Source of the DNA: Membranipora membranacea
Taxonomy: Eukaryota > Bryozoa > Gymnolaemata > Cheilostomatida > Membraniporidae
Direction: 5' to 3'
DNA: 64,000 nucleotides
NCBI GenBank assembly: GCA_914767715.1
Contig: OU612073.1
Span: 1,924,001 to 1,988,000, forward strand
Both the position numbers and the translations under genes were made by a program. The notes beneath the pieces are model-generated. The model saw only the letters and a list, made by a program, of their open reading frames with translations. It did no database searches and had not been told where the DNA came from. Of this stretch, positions 1 to 64,000 are shown one piece after another (within the stretch, counting starts at the first letter, position 1; each line of letters begins with the position of its first letter).

Positions 1-1194
1 TGACATCTACGATACTTATAGGAGCTCTCTTATATCTAGAACTCCAAGGTATGTGGTTGTATATCATTATCACTCTTGCGGGCATTCTATGTGTATACCT
101 ATCTATGTGCTAACCTTACAATACTGTGCCTGACAATATAGACTGGGCTTGAGAAAAAAAATCAACGGTGGCCTTGTCAGTATGTTAAATATTCCATTAC
201 AATGTTGGTAATATAAGTTATCTCTCCTTAATTGCTTGTATGGGTTTTTCAATGTTCTATGTACCAGCTGTATAAAAGGGTACTGCTGCATGACATGTGC
301 ACAGTGTGTTTGTCTTTGTTTTGGCTATGACATTGCCTGTTTGTCTCTAATTTCTTTGGCAGTTGGGATGTTGCTGTTTAAAACTGATCCAAATAGACAA
401 CTCAACAACAAAAATCCAAACTCATCAGCCAATCAAAATGAAACCAAAACACAAGCACATGAGTCCATTCAGATATGCGTAATACTGTCACATGAGTAGA
501 TATCACCGCAGAATCAGCATTCAACTGAGAATAAACACTCAATGCTCGATTGGTGGCCTGACAATACTGATAAACAATATTGACTTGATAAAAAAGGTTA
601 GTGTTTTGGCTTGCAGAGTTATTAAAATTGTTTTTCTGTACTTATTTTAGAAGTATTGAACTTCTAGTGAGCAACTTGTGCAGTAAATGTCTTGCAATAC
701 CTCACTACCCTGTCAAAAATGGCTTCGTCTTGTATCTTCGACATCTGCAAACCTGCTGAAGTCTTGGCTGATTTATTTTTGTATTAGGATCATAACAGCG
801 CCAGTAGTGTGCTGGTTGTATGTCTAGCAGTAGAATTACTATTGATTCTGTTCTACCAACCACTCCAGTGTCAACAGACCTCTGACTGAACTCCTTGAAC
901 AGGTTACTTGTCCAGTATTGTTGTGACAACCTCTATTCCAAGATAACATTACGCTCCCACCATGCTCTTATAGTTTTGACAATCCATGCCAAACCTGATG
1001 TTGGAGAAACATTACAGCATATCAGCTTTCAGACATGTAGTAAAGTAGAAGATACTTAGGAGACAATAGTCCAATATGTCATTAGAATCTATTGTATGTC
1101 TGATTAATTCTGGATTATCGCAGACTACTGTTTTACAAGGCTTAACATGACTGAGAGTAACAGAATCCATTTTTCTTCGTTCATTACTACTCCA

Positions 1195-4100
1195 TTAATC
1201 AGTGTCCTGTAACTTCGTATTTTTATCTAGACAGCTGACTGAAAGATCCAGCATCACTCCGCTGCAGTTTTGAATGACATCTCGCTCCCAAAGTAGCTCG
1301 ATGCATCCACGTCCGTCAGCATCAAGCCAATCAGTTTTCACTGTAGCGACAGTCATGGTTAAGTTGTTGATATTTTATTTGAGTCGTAAATCACAAACTG
1401 ATGTCATAAATGATTCCCTGAATGCTACAATGTTTGAATGACAAGTTTGTAAAAATGTGCTTCCAAAGTATTAAATTAGCAGGTATAACTACAGTTGACC
1501 AAAACCGCCAACTTTTCCCACATAATGTCCCCAGTGTCTGTAACTATGGCGGCCACTATAGCTACAAATCATACTTGTTTCTTTTGAGTGGCGGTTTTGG
1601 TCGACCAAAACCGCCAATAAAGAATTCTTATTTCAGACAGGTGAGCACAACTCCCACCATAAATAGACCGATCTTGTGATATATACTAATCGTAATTTCT
1701 TCAAGACGAGGAACCTTGCCAGTGCTAGGTACTAGGAACAAATATTCAATTCACAAGCATTTATAGTAGGTTAAATTGATTACAAAACATCTGAAAGATT
1801 CATAGCTTTATAGCTAGATAGCTGAATAGCGTAGAAATTTAATAGATGACAAATCAAGTAACGGGTGGATAATGACCACAAAAGATTACAAATTATTTAC
1901 TTATTTATGACAAATGAGATTATTTATTAGGCGATGCTGGCAGTTACAATTACATTACAGAAAACTGAACTGCGCATTAAGAGTTAGAAATAAAAATGAT
2001 ATGTTATCCTACATTCTTTCATATCTAACTTCATTTGAAAAATCAAAAATATGCTTTTGAAAATGTATCAGCACAGTCATGTGTTGTTGAGGAATGTGAA
2101 GCTATAATGATTTGCAATGGAAAGAGCTATTTACTGTGAAAGATTGCTAAATGTAAATCAGTCATTGCTGAATGATCGGGCATTCTCATCTGGCTCCAAA
2201 ATGGAGCACATGTACAGAATTAGAATTTGTTGATCTCTCAACTTGGATACGGATGGGAAATAGTGAATCTGACCCAAGGTCGCTCATTAATACAATTTCT
2301 CAATTAATTTTAAGTAAATCGTCAAAGGTAAACTGTTTTCAAAATTGATGTCATTGCTCAGAACATGAAAAACATGTAAAAATATGTACCATTGGATATG
2401 GATGGGACAAAGTGAATCTGACCCAAGTCGCTCATTAATACAATTTCTCAATTAATTTTAAGTAAATCGTCAAAGGTAAACTGTTTTCAAAATTGATGTC
2501 ATTGCTCAGAACATGAAAAACCTGTAAAAATATGTACCATTTGATGGCATCATTCGATTGTGGGTCATTTTCTAATGTCAAGGATACTCACCATATTTGA
2601 CATGGAGAATACCCACATATCTCTCTCCTCATAGTATGCAAGCCCATTCAGATTAATTGTACCTTCAGACAACTCTCGGTTGAGTCGTGAATCGTAGTCA
2701 CAGCTTTTAGCAGGATTACAGCATATACCTGGCACGCAATGAGGTTAAACATTGTGTCATTGTTGAAGACAAACTCCATTTTACAAAAAAAAACTGTTCA
2801 TGTGTACCATGAAAATCAAAACAACCACAGAAATACTCTCATATCGCCCTAATAACATAGTGTATTTACAATTGGCATGAAACAGTAATCTCGCAATTTC
2901 ACATTGAGTGGTGTATTTGGATGGTTCAGTCAACTTGAAAGAAAGATAGTTGCATTGAAATATGTTTTATCCATCCTTATCAAGGTCTCAAATATTTTAA
3001 ATAAACACAACCGCTTCACTTTCCATTATAATTCAATATGCCTCATAATTTGAAACCTTAATGATGTGTTGAACACTTGGTAAAATAATTGCTGATTAAT
3101 TGTTTCAGCTTACCAAATATTGTAGTCACCGCACAAAATCTTATGCGGCGAACACACGAGTAAAAATCAATGAAGACTATTTCTCCTTTAGCTGTTTGGT
3201 AGAACTCCACCGGCCCATATATTTCCGCACCATAGCCATCTTTGAAAGGATCCTCTGCATCATTTAATTGTCGTTCACAATCTCCAGCCAGAACTGTTAC
3301 AAATATTTATTAAATATATTCAAATCACTGATCAGACTTATAGTGGAATACTGCTCATCATTGTACCTTGATGGTATTATAGCCAAAAATTCAGAAATCC
3401 TAGAAAAGATACAAAATAAAGCGATCAGAATCATAACTTCAACTCCTTAACAATTTCCTGTCACATCTGGCTGCCAACTCTTATATTTAGATACTCTCCA
3501 CAGAAGAAAGAATTTTCATTTTCATTTGTTCATAGAGGCCGAGCACAACTTCATCTTCTCAATAAATCAAACAGACATTCTCGATCACTTTGGCAGTAAC
3601 TGTTATAATTAAACCCTATTCAGATCATACGTATGGACAAATCAGTCTTTTTAAACACTTTATACAATATCGAATCAGCCTCATGAATCATTATCATTTA
3701 AAAGAAACAATTTTACCCTCTAATGAGCGATAGGTACACATTACCGAGTTAATTTATCTATCAAACCAATCAGGTATCAACTCCAGGGAGTCTCACTACG
3801 CTGTACATTACATTGTATTAACTCTAGCACTCACCAGTCACATTAGCAAGAGTCGCAACAGAGACCAGAACGAAACAACCCTGTCCCTCTACCATTCCAT
3901 CTCCATCTCCAACCCCTCCAGGCTTAAGTGCTATGAGCAGTAAGTCAGAGTCGAATCTATACAACTAAGAAAGTGTAATACCAATGGTAAGTACAGCGCT
4001 GGTTAATTCAGACTTTATAAATCAGATCTCGTGTTAAATCAAACCAGGAAAATTGGTCCCTTCAGCCAGTGATCTCAATGCATTCTAATGCATTTAATTC

Positions 4101-7100
4101 AGGCTCTGCTAAATTCTGACCAATTTCTGTGGCCCCCAGTGGTTTGAAGTAAGTGAACTGCACTTTATATGTTATGAAAAAAGGAACTTGATCTGATAGT
4201 TGATAATCCTTCACAGAGGTGCGGCATCATTTAAGTCTTAAAACCAGCACTCATATGGCTATATACTTTAAAGTAATTTTCACTAATCTGATGTTCACGA
4301 GGCATATAATAGACAGTTTTCTGAGCTCTTATTTATGCCTCAATTCAGAGTTGTCCTCTCATCAGTTTGGTACTTTTATAACCCACGCCGCATAGGAAAA
4401 ACCTGCTGAAAGAGGGTTATCTTGAACACCGCTTATGTTAGGATAAAAATGATTTTTGATTCGGAGTCTGCACTGTTGAAAACCCTGTGAGACAGGGTTT
4501 CCAAATCATTGGAGGCTTGAATGTTGATAAATTTTAATTTTAGTGACGTAACTCATGAACAATTCTGCCAAATTGTTCGCAAAACAGGCAGAAAATACTA
4601 TAATTGACTATCCAAATACTAAAATTATTTCCCAAACTATGTCCATAAGAGTTTTCAATGTTGCAGATTCTGAATCAAAAATAATTTTTATCCTTTTATA
4701 AGCGGTTTTCAAGATAACCCTCTTTTCAGCACGTTTTTCCTATGTGGCGTCGGTTAAAAGTACCAAACTGGAGGGAGGACAACTCCGAATTGATGCATAA
4801 ATAAGAGCTCAGAAAACTGTCTATAAATGGAGCATTGTTGAGATGTTTTGAAAATTCAATTTGCAAACATCCGAAAGGCAACAACATGTGGTAAACTGTT
4901 TAGAAAGGCTGTAAAGATGTGATGCAGCGCCTTTTTATGTCAGTACTGAAGATTTTCTAATGTGCAAGGTATTTTTTATTTACCTTGGAAGTACATGTAT
5001 GGAACTAATTTTCATATAAGATTGAAGTCTTGTGTGATGTTGGCTTACCTGCATTGCAAGAGGATATTCGCCCAATGCCCCAGGAATCATATCAATACCA
5101 TCGGTATCTATCAACTCGGCAAATGTGAGTTCTAAAGGAGCTCTACAAGGCAGAAAACATATATAAACACCAACTCAGACTAGAACAGTGTTACACATTC
5201 ACAGCTAGGTCCTGGTGGGGGGGGGAGGAAGATTTGATTTTGAAAGTAGACCTGGACTAAACTTCTATATTGAGTTGCCCATCCCTTTAACAGGAAGGGA
5301 TAAATCCATGCAAAACTTAACATCATCATATCATAATATCATTACCAGTAAAAGGATGGAGGTAAAAGAGGGGTGCTTGGCACGTTGAGCATGTACAGCC
5401 TATCAGTTGAGTCCAATAATCTTAATTTAATTCTGTATACGAATTTGCTTGAGTTCTCAAATTGTTAAAGTCACCCATCACCCGCATTGGGAAATGATTA
5501 GCTTATATAGACACAAAGTAACTTTTGTGGTACTGTCGCTACGGTGCAGAGAAGAAACTCCTATCAAAGAGCCATTCTGAAATCAGTGTCCGTTCCTGGT
5601 CAGCTTGGGTCTCAAGTGGGTGGAAAGCTCCCCCCCCCCATCCTCAGCTTCTTTATCTCACAATCAGGATTCACCCATACAATGGCATCGGTTCTCAAAA
5701 TCTGGGGTTACATACAACATCAAATAGCCAACTGGGGGTCTTTCAATTAGAAACAGCGATCCTTTACTAAAGGAAGTTATCACAATCACATCGCTCAAAA
5801 TTATCACTCACTTGGTCTTTCAATTAGACAAAATCGCTCGCAAATCGCTCACTCAAAATGTATATAGTTCCATCAAGTGACTGAGCGATCTGAAAGCGAG
5901 AGCCTAGCAGGTATTGCTCACTCAGATTGCAATTTCGGCTGTTTTAATTGAAAGACCCCCCTGGGTCACTGCTTTGAAGTTTGAATTGACTATCCATAGA
6001 GTAGAACATCATTTACCTCATTGTGGCAGCCCCAGCAGAACAAATTGGCTGTTAAGTAAGAAACAGAAGATTGGGCTGCCCCTAAAGACGCAGGCCCGTA
6101 GTTCTAGGGGAGGCAGGGACGCTCTGCCTCCCCTAGAATGCTCAATAGAGTGGCCTAAAATTGCTATAATCGAATATTCCATATCAGAATCAGCTCATTT
6201 GGGACTTCTATTTGCTATGGTCAGTTTTCTGAGCTCTTATTTATGCCTTAATTCGGAGTTGTCCTCTCTCTAGTTTGGTACTTTTAACCCACGCCGCATA
6301 GGAAAAACGTTAGGATAAAATGAGTTTTGATTAGGTGTCTGCACCATTGAAAACCCTGTGAGACAGGGTTTCCAAATCATTGGAGGCTTGAATGTTGATA
6401 AATCCTAATTTTAATGATGAAACTCACGAAAAATTCTGCCAAATTGTCCGCAAAACAGGCAGAAAATGCTATAATTTACTATCTAAATACTAAAATTATT
6501 TCCCAAACTATGTCCATATGAGTTTTCAATGCTGCAGATTCTGAATCAAAGATAATTTTTATCCTATTATAAGCGGTTATCAAGATAACCCTCTTTTCAG
6601 CACGTTTTTCCTATACGGCGTGGGTTAAAAGTACCAAACTGGAGAGAGGACAACTTCCAATTGAGGCCTAAATCAGAGCTCAGAAAACTGTCTATTTGTA
6701 TCATTAAAACACGTTGAAGGCTGGAACTCAGGGGAAGCAAACCCATCCTGGTGTTACTTCACACCCTCAATAATTTCCGCCTCCCCTACCACTTTTTCTA
6801 AACTACGCCCCTAAAGAGGGACGCAAGGTGCCCTAAAAATTCATACTGAGAATGTGATACATCCTAGAAAACAAGAATGCATCCTAGAGGTGAGGCCATA
6901 AAAGACCTCCTGAACTGGGTGCGCAGCATGCTGCCACAGCTGAAACTGGCACTGGTCAGTCGTTAGCAGTGACATTTTGATCTTAGTCAATAGGCCGATA
7001 AGTGAGTACAATCAACCAACCACAATAATAATGCATCTGTCTTGTAAATTCCCTAGCAAAGGCAAGATAGTGTCAGCCATCAATCAAAACCCATTCCATT

Positions 7101-7219
7101 TGCCTTATAATATACCCTAATTCAATTGTATTGACTTACGCAGGGCAGATCCAGCCCAGTAGGAGAAGGAGTATCAGTATATCTTGGTATGACCTGAGGT
7201 GACATCTTGAATTCGGCAT
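1195..7219 (-). CDS. Secreted cysteine-containing protein of unknown family, multi-exon (one internal exon unresolved)
   Basis: I do not recognise the family. Coding exons read on the minus strand: 7219-7140, 5142-5049, 3922-3835, 3293-3114, 2728-2592 and, probably last, 1340-1195 ending in TAA. Exon 1 starts MPNSRCHLRSYQ and continues into a run of Leu/Ile closed by GWICPA, a clear signal peptide, so the product should enter the secretory pathway. Junction phases agree from exon 1 to exon 5 (2+1, 0, 1+2, 1+2) and donors are GTAAGT, GTAAGC, GTGAGT, GTAAGC and GTGAGT. The first five exons give 193 residues; later ones carry paired cysteines (FYSCVRRIRFC, GICCNPAKSC). Exon 5 ends in phase 0 but the last exon needs phase 1, so an exon between 1341 and 2591 is missing from the model or the last exon belongs elsewhere. 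Intron 2 holds a MITE and intron 3 a LINE remnant. Function cannot be stated. Confidence 0.66.
1494..1616. repeat. Foldback segment with a perfect 26-bp palindrome
   Basis: At 1590-1615 the sequence GGCGGTTTTGG TCGA CCAAAACCGCC is self-complementary throughout. Another copy of the arm, GACCAAAACCGCCAA, lies at about 1498-1512. Together they look like the termini of a small foldback element or two nested ones. No ORF is associated. Confidence 0.7.
2239..2541. repeat. Two-copy tandem duplication, period about 149 bp
   Basis: The segment beginning GGATACGGATGGGAAATAG is repeated almost base for base from about 2390, including the shared run CAATTTCTCAATTAATTTTA. Differences are a handful of substitutions and a one-base deletion. 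It is non-coding and lies just downstream of exon 5 of the secreted-protein gene. Confidence 0.85.
3305..3610 (+). pseudogene. Decayed non-LTR retrotransposon, C-terminal reverse transcriptase piece
   Basis: A 60-codon open frame reads LIRLIVEYCSSLYLDG then EKIQNKAIRIITSTP, the usual pattern just after the reverse transcriptase domain of Jockey-superfamily LINEs (R-x-I-x-E-Y-x-S, then an LQxKAxR motif). Frames downstream are broken. It lies in intron 3 of the minus-strand secreted-protein gene, in the opposite orientation. The 5' part is absent. Confidence 0.5.
4312..4821. mobile_element. MITE, about 510 bp, long terminal inverted repeats, TA flanks
   Basis: The left end GACAGTTTTCTGAGCTC and the right end GAGCTCAGAAAACTGTC are inverse copies. 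Similarity continues inward for more than 100 bp (for example the CCTATG-GGCG-GGTTA motif near 4385 and 4745). Both sides are flanked by TA, as in Tc1/mariner-type insertions. No transposase ORF is present. Two related copies are in this window (6220-6692 and a partial at 63329), which confirms a family. It sits in intron 2 of the secreted-protein gene. Confidence 0.8.
6220..6692. mobile_element. MITE, second copy of the family at 4312
   Basis: It shares with the 4312 copy both the ends (TCAGTTTTCTGAGCTCTTAT on the left, CAGAAAACTGTC on the right) and the interior GAAAACCCTGTGAGACAGGG. It is about 35 bp shorter, with a deletion after GGAAAAACGTTAGG. The left terminal bases are mutated, so target-site bases are not clear. 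It lies in intron 1 of the secreted-protein gene. Confidence 0.78.
7140..7219 (-). CDS. Signal-peptide exon (exon 1 of the secreted-protein gene)
   Basis: ATG at 7219-7217 opens a 26-codon stretch with a polar start (Arg, His, Ser), a hydrophobic core rich in Leu and Ile (ILILLLLLGWI) and a small-residue exit (CPA), the usual three-part signal peptide. It ends at CCTGC|GTAAGT in phase 2. The next exon begins TGTAG|A, giving a complete Ala codon across the junction. This supports both the start codon and the splice. Confidence 0.72.
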
Positions 7220-10200
7220 GATCACTTCTCCACATGGATTTCGACTGCTAATTGATAGAGAGAAATCAAGTTACATGTAAGTGCCTCATGTTTTGTGCCG
7301 CAATATTTTGACAAAAACGAGTAATAAATAGCTGTAATGGAATTTCACAATCTTTTTGTTACTTCACTAGAAACTAATGTTGTAAACTTTGAGTGGTAAC
7401 AATAAAAATTGAAGGTAAAATTAATACTATATTAGGTGGCCTTATTAACATGTTTCATCCTATTACGTTCCTCGAAAAAAGAATACCTCACCTGTCACAG
7501 GGAATGTCTCTTATTTTTGTCTCTGTTTGCATTCCAAACCTCTATAAGAGTGATAACACAAGCGACTAGGGCTTATACACAAAGATTATTGTCGTCACTT
7601 AAAGTAATTCATTATGACGAGACGTCATGACTCAACTCAGTGATATTACTGCTTGTCCAATATGCATTATAAAAGGGCATGATATTTTAGTTGGTCACAT
7701 GACACCAATGAGTTGCTGACACAATGCTTAGATTGTTGGCAGCAATAAAAAGGTGAATCACAGTATGATGGTAACAAGTACATGGTTATGAAACTAGATG
7801 ATTAATAAATGATTGAGAAGTAAATTATTTTACAGACATTTGACCAAAATTGGAATTCCCTATTCAAGACACTTTCACCAGTGCACTTTTTCACTGCCAA
7901 CAAAGTGCCATGTTTTACACTTTTAGGGAGATTGCTTACTCAATGTATCAATCAATAATATATCTTATATTTTCATTCGTACAGGATGATTTACAGAGTT
8001 TATTATTTTTGTCATTACAACTGCAATGATAGAATAACTTCATTTATTTAGGTAATAGACGTCACATTGATATATTATTTGCCTCTAAAATCCACATACC
8101 AAACTCAACCACCAGAAAATCCAGGTCAAGACACAAGAACAGTTGATTGCCAACAATAGGCTTTGTCCGTGACAATTTTGAGTATTAATGATTGAACAAT
8201 CCTTGCTGTTGTCATCTGAGTTTCGGTTCAGGGAACCTTTTTTAGAAATTAAGATGTTCGAATTTGAATAGATATAATATTCAATTTTCAAAAAAATACA
8301 CTAGATCTTGATCATTGAACTGTTGGTGATACCAGACTTCGAGGGATTTCTATGACTATGACTTAAAAATAACTGAAAGACCTGAGCAATGAACTAAACC
8401 TTCAGTTCATTGACCAGAGTAAATAAGTCTCCACAACGCCTTGAGATGTTCCCGGACTTTGTTTGTACAACGTCTCAAAATGTCTCCCAAAACTGTCATA
8501 AAAAGTCTGAAGACTGCCTCACAGCAGGTCTTATAAGCCTTCACTCACCATTAGATTACCATGGTATGAGGTAGCATACGGTTTGCTCCCTCTTTAGTGG
8601 CGAAGTGCTGTTGCAAAAGTCTGGTATCGAGGCGTGATGGCTTGATACACAGCTTTTTGGGTATTCCTCTGCATCCACAGAGGGAAAAAATGGTTATAGG
8701 TACAAGGGGTATGGAAGTATTTGGGTACTGCTGGTGGCAGAGGAACCAATTCACATGACCTGGCATCATTACAGCAGAGAGTTTGACGCTGTCTAAACTC
8801 CCTGAACACAGCGCGTATTTCATTGTATCATAGGTAGAGTTATGGAGTTGGACAACTCCAAAAACCAGAATTTCATCAGGATAAATTTAATTATGACATC
8901 ACATAACATTCTATGTTTGTACATGTGGCTATTTGGTACCCACATTGTTTACATTGGATTTACTCCTCATTGGTTATACACGAATGTGATCATTCAATGG
9001 ATTAAATAGTTTACATGCCTGTCATGGCGCATAAAACAAACAGCCTGGATTTTTGAATCCATGCCCTTGGTGTCAGTAAATACTAAAATCTAGTGTGTCA
9101 AACTCTGAGTGATAAAAAACATCATGTAAGAAAGGTGTCTCAGAGAAGTGGCGCCTGTATCAAAGAATGAGGTACAAATGATGAAAACCAGCAGGATCGT
9201 AAACGCCACAAAAATTCAAGGGAGTTGATAACAGACTCTTTATTTTGTATTAAGTCAAGAGGTCAGCGGCAGCACCCTACTGCATATCTCCATATCAAAC
9301 ATAAGTCATCAGCAGGTTATGAAATGATGCTAAGCTGATATTCTAAGTTGAAAAATGTGCATTTCTCAATCAGTTAACATCGCAAAGCCACATTCAAATC
9401 TATTGACAGTGACAAACTTCTTTATGTTCCCGTAACCAAATGAAGCAGGGGGCTGGAACATTCAACCTTGAAAGCTCACCCAACGGGATTCAAACCAACA
9501 ACTTCTGCCGGCTGCCGCACCAATCACCGGGCAGTGAATAGTAAGCGCGCAAACCGAATGCGCAATCTCACCATCCCAAAAAAAAGGATTGATGGCGCTA
9601 ATTAGCATGTGTGCTTTTCTCTAATCAGAGTTATGTTCTCTCATCCCATAGCTCAGTCAACTCCACCATTGCCACCATATGCAACACAGCGTAAGTGTTA
9701 GGGTTGTTGGCCTTACAGAATATATGAACCATCTTTAGAAGTGATTGATATCAGATTCTGACAAGTTTCTGGCTGACCAGTTATGTAGTCTTTGAACTCT
9801 TTACCCATTGTTTTATGCAAAATTTTTCCAGCTTAGAAATGACAAAAATGACAATTGCAACATCAAAAACGTGGTTTGTAATGACCAAAGACAGTGGACT
9901 TAGATCATACAATATCATATTAGCCTTGTAAGAAGTTTTACACTATTCAATTGAAATTTTTTTGATTTGTGCTGCTCTAACATGAGCAGCTTTTGCAACT
10001 TTACATGGCAAACAAATTGCCATGTCAACAAAAGCCCAACAATTTCAACCTTGAGCTCCCTGAAGATCAGAACGTTTTGCATATGAGTTATTTCATCATC
10101 ATAGTTTTCATCGCTTAGATTAAACAAAAATGGTCGTAATGGGAATTATTTCCCATACATATAGTCTAAAAAAAACACCTTCAATTTCTAAGTATGCCCG

Positions 10201-11096
10201 CTACAACTGTATGGGTACACCTGGTGATTTTGAAGAACATACACTGATAAAGTATAAAGTGTGAACAGTATCCTGCCATCAAATATTGTCCGTGCCAAAA
10301 CGACTTAAGCAAAAGATGCTTCTGGCCTGTTAGTTTGGTGTGAAGCGATCAGCTGGAAATAGTTAATTCTCATCCTACAATTAAAATTTATGTACATTTA
10401 TTATCATTCACTGTCATGATATGAAGACATCAGTAAAATAGATTTAGTAGACGTAATAACTAGAAATATATCACATAACTGATAACTACGTTGAACACTA
10501 ATTGAAGAAAAGACAATGGAATAAACAAGGTTTAGATCAGATTTGATGATAATACTTCTATAATCAGTATTACATGTTGTGCACGTGATGGGATTGATTT
10601 TTACCGCTAAATTGCCTGTCTTATGGCTTATCAGCATAACAGAACAGAAGTATTCATCAAACACTTTATAACCATACCAATGGATAAAAATGTAATTTGA
10701 GAACCGTAATTGTCTTCTCTTGCAGTGAGAAGATAACTTCTAATGATTTCAATAACTATAATGTACATTGATGACATACAATAATACTTTTCACAAATTA
10801 TGATAAGATTAAAATATTTTGTGAAACATGATCTTGATTAATAAATTTCAGCATTCTGAGAAATATCTTTGTGATGAAGCTGCATGAAGGTATACTCTTT
10901 ACACATAAAGACATCCTATTGATATTGAAAATTGAAAATGTCAACATCTATTAAATTGCATAGTCTTCAAAATGATACTGACTAAGTGATTGTAACAGTA
11001 TCATTTATAAAATGTGAGAGATAAAGAATAATTATCACACAGTTTGTCTCAGTTTTACTCTCCTGATAGTTAAATGTGCTGAGATAAGAATTAAAC
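7220..11096. other. Intergenic AT-rich stretch, no gene recognised
   Basis: Between the start of the secreted-protein gene and the end of the Roco-caspase gene I find no exon with convincing coding character or splice signals on either strand. The only feature is a tRNA-like segment near 9475-9560. Open frames at 8551-8823 and 9915-10664 have no recognisable motif. Confidence 0.5.
9475..9565 (-). repeat. tRNA-derived SINE-like segment
   Basis: Read on the minus strand it contains GGTTTGAATCCCGTTGG, a good match to a polymerase III B-box with its T-arm. About 45 bases upstream is GCCCGGTGATTGGTGCGGCA, which could be a worn A-box and anticodon side. The cloverleaf is incomplete, so a SINE head is more likely than a working tRNA. 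Confidence 0.35.
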
Positions 11097-11959
11097 TCAT
11101 GTCCTGTCTATTCTCCATTTTCTGATATTCTGTGAGGTTGTAGCTCCTCCTCCTCTTCCACGTGTTGTCACCACATCCTCTGTGAAAAGACAAGAAATAT
11201 ATCAGCAAATTTAAAATTATAATTCTAATTTAACGCATTATTTATTTATGGTCCATTTTAAAATACCATGTTATTGGCGCAGCCCTACTAGCCTAAACAA
11301 AGTGTTACTCTTATCTGGTTCTGTATTTTTAAAGAACAAGTTTCTTTCCTCTGTGAACGTAGAGGAATACGGGAAGCTGTGTATCAAGGCCTCTCAATAC
11401 TCGACATTTACAAGGATTGACCCTGTCACCACAGAGGGAACAAACTTGTTCTAGTATTCATATGAACGACTGATATATGACAGATAACATGTGTGAGTGC
11501 TGATTACGATACAGGGTCAAGGATTGATATAGGGCTGGGATAGTGGTATATTATTTAGCTTAAATCTATTTGACTGAATGAAGATTTCTGCACTGGTGTG
11601 TAAAATAGACTACACAAACAAATATTGATCCACTTTTATATATTTCATCTGTTGATTCAAACTAATATTCAAAACAAAGGGACTGTATAAGTTTGGAGTT
11701 AGCAATGATTTATACCGTCGAGCATGGAGATTGTAGTTTGTGGAGGATTAGGATCTCTGACATCAGTAGTAACATTAGCTGGATGCTCTCCTAGATGTCT
11801 CATATCTATTCCTGGTTCTAGGTAGAGTGGTCTGTCACACATAGTACTGGTTATCTTAGGCATCTGAGCAACATACGCCTTTTCTCTATCCTGAGGTGAT
11901 ACCATCTGCCTGAGTTCATCAGTTCTCTGCACGCTGCTCTTACTGACAGCTTTCTGGAC
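11097..11959 (-). CDS. Alternative C-terminal exons of the Roco-caspase gene
   Basis: The exon starting 11959 finishes p10 (KAYVAQMPKITSTM then RPLYLEPG). It can end two ways. Read straight on, it stops at TAA 11699-11701 after SMLDGINHC. Alternatively, donor GACG|GTATAA at 11716 joins 11179 (TTTTCACAG|AG) in the right phase and gives an Arg/Gly-rich tail (EDVVTTRGRGGGATT...) ending at TGA 11097-11099. The GTATAA donor is not ideal, so both forms may exist. Confidence 0.6.
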
Positions 11960-14900
11960 CTGGTGAGACAGAAAAAAAAACTTCAAAGATGCAATACCAA
12001 AATACCGTGTTTGTAACAACGTCCAGGTCATGGCAGTGGCCACAACCATCAAAGTGTTGGTTTGATTTATTCCCATCGATACTTATACTCGTTGTACCAT
12101 ACTCATATTATTACTTGAATTTGGATTCATTCTTAGATGCACCGGCATATGATAGGCCACTAATGAGATTGAAATTAGCATAAATCAACGACAATGAGGG
12201 CAGGCAAATCCAATATATGATTATCTCCACATCATCAGACAAGCTCCCTGATTAGATTATTTAACCAGTCTGATATCTCAGACTAAATAACCATTTACTG
12301 TCACCTAGAGTTGATACACGTATATATATATATATATATATGAAATAAACTTACCTTATTTACTGAAAAGCAGAAATAATACACATATTTATGAAACAAA
12401 CTCACCATATTCCCCAGAGTAAGCAGGTGATGTTGGTGAGCATACTTGTAGAATGTCACAACCACAGCTCTGATGAATTGAGATCCCGAATCTGTCGATC
12501 TTATTGACACAAATGCTGAAGAAGAAAGGTCCAATGAGTGAACATAACAAATAAAAACTGACTTGAATACTGGTTGAATGTGATAATATAAGTTTGGAAT
12601 CAGATAAAGAAATTTTACAAGAAAAACAAGAGAACAATTTGATATCAAAATGGTTTAGTTCTGGAGATATTTCATACAAACTTCAAATGTTTATGATGTG
12701 CAATCTGCAAACTCATCACTTTATATTTTGTTGAGTTTTCCCATCTATACTGTGGAAAATAGGCTCAGTAGGTACTTACTATCAAAGCTGGCTTGCATGA
12801 CAAACAGATTAGCTACAGATATATCACTGGGATCTGAGTCTACATGTCCATAATCTACTGTCTGTGATGTCACTTCCTGTCTGTTATCTGGCTGATCAAC
12901 AGCTGTGTTGCTTACCGAGTCTGTCATCATCTCTCGTTTAACTGCAAATCAAAAAATCATCGCAAGATATGACTTAAATAATGCTGAGAGATTGTTGGTA
13001 CAAAACATCTTATAGCTTAAACTTCTGTTTCTAGGATACGAATTGTTGATCATGTAATTTTGAGCTCAGATAGAAACGCTAACTGTTCTGTCTACATGTC
13101 ATAATGTTTCAATTCTCATGGATGTACTTACCTCCCGCACAGGCCTGTATTATTAGAAGTTTTGGTTTTCCTCTCATAGCCGGGAAGGTTTTAGCAGATA
13201 ATAACTGATAGATATCAGTAAGTTTGATGTGTTTGTGATCAGATCCGATAACAGTTCCTTCAGCACCATGACTAGTTATAACCAGTACAAACATTCCTAG
13301 ATCTTTGTATACCGACTGGCCTGTCTGATCTACCAGCTGAGTCTCTCTGTGAATTTCTGTCACTATATCCTTTATAAACAAACATGTCCTCACTTTATTT
13401 ATAAAATAAATTTATTGATTATTTTATAAATATAGTGAGGAAATTGAACAGGCTTCATCAATGATATTGTCAGGCTCTGTTAATTGGATGAAAGCTCAAT
13501 CATTCTAAATTGTCGGATATTAGGTCCAATTTACATTCACAATTCCCAAATGAGACGATATTAGAACATCAGTGTAACAGGTTGTATTTAATGCGTTACC
13601 TCTGAAGTGTAGTTTTTATACTCTCCGTTTACAACAAACCCAAAGTTCTCCAGCATATTCTTCATATTCTCATGATCAATGTCAGCACCCTTTCTCCAGA
13701 CTTGTTGACCTTGTTGATTAGTGTACTCATACTTATTAGATAGTATGAGGGCTCGACCTCTTGTCTTAGTCATCTTATATCTCATCTAAAATAGGGTAGG
13801 GCATATCATATGTCTTGAGATTAGTCGGTAAACACAAATCAAAACCGTATGTTGTTTTGACCTAGAACTCAATATTTCAACCCTATTTCAACTTATAGGA
13901 TCTTTGTTTGGTTTATTTATTCAGATTTGTAGTAAGATAAGATATCATATTTAAAAGATATTCCTGGAGTCGTCGGCTTTCTCAGCGAGCAACCACAACT
14001 CCTAAACATAACTCTTGTTCATATTCAAATCTTCTCTGTAAAGCTCTGAGCAGGATAAATATTTCTGAGCAATTACTTTTTATTCGTTAGCAAGTAAAAT
14101 GCAGATATAGTCTCACTTAGGCTGTCATTTGTCTATAGCCGAATAAGGAGAACTTACCGTTTCCCATGAGATAGTTGACTGCGAGTCACTGAGGACCAGT
14201 GGTAAGTCGATTATTGGAGGTTGTGATGTCATCAGCTCTATGATCTCATCTACAGCTTCCTCATTATTCTGTGTATCATTTCTGACATTCTCTCCACCAG
14301 CTGCTACTGCTCTGTGTGTCTCTTCAGGTTGTATAGCTGTGGGGAGACAATTTGATTGAATTGTGAGTGAATCTGGCCAATTAAATAGAGAATAAAGAAG
14401 TCTGAGAAACAATATATAGATATATAACTCAAGAAGTCAATGATGATATTTAGGATAATAATGATATTACAATCTTGTTATTGAAGGATAATTTAGATTG
14501 GCTGTACAGACCCAGACGAGCTGTTGAGTCCGGTGGCTGGAGAGTGGAGATATAAGCGCTGACTTTATCTTTATCTGGTTCTGTCAGCGATAAACCTGTC
14601 GGAGAGGAGAATAAATAATTTTATGTCGCTGACCGAATGAATAAATAGGATCAAGCTTAAATTGATGATCAAAGGAAGTAGTTATGTAACATTAATACAC
14701 ACTCAAGTACCATGAAAAAAATTGATCAAAATATTTTAATTGAATGGCTGAAAGTATTCGGAAATAAATTTACTGAAAGAAAGGACATGTACAAGAAACA
14801 AGATTTGTGTGGGATCTGCTCACACTTACACGGAAATCTTAGAGGCCTCGGTACTTTGAGTTGTCCACCGTTAGTTTGGTCGTTACAGCAGGGCACAGGG

Positions 14901-17900
14901 ACAGCGTTAGAGAGGAGTGTGCTCAGCTGATGAGAAAGAGGTAGATCTTTGTTAGTGTGTCTCAGAGGAGAATACCAATCTGGATCTTCTTCTGTCTCAG
15001 GCTCAGACTCGTGTAGATACAGACAGTGAGCACAGTAGAACTCACAGATAGGTCGAGCTGCGACCCAGATAGACAGCAGGTGCTTTATGAGAGAGTCTGT
15101 GATGCCAATCAGTTGCTTCCATGAAGAATCTAATTCCTCCACAGGTGTATCTACCTGTACAGTGACTCTGCGATCAGCACTGCTGTGTACTACACGGCTT
15201 AAAGTGTTACCATGGTGTACCATAGCACCGTTACGAGCTGTTCTGATACGGAGACCGGGGTCAGTGAAGGGGGTCAGATATACACAGGTTAGCAGGTAGT
15301 ATGCGTACGAGGGAGGTGATAGGCCAAGAAAGTTTATATCCACTCTAAGTTGTAGAAGCTTATTGTCAGTAGGAATAAGGTCCAGGGCATCAGTGGAGAA
15401 GTAAGGGATGATGAATGTATTCCTTGGTGATTTATGAACTGGACCACACAAGAGATGGAAAGCCTTAAGCAGTGGCAAAGCCACCTCATATGGAAAGTTT
15501 GTTTGACAGAACAAGTTCAATAGAACAGCCTCATCAACAACTCCACTCTGCAACAGACGATCAACAAGTTTTGTGTATCTCTTTTTTGAGATCATCTCAT
15601 TTCCCACAGATATAATGCTGGGTTGGGCTGCCAGTCTAGAATCCCACCGATCTCTAAATCTGTGATGAAACAGGAGAGCGATTGCGTCGGTGACGGCAGT
15701 AAGTCTATGGAAAACATATCCCCTCAGACTATCCTCATGTTCAAACCACAGAACTCGACCAACATTGTGCATATAACGGAGCACAGTAAGATTTGCATCT
15801 CCTGGAAACATTTTTGTGACTTCGGTGAGAAGAATGAAGGGCACATCACTCATCTGATCAAAGAAGAGAAGAAGCAACTCCCAAAGTTTTGGGATTATTG
15901 TGAAGAATGGTTCAGCTCTGATCTGTAGGGTCTGCAGTATCTGGAGGATAACCTCCTTACTGTTATCACTGCTATCTAACTCAAATATATTCTGTGAAGG
16001 AAAGATTTCTGATGAAGATGAAAAGAGGGCAATACTACAGAACTCAGAGGGACCTTTAGTAAATCTCTTCTCTTCCTCTATCATATCCCTGATTAGAGTA
16101 GTCAGAGTACGTAGCAGCTCTTTCTTTCTGGTTTCAAAGCTAGACACATCAGAGAATTTGTCTTTATGGGTGAGGACAAGAAGGGGATGGCCTAGAAGAG
16201 GACATGACACATATAGATGTGACATGTAGTCCAGGACTAGTATCCTCACCGCTTTTTTTGGGCCACCTGATGACAACAACTCCTCAAATTGCTCCATATT
16301 GACAACAACGACTGGAATATAATTACTTCGTATTACCATATGATAGGAAATATGGTAAATACGGTCACCTCCAAAATCAAATACTTTCAACTGTGACTCT
16401 CCAACTGTGATCTCATCCATTTTGAAAACCTCAGTAGTGTCATCCTCAATTCCTTCTCTGTTACGATATGTCAGACTTCTTTCCTTTGTTTTCAAACTAT
16501 TAATGAGACTAGTTTTACCTGCCATTCTGTTACCGATCACTGCTGCAGATACTATAGGGAGCCTTATACCACCGTGCTGTTTGAGATCTGTGTAGTATTT
16601 TCTTATAGCCTGCAGGCCCTGCTCACAGACTGCATAGGGAGGAGATGTCAGAGCTACACAGTCATCACAGTCCAGCTCCTCTAGAGCAGGTAGAAGAAGA
16701 AGACGAGAGTCTAATGATTGGAGTTTTCTGTTACCCCAGAGGTTCAGTGTCTTGAGCTTCTTCAGTTGTATAATGACTGGTGGGAGAGATGTGAAGCTAT
16801 TACCTCCTATATTTATGGTCTCCAGGTTCGAGAGATTTGACAACCTGAAATAATAATTGTATGAGCTCTAAGAATTTAGATAAAAAACAGACGTCTATTC
16901 TCAATATCAGTCTACAGCTCTTTTGGCACCATTGCCTGAAATAATTGTAAAGCATCAAAGGGCAGATGATAGGGTTGCTCAAGTATCACAAATATAGACA
17001 TGACATAAATTTAATTCAACACTGTGTTAATTGCATCTTGCATCATTGGGTGATTATATCTGGTAGGTCGTAACTTGTCTCCCTCCGCTCAATATCTCAA
17101 CCCATCCCAACAACTCCTCTCCAATGAGTGAATTTATGATTAATTTGTATTTATAATGGCTATGTGCGGCTTCAGTACGTTTGTGTACAAATCCCAAAAT
17201 AATCATTCGTGGCCGACATCAATGAATTTTTTTTTAAAGTTGGTGTAATCGCACATAGGCAACTTAAAGTAGACTGCCCTGTTCATATTTTATTATTTTA
17301 TTATGTGTGATAGTTTGGCAACTTTTTGAATAGGCAAAAATTGACATCTTAGGTCAGATTTGCAGCCTCTTTGTGTTTTTGGGAAATTCTCACAATTCCT
17401 CGAAAGAGGTTTGTCTGAAGAGAATCATATTGTCTTTGAAAGGGTGAAAGAAAACCTCATGGCCAACATAGTCTCGCTTCTCAAGTCTTATATGGGCTCA
17501 TTTAATGAGACAGCAAGATGGCGCTGATGGCTACTACCTCCACTACTATCGACATCCTCAACATGGAAGCTCTACACCTAATTTTATCATCCTACCAAAA
17601 GCTTCATAGGCGTACCAGGGCAAAAGGTTCTTTTACAGATGCGATTTCCACCATGTTGAAAATGATCAGATGTTTATCAGCTGTTCTCAGCTCATCTCTA
17701 CATTTTAGGTATGCAGTTGACTCTGCAGGCATTTTCTATCTACTTTGCTTGTTGAGAGTTGAGGGACTTCAAATGAAATTGAACCGAAACATTTTTATTA
17801 TGGGAACTCAACTCTTTAGGAGAAAAATCTGAATTAAATCTCATGTAAGAGCAAGATGGCTCTGAATGTCGCCAACCAATGCTTTGAAAATATACAGCGA

Positions 17901-18516
17901 AGAGGCAAGATATTGGTTTCAGAGAAAAACTTCCGCATTTTCCAAAAAGCCGGATTTGATGACGACAATTAAAAAACTATGGTAAACACGTCAAACATCA
18001 CTACTGTATCATATGTATATTTTGGGTCTACATTATTTGAAAATGTTGCTTGTAGTATAGACAAAACGGAAAATATTTTTTTACTTAATATTTGCTCCTA
18101 AAACGTACAAAATATATTTAAAGACATCGAGAATTCGTCTTCATGGTGTGAAATCCTAAAATTATTAGTTGTCTTCTTCTTGTACAGAAAAACCAATCTT
18201 TAAACTTAACTATATCATGATCATTCTTAAAGGACAACTGTCGTATTCCTATTGGCTGAGGGATGGGAGCTTTCACCATTCCAGTCAGTTGCATGTTAAT
18301 GCACTGATCTTTCTGAATTTGGGTAACTTGAAATTTGAGGATGGCTTTAAAAGACCAGCGGAAACATACATACTTATATCAGTCACATACAGAATAGACA
18401 CATATACCTGGTACTTATTATCAGTATATCGAATATCTATATAATTAATAAATGTGATGATGGTGTTTAAAAAAACCTGTTGGAAAAATTTATATATATA
18501 TATAATATAGATAAAA

Positions 18517-18558
<42 letters not shown>

Positions 18559-21500
18559 CTATCAGTCATAATATACAGAACACACACACCTACCTGGTAC
18601 TTATCTCAGTGAGCCCACAGTTGTGCAGACTCAGCTTAGTCAGCTCAGTCAGCTCATACAGACCATCAGGTACAGATCTGAGTGCTGGGTTAATACTGAG
18701 GTCCAGGGTCTGTAACTTAGTCAGCTGTGATATCCTGTATTATATATAATATGAGTCAATTATAATTACTTGTGCTGGAGGATTAATATTATACAGCAAG
18801 ATATTTCTCAAACTATAAATTAAATTTTCTTCATTTCGCATGAATATGATCAAAGTATATCATAATATCTCATATTAAATCCGAATATCTATATAATTAA
18901 TAAATATAGAATTATTCTCTGGCTACATGAGTGCAAAGATGAATTTACGATACTGATATCAGTCATAATATACAGAACACACACACATACCTGGTACTTA
19001 TCTCAGTGAGCCCACAGTCGCTCAGACGCAGCTCAGTCAGCTGAGTCAGCTCACAGAGACCATCAGGTACAGATCTGAGTCCTGGGTTTCTACTGAGGTC
19101 CAGGATCTGTAGCTTAGTCAGCTGTGATATCCTGTATTATAAATAATATGAGTCAGATATAATTAATTGTGCTGGAGGATTAATATTATACAGCAAGATA
19201 TTTCTCAAACAATAAATTAAATTTTCTTCATTTCGCATGAATATGATCAAAGTATATCATAATATCTCATATTAAATCCGAATATCTATATAATTAATAA
19301 ATTTAGAATTATTCTCTGGCTACATGAGTGCAAAGATGAATTTACGATACTGATATCAGTCATAATATACAGAAAACACACACATACCTGGTACTTATCT
19401 TAATGAGCCCACAGTTATACAGATACAGCTTAGTCAGCTCAGTCAGATCATACAGAGCATCAGGTACAGAGGTGAGTGCTGGGTTATCAGTGAGGTCCAG
19501 GTACTGTAACTTAGTCAGCTGTGATATCCTGTATTATATATAATATGAGTCAGATATAATTACTTGTGCTGGAGGATTAATATTATACAGCAAGATATTT
19601 CTCAAACAATATATTAAATTTTCTTCATTTCGCATGAATATGATCAAAGTATATCATAATATCTCGTATTAAATCTGAATATCTATATAATTAATAAATA
19701 TAGAATTATTCTCTGGCTACATGTGAACAAAGATGAATATACGATACTGATATCAGTCACATACAGAATAGACACACATACCTGGTACTGATATCAGTGA
19801 GAATACAGTTAGACAGATTCAGCACAGTCAGCTCAGTCAGCTCACAGAGACCATCAGGTACAGATCTGAGTGCTGGGTTATCAGTGAGGTCCAGGTACTC
19901 TAACTTAGTCAGCTGTGATATCCTGTATTATATAAAATATGAGTCAGAAACAGTATCTTGTGCTGGAGGATTTATGTTATCATACATTTTTAAATGATAA
20001 ATCAAATTTTCCTCATTCCACATAAACATCATCAAACTATATCATAAATCTCATATTAAATCCGAATATCTATATAATTAATAAATAGAGAATTATTCTC
20101 TGGCTACATGAGTGCAAAGATGAGATTTTACAGCACATGTTGTTTAAAATTTTATATATTAGTACATATAGAACATGGCCAAGTTCAATACACAAGTTTA
20201 AATACTTTAATTACTAAATTCCTTGATGGTATGCAGTAAAGTTTTTTGTTAAGTTCCAATATTAAATCTAATCATATATTTTCAATTTGCCTATGTATGT
20301 TATTTGTGGTGTATACTGGCCACCAATAATAAAAATGGGCGATGCAAGAGTAGCCGGTGTCACATAGAAGGCTGCGGATAGATTGTTTCATGTAAGGTTT
20401 TCTCATTTTTAATTCCCATCAAAAGAATGGAACAAAACGACATCAAATAAGACTTAATTCAAGCTTGCTGTTGGATAAGAATATTTTGCTAATGCTTTAG
20501 TAAGTGTGAGTAAGCGGGCTGTGAGACAAGGATAGAGATAATAGGAGCCTCGCCCGGGTCATATCACTGATAAATAACTCAGAAATATAGCATAATAGTA
20601 TCATGTGTACTCTACTTACTTCTGCCATTCAAATGTGCCCTGCCTGAGAGAGTCTTCATCAATAGCGTCCAGTCTGAGCTGCAGGAGATGAGGAGCTATA
20701 ACTGGTAACCAGGAGGGGATACTCATCAGACGAGAGATACAGAGATGAGTGATAGAGTTATCTCCCTTCTCTAACTCTATCTCCTCTACTGTCATCACTC
20801 TGTAGTCTGTGTACCCTAAGAGAGGTATCCTCACTTTCTCCTCCTCTCCTGAGTGTCTGTACCAGACTCTGTACTTCTCTATAATGTGATTATAATATAG
20901 ATAAATATAATAAGGCATTAAAGATCATAAATATTATAATTATATTGGTCTTTGTGTACTCATAATATTTATATGGGAATGTAAGATAACAGTTAGATAA
21001 ATTGTTGTCAACAATACTATAGAATTTAGAGTGAAATACAGGTATAGGTTGGTCGGTGTGGTTTTAGTTGTCTGATCTTAGGTGCATAATATGTTACATT
21101 TGAGGCGCAGTCGAGTTGATAAAACACACCAAACAACCTGTGAGAATAGGAATGCAACAACATTATGAGTTGTCTGACCTTACATGCCAATGTCTATTGC
21201 TTATAAAAACCGTCAGTAGGGAGAATTATCCTTGCTTTTAGCTATTGCAACAATTTCTGTTTCCTAACATTAGGAAAAGTTCCCATCAGCTGCTGAATTT
21301 ATGCATCACTAATCATGAGTGTAATATTACAGTTTTTTTTAGTTTGACAAGGTTAATCAACTCCGCCTCCCCCGTGGGTTTCATCATAGACAATGACAGT
21401 GAAGAAATCTTACGATTGATATGAGTTTCGGCAAGTTGTGTGCTGAAATATATGTCCTGTAAATAGTGATCAACCACGCATCTATGTATAAAGGCAAACT

Positions 21501-22254
21501 GTTAATGGAAATACCCATCCGGGGCCAACTGGCCATCTTTTTCACCTTGTATCAATTTCAGCATGTCACTATAACAAAGCCATCTGGTTGCAAATATTGT
21601 AGCCGGATGGCCTAGCAGCAATTTGTATTACAAACCCATCCGCATGGCTGTTTGGCAACCATTGGTTGCCCAATACCAACTAGAAAGGGCATTCATCAGC
21701 CTACTGATGCCGTATACCCATCCGTATCTGTTTTTATCCCAGTAAACTATTCTGGATGGTTTCCCCCTATAAAAACCCATCTGGCAACTGCTGGTTGCCA
21801 AGTTGTCATCATGCAGCTGACAAATTGACCGGTTGGTACCGTAATCCCTCACCTATAAGTCACCGGACTTATAAGTGAATCACCCCCCTCAGAAAAAATA
21901 AAAATGCTCCAGCTATAAGACACCCCACAGCTATAAGACACCCCACCGCTCTAAGACACTCACTACACTACACTCACTACAAATGAACTAAGTAGTTTTG
22001 GGAAAAAAACTGCCCTCAGTGGGTTTCGAACTCACAACTCCATGTTTACAAGTCGAACACTCTACCACTGAGCAATTTCCAAGGCTAATTGGTGCAAAAT
22101 AACCTACTGAAATGGCATAAGATAAATTAGATTGTCAAACAATTTCATCCTTACCGTCAGAAACTGACTGTCCATCACCTTTAGCTGAGGGAGGAGGATT
22201 ATTTCTCTTTGAAGAAGGCTCAGCTTTTCTGATACATGATAGGTAACTTCCCAT
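11097..22254 (-). CDS. LRR-Roc-COR-caspase fusion protein (Roco-caspase), 13 exons, about 1407 aa
   Basis: Exons (minus): 22254-22155, 20878-20620, 19922-19782, 19528-19388, 19131-18991, 18734-18594, 16844-14830, 14595-14512, 14336-14158, 13785-13600, 13369-13132, 12941-12780, 12515-12406, 11959-11716, 11179-11097; the last two may be replaced by a read-through stop at 11699. Phases agree at every junction and the lengths sum to 4224 nt. Domains: myristoylation signal (residues 1-10); leucine-rich repeats (about 121-360); Roc GTPase with P-loop GNRMAGKTSL (about 412), DFGGD (464) and THKDK (533); COR (about 625-720 and beyond); acidic linker; caspase p20 with SHG His (about 1163) and QACAG Cys (about 1206), 43 residues apart; p10 with SIRSTDSGSQFI. 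No death-fold prodomain is seen. By family knowledge Roco proteins dimerise through COR and caspases activate by dimerisation, so I infer a GTPase-controlled cell-death or innate-immunity protease. The fusion itself is read directly from phase and motifs. Confidence 0.86.
11505..11702. repeat. Dispersed repeat copy shared with 28013-28225
   Basis: GGGTCAAGGATTGATA, AGTGGTATAT, TTTGACTGAATGAAG and GTGTGTAAAATAGACT appear in the same order and orientation here (in the last intron of the Roco-caspase gene) and inside the hAT-type element at 28 kb. The two copies are diverged by a few insertions. Confidence 0.75.
12406..13785 (-). CDS. Caspase domain exons of the Roco-caspase gene
   Basis: Exons 13785-13600, 13369-13132, 12941-12780 and 12515-12406 give the p20 and p10 core. 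The order is YKMTKTRGRALILSN; RKGADIDHENM (the Arg-rich S1 strand of p20); FVLVITSHGAEG with the catalytic His; LLIIQACAG with the catalytic Cys; an Asp-rich linker (VDYGHVDSDPSD) where p20 and p10 would be cut; then FVSIRSTDSGSQFIRAV, the p10 S1 motif that is usually S-W-R-x-x-x-x-G-S-W. Trp to Ile and Gln variants suggest a shifted substrate pocket. Junction phases 0, 0, 1+2 and 1+2 all agree. Both catalytic residues are kept, so activity is expected; it is a caspase, not a metacaspase. Confidence 0.9.
14830..16844 (-). CDS. Large Roc-COR exon of the Roco-caspase gene
   Basis: One 2015-bp exon (672 codons) holds the last LRRs, the Roc GTPase and the COR domain. Roc: G1 GNRMAGKTSL, switch-I Thr in DDTTEV, G3 DFGGD, G4 THKDK (the THxD form is typical of Roc). 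COR: a Pro-x-x-Trp-like start (IIPKLWELL), a YMHNVGRVLWF motif as in the YLHxxGxVLxF core of Roco and MFHAS1 proteins, and VFHRLTAVTDAI after it. Downstream Cys-His residues (CEFYCAHCLYLHE) and LRFPC close the exon. The acceptor is TATTTCAG and the donor CCGT|GTAAGT. The catalytic DFxGQ Gln is replaced by Asp (DFGGD), so GTP hydrolysis may be slow or helped by another residue. Confidence 0.9.
18487..18556. repeat. (TA)n microsatellite
   Basis: Two runs of pure TA (about 20 and 38 bp) separated by a short interruption, in the intron just 3' of the last LRR cassette (minus strand) and less than 100 bp from its donor site. A similar TA run at 12321-12341 lies in another intron of the same gene. 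Confidence 0.95.
18594..19922 (-). repeat. Four tandem LRR exon-intron cassettes (three of about 397 bp)
   Basis: Four exons of exactly 141 bp (19922-19782, 19528-19388, 19131-18991, 18734-18594), all phase 1 at the start and 2 at the end, each code for 47 residues or two LRRs. All begin ISQLTKL and carry LDL, NP-L-SVPD and C-LT-IST or close variants. The introns between them are nearly identical, sharing for example GGCTACATG and CTCATATTAAATC. Exon ends are spaced 397, 397 and 394 bp apart. A stray piece of the same intron at about 20050-20118 marks the ancestral left edge. This is recent unequal duplication of exon plus intron. Residue changes concentrate on the variable LRR strand positions. 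Confidence 0.93.
20620..20878 (-). CDS. Exon 2 of the Roco-caspase gene: LRR-capping region
   Basis: It codes for about 86 residues, from EKYRVWYRHSG to GTFEWQK, with hydrophobic periodicity (LLQLRL, ITHLCI) suggesting an N-terminal cap and a first worn LRR. The acceptor ATTATAG|AG completes a Glu codon with exon 1, and the donor AA|GTAAGT passes phase 2 to the LRR cassettes. No other domain is recognised. Confidence 0.75.
22015..22088 (-). pseudogene. tRNA-Thr(TGT)-like sequence, probably a SINE head or tRNA pseudogene
   Basis: On the minus strand GCTCAGTGGTAGAGT is a good A-box and D-arm, CTTGTAAAC resembles the Thr-TGT anticodon loop, and GTGAGTTCGAAACCCAC is a B-box and T-arm. The anticodon stem does not pair and the acceptor stem matches at only about five of seven positions, so a working tRNA is unlikely. 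A T-rich run follows the 3' end on that strand. It lies just downstream of exon 1 of the Roco-caspase gene, in its first intron. Confidence 0.5.
22155..22254 (-). CDS. Exon 1 of the Roco-caspase gene: N-myristoylation signal and basic linker
   Basis: The ATG at 22254-22252 has an in-frame TAG only 12 bases upstream, so no earlier start is open without splicing. The protein begins MGSYLSCIRKAEPSSKR. Gly2 with Ser6 matches the N-myristoyltransferase consensus, Cys7 could be palmitoylated, and Arg/Lys follow, as in Src-type membrane anchors. The exon ends GAC G|GTAAGG in phase 1. Purines at -3 and +4 suit initiation. Confidence 0.7.
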
Positions 22255-22540
22255 ACCTGTTTCCTATAATAGAATAAGTGAAAACTTCTTCATCCAAATG
22301 TCGTCAGACAGCTTACGTATACAATAGGGACCCAGATATGTTTTAATCAATCTGACAGAAAAGTCATTGAATTCTATAACTCCACTGACCGTAAAAAGTA
22401 AAATGTTTTTATCATCTTGTTTTGCTTCCTGACCAATTTTGGTACATGGTTGAGTGTTCTTAATTCAGTTTAAGAGTAACTGGGAGATGGAACAAAATAT
22501 ATATAACATTGTTTAAAGCCCTATGAGACAGGATACAAAC

Positions 22541-22765
22541 CATGCGTTCTACTAGCTAAGGGTACTAAATTGAGGTACATGTTATATTATCCACCATCTG
22601 AGTTTTAAGACTGCAATCTCAGTGTTCGGAGAGAAGGAAACATGAGGTCAGTCTCACTCATAGATGTAACGACCGAGAGTTTTGTTGCCAAGAATAGATT
22701 TTAAGAGGCGGGACTTTAGGTGGCAGTGCCAAAATAGTTTCATTGGGTATAAGTAACAGAGTGAT
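22541..22765. repeat. Direct repeat partner of 29757-29975
   Basis: AAGGGTACT, TATATTATCCA-CATCTGAG, GGAGAGAAGGAAAC and GAGAGTTTTGTTGCCAA recur in the same order and orientation about 7.2 kb away. The copies have many substitutions but no rearrangement. No coding content. Confidence 0.75.
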
Positions 22766-23094
22766 GACATTTTGGAATTAACTAAGAAAATACGAAGTCA
22801 AGCCAGCTGTTAAATTATGTCATCAGCGTTTATAGTTGTGTTTGTCACTGGAATCTCTATTACCTCCTACTTTACCCATCTCCTGATTCACTTAACTCAA
22901 ATATGATGATAATATAATAGGAGAGTGATCAGCGAACCGAATGCCTTCACAATAAAATTTATCTTGATCATCTGTTCACTCCCCTCGATAAATATACTGA
23001 AAAGCCATTAAGTTCCAAAGCTGTGCGAGAAGCAGACTTTCCCTCCAGAAATTTTTAATCCCTCTATGGAAGACCACTGCCAATTTCCTATAAT

Positions 23095-23170
23095 GGATTC
23101 GAACCCAGCTTGGCATAAATCTCCATCTGATTGCATGGCAGACACTAAGACCACTACACCACGCTAGCTT
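23095..23170 (-). repeat. tRNA-derived SINE head
   Basis: The minus strand reads GTGGTGTAGTGGTCTTAGTG (A-box-like), then CTGGGTTCGAATCC, a perfect B-box core. The anticodon region (CCATGCAAT) and a long variable stretch do not make a good cloverleaf. A related, inverted flank (AGACTTTTCCTCC type) is seen near 31050, consistent with a dispersed SINE. Confidence 0.5.
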
Positions 23171-24189
23171 TTTTGCTTAGCTAAAGGTGTATTCCTGTAT
23201 AATTGTACATTGTTTATGAAGCTATGGTGAGTGAGTTTAATTTAAGAAACACTAAATTTCGCAACCTAGGCAACAATGCGAAAAGCGAATCCTTAATGCC
23301 GCGAAAACTAAACTCCCATAGGGTAGTTGTCAAATAGTTTTGCCTGTGTTCCGCAGACAATACTGTAGTCATAGATAGAAAGGTTAGGAGTTACTAACAA
23401 AGTCCTCCACTACTCTGATATTTGCATGAGGGTGTACAGGCTGTAACTAAATCTAGGAAGTTCCTTGTTTGGAATGAAAACTTTTCTAATTCTATCAGAA
23501 TGAAACAGTTGTAGCGTCAGACCCTACCCTGGCCGAAAAACACAAGCTGTACCCTAAAACAGTTGGATTGAAATTGCTGATTAATCTGGAATTATTTCGA
23601 CAGTAAGCTGACAAAAATAGATTTATGAGTAAATGGGTAAATGAGTTCCGCAGATAGATATTCTGTACCCTTAAATGGTCTAATAATTACATGAGATTAC
23701 ATGGTCTTTCATCATAAAAGAATGGTGTGTGGTTGCTAGCTAGAATTGAAGTAGAGATAAAACTACCATATGAAAAATAACATGCCAAACCACAGGACCT
23801 GCCATGCCAAAAGGCAGAGAAGCCACCTTCCATCTCAATAGGTACCTGTTGTATAGTTCTATACCACTACACAATAAGGACCTCGCACCCCTAAATTGTT
23901 GTTGGTTTTAATTGGATTCAGTTTAGTTGACCGCATATGATAACTGTGTGAGTTTGAGAATTGTTCTAGTATTTCAGGGCTATCAGTCTTTTTAAATAAT
24001 TTTAATTTGAATAATTGCATGATATTACTGCACAGATTAAGGGTGTGAAGGTTCCCTTGCTCTTGGAGCATAAACTGAGCCTGAATTTAACCAACATGTC
24101 TTCTCCAAATCTTTGGTCTGTCTTTTGCAATACTTAATTGGCCCTCCCCTCCCTCTTTTATCTCTTGTTTCAAACAAGATAAGGGGAGT

Positions 24190-24610
24190 GAGTTTGCATG
24201 GTACCCGGCCATAATGCCATGGTCAAAATGCCATTGGGACAAAATGCCAGTGACATAATGCCATTGCCATAATGCCATGGCCATAATACCATAGGTGATA
24301 ACATCACTGCACATTATGCCAATGCCAAAATACCAGTTGTACAAAACGCCAGTTGTGTCAAAATACCGGTGGATAAAATGCCGGATTGGACATAATACCA
24401 TTTGGGACAACATACCATATCCCAAAATACCAATGCCATAATGCCAAAATATGTTCCCAAAGGAGATCAAGCCACGCTGTATATTTTCTTGTTAGTTATG
24501 TTGCAGCTACGAGTTGCTCAGTCAGAGTAGGAGGTGCTTCAGCTGGTTAGAGCCATCTCCTTCACTGCTCAAGTCTCGAAGTTTTTACGTTTGAATTTTG
24601 ATGATCTCTG
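24190..24610. repeat. Minisatellite plus SINE, left arm of an inverted pair
   Basis: Short diverged units of the type ATAATGCCATTGCC are repeated over about 250 bp. They are followed by a tRNA-like head on the plus strand (CTTCAGCTGGTTAGAGCC near 24535) and the shared run TTTGAATTTTGATGATCTCT. The whole block recurs inverted at 29237-29650. Open frames across it are products of the repeat, not genes. Confidence 0.85.
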
Positions 24611-24919
24611 GGGTTTGTTGGGCCCCATGTGTACCGAAGGCTAGTGTGTGTTTCAGAAATTGCAGCCAAATATTGTGCCGCAAACTCTGTGGGATATGGC
24701 AAATTAATTGACTCTCTAAAGTTGACCAACTTTATGTCTTGGCTAGAAGGGTTTTGACTGGTCTTGATTGATGTTATTACTGGCGTCATGAAGGCTAGCA
24801 TGATTGAACATAGTCTAGGAAAATTCTGCAGTTTAGCATAAAAATACAATCTTTTTCAGCGCTAAGACACTGAAAAAATGACATCTGAGGCAAGGCCATT
24901 TCTAGAACAGTCATAATGA

Positions 24920-26400
24920 TTATCTTTGTATTGGATACTTTTTTACATCTTGTTTATAGCTTTCAACATGATACCGACACATTTGGCAACATATTACAAT
25001 GCCTAGTTTTGTTTTTAATCGCAACAAGAATAAACCTTTCTGATATGTTTTCCACTTAGTGCCCACCGTACCTGCTATGCACCACTTGACCAGCGACGCC
25101 CCACCAGCCCGACTATGAAATTGCATCCTGGCCCTGCTCAAACTCTTAGAAGGTACTTGTTGAACAAGGCTATACATGCCATTGCTTAACAAGAAACCTC
25201 TGTCATCGCTTGTTATTGGTGTTAAGAAATTTAAATTTGTTGGATCAAGTGTTGTATTCATGGTTTAAAATCATATTTAAAATATTTTTAATTGAGCATG
25301 ATTTCAATAAAAGTTTCGAAATTCTGTATTCAAAAAGCGTTTGTAATGGCATGATTTTTAGTTTTTCATAATTATTAGAAATGTGACCCTGGTCTAATTC
25401 CCTTGATGAGACGCAGAGCATTTTTGTAGAGTTGTAGCTAGCTATCACTTGTGTGACCCCAAAACTCGAATTCGTAGATCAAATCCGGATGTAAAAGCTA
25501 TAAGTAATGTCAACCATTAGATTTTGCTCAACGGCTGGACCGAGTGCTTGTATCATCATCAGGGTTAAATTTTTTTTTTTTTCAGGCTTTTAAAATGTTC
25601 ATGGAAAGTTATACAGGAGTTTCAACCTACAAATTTTGTTGTTCCTTTTACTTCTAAAATAGAGTACCCGAATATGAGCTTTTAATCTTATGGGTTACAA
25701 ATTTTGTTTGGTGCTTCAAAAAGATTTTCTCATAGTTTATTACAAGACGGTTGGTGATACACCATTCAGTCATCAGAGGTAAATTTCTCTTCGTAATTTC
25801 AGGCTTAGTACTAAAAATATTAGTATTGTCAGCAAAAGGTATTTAACTTAGATCGGGTGATGCATTTAAAAGGTCAATATTTATATTATATTGAAATTAG
25901 TACTGGCCCGAGAACCGAACCCTGGGTAGCACCGATCATGACAGACAGTAAACCTGACTTAATTCACTTACCAAGACAAACTGTTTTCTATTTAAAAGAT
26001 ATATTTCTAACAGTCGATATGAGGGTGAAGAAAATCTGAAATATAACTGTTTATTTATAATAATGTCGTGATTTATTGCATTGCATTGCATATTGAAAGA
26101 TCTAAAAACAAACCCTGGTTGATTTTTCTATCATAAAAATGGTCTAAAAGTTGTTCCATTATAATATTGATTGTGTCAGTAGTTGTACTGAGCTTCCATC
26201 TAATGCAAAATCTCTAATTTGTGAGTAACTCTTTGCACTTAGAATACTCTCTCATTTGCACAGAGAGGAGTTTTTTTTAAACCTTCGATGTCGAGTTTAA
26301 AATTGTAATGGGTCTGTAATCAATTTCTATGGATATCTATTTAAGAAAAACAAATATTTTGCCTAGTAACACCACATTTTGACGAAACGGCTCTGTAAAT
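24920..26400 (-). pseudogene. Decayed non-LTR retrotransposon, reverse transcriptase region
   Basis: On the minus strand, in order and across several frames: IDYRPITILNSTSKV near 26300 (the NYRPIS motif), GLFLDLSICNAM near 26090 (the FLDLSKAFD motif), GATQGSVLGPVL near 25930 (VPQGSVLGP), PFADNTNIFST near 25830 (FADDT with one Asp lost), then the C-terminal NYEKLKIMPLQTLFEYR near 25360. Order and spacing match Jockey-superfamily reverse transcriptases. Stops and frameshifts are frequent and the catalytic FADD is changed to FADN, so it is dead. Confidence 0.8.
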
Positions 26401-27290
26401 TGGCTTTCATACCTTTGAGAAGAAAAAAAAAGTTTGTTGATTGTGTATATGTTCGGAAGAGATGTAAAAACATATCTATATCCTTACTATCATATACTAA
26501 ATTTACAACATGGTATTCAAGTTGTGAACGTCCTCTGACTCACAAACCCCTATAAAATGACTTTGCTGAATGTAAGATTTAAAATATCATCGTCCTTGTT
26601 TTATTACCCATCACTAGGTCCATTGTCCTTGTTTTATTATCCATCACTAGGTCATGTTTTATTTAGCCACACAAACAACCATAATCATCCCTTAGTTTAG
26701 TTCTAGCGTATTGTGAATTATTATCAAAACAAACAAGATGATTTCAGCATCAATTGTCACATCAATGTCCTGGTATAGGTGAATCAAGCTTCCGTTGGTT
26801 TTATGGCTGCCGTTTTTTGACAGCAACATGTTACTTTCTTTGTTAAAAATACTTATTTTGCAATAATTATGATTCAGTGTTATTTTGCTGCTAGAATCCT
26901 TCATTTCTACAACATTTTTGATATTGGTCATTCTAAGTCAAGGCATCGCTCGATCAATCTGAAGACTTAGTCTCACTTACCAGTCTCAACTAAATCAGAC
27001 GACTGAGAATTTATACTCACCAACCAAACCAACTTCTGTTATTAAACATTTATTGCATATCATCGGAGAAGGCGAACAAGGTATTATTTTCCTTCTATCT
27101 AATTTGACAACTTAAGAACAATTCACCTCATGCTTGCATTCATGCTTATTTTATCATTATTTGTTTTTAACATAGTTGTTACATTTTTATTGCTATCTTA
27201 ACCTGTCAATTTATACTGTAATGCTGACAATCACTTAATGTTTGATTATCATATTTTATCGCATAACTATTAATTCATTACAGTTTTCAC

Positions 27291-27353
27291 GGTGTCTACG
27301 GTGTCTACGGTGTCTACGGTGTCTACGGTGTCTACGGTGTCTACGGTGTCTAC
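27291..27353. repeat. Minisatellite, 9-bp unit GGTGTCTAC, seven copies
   Basis: Seven perfect copies in a row, followed by a broken one (GGTATAT). Perfect identity suggests recent slippage. No ORF or gene is nearby. Confidence 0.97.
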
Positions 27354-27666
27354 GGTATATAGTACAATAAAATAACTATCAATCAACCTATTGACATCTG
27401 TTGAACTTCAAACTAAATCTCCCGATGTGCAGTACACTGAATACGATGGACATGGCCTAGCCATGAAAGTTCATTTTGGGTGAACAGACTTCTTATTTCT
27501 TGTTAGTTGTGACTGTAACTTTTCATACAACTAATAAATGCAGAGTTAACCTGCTCTATGTTCAATCATTGTGGTCTTATCGATGCCATTAGTAACATGA
27601 GTCAAAACTTGGCTTTCGTAAAAAAGTTGGTACTAATCCAGAGTTATTGTCATTATAATTCTAGAG

Positions 27667-29170
27667 CAGCTGTGGGCAACCTGCGGCCTTTTTGCCGGTG
27701 CGGCCTAATGAGTAATCTTTTGCGGCCTTATTGCGGCCTTATTGCGGCCTTTTGTCTAAAAAAAATATTACTTATTCATTTGTTTTCCTGATGTGGATGA
27801 TAAAGCATGCATAGCGGGCTTTATCATAACGCCACTTTTTAAAAAAAGAAGAAAAAAGTGGGTGATGAGAGTAATGCATACCCCTATGTAAGCACAATCC
27901 TTAGTTTGAGTTTCATAATATTTGCCATTCTGCATCATGCATGTAGATAGGCTACATACATGTTAACGTATCAAGGGAATTCCCAAGCCATACTTTACAA
28001 AACATCATAACAGTACTATACTGGGTCAAGGATTGATAGGGGGATGGGAAAGTGGTATATATAAAGCTTAAATTCATTTGACTGAATGAAGTTTTCAGCA
28101 TGGGTGTGTAAAATAGACTCCCCCAACTCACCTAAGTGCCACTCACATTATTGAACCACTTTTATATACTTTTCATGTGGATTCAAACTCATATAAAAAA
28201 CAATGGGCTGTATAAATTTGGAGTTATCTGCTCTCAACTTGTTAAAATAATTCATTTGGCTTTTTACCTGCAAGCTTTTTTTTGGGACTATAATCAACAA
28301 TGGAGATATTCAGAAATGCAGAAATTCTCAACTACATAGGAAAATAATTTTAATCTTGGCATTGCTTAGTTAATTTTGGCCATCAATCATTGTCATCACT
28401 CTTATTCAATGCCGGGATTATTCAAGATTGACAAATAATAAATGTTACAAGGGTGAGTAGTACAGATCATGAATAAATTAGAAATTGCCTTCCCCTGTTT
28501 AACCCTTGATGGAGTATAGTGTAGACTACATTTACAAGGGCTTCAATTTGCAAAAAAATAACCCAAAACAGTGAAAACAAAAATATACTTTCGTAACTTT
28601 TGGATGTAGATGTCATCTTACAAGTGCTCAAGAATGTTAGACAGGCATATATGAAATTTTCCCCTTGCCCTTTGCTCAACCACTTGTAACTAAGATAAAT
28701 TGTAAGTTTAACTTAATGTCACGAAACTTCAGAAGATAAGATAAATATTTAATTATTTAGATTTAGCTTATGCAGTCAGCTTTGTAACAAAAAGTTGTCA
28801 TGTTACAAGTGCTCCGGAATTTTATCTGAAATGTGACAGAGTTCCTTCATTCGACAAACCTAATTGAAAATTTCCCCTTGTCCTTTGGTCAAACACATGA
28901 ACGATTATAATTGTAGCTTAATGTCACAAAACTTCACAGAAGATTAGATAAATATTAGTATTTTGCTTGAGGTCATGCGAGTCAATTTTTTTTAGCAACA
29001 TACTACAGTTTTTAATGACACATATTCTGATTTTGTTTTTTACAAAATATACAGAGCCCAAATATACCTCACATCACATTCCAAATTTATGTTTGAAATA
29101 TGTGTTGAGGCCTTTTGAGCTGAGCCTGCGTAAAATGTGGCCTTTTTCAAAAAAAGGTTGCCCACCTATG
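27667..29170. mobile_element. Non-autonomous hAT-type DNA transposon, 1504 bp, with 8-bp target duplication
   Basis: The left end starts CAGCTGTGGGCAACCTGCGG. The right end, inverted, starts CATAGGTGGGCAACCT. The element is bounded on both sides by TTCTAGAG (27659-27666 and 29171-29178), a perfect 8-bp duplication as made by hAT transposases. Just inside the left end GCGGCCTTATT is repeated. The interior has a roughly 190-bp imperfect direct repeat (about 28600-28760 and 28795-28955) and a copy of the 11.5-kb dispersed repeat. There is no transposase ORF, so it needs an enzyme supplied elsewhere. Confidence 0.88.
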
Positions 29171-29236
29171 TTCTAGAGAATAGTTGGGAAATATTTGTTA
29201 CAAGTCACTAGCTCTCAGTTTGTGGACGCCAAAAAA

Positions 29237-29650
29237 CTCCAGAGATCATCAAAATTCAAACGTAGAAACTTCGAGACTTGGACAGTGAATGAGATGGCTC
29301 TAATCAACTGAACCACCTCCTGCTCTGACCAAGCAAAACGCAGCTGTAACTAACAATGAAAATAAGGCGTGGCTTGATCTCCTTTTTGGTCACATATATT
29401 GGCATTATGGCAATGGTATTTTGGGATACGGTATGTTGTCCCAAATGGTATTATGTCCAATCCGGCATTATATCCACTGGTATTTTGACACAACTGGCGT
29501 TTTGTACAACTGGTATTATGGCATTGGTATAATGTGCAGTGGTGTTATCACCTATGGCATTATGGCCATGGCATATTGGCAATGGCATTATGTCACTGGC
29601 ATTTTGTCCCAATGGCATTTTGACCATGGCATTTTGACACGGAATCAGTT
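29237..29650. repeat. Minisatellite plus SINE, right arm of the inverted pair
   Basis: This is the reverse complement of 24190-24610: first AGAGATCATCAAAATTCAAA, then the SINE head on the minus strand (GTTCAGTTGATTAGAGCC), then GGCATTATGG-type units. It begins about 60 bp beyond the target duplication of the hAT-type element. Confidence 0.85.
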
Positions 29651-29999
29651 TGCATATATGTCAGGCGTCAGTGTTACCGCATATTCATCTCTGTTGCAAA
29701 AGGCTACCTGGGCGAGCGTAGGTAGACTGAGGATAATATTGTCTACATTTTTTTCTACTATCTAAGGGTACTGAATTGAGGCACGTGTTATATTATCCAT
29801 CATCTGAGTTTTAAAACTGAAATCTCAGTGTCCGGAGAGAAGGAAACGTGAGCTCAGTCTTACTCGTTGATGTAATGGCTGAGAGTTTTGTTGCCAAGGT
29901 TATAAAGGTCTTAAGAGGTTGGAATTTAGTTGGCAGTGCAATAAATGTTTATTGATTATAAGTGACAATATGCTTACCCTCTCGATTAATAAACCGAAT

Positions 30000-32830
30000 A
30001 TAGTAACCAAGACTTTGGTTTTTATCAATGTAAACAGCCAAAGCAGCCAGATTTTTGAGCAAGACGCAATAGCTGACGCAAATTATTCAGTTATGGAATC
30101 ATTCACGAATAACCTTACTATTCACAGCAGTAATTTATACCGTTCCAGTTTTTGTCTCAGATAAGCCTTATTTCTACAACAGCCAATGAGTAACTCTTGG
30201 CCTATCTTTATGGCTTGCCTTCGTGGGTTGCCACCATGTTTTCTGTTATCACCAGGTTTAAAGTGGTTTAATAATAATTGCATGGGGCAAACAGTATGAC
30301 TGATAAAGAAGAGATAACAACGTTACAACCTTCTTTATAGCACTCCTAAACATAGACAAACTTACTAAGGACTAATATCTCACCGTCTAGAATTACTCTA
30401 GAATCAATGTCACCTATAAATGATTTTCAGACACAAATAGACCACTACACAGAGCAAGAGTTTAAATAGCTAAATTAAGGGTATAACATAAAGTGACCCA
30501 AATCGAGCTGAACTAAAATCTAAGTGTTATTTCATCATCTAGGTAGGGTAATTGATGTAAGTGTTTTAATGGCCTGTTACCACTAGAACGTAGCCATTAG
30601 ACCTCCATGTAGCGACCAGTTGTGTTCAGTGAGTTTTTGACCTGTTGTCTCCTGACCACTGCTACAGTTTTATGCCCGGTTGGCTATGTCACATCCAGAC
30701 ATGATTGTATCAGTCATTTACTTGCTCAAACTTACCTATTGGTATCAGTTCGCGACATCAATATGGCTTTGATATAGATATACATGCTGTTTCAATCCTG
30801 GCTGAATGGATTTGTCACAAATATGATGAGTGGTTTGAATTGAACCCATCCACTTCTATATTGCAAATCACCCTAAGACAGTTGATCCTAGCTAGAGCTC
30901 TTATATGCTATATAATTTGAAGGTGACTTAATATTAGCTAGCACCAGTTTTCTGTAGCAAAGGTTGGTGTTCATATTATGTAAAGTATTGGGCGAATGGA
31001 AGTTCGCCATAACTTTCACTTTTTGATTCTGCGTGTAAAGCCAGACTTTTCCTCCTGCAAAAACTTAACTTTGCTATGGTAGGCAACCACCGATTGCCCA
31101 TTTAATAATTGGATCCCTATGTGGCAGGCAGGTGTCAGATACCCTTGTTACAACCAGAAGATTCTTGTAACATATCTGGATGGATTTGTATTACAACACC
31201 TCTATCCAACATATTGACTTGCCAAAGCGTTTACTTCTCATTAAAAAGTGTATATACAATGTATATTGGTACTTACTTAATAGAACGAGATTAGTAACCC
31301 CTTCTGATGCAGACGTCACCGATGCTTTAGAGATTGCCCAATGATACTTGACCCAGTTAGTGACCAAGTTCCACAATCACTAGAGCCTTAAACCTGCAAC
31401 AGGAAGCGCTGCAAGTAGTGAGTTGTCAGGGCAAAGGTTATTCTGCAGCTAAGCTATTTGACAGTGTCATAGTTAGAGGGCTGGGTGTATGACAGAGGAA
31501 AGATAAGGAACAACTCAAGCAAATGTGTGACAGCTGACAGATGTGGAGAATTGTCAGTCAATTTCTCAGAGCTCATGTAAGGAGGACCAGAAATATTACA
31601 AACTAATTATATCTGGTTGGATCTGATCAGCGTTCAACATAAAACTGAACAGTATTGTCAGCCTATGGTCAAAGGTTTATCTGAGATAAAAGTAGTCAAT
31701 GCAGTCTTTTACAGTATCTGTATCTGTATCAGTTTCTGACTAATGAATGAAAGTTGGTCGGCTGTTTAAAATATTGATCTCAGTCCTACCTCATCACTCC
31801 TGAACAAATGAATAGGAAGGCTTCACCAACCAAGAGAAGAAAGTATAAACTCAACCGATCTGTAAATATGTACCAATGACGGTTTAAGTAACTTTAATAA
31901 CTGCTAGATTAGTACCATTGAGTCTTCATCAATAAAACAAGCCTTATCTCAACATATAACTATTGCCTACTAGGTATATTTTGAAGTGTTTACATAGAGA
32001 ATACCAGCAAGCTGTTTACTTGAATGTTGCTAAAATACAGAGAGAGACAAATAGTGTACAGTACAGTACAGTTATAGCAGATTTAAGTCAACATTCTCCA
32101 ATATACCACCTCAGTAGTGGATGATTGAGTTAAAATAGCAGATTTGCAGATCAATCTCCTCAGTCTCTGTATCACCTCAGGAGCGAAAGATGTAATAGTA
32201 TCACGTATATATATATATATATATATACTTAGAAATTGTAGGATACGGGGGAATGTAAAATACCTGCCCTGTGGGGGTAGTAAAAATCCTGCCTTGTGGG
32301 CCATATATATCCATATATATATATGGTTTTATATGGCCCACAGAGTGTCAAATTTATATACATCAGTTTTCCCCCAAATGCATTATATATTATTTCGTCT
32401 TTGTTCAAAAGAAGATAACTCCATGTAATGTGAGAGATAACTTTAGTAATTACGCTAAGCATCCCTTCGATGTCAGGATGGGCTGTGGGGGTTGTACCAT
32501 TTTCTTGACTGAAAACGAAAACCAGATCTGGTTCTACAGATTGATAAACACTAAAATACTCCAACTACTATATTAGAATACCAAAGTTCTAGGTGCTGCG
32601 GTTGAATATCAGTCGGATTAGGAGTAGTGTCAGCCATCTAATCTTGAGATTTAGTTATCATCCTTGTGTAAGATAAATGGGTTTAAAAAAGTTCAAGTAG
32701 CTGGTCACAGTACATGTCATTGTTTTAATCTATACTATTCACCCTATGTTTGCCTACTTCTGCATGACATCTGACTGACTGTATCCAATGTACCCGAGAG
32801 TAAATAGTGCCAGTTTCTAGCTTGGACCAT
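30000..32830. other. Intergenic stretch between the Tudor/F-box gene and the repeat-rich zone, no gene seen
   Basis: No exon with splice signals or a recognisable motif is found on either strand. A TA microsatellite lies at 32203-32227 and an AT-rich hairpin with arms GTGGGCCATATA / TATATGGCCCAC at about 32298-32341. The short open frames here are chance. Confidence 0.5.
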
Positions 32831-32833
32831 AGC

Positions 32834-32839
32834 TTTATT
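32834..32839 (-). terminator. Poly(A) signal of the Tudor/F-box gene
   Basis: AATAAA on the minus strand, about 56 nt beyond the TAA stop. It is the only canonical hexamer near the stop and supports both the strand and the 3' end of the model. Confidence 0.65.
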
Positions 32840-32894
32840 ATTCAACAAAACAAAAAACTAGTGACACCTTGTTAACAGTTGATTTGATTATGAT

Positions 32895-35800
32895 TTATTG
32901 TTTTAGTTTTCTTAACAGATGTTGAGCCTTTGAGCGTATTACAAGCTTGCTCCTGTTAAGGCTTTTCGCTGCCATTTCCATCTCTTGTTTGTTTGGGAGT
33001 TTCTTTTTTGTGAGGTCCCATACACTGGTCAGCTTCTTTATCTCCTCTTCGGTCCAACACTTTTTTTCTGAAATGGAATTAATAATAGATTAAAGGCAAT
33101 GTGGCTGCAAATATTTGGCATGAGAATAACAGTTTCATCACTGAGTTGTTTCAAAATATTATACAAGCTTTTTGAGGAAGAAACAAAGAAGCATTTTACC
33201 TTTAATTTTAGATTGATTTTCCTCTGCGTCGGTATCTTGCTCGTCCTCAGCTGAAAGGAATATAGATGCATAAATTAGGCATTCTCACAGGCCCAATTTC
33301 TACATTATCATAAATATCATACTATTTTTCATTTACAGCCAGTGATTGATAAACCATTAACGTAATAAGGTACAAGATAGCCAATATGCATGCAAGGTAG
33401 ACAAGGCAACTTGTGTTTAACAGCCCCATCACAGTTATTACAGTTTCCTCTGTATTCTTAAAATTAATGGTGGTAATTAATAACCACACACTCCCAAGAA
33501 AAAACCTCTATTACGGGCAACAACAATTTTAACGTAAAACATAAGGCTGCACCAACAGAACCACTTTGGTACAGTCATAATAGGCAAGCTTCAGCGATAA
33601 GACAAGGCCTCTAAACAGTTATCTACCTCGAGAAAGAGTCTCTTTGTCCTCATAAACTATTAAGAAGTAACAGCTTTGGTTTATTCACCAACAATACCTG
33701 TGGCTGCTATTACAGCATATAGCTGTTAGAATTAAAAGACTAAAGGGTGCAAAAGGATCATTCTTACCTCCAGAAGGTGAGTAACTCAAAGCAGAGCTGT
33801 CATCCCCAGAGCTGCTCCCACTTGAGCTATCAGAGCTGCTCCCATTTGAGGTGACTGGTTCTTGTTCAGGTAGATTCTCTGGGCTGTCATTATACACCCT
33901 TGTTTGATCAGAGCTGTTTCCAGTGTCATTTTGCGGATCACCAGACAAGGCTTCTTGAAATCACATATAAGACACTTGCGTTGACATTAGTACAAATGGG
34001 AAATAATATACATCATGTTGAAGAATTGCAAGCCACTAGCTTGACACTTTGGTTCTCAACAACAATAATTATGAATCAAATCTGTGCAGGCATGAAAAAG
34101 GTGGATAACAAACAAATTTCCATACCCTAAGGGACAGATCCAAAGATAAATTCTTATAAAAACCCAAGCCCCAGACTTCAAAATCAGAGGTGAGAAGATT
34201 TAACTGGGTAAAATAGCAACATGTCGCGTCTTCATTGGATCATATAAAAAATGAGTTAGCAAATAAATCAGCTCACGGAATTATGATGCCTACCGTTGAC
34301 AGCTACAGATAAAAGTGAAGTTATTGGGGGCAGCTCGATGGTGGAAGCGAGAGCATGAGCAAGACCTTCCCCCCAGGCCGCACACTGTCTGGAAAGCCCA
34401 TACACTTTGTCATCATCTGAAAATATAGAAACTTTGCAGTTTCATTAGTATGCCTTCTTATTAGGATACTAGACGCCAAAGTGGATAAATTTCCCAATGC
34501 ACGACATGAAAATGACTCAATGATGTACAGTGCAGTGGACATGGATTGACTTTTAGCATGATTTCAGGGTTAAGCTAGTATACATTTAGTCAAATAAGAA
34601 TCATGTGTTAACCGGTTGTTACAGCTTCCGACTTTGCAGAATTTTTGGTTGGTGCATTGAATATAATATTATTAATTAGGTGACTGACCCAGCTGCCAAA
34701 CATACACAAAAATAATAAACCATCAACATCCCTATTGTTTTTTCAAAGATGAAATCTTTATGGGGGAAGATCAGTTAGGAAACTTTACATCTGTCACTAC
34801 AATTCACTAGGAGATTACATTATAGTGTTGTGGGGGATTAGAGAGTCATATATCGACAACGCTAACAGCGAAGTTACCGCCATACTAACCGCTAAACTTG
34901 AAAAATGAGTAGGTGCAAAGCTACATACTTTGAACTCTAAACTGACCTATGGTTTGGTCTGCGGAAGATTCTTCAGACTGTGGTAGTTCAGAGGCCTCTG
35001 AGCTTCCATCTAGTGAAGGTAGCGGCGATGGCGTCTTATAATTCTGCGTCTCAACTGAAAAGGACATGAATATGAGCTTAACATCAGAATTTACAGATAA
35101 GATAGATACTGCAACAGGGCCTCAATGCATTTATAATCAATTTAACGAAATTCAAATCCATTTAAAACAGTGCAGAAAGGACATATTATAAGGACTGTGT
35201 CAGAACAGATAAACAAGGATTGGACAAATCCCACAACCCTGTTGGTGTAATGGGAAGATTCGAGACTAATTCGGGACAGTGTACGAAACTCAAGTGTCGA
35301 ACTAATGAGAAATCATAAAAATCTCAATATATAGGAGTGCAACTGTGGCAATTTGCGATGTGACTTACGAGGGGGGGACGTATGATTATAACCATAAATA
35401 TCTTGTCTCAAACCAATAATAAAATATAATTTTAACACCAATACTTGATATTAAGGGTCGGATCAGTGGAGAATCTGGTTAGTCGACACAACACTAGTTG
35501 GTAGTGATATATTCAAGCAGACAATTTTAAGTTGTGTCTAGGAGAGGATTTCCTCATCACATAGTATGTCAGTTGATTTTTTGAATAAATATTATACTCA
35601 CATTGAGCAAGAGAATGACAACAGACACGAACATCGGTAATCCGGAACCCAGAATAGCCATAGTTAACTGGTTTCAGCATGAGGATGGAGGTGTCTTTGA
35701 AATAGCTACTGAGGAAGCTTTTGAGTCCCATACAGAGGCAAGAGGCTTGAGGAAAGAGGCCAGAGCCAGCATACTGAATAACTCTGCTGAGTGACACTAT

Positions 35801-38800
35801 AATCTCACTAGCTTCTACCTGGACATTGAGCAGGCGTATAACATTGGAATTCAGATGTATGATTGGTTCAGGTTTTATGGTCAACAGAGTTACAATGTCT
35901 CTCATCCAAGAGCATGTAGCTGCGAGCTGCTTGAATGTTCCAAGATCATCTTGGCATATAGAGTACAGGCAGATGTTCACCCATAGTTCTGATGGCAGCC
36001 AATAGTCTGTAAGAAAGTGATAAAGACATCAAAGACTGCCTCAAAGTTAATGCTAACAAATTCGGGGTACAATGGTTTTCATCTGAGAGAAAGTTCTTAG
36101 GACGACTTTTTATCCCAGTTGCAATTAGGAAAACGCGAACAGGGAAGACTGAGCACATCCGGTGAGAACTTTGGTCTTAAACAGAATTAAATATTATTCC
36201 TCATGTATACTAACCATGACGTAGAGGTTTCTTGCATTGAAGTGCTACAACATCTTCTGTCTGTCCTTCATCATCATTATCACCTATTTCAGGAAAGGTT
36301 ACTTGCTCAGAGGCAGTATTTGGTTGGCAGTTACTGGTCGGTTTACGGGTGTGTTTCTCACCAGACTCATTTCCTATTAAAAATGTAAAGTAGTGTACCC
36401 AATACCAATTGGAATCACAACAAATAAGGTGGCAGATATCGCACCGCCGAGAATAGGTGAGTGGGAGTGATAACCCAATGTCTCTCAACACAGGGACTAG
36501 TCTCTCTCCTCATGCAATATCAATCAGTATTAACACAGGGAGGTTGACTTTCTTTCAGCCCCACATGACTGTGATCACACGGAATAGGTAACAAAATAGA
36601 TAAATATTGTGGGTGGAAGGATTGGTTAAGTGATGGGAAAATATATTGAAAGGGGGTTTTTGTTTTGTTTGTGAGAAAAATGAGATTCACATAGAAATAT
36701 TGATTCCTTCAGACTCAGGTTGGTGATGCCAGGAAAAAATATGTTATTTGGGGAGTGAGGTACGGTGATCACATATTGGACATATATTTTATCTAGAAAA
36801 CTAGATGAACAAGTTATATTATGATATAAGAATTGTGGAGTGTTGAAATTTTAGATAGAGTTTTGAAATGTTTAAATTCTATGTTATGCCTTGAGACAGT
36901 TTCGACCACTGAGCTATCTCTTTCTTCTCATGAACTACCAAATCAAGCCGTACTAGCATGGCTTTATATTCAACAATGGCATGAACGGTGACTGTTAATA
37001 ATAGCGCTATAATACAATTACAGACTGGAGGGTGCAAAAGTAAAACTCTCTAAACTAAATCCAACCTCCTGAAAATGCGCAACTTGAAGCAGATCTATCT
37101 TCAACAGTGCTGTCTTCACCAGAGCTGCTCCCACTTGAGCTGTCGTCATCAGAGCTGCTCCCACTTGAGCCATCCTTGCTTGAGCTGACTTGATCCAACT
37201 GCTCAATAATCAAATGAGCGACTGGTTCTTGTTCTGTTAGTTTCTCCGGGCTGTCATTATACACTCTTGCTTGATCAGAGCTGTTTCCAGTGTCATTTCG
37301 CGAATCACCAGACAAGCCTTCAGGAAATCACACAAGAAACACTTGCGTTGGAAATAATGTAGATGCAGTAGCATTGCAAGGAATCAGGAATCAGTTGGTG
37401 GTCATTGGTAGTTGCAGGTTTTTTCTTTCAACGGATTTGGATCCTATGAAGTATTGTCAGCAATATTGAAACGCATAATATTATGATTTAGAATACCTTA
37501 GAGAAAGAGTTTTGAGTCAACTGATGGACACCTCGGCACAATAGTTAATGGGTAAGCTACAGAAATGACCTGTTGTCCCTCAACATTTTCATTCCTTGAG
37601 CGAATCATAAGGGCCCATTGCGCATATCTAATCTGCTTCAGTCCTGCTTATAAAGTTGCAGATCTAGTGAAACATAATAGAGATTAAGAGGGGGATTTAA
37701 GTTTGGCAATGACATGAAACATAGATTTAGCGGGCATGAGTGATGACAGAAAAACGATAAATTTAGTGGGGGATATGATTAAGTAGATTCCGTGACACTT
37801 CGAAAATGGGTTTTTGAAAACCCAAACCACAATCCCCAACCAAAAATCCCCAAATCACAAACACTATTATTGAAATAAACATTTTCGAAGTACCCGTATA
37901 CAGGTTAAGTGATGAGAGGATAGTGAGTTCAGGGTTGATGAACACTGAAAAATGTATATTGCTGTGCACCAGAGAGTATGTGAGCTGCAGTGATAACCCA
38001 ACACCTCTCAAGACTAACATATATCAATGAGTACCACAGAGAGGGTGACTCCCTCTCAGATCTGCATGGCTGTGATCACCAGGAATGGTATAACCGCCCC
38101 ACATATGGCACTGCATTATAGCAATTATAGACTATAACCTACAAAAGTAAAGATTTTGTGGGGGACGATGAGAGAGAGAGAGAGAGAGAGTTCGGCATTG
38201 GATGAACGAAAATATGATGACAGAGCAAGAAAGGTTTTGTGGGGGAGTTGGATTAAGCTATGACATATTTATATCTATTAGCAAATGAAAACGGTAACAT
38301 GTTGTCGTGTTGGGTCAGTCAGTGTCAGTGGTGCAAGGGTAAGGCATGTTACTTTGAACAAAAGAGACAAAATGTTTCTTGCAAAATAGGGCCAACTGTG
38401 CATATCTAATCTACTTCAGCCCAGCTTTCCTAATAAAGTTGCATAACTAGTGAAATATAATAAAGATTTAGTGGGGGCTTTATGTTTGGGAATGAAAGAG
38501 CTCACCCATTTCATAATTAAGATTGGTGATGACAGGCCAATATAGGTTTAGTGGCGGAGTTGGGTTTGGCTAGGACTTATTTATGTCAGGGCTCTCCCCA
38601 AGGGGGCGGAACGCCCCCATGGTTTTACTGCCCGCCCTGTTTCTTGTAAAATATATGGCCCACTGTGCATATCTAATCTACTTCAGCCCAGCCTTCCTAA
38701 TAAAGTTACCGAACTAGTGAAATATAATAAATATTGAGTTGGGGATTTATGTTCAGCAATGACAGGAATCATCCATTAACAATAAAAATTGGTGATGACA

Positions 38801-41800
38801 GACCAATATAGGTTTAGTGGGAGAGTTGGGTTTAGCTATGACATTTTTATGTCTACTAGCAAAGAATACAAATATTTTGTCGTGTTGGATCAGGGTCAGT
38901 GATGCAAGGTTAAGGTAATTTACAGTGATTTGATTTAATTATTCACTCTAAGTCAGACCATTAAAAAATAGCTCAGCGTACCGAATGAAAAAGTGCTACT
39001 CTGTGTGAAGTTGTCCATTATTATGATTCCACATACTAATTGTTCGTTTATACATTTGAGTATAAGAGAGATGGATTGTTGCTTGTAAAATAGGGCCCAC
39101 TGCGCCTATCAAATCTGTTTCAGTCTTCCCAATAAAGTTACACATCTAGTGAAATATAATAAATACTTTGTGGGGGATTTATGTTTTGAAATGACAGAGC
39201 TCACCCATTTCATAATTAAGATTGGTGATGACAGACCAATATAGGTTTAGTGGGGGAGGTGAGTTTAGCTTTGATTATAGCTACTTTGTGGGGGATTTAT
39301 GTTTTGAAATGACAGAGCATACCCATTTCATAATTAAGATTGGTGATGACAGAACAATATAGGTTTAGTGGGGGAGTTGGGTTTAGCTATGATTATAGCT
39401 ACTTTGTGGGGGATTTATGTTTTGAAATGACAGAGCTCACCCATTTCATAATTAAGATTGGTGATGTCAGACCAATATAGTTTTAGTGGGGGAGTTGAGT
39501 TTAGCTATGATGATAGCTTCTTTGTGGGGGATTTATGTTTTGAAATGACAGAGCTCACCCATTTCATAATTAAGATTAGTGAAGACAGCCCAATATAGGT
39601 TTAGTGGGGGAGTTGAGTTGAGCTATGATTATAGCTACTTTGTGGGGGATTTATGTTTTGAAATGGCAGAGCTCACCCATTTCATAATTAAGATTGGTGA
39701 TGACAGACCAATATAGGTTTAGTGGGGGAGTTGGGTTTCATAGCTAAATCCAACTCCCCCACTAAACCTATATTGGTCTGTATAGGTTTAGGTTTAGTGG
39801 GGGAGTTGGGTTTTGCTATGAAACCCAACTCCCCCACTAAACCTATATTGGTCTGTCATCACCAATCTTAATTATGAAATGGGTGAGCTCTGCCATTTCA
39901 AAACATAAATCCCCCACAAAGTATTTATTATATTTCATTAGATGTGTAACTTTATTGGGAAGACTGAAATAGATTAGATAAGAGCAGTGGGCACATGTTC
40001 CCGGTTTATTTTGCTAGTAGACACAAATTCTGTGTCTACTAGCAAAATAAACCGGGAACATGTTGTCGTGTTGGGTCAGTGTCAGTGGTGCAAGGGTAAA
40101 GTGTATTACATTTGAACAAAAGAGACGGTATGGTGCTTGTATAATAGGGCCCACTGCGCCCATCTAATCTGTTTCAGTCTTCCCAATAAAGTTACACATC
40201 TAGTGAAATACAATAAATACTTTGTGGGGGATTTATGTTTTGAAATGACAGAGCTCACCCATTTCATAATTAAGATTGGGGATGATAGACCAATACAGGT
40301 TTAGTGGGGGAGTTGAGTTTAGCTATGATTATAGCTACTTTGTGGGGGATTCATGTTTTGAAATGACAGAGCTCACCCATTTCATAATTAAGATTGGGGA
40401 TGACAGACCAATTTAGGTTTAGTGGGGGAGTCGGGTTTAGCTATGAAACCCAACTCCCCCACTAAACCTAAATTGGTCTGTCATCCCCAATCTTAATTAT
40501 GAAATGGGTGAGCTCTGTCATTTCAAAACATGAATCCCCCACAAAGTAGCTATAATCATAGCTAAACTCAACTCCCCCACTGAACCTATATTGGTCTGTC
40601 ATCACCAATCTTAATTATGAAATGGGTGAGCTCTGCCATTTCAAAACATAAATCCCCCACAAAGTATTTATTATATTTCACTAGATGTGTAACTTTATTG
40701 GGAAGACTGAAATAGATTGATATGTTCCCGGTTTATATTGCTAGCAGACACAAATTTTGTGTCTACTAGCAAAATAAACCGGGAACATGTTGTTGTGTTG
40801 GGTCAGTGTCAGTGGTGCAAGGGTAAAGTATGTTACATTTGAACAAAAGAGACGGTATGGTGCTTGTAAAATAGGGCCCATTGTGCATATCTAATCCGCT
40901 TCAGTCCTGCTCATACCCAGGGTGCTTATAAAGTTACAGAACTAGTGAAATATAATAAATATTAAGTTGGGGATTTATGTTTGGCAATGACAGTAATCAT
41001 CCATACACGAACCTTTGTGTTGTTGTTCCTCAACATCTGTCAAATCATCAGCTGTCCCAGTAACTGGCTCAGCAGCAGGAGTTGTTGCATCATAAGTAGT
41101 TTCATCATCAGACTCTAAAAATGTATAGCATCACTCTGATTAGCTAGTTGCTACGAGGCAAGATTTTACGGGAATAGTGGTAGTAATTGCAGATTTCTAC
41201 CTTTCATCAGATTCGAATCCGAATCAATGGGCAGGATTCAGGAAGAAGTTGTCTCCACTGTGCTATTGCATTATCCATCAATGTAACAAGTGCATATCTC
41301 ACGGCTTCACACTTTGCATGAGGTTTTCCCCTATTGAAAGTAACAGCTAATACTACAGGGCAACTTACTGCTATCAACTAACTGCTCCATGCAGTAAATG
41401 GGAAGGAAACCTCACGCAAAGCGTGAAGTTGGTAGACATGCACTTGTTACATTGATGGATAATGAAATAGCACAGTGGAGACATGTTCTTCTTGAATCCT
41501 GCCCATTCACCAACAATTGGATGACCTGAGCGGAATAGTAGCATTTAACCATGATATTTGTCTCTAGACATTCAGATATCAAATTGAACCACCGTCGCAA
41601 TTCAATTACAAGCTGGTATATTGCGGTCCTGGGCTACAGTAGCAAACATGGAAAGATAATGAACAATGTAATTAAATTAGCAAAGCTTTTTCACTTGTAT
41701 AGAGTCGAACCTGTATTTGAAAAGAAGGTTGTTGTCAAGTTCTAAGTCTTGGAATATGGTATGATTACTTTTTTGCTGTGATTAGGAATCTTCCATGTAT

Positions 41801-42293
41801 ATCGTAGGTTTCTAAAGTGGGTGTAGAAGCATAGTCTAGTGATCCTAAGCAATAATTATAGTTCACAGTGCAAGCATAGACAAGCAAACTAACCTGATGC
41901 GGCAGACATAGCTTTACGATCTCATCTTCGAGAAACTTGACTCTGATCTTGCTAGTCTCTATCTCCAAACCTATTACAACAGCTTTATACCAGTGACCAT
42001 TGCGCCAAAGCGCCTGAACCAAGTCGCCAATCTCGCAATTGAACTCCTGAAAATGAAATCATAATAAGGCAGACCAGATAGTTATTACAGCTTATGAGTT
42101 AAACCTGCAACTGTTCATACATCTGTGTTTCTTATTATAATAGTACAAAAATCGATAGAGTTTCTCCCCACTTTTTCTTGTTCTTCTAAACTAAGATCGT
42201 ATCTTCTACTTCTGCAAAGGTTTTCTTGTAATTCCCGAATTTAGACGTAATTTATTTAATGATACTTACAGCGCAGAGATTTCTCTTCCGCAT
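32895..42293 (-). CDS. Tudor-like, F-box-like and SANT/Myb-like protein, 11 exons, about 576 aa
   Basis: Exons (minus): 42293-42270, 42046-41894, 41112-41013, 37317-37066, 36373-36215, 36006-35602, 35054-34947, 34416-34294, 33950-33768, 33250-33200, 33067-32895. From exon 3 on, every internal junction is phase 1 and all agree; the total is 1731 nt. The ATG has an in-frame TGA 12 bases upstream. Domains: Tudor-like barrel (residues about 13-55: IGDLVQALWRNGHWYKAVV); acidic and Ser/Gly/Asp-rich disordered parts; F-box-like start LPSELWVNICLYSI with LAATCSWM (about residue 232 on); a domain around GLSRQCAAWGEGLAHALA that I do not recognise; a C-terminal motif CWTEEEIKKLTSVW...RSKLVIRSKAQHLL, like SANT/Myb. 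I infer a nuclear chromatin reader or ubiquitin-ligase adaptor. The exon 2/3 join depends on which of two adjacent AGs is used. Confidence 0.78.
33768..33950 (-). CDS. Duplicated acidic Ser-rich exon (paralogue of the exon at 37317-37066)
   Basis: Both exons start LSGD(P/S)(Q/R)NDTGNSSDQ and keep RVYNDSPE, EQEPV and a run of Ser/Gly/Asp (SSSGSSSGDDSS type) before ending in (F/P)SG with phase 1 on both sides. The nucleotide match extends over most of the exon, so it is an internal exon duplication within the gene. The charged Ser clusters look like casein kinase 2 targets. The copy at 37 kb is longer, with extra GSSS repeats, and uses the weaker donor GGAG|GTTGGA. Confidence 0.8.
35602..36006 (-). 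CDS. F-box-like exon
   Basis: A 405-bp exon coding DYWLPSELWVNICLYSICQD then LGTFKQLAATCSWMRDIV, the L-P-x-E-(L/I)...L...C+x-W pattern of F-boxes that bind Skp1. A helical region of about 90 residues follows (EIIVSLSRVIQYAG, FPQASCLCMGLKSFL) and would be the substrate side. No Kelch, WD or LRR repeats are seen. The donor CAAT|GTGAGT and acceptor CTTACAG|AC fit neighbouring phases. A degenerate F-box remains possible. Confidence 0.6.
38168..38190. repeat. (GA)n microsatellite
   Basis: About ten GA dinucleotides in the same intron as the satellite array. Confidence 0.95.
38400..40950. repeat. Nested palindromic satellite array, unit about 118 bp, inside intron 3 of the Tudor/F-box gene
   Basis: Five direct units of about 118 bp (starts near 39164, 39283, 39401, 39519 and 39637) share ACTTTGTGGGGGATTTATG, GAGCTCACCCATTTCATAAT and TTTAGTGGGGGAGTTG. 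The array then flips at about 39765. Further mirror points occur near 40027 and 40757 (both GTGTCTACTAGCAAAATAAA against its complement) and 40447. Looser direct relatives extend left to about 38400. Single strands would fold into very long hairpins. No ORF. Confidence 0.9.
41228..41504. repeat. Inverted repeat, arms about 105 bp, spacer about 70 bp
   Basis: GGGCAGGATTCAGGAAGAAG on the left is mirrored by CTTCTTGAATCCTGCCC on the right, and CATTATCCATCAATGTAACA by TGTTACATTGATGGATAATG. It lies in intron 2 of the Tudor/F-box gene. It is a foldback element, or a MITE that has lost clear ends. Confidence 0.85.
41894..42046 (-). CDS. Tudor-like domain exon
   Basis: The exon codes 51 residues: CEIGDLVQALWRNGHWYKAV then an acidic strand RVKFLEDEIVKLCLPHQ. 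The spacing G-D-x-V-x-A-x-W-x-x-G-x-W-Y-x-A-x-V followed by V-x-F-x-(D/E) is that of Tudor/Agenet-type barrels, which bind methylated Lys or Arg in other proteins. The aromatic cage would be Trp, Trp, Tyr and Phe. Splices are TTTTCAG|GAG and CATCAG|GTTAGT, both phase 0. Confidence 0.7.
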
Positions 42294-42924
42294 CTTCTTG
42301 CATCAGGTTGTGTTTGTGTACTGGGTAACAATATTTATTGACTGGTGCATTGAAGCCTGGATTACGTTGTGTTTGTCAAGAATACAGTAGAACAGGATAA
42401 GTTTCTGATCGTTGGCAATTTTTACAACCATTTTTAATCATTCTTGAATTTCTCAATTGTTCAAGGTATCAAAAAGGTGATATTACAAGTAAATCATAAG
42501 AACTAAAGTTAATATTGATCTAGCAGATAAAGCGAAACTGTGTTTCCATTAATGAAAGATTGCTGACAGGTTTTGTTCAAGTTAATAGCATGAAACAAGC
42601 CCATTCTACAGTAGGTATTTTGTGTGAGCTCATACACTGCCTGTGGTGATCCCCCAGAGGTGCGAAAGGATTCTCATAATCCCCACACAGTTTTAAATTT
42701 ATATATAATTGGCAAATAAGCAAACTCCTTGCGTAGGGAGTTGTCTTCCTTATCGTATCAACAAAATATCAGCCTTGTGCATGACCACACCATGCAAGAC
42801 TTAACACCTTTTTAGACCATTTGAGATGCCAATTTTATATGGGGGTTTTTCAGTCACCCATAAATTTTATATCCCCCACAGAGGGGGCTCATTTTTCATA
42901 CCATCCCCATAAACTACAAAGTAT

Positions 42925-42957
42925 ATATCTATATATATATATATATATATATATATC
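42925..42957. repeat. (TA)n microsatellite upstream of the Tudor/F-box gene
   Basis: About 30 bp of TA, roughly 650 bp upstream of the start codon on the minus strand. The TA tract alone is not evidence of a promoter. Confidence 0.95.
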
Positions 42958-43963
42958 ACCCGGAGTCATCACTCTATGATATAAGCAGTCGAAGAGGAAT
43001 AATAGAAGATTCGAGAGCCTGTTCGAAGAATCAGATAACACTGATTACCATTGTGATCACATATATATTATAGCATTTTGTTATCTCGATGTAAAATCAT
43101 ATTAAAAGCTTGTTATGGCAAAGTGTATGTCCCATTTCTGCTTGTTCTTCTTCAACTGGATGCAAGTGCTTTCTAGAACTTTACATGGCTTCCAATTAAA
43201 GTTATTTAAAATACCTGGTTGAACTTAGTCATGTTGTTAGGTATTGAATATTAGCCAAATTCTAATAGTTAAAAGGGGCTTGCATAATTTCAATATTAGT
43301 GATATCATTTTAGCGTCAACAATTAAAGATACACTAAGACCAAAGCAATATATAGTCAGGCAGTCATTTTCGAAGTGTTAGAAATTGTCACCATAGTGTA
43401 TACACCTGTTTACAATATTGAAATGTCGGACTCGGGACTTCTATAATGTATTCTAATCTACACAAATTGGAAATTTACTCAAATTAATACAGAATTTGGT
43501 TTAACCAAGTCGCAATTATTCAAATAAGCTATTATCCATTCAACCTGCAAATGACATGGGACATGTCTGCGAAATGAAAAATGACTAGGAATATCAGCGG
43601 CCAAACGGGGATATTGGGAAATGAAGTACCAAAATCAGGCGGGAAGTTGCATAATGAATAATAATTTGTGAGAAAGGCTGTAGAAAGTGAGCTTAAAAAA
43701 TCTGACAGCTTCTCTTGCTGATATCTTGGCACCATCCAGCAATCAGGATATATCTATTGACTAACAGACTGAAGGGTCAGATCAGGGAGTTTCGGACATT
43801 GTTATATCTGAAACTAAGGGTTTTAGGATGATCCTCTCAGTAAAAAGCTGTCTATGGATTGCCTCTCTACTCTCCGCCAGCTTTTTTGGGTGACTCTACA
43901 AGTAATATAATCCTCATGTGAGTAATCTAGCTGTCCTCATAAGTTACATATTATTTATCTTTA

Positions 43964-45389
43964 TCAGCGTTGATGACAGTTGATTCTGTGATCCTCTGTA
44001 GTCATACCCAGTAGAGTGTCAGTAGTAATATCATCAACTGTAAATGATGCTAGCTGGGCTGGACTGGAAAACGTTTCAATGGTCAGCCGGTGGGTTATTA
44101 GTACGAAGAAAAGAAGAATAAAAAAGATGTGACATGTACTATGTACATAAATTACCATGATGAATGCTAGCGGGTTGGCTGTGGTCAAACTGCCGCTTCA
44201 CTCGCCCACCAATCACCCACCTCAAACATAGGGAGAGATGACAACCCCCTAGAGTAGACAGCAGGCCATCAAGGACTCAAGTGAGCTTAGATTCAATAAA
44301 TTGGGATTATTTATGGGTGGTGAGAAGGTATCAAAATGATAAAGCTGTAAATTTTTGGGCTCACAGTTGGAAGGAGTATTTTCTGACATCAGTGTTGATG
44401 TGACACCTAGTAGCTCCCTACCTGGTGTTGTGCTCGGAGTGGTATGGAAGGAACCTGTTCCTGTCAACTGCTGCGTCATCTGTAATGATTCTAGGAAATA
44501 GACATCTATCGATATTGTATAGTATTCGATGTTGCACGGTAAACAGCCATAAGTAGAGTCCCTTTCTCGATCTTGTCTTTTTCTTTATTGTTTTGCTTTT
44601 CGTGTTTCTATTTGTAGCGTCCTCAGTCTACTTTTAGTTTTGGTTTCTTAAGGATCCATAATATGGTAGGTTGAATGTATAAGGTATATTATGATCCCTC
44701 AGTATGAAATATGATGGTAGTAGTCTGCACTATCTGTTTGCTGCTACATGCATACTCGCCAACCTGTAACTTATGTGTCTGACTGGTTTCTGGCTGAGTC
44801 AAGTTATTTATGCCTTTGTACTCCAACTTCATCTGAAATGGGAGTTGCCTTAACCTTATATGAGGTAGGGCAACTCAAAAGTAACATTTGATGCCTAACA
44901 GAATTAGGCTAATTATTCAATATAACAACGACAAACTGTTCGATCTCCTGCAATTTAGTTTTCACAGCTTGGGAGTTGTCCTGACCTATCAAATTTTTGG
45001 AAGCTGTATAAAGGTAGATAACTTGCCCGCTACATTTAGATTAAGCATTCCAATGAATAGTACTGTAACTCTGCGGGTGCGTTCTATGTTCCGCTTCGTT
45101 CCGCTGGTCTATGGTCCGCTTGAAATGGGTCTATAGTCCGCTGTTTTTTAGACCACTGTATCGATCCTTATTCATCCATACAAACTGCTCCATGTTAGTT
45201 TAGCCCGTTATCAAGGACTAAATTAATCAATAGGACCAGACCTTCTTGCCCATTATAGACCACTAAACCAAGGAGTGACTGAACTCCACAGCTGAATCTA
45301 TAGATAGTGAAGATATTCCCCACTGAGTCACCAGTCCATGTACTGACTTTAACTCTTACATTATATAATGATGGACTATTTAAGTGCAT
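43964..45389 (-). other. Possible exons of an unrecognised minus-strand gene
   Basis: Three pieces have weak coding character. At 45389-45195 a frame reads VRVKVSTWTGDSVGNIFTIY and RFSCGVQSLLGLVVYNGQEG before a stop. At about 44473-44408 an exon-like piece has a TTACAG acceptor and a CACCAG|GTAGGG donor. At about 44075-43964 a TTTTCCAG acceptor precedes SSPAQLASFTVDD and a stop. I could not join them with consistent phase and recognise no family, so these may be unrelated chance frames. Confidence 0.2.
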
Positions 45390-45483
45390 TGGAACAATGA
45401 GTAAGTGATTTGAATCAATTTAAACCTGTTTGAATGTACACTTATTGCATAGGACATCATTGCTGATGACATGCAAACCACAG

Positions 45484-45607
45484 GCCTTCTGTAGTTGGTG
45501 CAAGTCCAGTGGTCGAGTGCCCCAGTGGCCGAGGCCTTTTCTTGAGAGATAAGGCCTCGACCACTGGGGCACTCTACCACTGGACTTGCACCAACTATAG
45601 AACGCCT
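45484..45607. repeat. Palindrome, arms about 55 bp
   Basis: TAGTTGGTGCAAGTCCAGTG is mirrored by CACTGGACTTGCACCAACTA, and GAGTGCCCCAGTGG by CCACTGGGGCACTC, around a loop of about 10 bp (TTCTTGAGAG). The arms are almost perfect. Confidence 0.92.
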
Positions 45608-45899
45608 GTGATGCAAACCCTAACTTATGGAACTATATGACTGTCCTGCTTTCATAGCTTCTGTATTTTCTGGAAACCATTTTAGCGCTTGCTTAATTTG
45701 TTGTTTTTGCATTGTCATTGCGGCCAGTCAGATTCCAAAATTCCTCGATTAAAGCAACAAATTAAGCACATGTTAATGACCCGGAAAGGTTAAACCGATT
45801 TTGAGCAGAAGTTTCTAAAGTCACAGCTGGAGAGCTGGCGCTTGAGACGAAGAAGACGCAGGTAAATACGCAGGTAAATAAGCAAGCGCCAACATGGTT

Positions 45900-46990
45900 T
45901 CAGAAGCTATGAGAGCCAGCTGACAGAACAGATTTGCGACATTTCACAACAGTTTGACAAAGGAGAGGAAGCGGATGCCGGTTTCCTAGACTTCAGTAAA
46001 GCTTTCGACCAAGTTGACCACAATAACTTCTTCAGAAACTCGCTTATATCGGAGTTACCCCTCAAGCTACTTTCTAGGTACAGAGTCTACTAGAAGGTCA
46101 ATCCCAAGTATTTACAGTTGATGGCCATAGTTATAGCCCACGCCAAGGTCATCCCAGGGTTCAGTAATTGGCCCAATCCTGTTCCTTGTCTACATAAACG
46201 ACCTAGCTGACTCAGTCATATCCAAAACCCGCATGTTCGCAGACGATACGTCATCTGTTCGACCGGTGAAAACTTTTTCCAGCTCCATAAAAATCTAGAT
46301 GCCCTCCAAGTATGGCAGAGTAGTTGGAAGATGGAGTTCAATCCTCTCAAATGCGAACATGTTAAATTTACCCAAAAAAGAACTAAAGGAGCCAACAACA
46401 ACCACATACATAATGAAACAGATATCCCTAAGACAAAGGGTGTAAAATACCTAGGATTAAGGCTGGAGAGCTCTCTTAGATGGAACGAAAACTTCAACTA
46501 TATTACCAACAAAGCAGCCAGCATAAGGTGAGGGTTCATAAGAAGAGCACACAATACCATACTTTCTAAAACATCTCAGAGCAAAAGCTTACCCCATACT
46601 CGTCAGGCCCATTCTAGAATACACATCATCAGTATGGGATGGTAGCCTGACGCAAGCACAAGCAACAAAGCTCGAAGCTGTGTAACGCAAGGCCGTGCGC
46701 ATGTGTTTACAATGTTCCGCGGTCAGACCACACAACTAGCACCTCGCAGCTGATTGAACAACTAGAATGGAAAAACCTAAGTACCAGAATGGCGAAGAAT
46801 TGTACTCTTCCGAGCCATCCACTTTGGTAAAGTAGAGACTGACATGGGAGATTACATCAACTTCACCCACATCCTGGCAGTTCTAGAAGGCACAACCCAC
46901 AGTACCTAATACCTCACTGCAGCACTGACCTCCACAAAAAGAGATTCTTTGTCTCCCCCGCTAAATTGTGAAATGATCTTTTTTATCACT
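45900..46990 (+). pseudogene. Decayed Jockey-superfamily LINE, reverse transcriptase region
   Basis: Across shifted frames: FLDFSKAFDQVDH near 45990, QGSVIGPILFLVYINDL near 46150-46210, RMFADDTSS near 46235, then an open piece at 46331-46531 with NPLKCEHVKF and KGVKYLGLRLESSLRW, and PILEYTSSVWDG near 46615. Motif order is correct and the FADD catalytic pair survives, but frameshifts between motifs show it is dead. It is not the same lineage as the intact LINE at 56-60 kb, whose corresponding motifs differ at many positions. Confidence 0.82.
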
Positions 46991-47249
46991 CTTTGATACT
47001 TGTAGATCCTCCTGTGGCAGGTTAAGGTTACAGTAAATGGTGAAAATCTGGTTATACGATCTATGACACGGGCTGATTACCGATAGAAGAGCCTGAAAAA
47101 ATACTGGAAACTTCAGATGAAGAAACGATTACTCTACAAGTATCAAGTAAGTATGGTATGCTTAATTGAGTTCAGTGGTAACTTCAGGCCTATATATAGG
47201 CATGTCGGCAAAGAGAAATGCTTTCTCTCTGTTTCTGCTATTTGCAGCC

Positions 47250-48330
47250 GCTAGATGTCTGCCTGGCATCGACATCTGTTAGTTGGCAAATAGACATCCG
47301 GTTACATAAAAGGCATCCAGGCACGTATTTGACAAAGGTGGATTGGTATGTAGCAGAGGAGGATGGATTGTAGTCACTCATCATCAGGGCGACAACCCCA
47401 TCTGAATAGGGCTGTAACAGCAAATATTAATGCTTTAAGCCCATTTGGTTGGTTTTGTTACACCAAAAATTTCTGCTCCAAGCCCATACAAATGGGTTTG
47501 TTACAGAAAGTATTACTGCTACAAGCTGTTGTACTAAAAATGTTTTCTGTAAATGGCCATCCGCCACACATCTCTGGTCTATCCTCAGCCTATGCAGATG
47601 AGTTTGTTACTGCTCCAAGCCCATATGGATGAGTGGTTGGCAACCATCAGTTGCCATATGGCCATTCGGATGGGTTTGTTACAGTCACACTCCGAGATTG
47701 ATACAAGGTGAAATGGATGGCCAGTTAGCATTGCCGCATGGGTATTTGTCATAAGCGGATGGCCCTTTTATGGAGATATGTTGCTGATGGCGATTTACCG
47801 GACACATTTGGCTCATCTGGAAGAATGGTTACAGCAAATATTACTGCTCAAACAAAACCCACCCGGATGGAGTTAATTTAGCAAACATTACTATTCCAAG
47901 CCTGTCTGGATGGGTTTGTTGCAGTTATAATGCGAAAAATGTGGCCGGTCCACCACAAATCTTTACGTTAAAGGTCCATCCACTCATGACAAATATCCAT
48001 TTCACATTATATCAATTTCAAAGCTCGGCAGTCACAAACCAATCCTGTTGCAAATTTTGCAACCAGATGGCTTCATGGCAGATGTCATTTGTAAAACAGA
48101 CCCATCCGGATGGCTATTTGGCAACCGTTGGACACCAAATAGGCGTCCTGATGGGTTTCTTTCACAGCAAACGCCATCGTAACAAAACCCATCTCTGTCT
48201 AAAGTGCATTTGCATCTGTTACAAGCCAATCCTGTCCCATGAATTTTATGTCCGGTAGCGTTAAAAGCAACCGGAAGCCTATTTGTCCGTTGGGCAACCG
48301 ACGGCTGCCAAATAGTAGGTTCTCATCGCA
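47250..48330. repeat. Degenerate minisatellite based on CATCCGGATGG and GGGTTTGTTACAG
   Basis: Units such as GGATGGGTTTGTTACAG, CTATTTGGCAACC and AAATATTACTGCT recur with variable spacing and orientation over about 1 kb. A shorter patch of the same vocabulary (CATCCG-ATGGC-TTTGGCAACCA) occurs at 21500-21830. Open frames here are made by the repeat. Confidence 0.75.
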
Positions 48331-48399
48331 GAATAGCTATCAAAGTCCGAGAGGACAAATTTAGCATATTGTTTATACCTGGTTCTGGAAGTAGTTCAT

Positions 48400-49010
48400 T
48401 GTGTTATGCGATTTTATCTCTGTTCGAACTCCACTGTTTTTGATGGCTATTGCACATTTGCCTCTAAGCGATCAACTTGCACTTCCAGTATGCCCGTTCA
48501 TGTCTACGGCCAAGATAAGCTCCTCTGCAGCACTGCAACAAACTGTCCAAAATCTGTCTTTGGCCTCCTCGTCACAGTCTTGCTGTTCGCATAGGCAGAA
48601 ACGATGTTATAGGTCTGCCTTTTGGTCACCAAGTTCAAATTGATAATCCCCTCAGATTTCCTGGTTACATGACTCATCCCACACCATTCCTTGGTCTTAT
48701 CCCGCCACTGTTGTACAGCTTGATGCCATCATCAATGTATCTTGCCTTTCCTCCAGGCCTTTCTCCTCCCATCTGGTCTCCTGTAGGCATATGTTACGCC
48801 TCACCATCGTATCAGCTATCTCTCTACTCTTATTTGTGAGTGTAGCAATGTTTAGGGCCGCTAGCTTGATAATCGTCTACCTCGCTCGCCTACTTTCCAC
48901 AAGGTCCCCAACAAGGGAGATGCCTTGGCATAGTCTGGTTCTCTCTGGTTTTATGACAGTCTGTGGCATAGTTTTTCCGGCCGGATGCTCTGCCTGTCGC
49001 TGAACCCGTC
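48400..49010 (-). pseudogene. Decayed LINE, endonuclease region (RTE-like)
   Basis: Read on the minus strand over two frames: ALNIATLTNKSREIADTMVR and ICLQETRWEE near 48820-48750, then DEEAKDRFWTV and LAVDMNGHTG near 48575-48500. This is the N-V-x-T-x-x-x-x-S-R-E, Q-E-T-(K/R)-W and (G)D-x-N-G-H-x-G order of apurinic-type endonucleases in RTE-like LINEs. It holds several stops. It is a different LINE class from those at 46 and 57 kb. Confidence 0.72.
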
Positions 49011-49099
49011 TCTATCCAGGATTGGGACTGGCTGAGTCTGACACAGGATTGTACATTCCTCAAGCAAATTTTTCATAATATCATAATATCTACAAAACA

Positions 49100-50670
49100 A
49101 CCACCTCTATTGCAGAAATAACTGTTGGTCTTGTTCTTGACTTTTTTGCTAGTTTTCATATTTTATCCTGCCCCCTACCTGTTCCAGCTAAGAATTGGTC
49201 ACTTGCCATAGCACACCAGGACATGTAGGTATATACATAAAGTACATAATTATTTTGCTTTATTTTTATCAGATCCTATGCGGAGAAAATTAGTTGTGCA
49301 TTTGGCTGCGACTTGAGATGATTTCCACCAATCTACATCAGGTTTGTTAAGTTATCATGAACGTGAAAAATACCACTTGCCTTTGCCCCTTGGTCCTTGT
49401 TGTGCACTCGCTTGTCACTGTACAACAAGCACCTAAAGGGGGTGGAGATGGGGTCTCAGACTTGTGTGCCCGCGCGCCTGGCTTCCTGTCTGGGGGGCAG
49501 TGATGACTGCAGCTGGAAGGGGCACTTGTCCTGTACGTGTGTCTCGTATTTGACCTTCAAGCTTTACAATTGGGCTGTCTACGCTCTAGCGCAGGCTATA
49601 AGACTGTCCCTTTGCTTTTGACATATTTCTATTGCAATTATCTACATTTTTTGATTTAATCTTTTTTTGCCTTTTTCTGAGTCATACTCAATTGAACTTT
49701 ATCTATATTTATGTTATCAATTTTATCTCTAGCAATTAACCCACATGAAAGAAAAAATTGTCTAACATTCTTCGAGTTAGGGTGTCAATTACCTTTCTGA
49801 AATGTGCAGTCTCACACCACTACCCTCCCTCATATCGGACAAGGGATAGAAATACCCATATAGATAATTATGACAAACCTATACACAAAATGACCTAATG
49901 ACCTAATTTTACACTAGTACCCACTCGGTAGCTAAAACTACATGCATCTTTAGTGACTAGTTATTGCATAGCACCTTTTACATGATAATCCCATAATAAC
50001 CTAATACTAATAGTTATTTTTCTGGCTGCTTTGCGATGCCAATCAATGTTGCAGCTAGGTTTCTGGATATTGTAATCTTTATTTCTTTTTTAGACTGCCA
50101 TAGAAAGACAGAGCATCTTAAAGAAACTCAGTACCATTCACCAGCTACAAGCAAACAAATAACCACACCTACTCAAGCATCAGTGTTGTGATTAAAAAAA
50201 AATTTATGGGCGTTGTAGCCATTTATAATGTTTTAAGAACGAGGATTTATATTTTTATATAATCGCCATCGGGGAAAATGGAACTCTATCCTCTGTGCTC
50301 CCATAGATCTCAGCCAAACCTCAAATGTATTTTCCGGTAATTATTTATTCCTCTCCCTGAGAATAAAGCTTAAAATTCATTTCATACGATTATTTTATTA
50401 ATGGTGTATTTTGATAAAGTATAACAGCTTCAATACAATGTAATGAGTGATGGATAACCAAAATTTTGTCTTTTTTAAACCAAGGACTAAGCAACTTCCT
50501 AATAATATGCAAGTTGCGATTGTTATCAATATCCAGCGCGTTTGGTGCTGTTTTGCTCCAGGAATCTGGTAAAGATATCTGGCAACCATTGGAATATGCC
50601 TCGCCTAAGATGACTGACACTTAGACGAGCTCTTCGATGGTAGAGAAGGAAACTCTTGTCATCATGTGGG
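49100..50670. other. No gene recognised
   Basis: There is a locally GC-rich open piece (49397-49621 plus) with several cysteines, but no known motif and no clear splice sites. The rest is AT-rich. It could be part of a further mobile element. Confidence 0.4.
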
Positions 50671-50679
50671 CAGTTTGAC

Positions 50680-51400
50680 TAGTATATGATAGGTCGAAAG
50701 TTTGAAGTTGAAACGGTCCATAAACCCTTGGTACAAATTCTAGGTGGTAAAGATCTGAGTGATCTACCACCGAGGGTGCAAAGGTTTAAAATGAGGATAA
50801 TGAGGTATGGATATAAAAATTTTGGTGTTAAGATGTTTGTTGCCGATAGTTTGAGCCGACCCAACGAGGCTTAGAGTGCAGCCAGTGTGAAGCACTGTGC
50901 AGCTGTTGAGTACTATATTGACAGTATTTGTGAGGACTTAGTCCCTGATATACATGAAATAGAGGCGTTTGAAGCCACCGTGACTGACGAAGTCGCAGTT
51001 AAATTCAAGCAGTATTTGGTCGAGGGTTGGCGAAGAAACAAGCAGTCATACATTGCCCGGGTACAAAGGTTGTCTCATGTTTAATGATAGACTTGATGTA
51101 CCTGCTAGTTTGCGTAGTGCCTATATTGCACATGCACATGCTGGACACCAGGGTACTGCTAAACCTGCAGAGCTGCTCGACAGGTAGTCTGGTGGCCGAG
51201 CTATCACCCAACGACAAATTTTTGTCAATTTTAGCTCTTGCTTTTGGCCTGAGTCCCGCAGCAATTGATCTCGGGAATATGCTGTGCAGCTAAAGCCAAG
51301 CTTCTTTCAGATTGTCTGCTCAACAACCCGTAGCAGACAACTCCAATTTGTACTTCAAGGGACATTCTGATGCGTTAAAAATGCTCAGATAGCTGCATAT
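50680..51400 (+). pseudogene. Ty3/Gypsy-type LTR retrotransposon remnant (RNase H end and integrase zinc region)
   Basis: The first frame gives VETVHKPLVQIL, PPRVQRFKMRIMRYGY and FVADSLSRP, the C-terminal RNase H pattern of Ty3/Gypsy polyproteins (HKPL, P-x-R-x-Q, M...Y, AD-x-LSR). After a short gap a broken frame gives HAGHQGTAK, the start of the integrase HHCC region. Frames are interrupted and no LTRs are seen on either side, so it is an internal fragment. Confidence 0.82.
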
Positions 51401-51449
51401 GCAAGTTTGAGGCATCACATCATCAAATTCCTTACAAACATTATCAAAC

Positions 51450-54400
51450 CAAAGTGAATAGTTGTAATGTGATGCCACAAACTCGCACTTGCAGCCATCT
51501 AAGGAGTAAGAACCTAAATTATGTTCGGGTATACATAAAAAAGTATCATGTGAAATAATTGCTTTTATAAACATAGTTTTGGCAATCAGACATTACATGT
51601 ATTTCGTCTGCCGCATTATGGGCATTGATTTTTGCTTATTGAAATATTATAGGAGAACTACTGATCTTTCAATTCCAACACATCTCACCATGTCGTAAAA
51701 TACAACCTCATTAATAATGACAATTGATATCTGAAACCTGGGAACTTGAATTGTTTTTCATATTATGTATGTTAATGATGGCCTTCTCCAATGGATTTGC
51801 CCCGGTTTTGGAGCACCTCTACAACATCAAAAAATATACTACATCAGGGTATTATGTTATATTCGCTGCAAGGTGCCAAAGTATAGCGTTATGTGGTCTA
51901 GAAAAAATTGAGAGAAATTGAATTGAATTCAATGCACTCCACTGTGCAATCAAAATGGTTTTGACGCCACCACCAGCATCATTTGCGACGCAGCAAACAG
52001 CAGAGTTGTCGAGTTAAGTAGGTGATACTGTTTACCTGAAATGACCCTTGCAAAAAATCTTCATGTATTAAAATGAGCAACCAGATACACTACTCCGGCT
52101 TGAGCTTCTTGAAGACCTGTTCATGGTTTCGTTCGATCCAATGAGTAGATTTGATTCTTGCAATTTTAGCGTTGTTCTAGTATCGCGTTTGATTTTTATT
52201 AGTTTCTTTGATCTTGAAATCTACAAATACACTCACACCAGTACCTTGTGATTCAAATTGATATGATAAGTTATACCATGGTTCTATAATCAAATGACGA
52301 TTGGTAAATGATACATCTTCAACTTGGCAACTTTTTCAGCTAGTGTAGCTGAATCTATTGATTGCAGAGATCATCATAAATAGAGTTTCTGCTTCCAAAG
52401 ATGATCTAATTTTCAATATACACGCCTCCGTATATTTAAAATTAAACAATAAAATGAAACAGATCAGAGCAAAAATCGGCAGCAACAATGTTTCCTTCAT
52501 GTCAAGCAAGTTCATATTCAAACAAGAAAAGAAATGTAGGAGCGCTCATATCAGGTTCCTTGACCAGAAAGCTCACCATCAAGGTTGCGCTGTCAGCTGT
52601 CTCTTTCAAGCAGATTGTCTTAGTTTAATTGTGCCCTGTCAATAATTACTGCAATTACATGCATACTTTTAGCATAGAAAACTCGCCTGTCGTAAATTCA
52701 TGATCACTCTGTTTGGACAATTCCAACAGTAAACGGGGATGATGCTGTTATGATACAAAAAATACAGATCCGCAGCACTAGTGCTCATGAGTTTGGTCTT
52801 GTCAGGTTCTAGATTTTTCAGTTCACCAACTCAACATGTAACTACCCCCAATAGCTGTGACATCTGTAGGGGTAACAGTATATTGTTAACAGTGATAACA
52901 TGGCAAATCTGAAAACTTTCCGCATATTCATTACCATGTTGACTGATATAAACAAGGTGCCCCTCCTCAATATTTAATTTATATCTCAAAAACTTAATAA
53001 ACATAATTCCTACATCTCAACTTTTGGTAACCTATCACATTCATTCATAAACATTATCTAGGGAAACCCAATTAGTTCATTGTTGTAGAGTTAAGTTTCA
53101 TATAAATACTATGTGTATATATATCATGTATATATATGACATACAAATCTATAACAGAGGAACATGTATGTCCATGAATCATTCCACTCCTAACTGATAA
53201 GGGGCCAAAACTCTGAATTCAAAACATGGGAAAAAAGACCTCTTATTTAATGGAGGTAAAATAAAAACATCCTATGTAGATTGATTTTATCGATTAAATA
53301 TGTTTTCACTGTTCAATTATATTGGATCAGTTTATACCCAGTTCAGAATATGTTTGAACCGGTTACCTTATTTCCAAACAGTCTCATGACAATTTTTATG
53401 TACTTAGGAATAGAAGCGAGACAATTTTTTGCAGGTGAATTTTAGAGTGGCTGAGCTACATTAGAGAGTGTGCCTATCTCTGAAACCTTTCTCTCAGAGA
53501 CTATGATGACACAAACTGTTGATTTAGTGTTTGAAAACTCATTGATTATACTATTATAATTGCAGTCACATTAAAAAACATCAAATGTTAGATGGAACTT
53601 TTCCTGTTTCACTGCTTAACAATATAATAATTGTGTACCATCTTTTCGCCTGCAAAAAGAGGCATTTTACCGCTTAAGTCACTAAAGTTGACAAGCTATT
53701 CATAATGATTCTAAGCTAGATTTTTCATTTAACTCAGTGATAAGTATCAATGAAAACGATTTATATTGATAATGTTGAATGTTCAATGTCTAGTAATCAA
53801 AAATTTTGACAAGTGTTTTTAATAATGAATTTTTATTATTATAATTATCAGCTAGTTGTCTATCCATGGAGAGAGAGGAGACAACTGGTGTTTGATTAAA
53901 AAGCATTAAAAACGCTATCTGATTATTCCGCCTGTAACATGTCAAATTGCAAGTCATATTGCTTTTTGCATGATGGAACCATATTCTGAATGGACAATTT
54001 GGAAATGAATTTGTCTAAATTGAAAGACTAAAGGAGCGAGGATTTTGAGCAACGTTTGTTTGTCAGGATTTTTCTAAAAAGGCTTCACTCGGCAGCAACA
54101 GCCGGCATAACGATAACCAGCGTGCAATTATCAGATCTGTATTTCAACAGTAACTTTGCCGTTCGATATGCTGTCCAACTGTTAGTTTCAACTGTGTCCC
54201 CAATCTTATAAAAAATATCATATTAGAGAGTTTGATGGTGCAGGCAGTGTTGCGTACTAAATGCATTTGAAGTACTCAGTTCCATTAAACACTCATACAA
54301 CGTCCTGAGGTGCAATGGGTGTTATAAGACCTGTGGCAGGTGCTGTATGGAACACAGCAAAACTGTATAGGCCTTGAGTGCTGTAAGACGTGTCCCATAC

Positions 54401-55600
54401 AGCACAGGCCACACGTCTTACAACACCTGTTGCCAGCGCCTGTTTTTAATGCCCATTCAGAACAGCATAAACTTTAGTAATGCAAATTCCATCGGTTATT
54501 AAAAATGGCGTGATGCTAACTTTTGTCAAGGTTGATAAATCCCATGAGAAGATAAGGCATATTGCCAAACCTTATTTAAATGGTTGAGCTCAAGTGTATT
54601 ACTAACTCATTGGTTCATTGATAACAGTTGGGTTTTGCTATGATTCCCACTCTCCCTGTATTCTCTTTTTTATTATAGGGAGTTGCCTTTTTTTGGAGTT
54701 ATCAAGTATCAGTTGGGGCGAAACATAATATGGGCATTGAGTATAGGCAGGAGCAGCGGACTAAAGACCCAAAAATCAGCGGAACATAGACCCATCAGTC
54801 TGCGCATGTGCGAACTGTTGAGGCATACGTTCGTCTCTGCAGCATAGGGCTTGAACTAATTCACCTAGTCTGAGTACCAAAATTGGGAAAACAATGGAAA
54901 CCCATATTTTGGAAATATTTGGGCCTAAATGGAACACTGGTTTTGATATCTCGTAACCTTGAACCCTGGGAGTTGCCTTTCTTGATGGAAGGCAGCGCCA
55001 CCACTCCTATGCTGCAGAGATAGACTATGTCACAAGGCTATCCTGCAAGCAGAATGTAGACCCATACGGAACATAGATCCGAACGGAACATAGACCTGCA
55101 CCCGTAACTCTGCACCGGTCACCCACTTGAAGGTTCTTTTTTACCATGGATCCTCGGCAATGAAAAACAAATCCTCAGAGGAAAAATATTTGTGATAGTC
55201 AAAATAATGTTCTAGTTCTTTTCCAAGGACAATACTGAACAAATGAATACTTTTGGACTAAATATCAGTAGCATTGTTCTGGTTTATTTCTTCTATTGGA
55301 TGGGTTGAGGAAGCTGCCTCTCTTTCTCAAACCAAATCCTTACTCTAGTCAAGGAGTTAAAGACTTAAACTCCAGTCCTTGCTCTAGTCTAGTTTAACTC
55401 ATTGTAAATGTATTGTTTCATCCGATTCATCCGATGGTTTGATCGCCGTCTGAGCTTGGGCTCCGTTAATTGGCGATATTTAGTGTTTACTTGATTGACT
55501 GTAGCACAGTTAATTGGAAATATGTCAGTAATGATCAGAAAGTCCATTATTTAGTTGTTATCATTTTTAATGGGGGTTTCATGTTTTAACAGCATTGAAT
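51450..55600. other. AT-rich stretch without a recognised gene
   Basis: I see no supported exon. It holds an inverted repeat at about 54319-54430 (arms GTGTTATAAGACCTGTGGC and its near complement) and a dispersed repeat near 54720-55110 with CGGAACATAGACC units. That repeat reappears inverted near 45075-45150. Confidence 0.5.
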
Positions 55601-55913
55601 TGTTATTATGAGTAAAAAAGAAAAAGGGGGGCTGTTTATGTTACTACTGAGCATCACCTCAGAGTGGGTACATAATCTAAGGAAAGAAGTAAAGGAGGCA
55701 CACTTGTATAAACCAAGTGTAAAAGAGAGGTCTGTCTGGTACAGTGAAGTCAAAGTAGATTCAGTGATTCCTAGATGCTATTTCGGGGCAAGATATATTT
55801 GTAGGTTTCATTTCACCTCCAGACCGGTTCGACCAAGCAGAAAAAAAAAAAAAAAAAGAGAAGAGAAGAGAAAGAAACTACACTGTCATTGGTCGCATTT
55901 TATTGCCATTTTG

Positions 55914-58661
55914 CTATGTACTATTCAGCCTATTTAAAGTTGGGTTCATGTACTTATAAACACGCTGTTTGAAAGAATAGCGTTTGACATCAGTGTTGAT
56001 AGTGCCTTTGATGGCGCCTATCCTTGTGTGATGGTGGGAATGTGACACAGTGACCATTTCCTCATTAACTGCAGCTGTACCGGTGATGATTTTAAAATAT
56101 AACTTTAAGTCAGCACCCTTCCTTCTTTCAAACAATGTTTGCCATCCGACTTCAGCCATATGGGCACTGATATGGTCACTACGTCTTTTTTGATGTGCCC
56201 ACCTAAAGGCTTTTCTGTTTATGGCCTCCATGATATCTATATGCTTACCCAAATGAGGAGACCAACCATGAGAGGCATACTCTAAGATTGGTCTGCAAAT
56301 AGTTTTAAATGATACTGTTTTAGTCTTAGTTTTAGCTTTTTTTAAGTTACGCATAAGCATATGAAGCGTTCTTGTGGCTTTCTTGCAAATCTCTCTGATG
56401 TGCTTGTCAAAAGAGAGGTGTGCATCTATGTGCACACCTAGGTATTTTACAGATGAGACGTGTGATAATTGGGTAGCATTTAAGTTGTAGGTTTGGGAAG
56501 GATTGTTGATGCTGGCCTGTGCCTGCCTCTCGACTCTCATAAATTCACACTTTGAGACGTTAAAGCACATCTGCCAGGTGTTGGCCCATTTTGCAAGGTT
56601 ATCTAGATCAGACTGTAAGTCAATTTCATCCGCTTGTGAGTTGATTTGATGATATACCAGAGAGTCATCAGCAAAAAGTCTTAAGGTGGAGTTATTAATG
56701 CAGGACGGCATATCATTGATAAAAATGAGGAAAAGAAGAGGTCCAAGTACACTACCCTGGGGCACTCCTGAGGTTACATTGTGATGTGAGGATTTTGCAC
56801 CATTCACAGTCACAGAGAGTGTACGTTTGGACAACCAGCCTGATATCCAGTCACATGTTATAGGATGCACACCTATCGCCTTAAGCTTTAAAGCTAGCTT
56901 CCTGTGCGAGACAACATCAAAAGCTTTAGAAAAATCAAGTACAGCAAGGTCGGTAGGGACATTTAGATCATATGAGTCCACAAGTTCTGAGATTGTTGTT
57001 AAAAGTTGAGTGTCGCAACCGTGCCTTTTTCTGAAACCGTGCTGGCAGTCTGAAAGCAAGTGGTTGGTGTCCAAAAAGTTGTTGATGTCATGGCAAATTA
57101 TATGTTCTAATACCTTAGATGCAATACAAGTCATGGATATTGGGCGGTAATTGAGAGGTGCTGTTCTGGAATCCTTTTTGTGAATAGGTATTACGTTAGC
57201 CCGTCTCCAGTCATCTGGAACCAGACCCGAATCAAACGAGTATTGAAATATCATTGCTAAAGATTTATAAATATAATTTGCTAGGAATTTTAAGAGTGCA
57301 GAGGAGAGGCCATCAGGCCCAGCGCCTTTGGTCCTGTCTAGGGTTTCAAGTTGTCTTAGTACCCCTCTTGGTTCAATGGTAATTTTAGTAGTCTGTTTTG
57401 CGATGTTGTCAATAGTTGGTGGGCATCTACCATCATCGACCGTGAATACTGAACTAAATGAGGAGGCAAAACATTCGGCAAGCTCTGCTGGTGAGTTTTC
57501 ACTACAGCCATCAAGTTTTTTAATAGTATTGTTATTACCACGGCGATTTGCTATAAATTTGAAAAGAGGTTTTGTATCGCCATTTTCTAGCCTATCACAA
57601 ATGTGTCTATTTAAGAATAAGTTGTAGTCTCTATTCATGAGAGTATTGCACAATTTGGATTGAGCAGCTAGTTTGTCCCTGTTTTCTTTGGTGTTATAGA
57701 TGATGCTAGTTTTATGCCACCTTTTTCGACGGGCAATCTCTCTCTTCGTTGCCATCGATAGCCAAGGGCCTGAGTTGGTTTTCCTAGTACGACTAGGAAT
57801 ATTTGCACTAGCGGTGCGGTGGATACAATTTTTAAAAGTTTCCCATACCCTGTTCACTGGGGCTTTGTTTTCAATAAGTTGGCATACATCTTTCTCAAGA
57901 TCAAAGCAGTCTACCATGATGTCTGGGATATTTGCTTTTTTGAATATGTAAAATGGGGTGGTGTTATTATTCTCATTTGTATGGGAAACAGGGTCTTCTG
58001 AGAAAAGATCAAAGAGTATTATATCGTGGTCAGAACAACTTGGTTGGCTCGTTGGAGTGGAGAGGTCAAGGTTTGAAAGGACAAGATCGAGAGTATTGCC
58101 ATGCCGATGTGTTGGGAATTTGACATGCTGCTGTAAGTCAGTGGAATCTATGAAGGTCAGAAACGATTCATGCATATGGATGTCTTGCCTTTTTTTTAAA
58201 TTACATGTAGTCCAATCTATATCAGGTAAGTTGAAATCGCCAACAATGACTTGTCTGCACGATGATTCATTTTTGCACCATGTGATGAAGTCATCAACAT
58301 TCCTAACTGAAGGCCTATGGTAGTATACCGTAAGATCGAATGAAAAGCCGCCGACACTAGCAACAATTGATAACAATTCACCTGTTTCTGCAGGTAAGAC
58401 TTGGGTGACAACAATGTTTGAGGAGTCAAGAACGCCAATTAGCACACCACCTCCACGTCCTACAGAACCTGTGCGGTCTAACCTATAGAGAGTGTAATTT
58501 ATACATATTTCTTTATCAGTAATACATGGGATCAATTTGGTTTCAGTTAGAGCAAAGATATCAGGTTTGTGCTGGTTTAGGGCAACTTCCAGTTGGTGAC
58601 TCTTTCCACTGATACCATTGCAATTCCAGTTCATTATTTTAATTGAGTGCTTGTTATTCAT
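55914..58661 (-). CDS. LINE ORF2: endonuclease and reverse transcriptase, 915 aa
   Basis: The N-terminal apurinic-type endonuclease (residues about 1-225) has MNWNCNGISGK, ALTETKL, VGDFNLPDIDW and CSDHDII motifs. Reverse transcriptase (about 430-760): LNYRPISMTCIASKV, LAVLDFSKAFDVVSH, TSGVPQGSVLGPLLFL and LRLFADDSLVYH with the FADD catalytic pair. The C-terminal part has RPILEYASHGW and a Trp-rich segment. There is no RNase H domain, as expected for CR1/L2/Jockey-type LINEs. No stop or frameshift. It copies the element RNA at a nicked target (target-primed reverse transcription, known for the family). Exact clade (CR1, L2 or Daphne) is open. Confidence 0.93.
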   Translation of the reverse strand: MNNKHSIKIMNWNCNGISGKSHQLEVALNQHKPDIFALTETKLIPCITDKEICINYTLYRLDRTGSVGRGGGVLIGVLDSSNIVVTQVLPAETGELLSIVASVGGFSFDLTVYYHRPSVRNVDDFITWCKNESSCRQVIVGDFNLPDIDWTTCNLKKRQDIHMHESFLTFIDSTDLQQHVKFPTHRHGNTLDLVLSNLDLSTPTSQPSCSDHDIILFDLFSEDPVSHTNENNNTTPFYIFKKANIPDIMVDCFDLEKDVCQLIENKAPVNRVWETFKNCIHRTASANIPSRTRKTNSGPWLSMATKREIARRKRWHKTSIIYNTKENRDKLAAQSKLCNTLMNRDYNLFLNRHICDRLENGDTKPLFKFIANRRGNNNTIKKLDGCSENSPAELAECFASSFSSVFTVDDGRCPPTIDNIAKQTTKITIEPRGVLRQLETLDRTKGAGPDGLSSALLKFLANYIYKSLAMIFQYSFDSGLVPDDWRRANVIPIHKKDSRTAPLNYRPISMTCIASKVLEHIICHDINNFLDTNHLLSDCQHGFRKRHGCDTQLLTTISELVDSYDLNVPTDLAVLDFSKAFDVVSHRKLALKLKAIGVHPITCDWISGWLSKRTLSVTVNGAKSSHHNVTSGVPQGSVLGPLLFLIFINDMPSCINNSTLRLFADDSLVYHQINSQADEIDLQSDLDNLAKWANTWQMCFNVSKCEFMRVERQAQASINNPSQTYNLNATQLSHVSSVKYLGVHIDAHLSFDKHIREICKKATRTLHMLMRNLKKAKTKTKTVSFKTICRPILEYASHGWSPHLGKHIDIMEAINRKAFRWAHQKRRSDHISAHMAEVGWQTLFERRKGADLKLYFKIITGTAAVNEEMVTVSHSHHHTRIGAIKGTINTDVKRYSFKQRVYKYMNPTLNRLNST

Positions 58662-58714
58662 TATCTGCCTTCTTCCAACCTATGTAGTCAGAAAATATGT
58701 ATTTATATTAGTTA

Positions 58715-59677
58715 TTAGGATGATTGACTTTGAACGGTGGCATTCTTTGCAGCTGTAGTTATTGGTTCACCATTATTATCAATATTGCACCAAGTTTGGT
58801 TATCACTGGTGCGACGTTGTAGATCACCACTACGAACTCTATATTTATTATCTGGAAATTTTTCAGCTAGTGACCTTCTTGCACGCCTCATGATGAACTC
58901 TTTCTCTTGTTCGTCTTTGGTGAGGTCCAGCGTGGCAAACATTCCTTCTTTGTGTGGCGAATTCAGACTATTAAACTTACGAAGGAAATCTATTTTCATA
59001 ACCTCAGTGTGAAATTGAATCTTGACTGGTCTGGATTTTGATTGGCCCTCATTTTGTTTCAGCGAACCAAGCCTAGAGATCCTAGTGGTGGAATTAGGGT
59101 GAAATTGGAGATAATTCAATAGATTACATACGTCCTTGTGGGTGTCAACCTTTTCTGAAAGGTTGTGCAATATAGCTGATTGTTTGCGCTCTAGTTTCTC
59201 TCTGGTGAGAGAATCCTGTTTTGCCCTTTCATCAAGACGCTTTGCAATGGCCTTGATTTCAGAACTATCTTCCTTAGATTCCCCTGTAACCTGAGCATAT
59301 GTTTTTGTCATTTTGTGGCTCTCTGTTACAATTTTTGTCAATGCATCTAGTTTTGTTTCAAGTTGAGCTAATGAGGGTTTAACTCCTGGTCCATAAAAAT
59401 AGTCAGGCAGCTTAGGTTGACACTTAGGACAGTACCATAGGAGTCCTGTCCTATTTATTATTTTAGTAAATTCTGACATAGTAGTAATGTCCGCCCATTC
59501 TGGTAAGCATGTAGTGTGGGTTGACAGATAACAGCAGCTACATTTCAACGCTGGCTTTTTGGCAATGGCTCTGGTACATTTCTGACAATTGTTTGGGTTT
59601 GCTTGGATAGGTGTTATGCCAGGGCGGCTAGGGCTTGCCAGAGGGCTGCGGGTTCTCATTGGGCTGGGCATCACCAC
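58715..59677 (-). CDS. LINE ORF1: PHD-finger nucleic-acid-binding protein, 320 aa
   Basis: Residues about 31-85 form a Cys4-His-Cys3 PHD-type finger (CQKCTRAI, CSCCYLSTHTTCLPEW, WYCPKC). A charged coiled-coil stretch follows (ERAKQDSLTREKLERKQS), then a region with RPVKIQFHTEVMKIDFLRK that resembles the RRM-like core of L1-type ORF1 proteins. It ends in a Gln/Ser tail. ORF1 of this kind would coat the element RNA. ORF2 begins 53 bp after its stop, so re-initiation is likely. Confidence 0.85.
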   Translation of the reverse strand: MVMPSPMRTRSPLASPSRPGITPIQANPNNCQKCTRAIAKKPALKCSCCYLSTHTTCLPEWADITTMSEFTKIINRTGLLWYCPKCQPKLPDYFYGPGVKPSLAQLETKLDALTKIVTESHKMTKTYAQVTGESKEDSSEIKAIAKRLDERAKQDSLTREKLERKQSAILHNLSEKVDTHKDVCNLLNYLQFHPNSTTRISRLGSLKQNEGQSKSRPVKIQFHTEVMKIDFLRKFNSLNSPHKEGMFATLDLTKDEQEKEFIMRRARRSLAEKFPDNKYRVRSGDLQRRTSDNQTWCNIDNNGEPITTAAKNATVQSQSS

Positions 59678-59759
59678 CTAAAGAGAGTGGTGTCACTACC
59701 CCACACTAAAAGTCACTAGTGCGGACTAGGACCCAACCAGCAAAGAGCAAGACTGTATG

Positions 59760-60310
59760 CTTGAAGAAAAACAAAAATGAAAATGTTTGCTCTATAAATA
59801 GAAAAAACAGAAGAAGAAATTTAGAGCAGAGCTAGCAAAGCAGAAGAAACCAAAGGCAAAAGAAGCAATTGAAATAACCTGGAAAAACTGCAGAACTGAA
59901 CCACAGTAAGGAGGATTATAAATGTACCACCCTGAATGAAAAATGAAAATTTTTGCTCTATAAAAGGAAAAGAAACTTGGAGCCGAACAGAACCGTTGCT
60001 CCTAGAGCTGGGAAAACTGCAGAACTGAACCACAGTAAAGAGGATTATAGTAAATGTGCTACCCTAAATGAAAATGTTTGCTCTATAAAAGGAAAAGAAA
60101 CTTAGAGCAGAATAGAACCGTAACTCCTAGAGCTCAGCCCAACAAGGAAAGAAGGTAATTGTATGGGCAAACAACCTCAAGCAAAGCAGCGTAAAGCAAA
60201 GGCAAAAGAAGCAGAGAAACAAGTTTCAAATATCCTAGAAAACTGCAGAACAGAAATGTGCCACAGTAAAGAGGAATATATTTGGTTATGTATCACCCTG
60301 GAATATTATA
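59760..60310 (-). repeat. Tandem monomers in the LINE 5' region
   Basis: Three diverged units start near 59774, 59940 and 60067 (plus coordinates). Each carries TTTGCTCTATAAA, AAACT(T/G)(A/G)GAG, AACTGCAGAAC and CACAGTAA-GAGGA. Units are about 160, 130 and 235 bp. Promoter-bearing monomers of this sort are known in rodent L1. On the plus strand each unit contains TATAAA, that is, facing away from the element, which may be an antisense promoter or chance. Confidence 0.75.
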
Positions 60311-61315
60311 CTGCACAAATTTAATCTACACTGTTAAATCAAAGAAAATATTTATTTACGTCTGCACAGTGATTCTGAAGTTAGTTGAGGCTATAGCCCT
60401 CCTATAGCAGGATGTAAATGATAAATGTCAATACAGATTAAATGGTAGTCTACAATAAATGAAGTTTTAAGTTAAGTGAGAATATTTAGACAAAATGGCG
60501 GGAAAATATTTATCTAAGTGTGCACAATGATACTGAAGATTAATGAACCTAAAGCCCCCCTATAATAAGGGGAGTTAAGAGTAAGTGAGGATGTAAATGG
60601 TCAAGTCAATTCAGTATCAATGATATTCTACAATTTATTTGACAAAGATTGAAGTCTAAATTCAATGTAAACACAGCAATGGGGAGAGCGCTTGAGAAAC
60701 ACGTCCGTTCAGTCTGAGAGCTAACTAACTAACTAACTGTTCATTCATGCAATGAACTACATTGATTCATGTACCACAGGTTCACTACCCACTCTACGAC
60801 TCTGATGGTAAAATCAGGATGTCTGTCTCTGTTTGGGCTTTATTTTTTTTAATTAATTGGGATATATCGGTGAGTAAGTGCTGAGTAAGGATGGTCACAC
60901 ATTGCAGCCTAGGCTTATCAATTCATTTGGCTAAACTAATGATCAAATTCTCCTTTACAATGTTTACAAATCACGATTGTGGTGGTTATGTGCTCTTGAG
61001 GCCTACAGTACCCTTGATTTACCTATAATAGTAGTTATCTCATTGATACCTGAGACTTGCAAGCATGTGTTTTGTGCGGCGTGAATGGAGGAGCTGTTTT
61101 GAACCACTAGTAGTACAATGTATGTACTAGTAATTGGATGTACCAGCTGGTGAGACTGACTGGGTCCAAGTGAGCGGGTTATAACAAAGCTTTTCTGATC
61201 CGCAGGTTAGGCCTGGGTTCAATCAAGGACATTGAACAGATCTCATTCTCAGATATTTCTGTAACCAGTATGCACCATCATTAGAAAATTTGACCAGGAA
61301 CTTGTCTTGAATGAT

Positions 61316-61682
61316 TGGGATCATAGGACTGCTGCAGTTCCTGATTTTGGGCTTGGTGTGGGTGGGGGGTGGGAAGGATGGAAGCTCTATTTGCTTTGCA
61401 GTTGACAGTTTGGAGTGAACATAACTTTTAACTGCCAAAGATGGATCATTTATCATACCCGAAACACTTTCTTATTGGTTAGAACATATTGTTGTGATGT
61501 TGCTTTGAAATGAGTCAATATGACCAAACCAATCAGAAATTGTTTCGGGTATGATAAATGATCCATCTTTGGCAGTTAAAAGTTATGTTCACTCCAAACA
61601 GTCAACTGCAAAGCAAATAGAGCTTCCCACCCCCACCCACACCAAGCCCAAAATTAGGAACTGCAACAGTCCTATGATTGGG
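61316..61682. repeat. Inverted repeat, arms about 145 bp
   Basis: CGGGTATGATAAATGATCCA on the right matches the complement of TGGATCATTTATCATACCCG on the left, and the arms continue through CAACTGCAAAGCAAATAGAG. Spacer about 70 bp. Frames starting MINDPSLAVKSYVHS on both strands are mirror images and not genes. It lies about 550 bp upstream of the MINDY4-like start. Confidence 0.92.
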
Positions 61683-62222
61683 GTGGGAATTACTAGAATA
61701 GAAAAAGGCCTACTTTGTCAGTTCAACAGTTGTGATTCTATTTATCCACCTCCACATGACTTATCTGTGTGTACATTCCTGTCTGTAGATGAGATTTAAA
61801 AATTCTGGTCCTAAATCAAACCATTTGTGCATCTTGAGCAAAGTTACAGCGGACAGTGAGAGGGCATACATACTACCGAAAGACCTCAACAATATAAAGT
61901 CAGACAGCTAGGTCTGCAGTAGTTATGCAACATTTTTACACTGAAAAAATTTAGCACTTCTGTGTAAAAAATTATGTATCATTCATTTTAGACATTGCCC
62001 CCCCCCTTCTAGTCTATGAGGTATCAAAACCTAGTGCTGTACCAACCTTATACGCTACCACGTCTTTCTGTAGATTAGAACAACCATCAGGCCGAGAAAA
62101 ATTTGTGTGTGTTTATCTATGCAATGAATCAAATGTATCGTCTATTTTCAGCACCTATGCAGAAGCTTTGGTGCAGCTTGATGTGATGGCGATGTTATTG
62201 CCGTGCTGTTATTTCCGCTAAT

Positions 62223-63518
62223 ATGATGGTAGCTGTTCAAATCTTAGAGAGTGTGTCATTATCGCTGGTCAGAGAGTTTCTGAAACGAAAGGTGAGCCTA
62301 AAATCAGTATTAAAATGAGTTTTAACAGCTGCAAAATGAAATACAGGAATATATAACAGGAATTAACATCTTAACATCTGTACAGCGTAAATAACCGACT
62401 TGCTGTAATGGACGGATGGGGCGAGACATTTTTGAGGACAGTTGCTGATTCTGATGACCGATAAGTCACTTCTGTGTTTCTCATATCGGGTAACCTTGTT
62501 TTACTATCCTGTCTTTCCATGACTTTGTTGTTATCGCTACGAAATCAACAAAGTCATTCAAAGCGGCCATCAGTATGTCATACCCACGATTGCCATAAGA
62601 TTCGGTTTTCTAAGATGCATGTTACTTACTTGCTTGCTTACTTACTTTCTTACTTACTTACCCACTCACTCATTTACTCATTTACTTAGCTACTCACTTA
62701 CTTACTTACCTACCTACCCACTTACTAACTTACCTACTCACTTACCAACCTACCTACTCACTTACCAACCTACCTACCCACTTACTTACCTTCTCACTTT
62801 CTTACCTACTCACTTACCTGCCTACCTACCTACTTACTTACTGACTTGTTGCCAGGGCTTGTCCTCCACATACCATGAGCTGGATAAGGAGTATCCTCGA
62901 GATGAGAGAAGCATCACTAACAGAACAGAGCTAGCTCGTATTCTACATATGGAGCGACTGCTCAAGCGTAACAAAGTAAGTCACATTATATCTTACTCAA
63001 TTGTAAAGTAAGTCACTTGGGCCAAGTTCTACACATCACCTAACTTCCCCTAGACGGCCACTGAGCATGAGCATATCCAAAACCAGCTGTATACCATATC
63101 TAGGCCCACTCTATCAGCTTCAGGTTAAGTAGGCTAAGGCATCACACATATATCTGTTCTGTTCCAATTATTATAATTGGCTGGGTAGTGGAGGGCAGGA
63201 ATATCTACGTTTTCAATCATGTTTAGCCGCGCGGTGAAAACTACAAACCTATCTTCATGTAAGGATGAGTAAGTATTTTAAACATGACTGTCTGTTAATG
63301 GCATGAGTTTTTTAAAGTTATTTAAACGGACAGTTTTCTGAGCCCCGATTTGAGCTTATGTTCGGAGTTGTCCTCTACAGTTGGGCACTCTTTAACCCCC
63401 ACAGCATAGGAAAAACAGTTGAAATTGGTGTATCTTGGAAAGTCTTATAATAGGATAAAATCTATGCAATGTATATATATATATATATTGCATTGATTTA
63501 TATGTATGTATTGCATTG

Positions 63519-63561
<43 letters not shown>

Positions 63562-64000
63562 TTGTGCAATAAAGTGTCATATATTATATATCCCACTATT
63601 GTACCCATAAAAACCCTGGACAATGAGTGATTCATATATATATATATATAGTGGCTATCAGTGTGTAGGGCATATCTTTGCATTGGAGTTGTCCGACCAT
63701 GTCAGGCTATTTTATCTACCATTAATTACTATTGGGTTAAGGATGCCCAACATGATTATTTAAGAGGATTTAAGACTGATTTTTTGTGGGTCATATAGAA
63801 TGACTCCTTATTTTTGAGTGACACTGAGTTGGGGCCAAATACACACAGATGACACTTAAAAGCACAGATTTGAATCTATATATACATATATATATATATA
63901 TATATAATATATTTAGGAAATGGAGCAGCCTGTCAGGACAATGTTGGAGGTGATAGCTCGTTATTTGATTGACCCGGATGAAGAGCCTGAGTTGCCGGGT
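62223..64000 (+). CDS. MINDY4: MINDY4 (FAM188B)-like deubiquitinase, first three coding exons, truncated by the window
   Basis: Exons 62223-62291, 62856-62975 and 63917-64000 (continuing past the edge) join in phase 0 throughout. The start ATG follows an in-frame TGA with no ATG between. The protein runs VSLSLVREFLKRK | GLSSTYHELDKEYPRDERSI, NRTELARILHMERLLKRNK | EMEQPVRTMLEVIARYL. A LisH-like beginning, then (S-I-x-N-R-x-x-L...L-H-x-E-x-L-x-K-x-N-K...P...T-M-L-E), is the N-terminus I know from MINDY4. The MINDY catalytic domain would be further right. In the family this enzyme trims Lys48-linked ubiquitin chains. Splices: AAG|GTGAGC, GCCAG|GGC, AAA|GTAAGT, TTTAG|GAA. Identification is from memory of the family pattern. 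Confidence 0.78.
62617..62850. repeat. Tetranucleotide tandem repeat (ACTT/ACCT)n abutting a splice acceptor
   Basis: About 230 bp of TACT, TACC and CACT units end directly at CTGACTTGTTGCCAG, the acceptor of MINDY4 exon 2. The pyrimidine-rich repeat probably serves as the polypyrimidine tract, so its length could affect splicing. The open frame through it (Leu/Thr/Tyr/Pro repeats) is not coding. Confidence 0.92.
63329..63455. mobile_element. Partial copy of the 4312-type MITE
   Basis: GACAGTTTTCTGAGC, GGAGTTGTCCTC and CATAGGAAAAAC are in the same order as in the left part of the copies at 4312 and 6220. It ends in a long TA array, so the right half is lost or replaced. It lies in intron 2 of the MINDY4-like gene. 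Confidence 0.75.
63474..63910. repeat. Several (TA)n arrays in MINDY4 intron 2
   Basis: Pure TA runs occur at about 63474-63489, 63524-63554, 63632-63650 and 63882-63908. The last one ends only a few bases before the exon 3 acceptor. Confidence 0.95.

Follow-up and report, generated by a model that had tools for sequence, protein, structure and literature searches.

A minus-strand gene path with LRR, Roc GTPase, and caspase modules

The window, which is the whole 64,000-nucleotide stretch of Membranipora membranacea DNA analyzed here, maps to chromosome 9 (contig OU612073.1, C9). On its minus strand, from 22254 to 11097, corresponding to 1,935,097 to 1,946,254 of the contig, lies a gene with the order LRRs, Roc GTPase, COR-like region, and complete caspase. 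We identified 15 candidate exons, including the optional exon e8 (Table 1). With e8 omitted, the remaining 14 exons form an in-phase path of 4140 nt that encodes 1379 aa and has a single terminal stop. An earlier note on this DNA stated that the exon lengths sum to whole codons but gave no exon list; checked on the 14-exon model built here, the statement holds without e8 and fails if e8 is spliced at its donor at 14471, in which case the frame breaks before e9. The N-terminal sequence MGSYLSC encoded by e1 is presumably an N-myristoylation/palmitoylation-like motif. As for an intronless LRR-Roc-COR-caspase frame, none was found, and the long frames of two paralogous loci (L031 and L032) were rejected as candidates, since they consist of extended LRR arrays and stop where splicing normally occurs.

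Table 1. Candidate exons of the minus-strand gene in the window (a slash marks the splice junction)
Exon	Position	Strand	Length (bp)	Phase	Content	Matches and comparisons
e1	22155..22254	-		1 out	MGSYLSC N-terminus	Homolog MGSCLSC in L012
e2	20620..20878	-		1 in, 2 out	Precedes the LRR exons	
LRR cassette exon 1	19782..19922	-	141	2-2	LRR	
LRR cassette exon 2	19388..19528	-	141	2-2	LRR	
LRR cassette exon 3	18991..19131	-	141	2-2	LRR	
LRR cassette exon 4	18594..18734	-	141	2-2	LRR	
e7	14830..16844	-	2015	1 out at T/GTAAGT	Last LRRs, Roc GTPase, and COR-like region	Pfam Roc 32.0 bits; paralog alignment A1; donor context
e8 (optional)	14471..14595	-	125 with donor 14471	Frame broken		
e9	14158..14336	-	179	1 in, 0 out	Linker segment (VDEIIELMTSQPPIIDLPLV)	
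c1	13600..13785	-			Caspase; RGRALILSN, RKGAD	Pfam C14 24.9 bits
c2	13132..13369	-			Caspase; catalytic His (SHG) and Cys (QACAG)	Pfam C14 43.9 bits; paralog comparison
c3	12780..12941	-			Caspase; Asp-bearing inter-subunit linker and p10 start	
c4	12406..12515	-			Caspase; p10 with SIRST	
c5	11716..11959	-			Caspase; p10 end and tail	
c6 (last exon)	11097..11179	-			Stop TGA	

Domain content of the joined protein model

Using Pfam, we found that the joined 1379-aa model matches LRR_4 (115 bits), Roc (30.9 bits; cut-off, 27), and Peptidase_C14 (109.1 bits; cut-off, 21.4; profile positions 1 to 233 of 233). The LRR-Roc-caspase order that the earlier note had read from one minus-strand gene path is thus borne out by an in-phase model with Roc and the caspase above their cut-offs. 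The Roc motifs named in that note are also present, with the P-loop GNRMAGKTSL at residue 412, DFGGD at residue 464, and THKD at residue 533, and the catalytic His and Cys are indeed 43 residues apart (SHG at residue 1134 and QACAG at residue 1176).

The Pfam check, while confirming Roc and the caspase, did not return COR-A for the full 1379-aa model at E ≤ 1, and e7 alone matched COR-A with an E value of 0.18. Among 17 aligned paralogs, Roc was matched at E ≤ 1 in all 17 and COR-A in 14; in another set, COR-A was matched at this threshold in 6 of 7. The best COR-A E value was 5.6e-5, and the one member with a score given reached 22.7 bits, which is under the cut-off of 35.3 bits. Searched by itself against PDB, the COR part yielded nothing credible (best E, 0.57); a single-sequence AF2 model of e7 had a pLDDT of 32 and was set aside as unusable. 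The COR assignment is weaker than originally claimed. Profile A1, made from the e7 paralogs, matched chains of CtRoco and LRRK1/2 over LRR-Roc.

The caspase part matched PDB chains of caspase-2, -3, and -9 and CED-3 (best E, 1.2e-14) and aligned to animal caspases across p20 and p10. SHG, QACAG, RKGAD, and SIRST are all kept in the window copy; we take the Arg residues of RKGAD and SIRST to be Asp-specific S1-pocket residues. In the window copy and every Roc-COR-linked locus checked, the catalytic Cys is kept, as is the catalytic His, in the form of SHG, THG, or GHG. In three loci (L001, L002, and L007), one of the catalytic motifs is missing from the aligned stretch; these are not known as Roc-COR-linked. 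At E ≤ 1, Pfam matched neither a death-fold prodomain (CARD/DED) nor NACHT or NB-ARC in the joined protein.

Pairing of Roc-COR and caspase exons across the genome

The genome searched comprised 18 contigs with 339,339,785 bases, slightly under the published total for tzMemMemb1.1 of 339,374,674 bp in 21 scaffolds, as given in PMC10290214; some small pieces are therefore absent from it. The same paper lists a poly(A) RNA-seq dataset, ERR6464929. An Antennapedia homeodomain used as a query matched contig C1 at 92% identity, which is in line with a bilaterian and led us to reject a sponge origin. A first Roc-COR query identified at least 65 places (the best 66 of 288 candidates; 67 rows, two of which were removed because each belonged to a split place already counted) and a second query at least 69 (the best 69 of 312 candidates); combined, the two queries gave at least 124 distinct places. 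Caspase exon c2, used as a query, identified at least 150 places (the best 150 of 227 candidates), and among the matches listed, the c2 exon match was stop-free at 148 of the 150.

A caspase exon lay on the same strand at most 12 kb downstream at 79 of the at least 124 Roc-COR places, and at 77 it was within 2.5 kb. An opposite-strand caspase exon was found downstream of none of these places, and a same-strand caspase match lay upstream of one. For the first query set, c2 was located on the same strand at most 12 kb downstream in 53 of 65 places among the matches listed. Based on both caspase lists, 53 of the 65 listed Roc-COR places had a caspase within 2.5 kb; when the 65 places were shifted by 5 to 60 kb, a mean of 1.95 and a maximum of 6 were paired within this distance (300 draws), and chance pairing is therefore unlikely. 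The unpaired Roc-COR places numbered 45 of the at least 124, with 35 of these on contig C3. All three unpaired places that we inspected (L029, L030, and L031) have a caspase that is divergent but retains SHG and QAC; in L030, the one scanned with Pfam, its second exon passed the cut-off (26.5 bits) while the first was below it (14.1 bits). In total, a caspase was found or read at 82 of the at least 124 places, and the other 42 were neither paired nor inspected.

We also chose 20 loci from the caspase matches, and 18 of these had a Roc-COR core, the exceptions being L012, without this core, and L028, with a match to the LRR part only. Because these loci were hand-picked from caspase matches, 14 of them on C9, this agreement is not unbiased; the wider pairing tests are those on the listed Roc-COR and c2 places.

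Candidate in-phase linker exons between Roc-COR and the caspase

The e7 frame was open in 18 of 19 copies, with L020 broken, and in 17 of the 19 the last aligned Roc-COR codon is immediately followed by TGTRAG, a phase-1 splice donor. Identity of the paralogs to the window copy was 97% at its highest and roughly one third at its lowest. We screened 11 sequences for an in-phase path from e7 to the caspase, permitting a single linker exon and applying strict site filters, and found such a path in six. In the window copy and L009, the path is e7-e9-c1 through the 179-bp e9, while in L015, L016, L017, and L021 it uses a 170-bp bridging exon (phase 1 to 0) that starts like e8 and ends like e9. The other five (L010, L022, L023, L024, and L025, the last of which was mis-anchored) gave no convincing path under these one-linker settings. 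In all three of the loci screened on other contigs (L030 on C3, L031 on C1, and L032 on C11), a 69-bp phase 1-1 linker exon with canonical sites leads from Roc-COR to a divergent caspase. L012 has lost LRR-Roc-COR and retains e1 and the caspase in compatible phase; the phase 1 end of its e1 fits the bridging exon, with phases assigned by eye. An extra acidic exon was also identified by eye in L012.

For the caspase exons, dN/dS was mostly 0.05 to 0.35, with c5 of L016 (0.83) and c5 of L021 (0.55) as exceptions. For e9, it was 0.07 to 0.46 in seven comparisons, of which one was partial and one included a stop, and for e8, it was 0.60 to 0.94 in the four of six comparisons where it was defined. 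Judged from the substitution patterns, e7, e9, and most caspase exons are under constraint. Across 16 loci, Roc-COR distances agreed with caspase distances (r, 0.91; 0 of 5000 permutations). Among seven diverged loci, r was 0.16, a value reached by 1349 of 5040 permutations; with distances uncorrelated in this way, modules may have been exchanged. The paralog comparison supports the predicted one-chain architecture of sensor, switch, and protease. This single-chain idea, already put forward in the earlier note, gains from the bridging exons in paralogs and is qualified by the 5 of 11 sequences without a convincing one-linker path as well as by e8.

Splicing of e8 at donor 14471 would disrupt the frame

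With its evident GT donor at 14471, e8 is 125 bp long and out of frame with e9, and the window copy could therefore yield a caspase-less product. The in-phase GT donors inside e8 (14512 and 14518) are poor; that at 14512 (GG/GTCTGT) is present in 10 of 10 aligned copies. Based on lengths from the alignment, e8 ends with ATT/GTAATA and has 125 bp in the window copy, L009, L011, and L018, and it ends with A/GTATAA and has 123 bp in L010, L013, L014, L019, and L020. The tenth aligned copy, the second L021 gene, has neither donor. As predicted from these splice sites, the frame is safe only if e8 is skipped or one of its poor sites is used.

Variation at exposed LRR positions and possible exchange among copies

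In 10 C9 copies (L017, L020, and L021 were left out), pN/pS was 1.62 for the LRR codons of e7 (codons 1 to 66) versus 0.21 for its Roc codons (codons 95 to 230). For the cassettes, we used a strict pattern that retained 24 exons (21 distinct) from 9 of 14 sources (the window and L009 to L021); the other five sources yield no strict-pattern LRR exon, and some of them do show tblastn LRR matches. The variable positions of xxLxLxx are presumably exposed in the LRR structure. Among the 21 distinct exons, pN/pS was 2.22 at the 10 exposed positions (bootstrap range, 1.48 to 3.88) and 0.80 at the other 36, with the pairs being non-independent and silent changes few. The 10 exposed of 46 positions held 66% of the amino-acid differences, a share matched by 0 of 10000 random sets. 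Exposed pN was 0.32, and silent pS in the exons was 0.14 at exposed and 0.07 at other positions. Flanking introns (60 nt upstream, ungapped) had a median divergence of 0.18 and a mean of 0.29; because introns diverge more than silent exon sites, the pN/pS ratio may be inflated. As read from these patterns, the exposed side of the LRR face is under diversifying change.

Three LRR cassettes are DNA-identical between L009 and L013. In the comparison of the window copy with L009, dS was 0.04 in e7 and 1.29 in c4, and such unequal divergence of exons within one gene pair suggests gene conversion among copies.

Preferred and alternative readings of the locus

That the locus comprises two adjacent genes, one for LRR-Roc-COR and one for the caspase, co-duplicated as a pair, is in our estimation quite improbable. 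The frame break and stop that follow use of the e8 donor in the window copy, the ATG with which the first caspase exon opens after its acceptor, and the five sequences lacking a convincing one-linker path would suit two genes; against these stand the phase-1 donor right after Roc-COR in 17 of 19 copies and the open frames in 18 of 19, in-phase bridging exons in two diverged subfamilies, the link between e1 and the caspase in L012, and the constraint on the linker exon e9. The e7 frame break in L020 and the stop in e9 of the second L021 copy could be taken to indicate that tandem duplication left most of the copies with a caspase as remnants without function, but the open e7 frames, the constraint on caspase exons, and the 148 of 150 listed c2 places without a stop inside the exon match make this reading very improbable indeed. 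It is possible, though we lean against it, that e8 is a regulated cassette, which when skipped would give a caspase receptor and when included a caspase-less LRR-Roc-COR decoy, with both forms carrying the caspase in sister copies that have the 123-bp e8. The division of copies into 125-bp and 123-bp forms, the higher dN/dS of e8 versus e9, and the in-phase direct join of e7 to e9 are in agreement with such regulation; however, the poor donor at 14512, in phase and found in all ten aligned copies, could serve instead, and the second L021 gene has neither the 125-bp nor the 123-bp donor.

We consider it likely that the gene encodes one polypeptide, which would work as a receptor with a built-in executioner: its N-terminus is probably lipid-anchored, LRRs that vary in the germline would act as the sensor, and the Roc GTPase, a COR-like module for dimerization, and a short linker lead to a complete caspase. 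The DNA shows the order of the modules, a path that stays in phase, the identity of each domain other than COR, constraint in both halves of the gene, diversifying change at exposed LRR positions, and a family of at least 124 Roc-COR loci. The order of sensor, switch, and protease together with the very large family suggests a trigger of innate immunity built as a single molecule, and the best reading is that the family would represent a germline, NLR/R-gene-like repertoire of one-chain receptors of this kind. The caspase could instead be regulated for development or colony tissue turnover. Bryozoans recycle zooid tissue, but the diversification on the exposed LRR face and the many-copy arrays fit recognition of changing targets better, and we regard a function in turnover as unlikely.

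Proposed mechanism

Initiator caspases are activated through dimerization. For the one-chain receptor, we propose that a ligand on the LRRs would alter the nucleotide state of Roc, that loss of GTP from Roc would let COR pair two chains, and that this pairing would bring two caspase domains together and activate them. The activated caspases would cut the Asp-bearing linker, and the active protease would kill the cell or cleave an inflammatory substrate. Adaptor and death-fold would be unnecessary in this scheme, which would correspond to an NLR or R protein with the executioner in the same chain. The dimer rule is taken from a bacterial Roco protein, CtRoco, described in the relevant passages of PMC6337361 as mainly monomeric with GTP and dimeric when nucleotide-free; by analogy, GTP would keep the caspase silent, not fire it. 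The notion of a GTP-controlled Roco dimer in the earlier note has a precedent in the nucleotide-linked bacterial dimer, with GTP favoring the monomer. In addition, an artificially dimerized caspase has been described to cause apoptosis (passage in PMC2575513).

Extending this scheme to the genome, we see even chances that the animal has a germline repertoire of roughly one hundred receptor-proteases or more, each a single chain, instead of the receptor-adaptor-caspase chain, with shuffling of 141-bp LRR cassettes, positive selection on the exposed face, and an N-terminal lipid anchor, and with a frame-shifting exon that could toggle the protease in transcripts of some copies. If true, the immune repertoire of an animal lineage would be large and R-gene-like, with a caspase built into every receptor. 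Licensing of a protease through Roc-COR dimerization would be testable on a single purified protein and would have a bearing on LRRK2-type switching.

Comparison with known systems

NLRs and plant R proteins form germline repertoires that combine an LRR sensor, an NTP switch, and a death output. By analogy, the bryozoan family would be alike in all four respects; it differs in having a Ras-type GTPase and the protease in the same chain, with no NACHT/NB-ARC at E ≤ 1. LRRK1/LRRK2, CtRoco, and other Roco proteins have an LRR-Roc-COR core (PMC6337361) that corresponds to the LRR-Roc and COR-like regions of the bryozoan gene, in which a C-terminal caspase follows; the Roco review PMC6337361 contains no instance of the word "caspase".

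The idea of bypassing the adaptor, made in the earlier note, is consistent with the one-chain model but not new: for amphioxus LRRs-caspase and TNFR-caspase proteins, a direct connection that bypasses the usual pathways was proposed in 2008 (PMC2575513). These proteins likewise join a recognition domain to a caspase with QACXG, and a cDNA was reported for TNFR-caspase (PMC2575513). They differ in that Roc and COR are absent as whole words from the text of PMC2575513, and its relevant passages describe no LRR selection or large family of this kind.

The earlier note also knew of no well-described animal protein with this order. This stands insofar as, among the open-licence PMC papers listed, none was on an animal LRR-Roc-COR-caspase by title and abstract opening; the same order has, however, been predicted in bacteria, where LRR-AP-GTPase(Roc)-COR proteins carry a caspase among at least 24 C-terminal effector domains (Kaur et al. 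2021, passages in PMC8195603). In the bryozoan, the LRR-Roc-COR-effector order is read from in-phase paths in DNA, with COR below the Pfam cut-off. The bacterial conflict proteins resemble the bryozoan family in the predicted order LRR, Roc, COR (COR-like in the bryozoan), and C-terminal effector, in their fast-evolving LRRs, and in the presence of several paralogs per genome (PMC8195603). In contrast to the bacterial systems, which are predicted and for which the passages of PMC8195603 cite 11 copies in one bacterium, the bryozoan has at least 124 Roc-COR places, and its caspase can be aligned with those of animals through both p20 and p10. If our reading is true, bacterial LRR-Roc-COR-effector defense would have a eukaryotic counterpart in this family.

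Variant copies of the caspase gene

A near-identical copy of the window gene lies on the same contig (C9), where, among the matches listed, both a Roc-COR segment (C9:2169719-2171731) and a segment of caspase exon c2 (C9:2168021-2168257) have a rounded identity of 100% to the window exons, with a Roc-COR score a little below the window's own. This similarity points to a recent duplication or conversion. At other loci of the genome, exon c2 reads GHG in place of SHG in L012, L015, L016, L017, and the first copy of L021, all of which retain the catalytic His itself. In L027, QAC is replaced by QSC.

At L028, the caspase exons are preceded upstream by a match to the LRR part, and a search for a Roc-COR match found none within the 9.9 kb retrieved; based on these matches, L028 may encode an LRR-caspase lacking the GTPase. 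Two Roc-COR copies carry very long LRR arrays, in which a simple pattern counted 20 (L031) and 27 (L032) repeats in the part of each locus retrieved. In L012, which has e1 and caspase without LRR-Roc-COR, we noticed by eye an additional acidic exon (~5160-5370, minus strand; phase 1-1) between e1 and the linker.

Long LRR arrays and long window frames
Feature	Location	Strand	Basis
Roc-COR copy with very long single-exon LRR array	L031 2665-6000	-	simple repeat pattern
Roc-COR copy with very long single-exon LRR array	L032 3-3830	+	simple repeat pattern
Pair of long reading frames (921 aa; 320 aa)	window 55914-59677	-	reading by eye

Other features

Judging by eye, the two long window frames look like those of a non-LTR retrotransposon, one resembling ORF2, with its endonuclease and reverse transcriptase, and the other ORF1. 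Elsewhere in the genome (G000), five Antennapedia-like homeodomain matches (62-92% identity), all on the same strand of C1:21407689-21468413, probably represent the Hox cluster.
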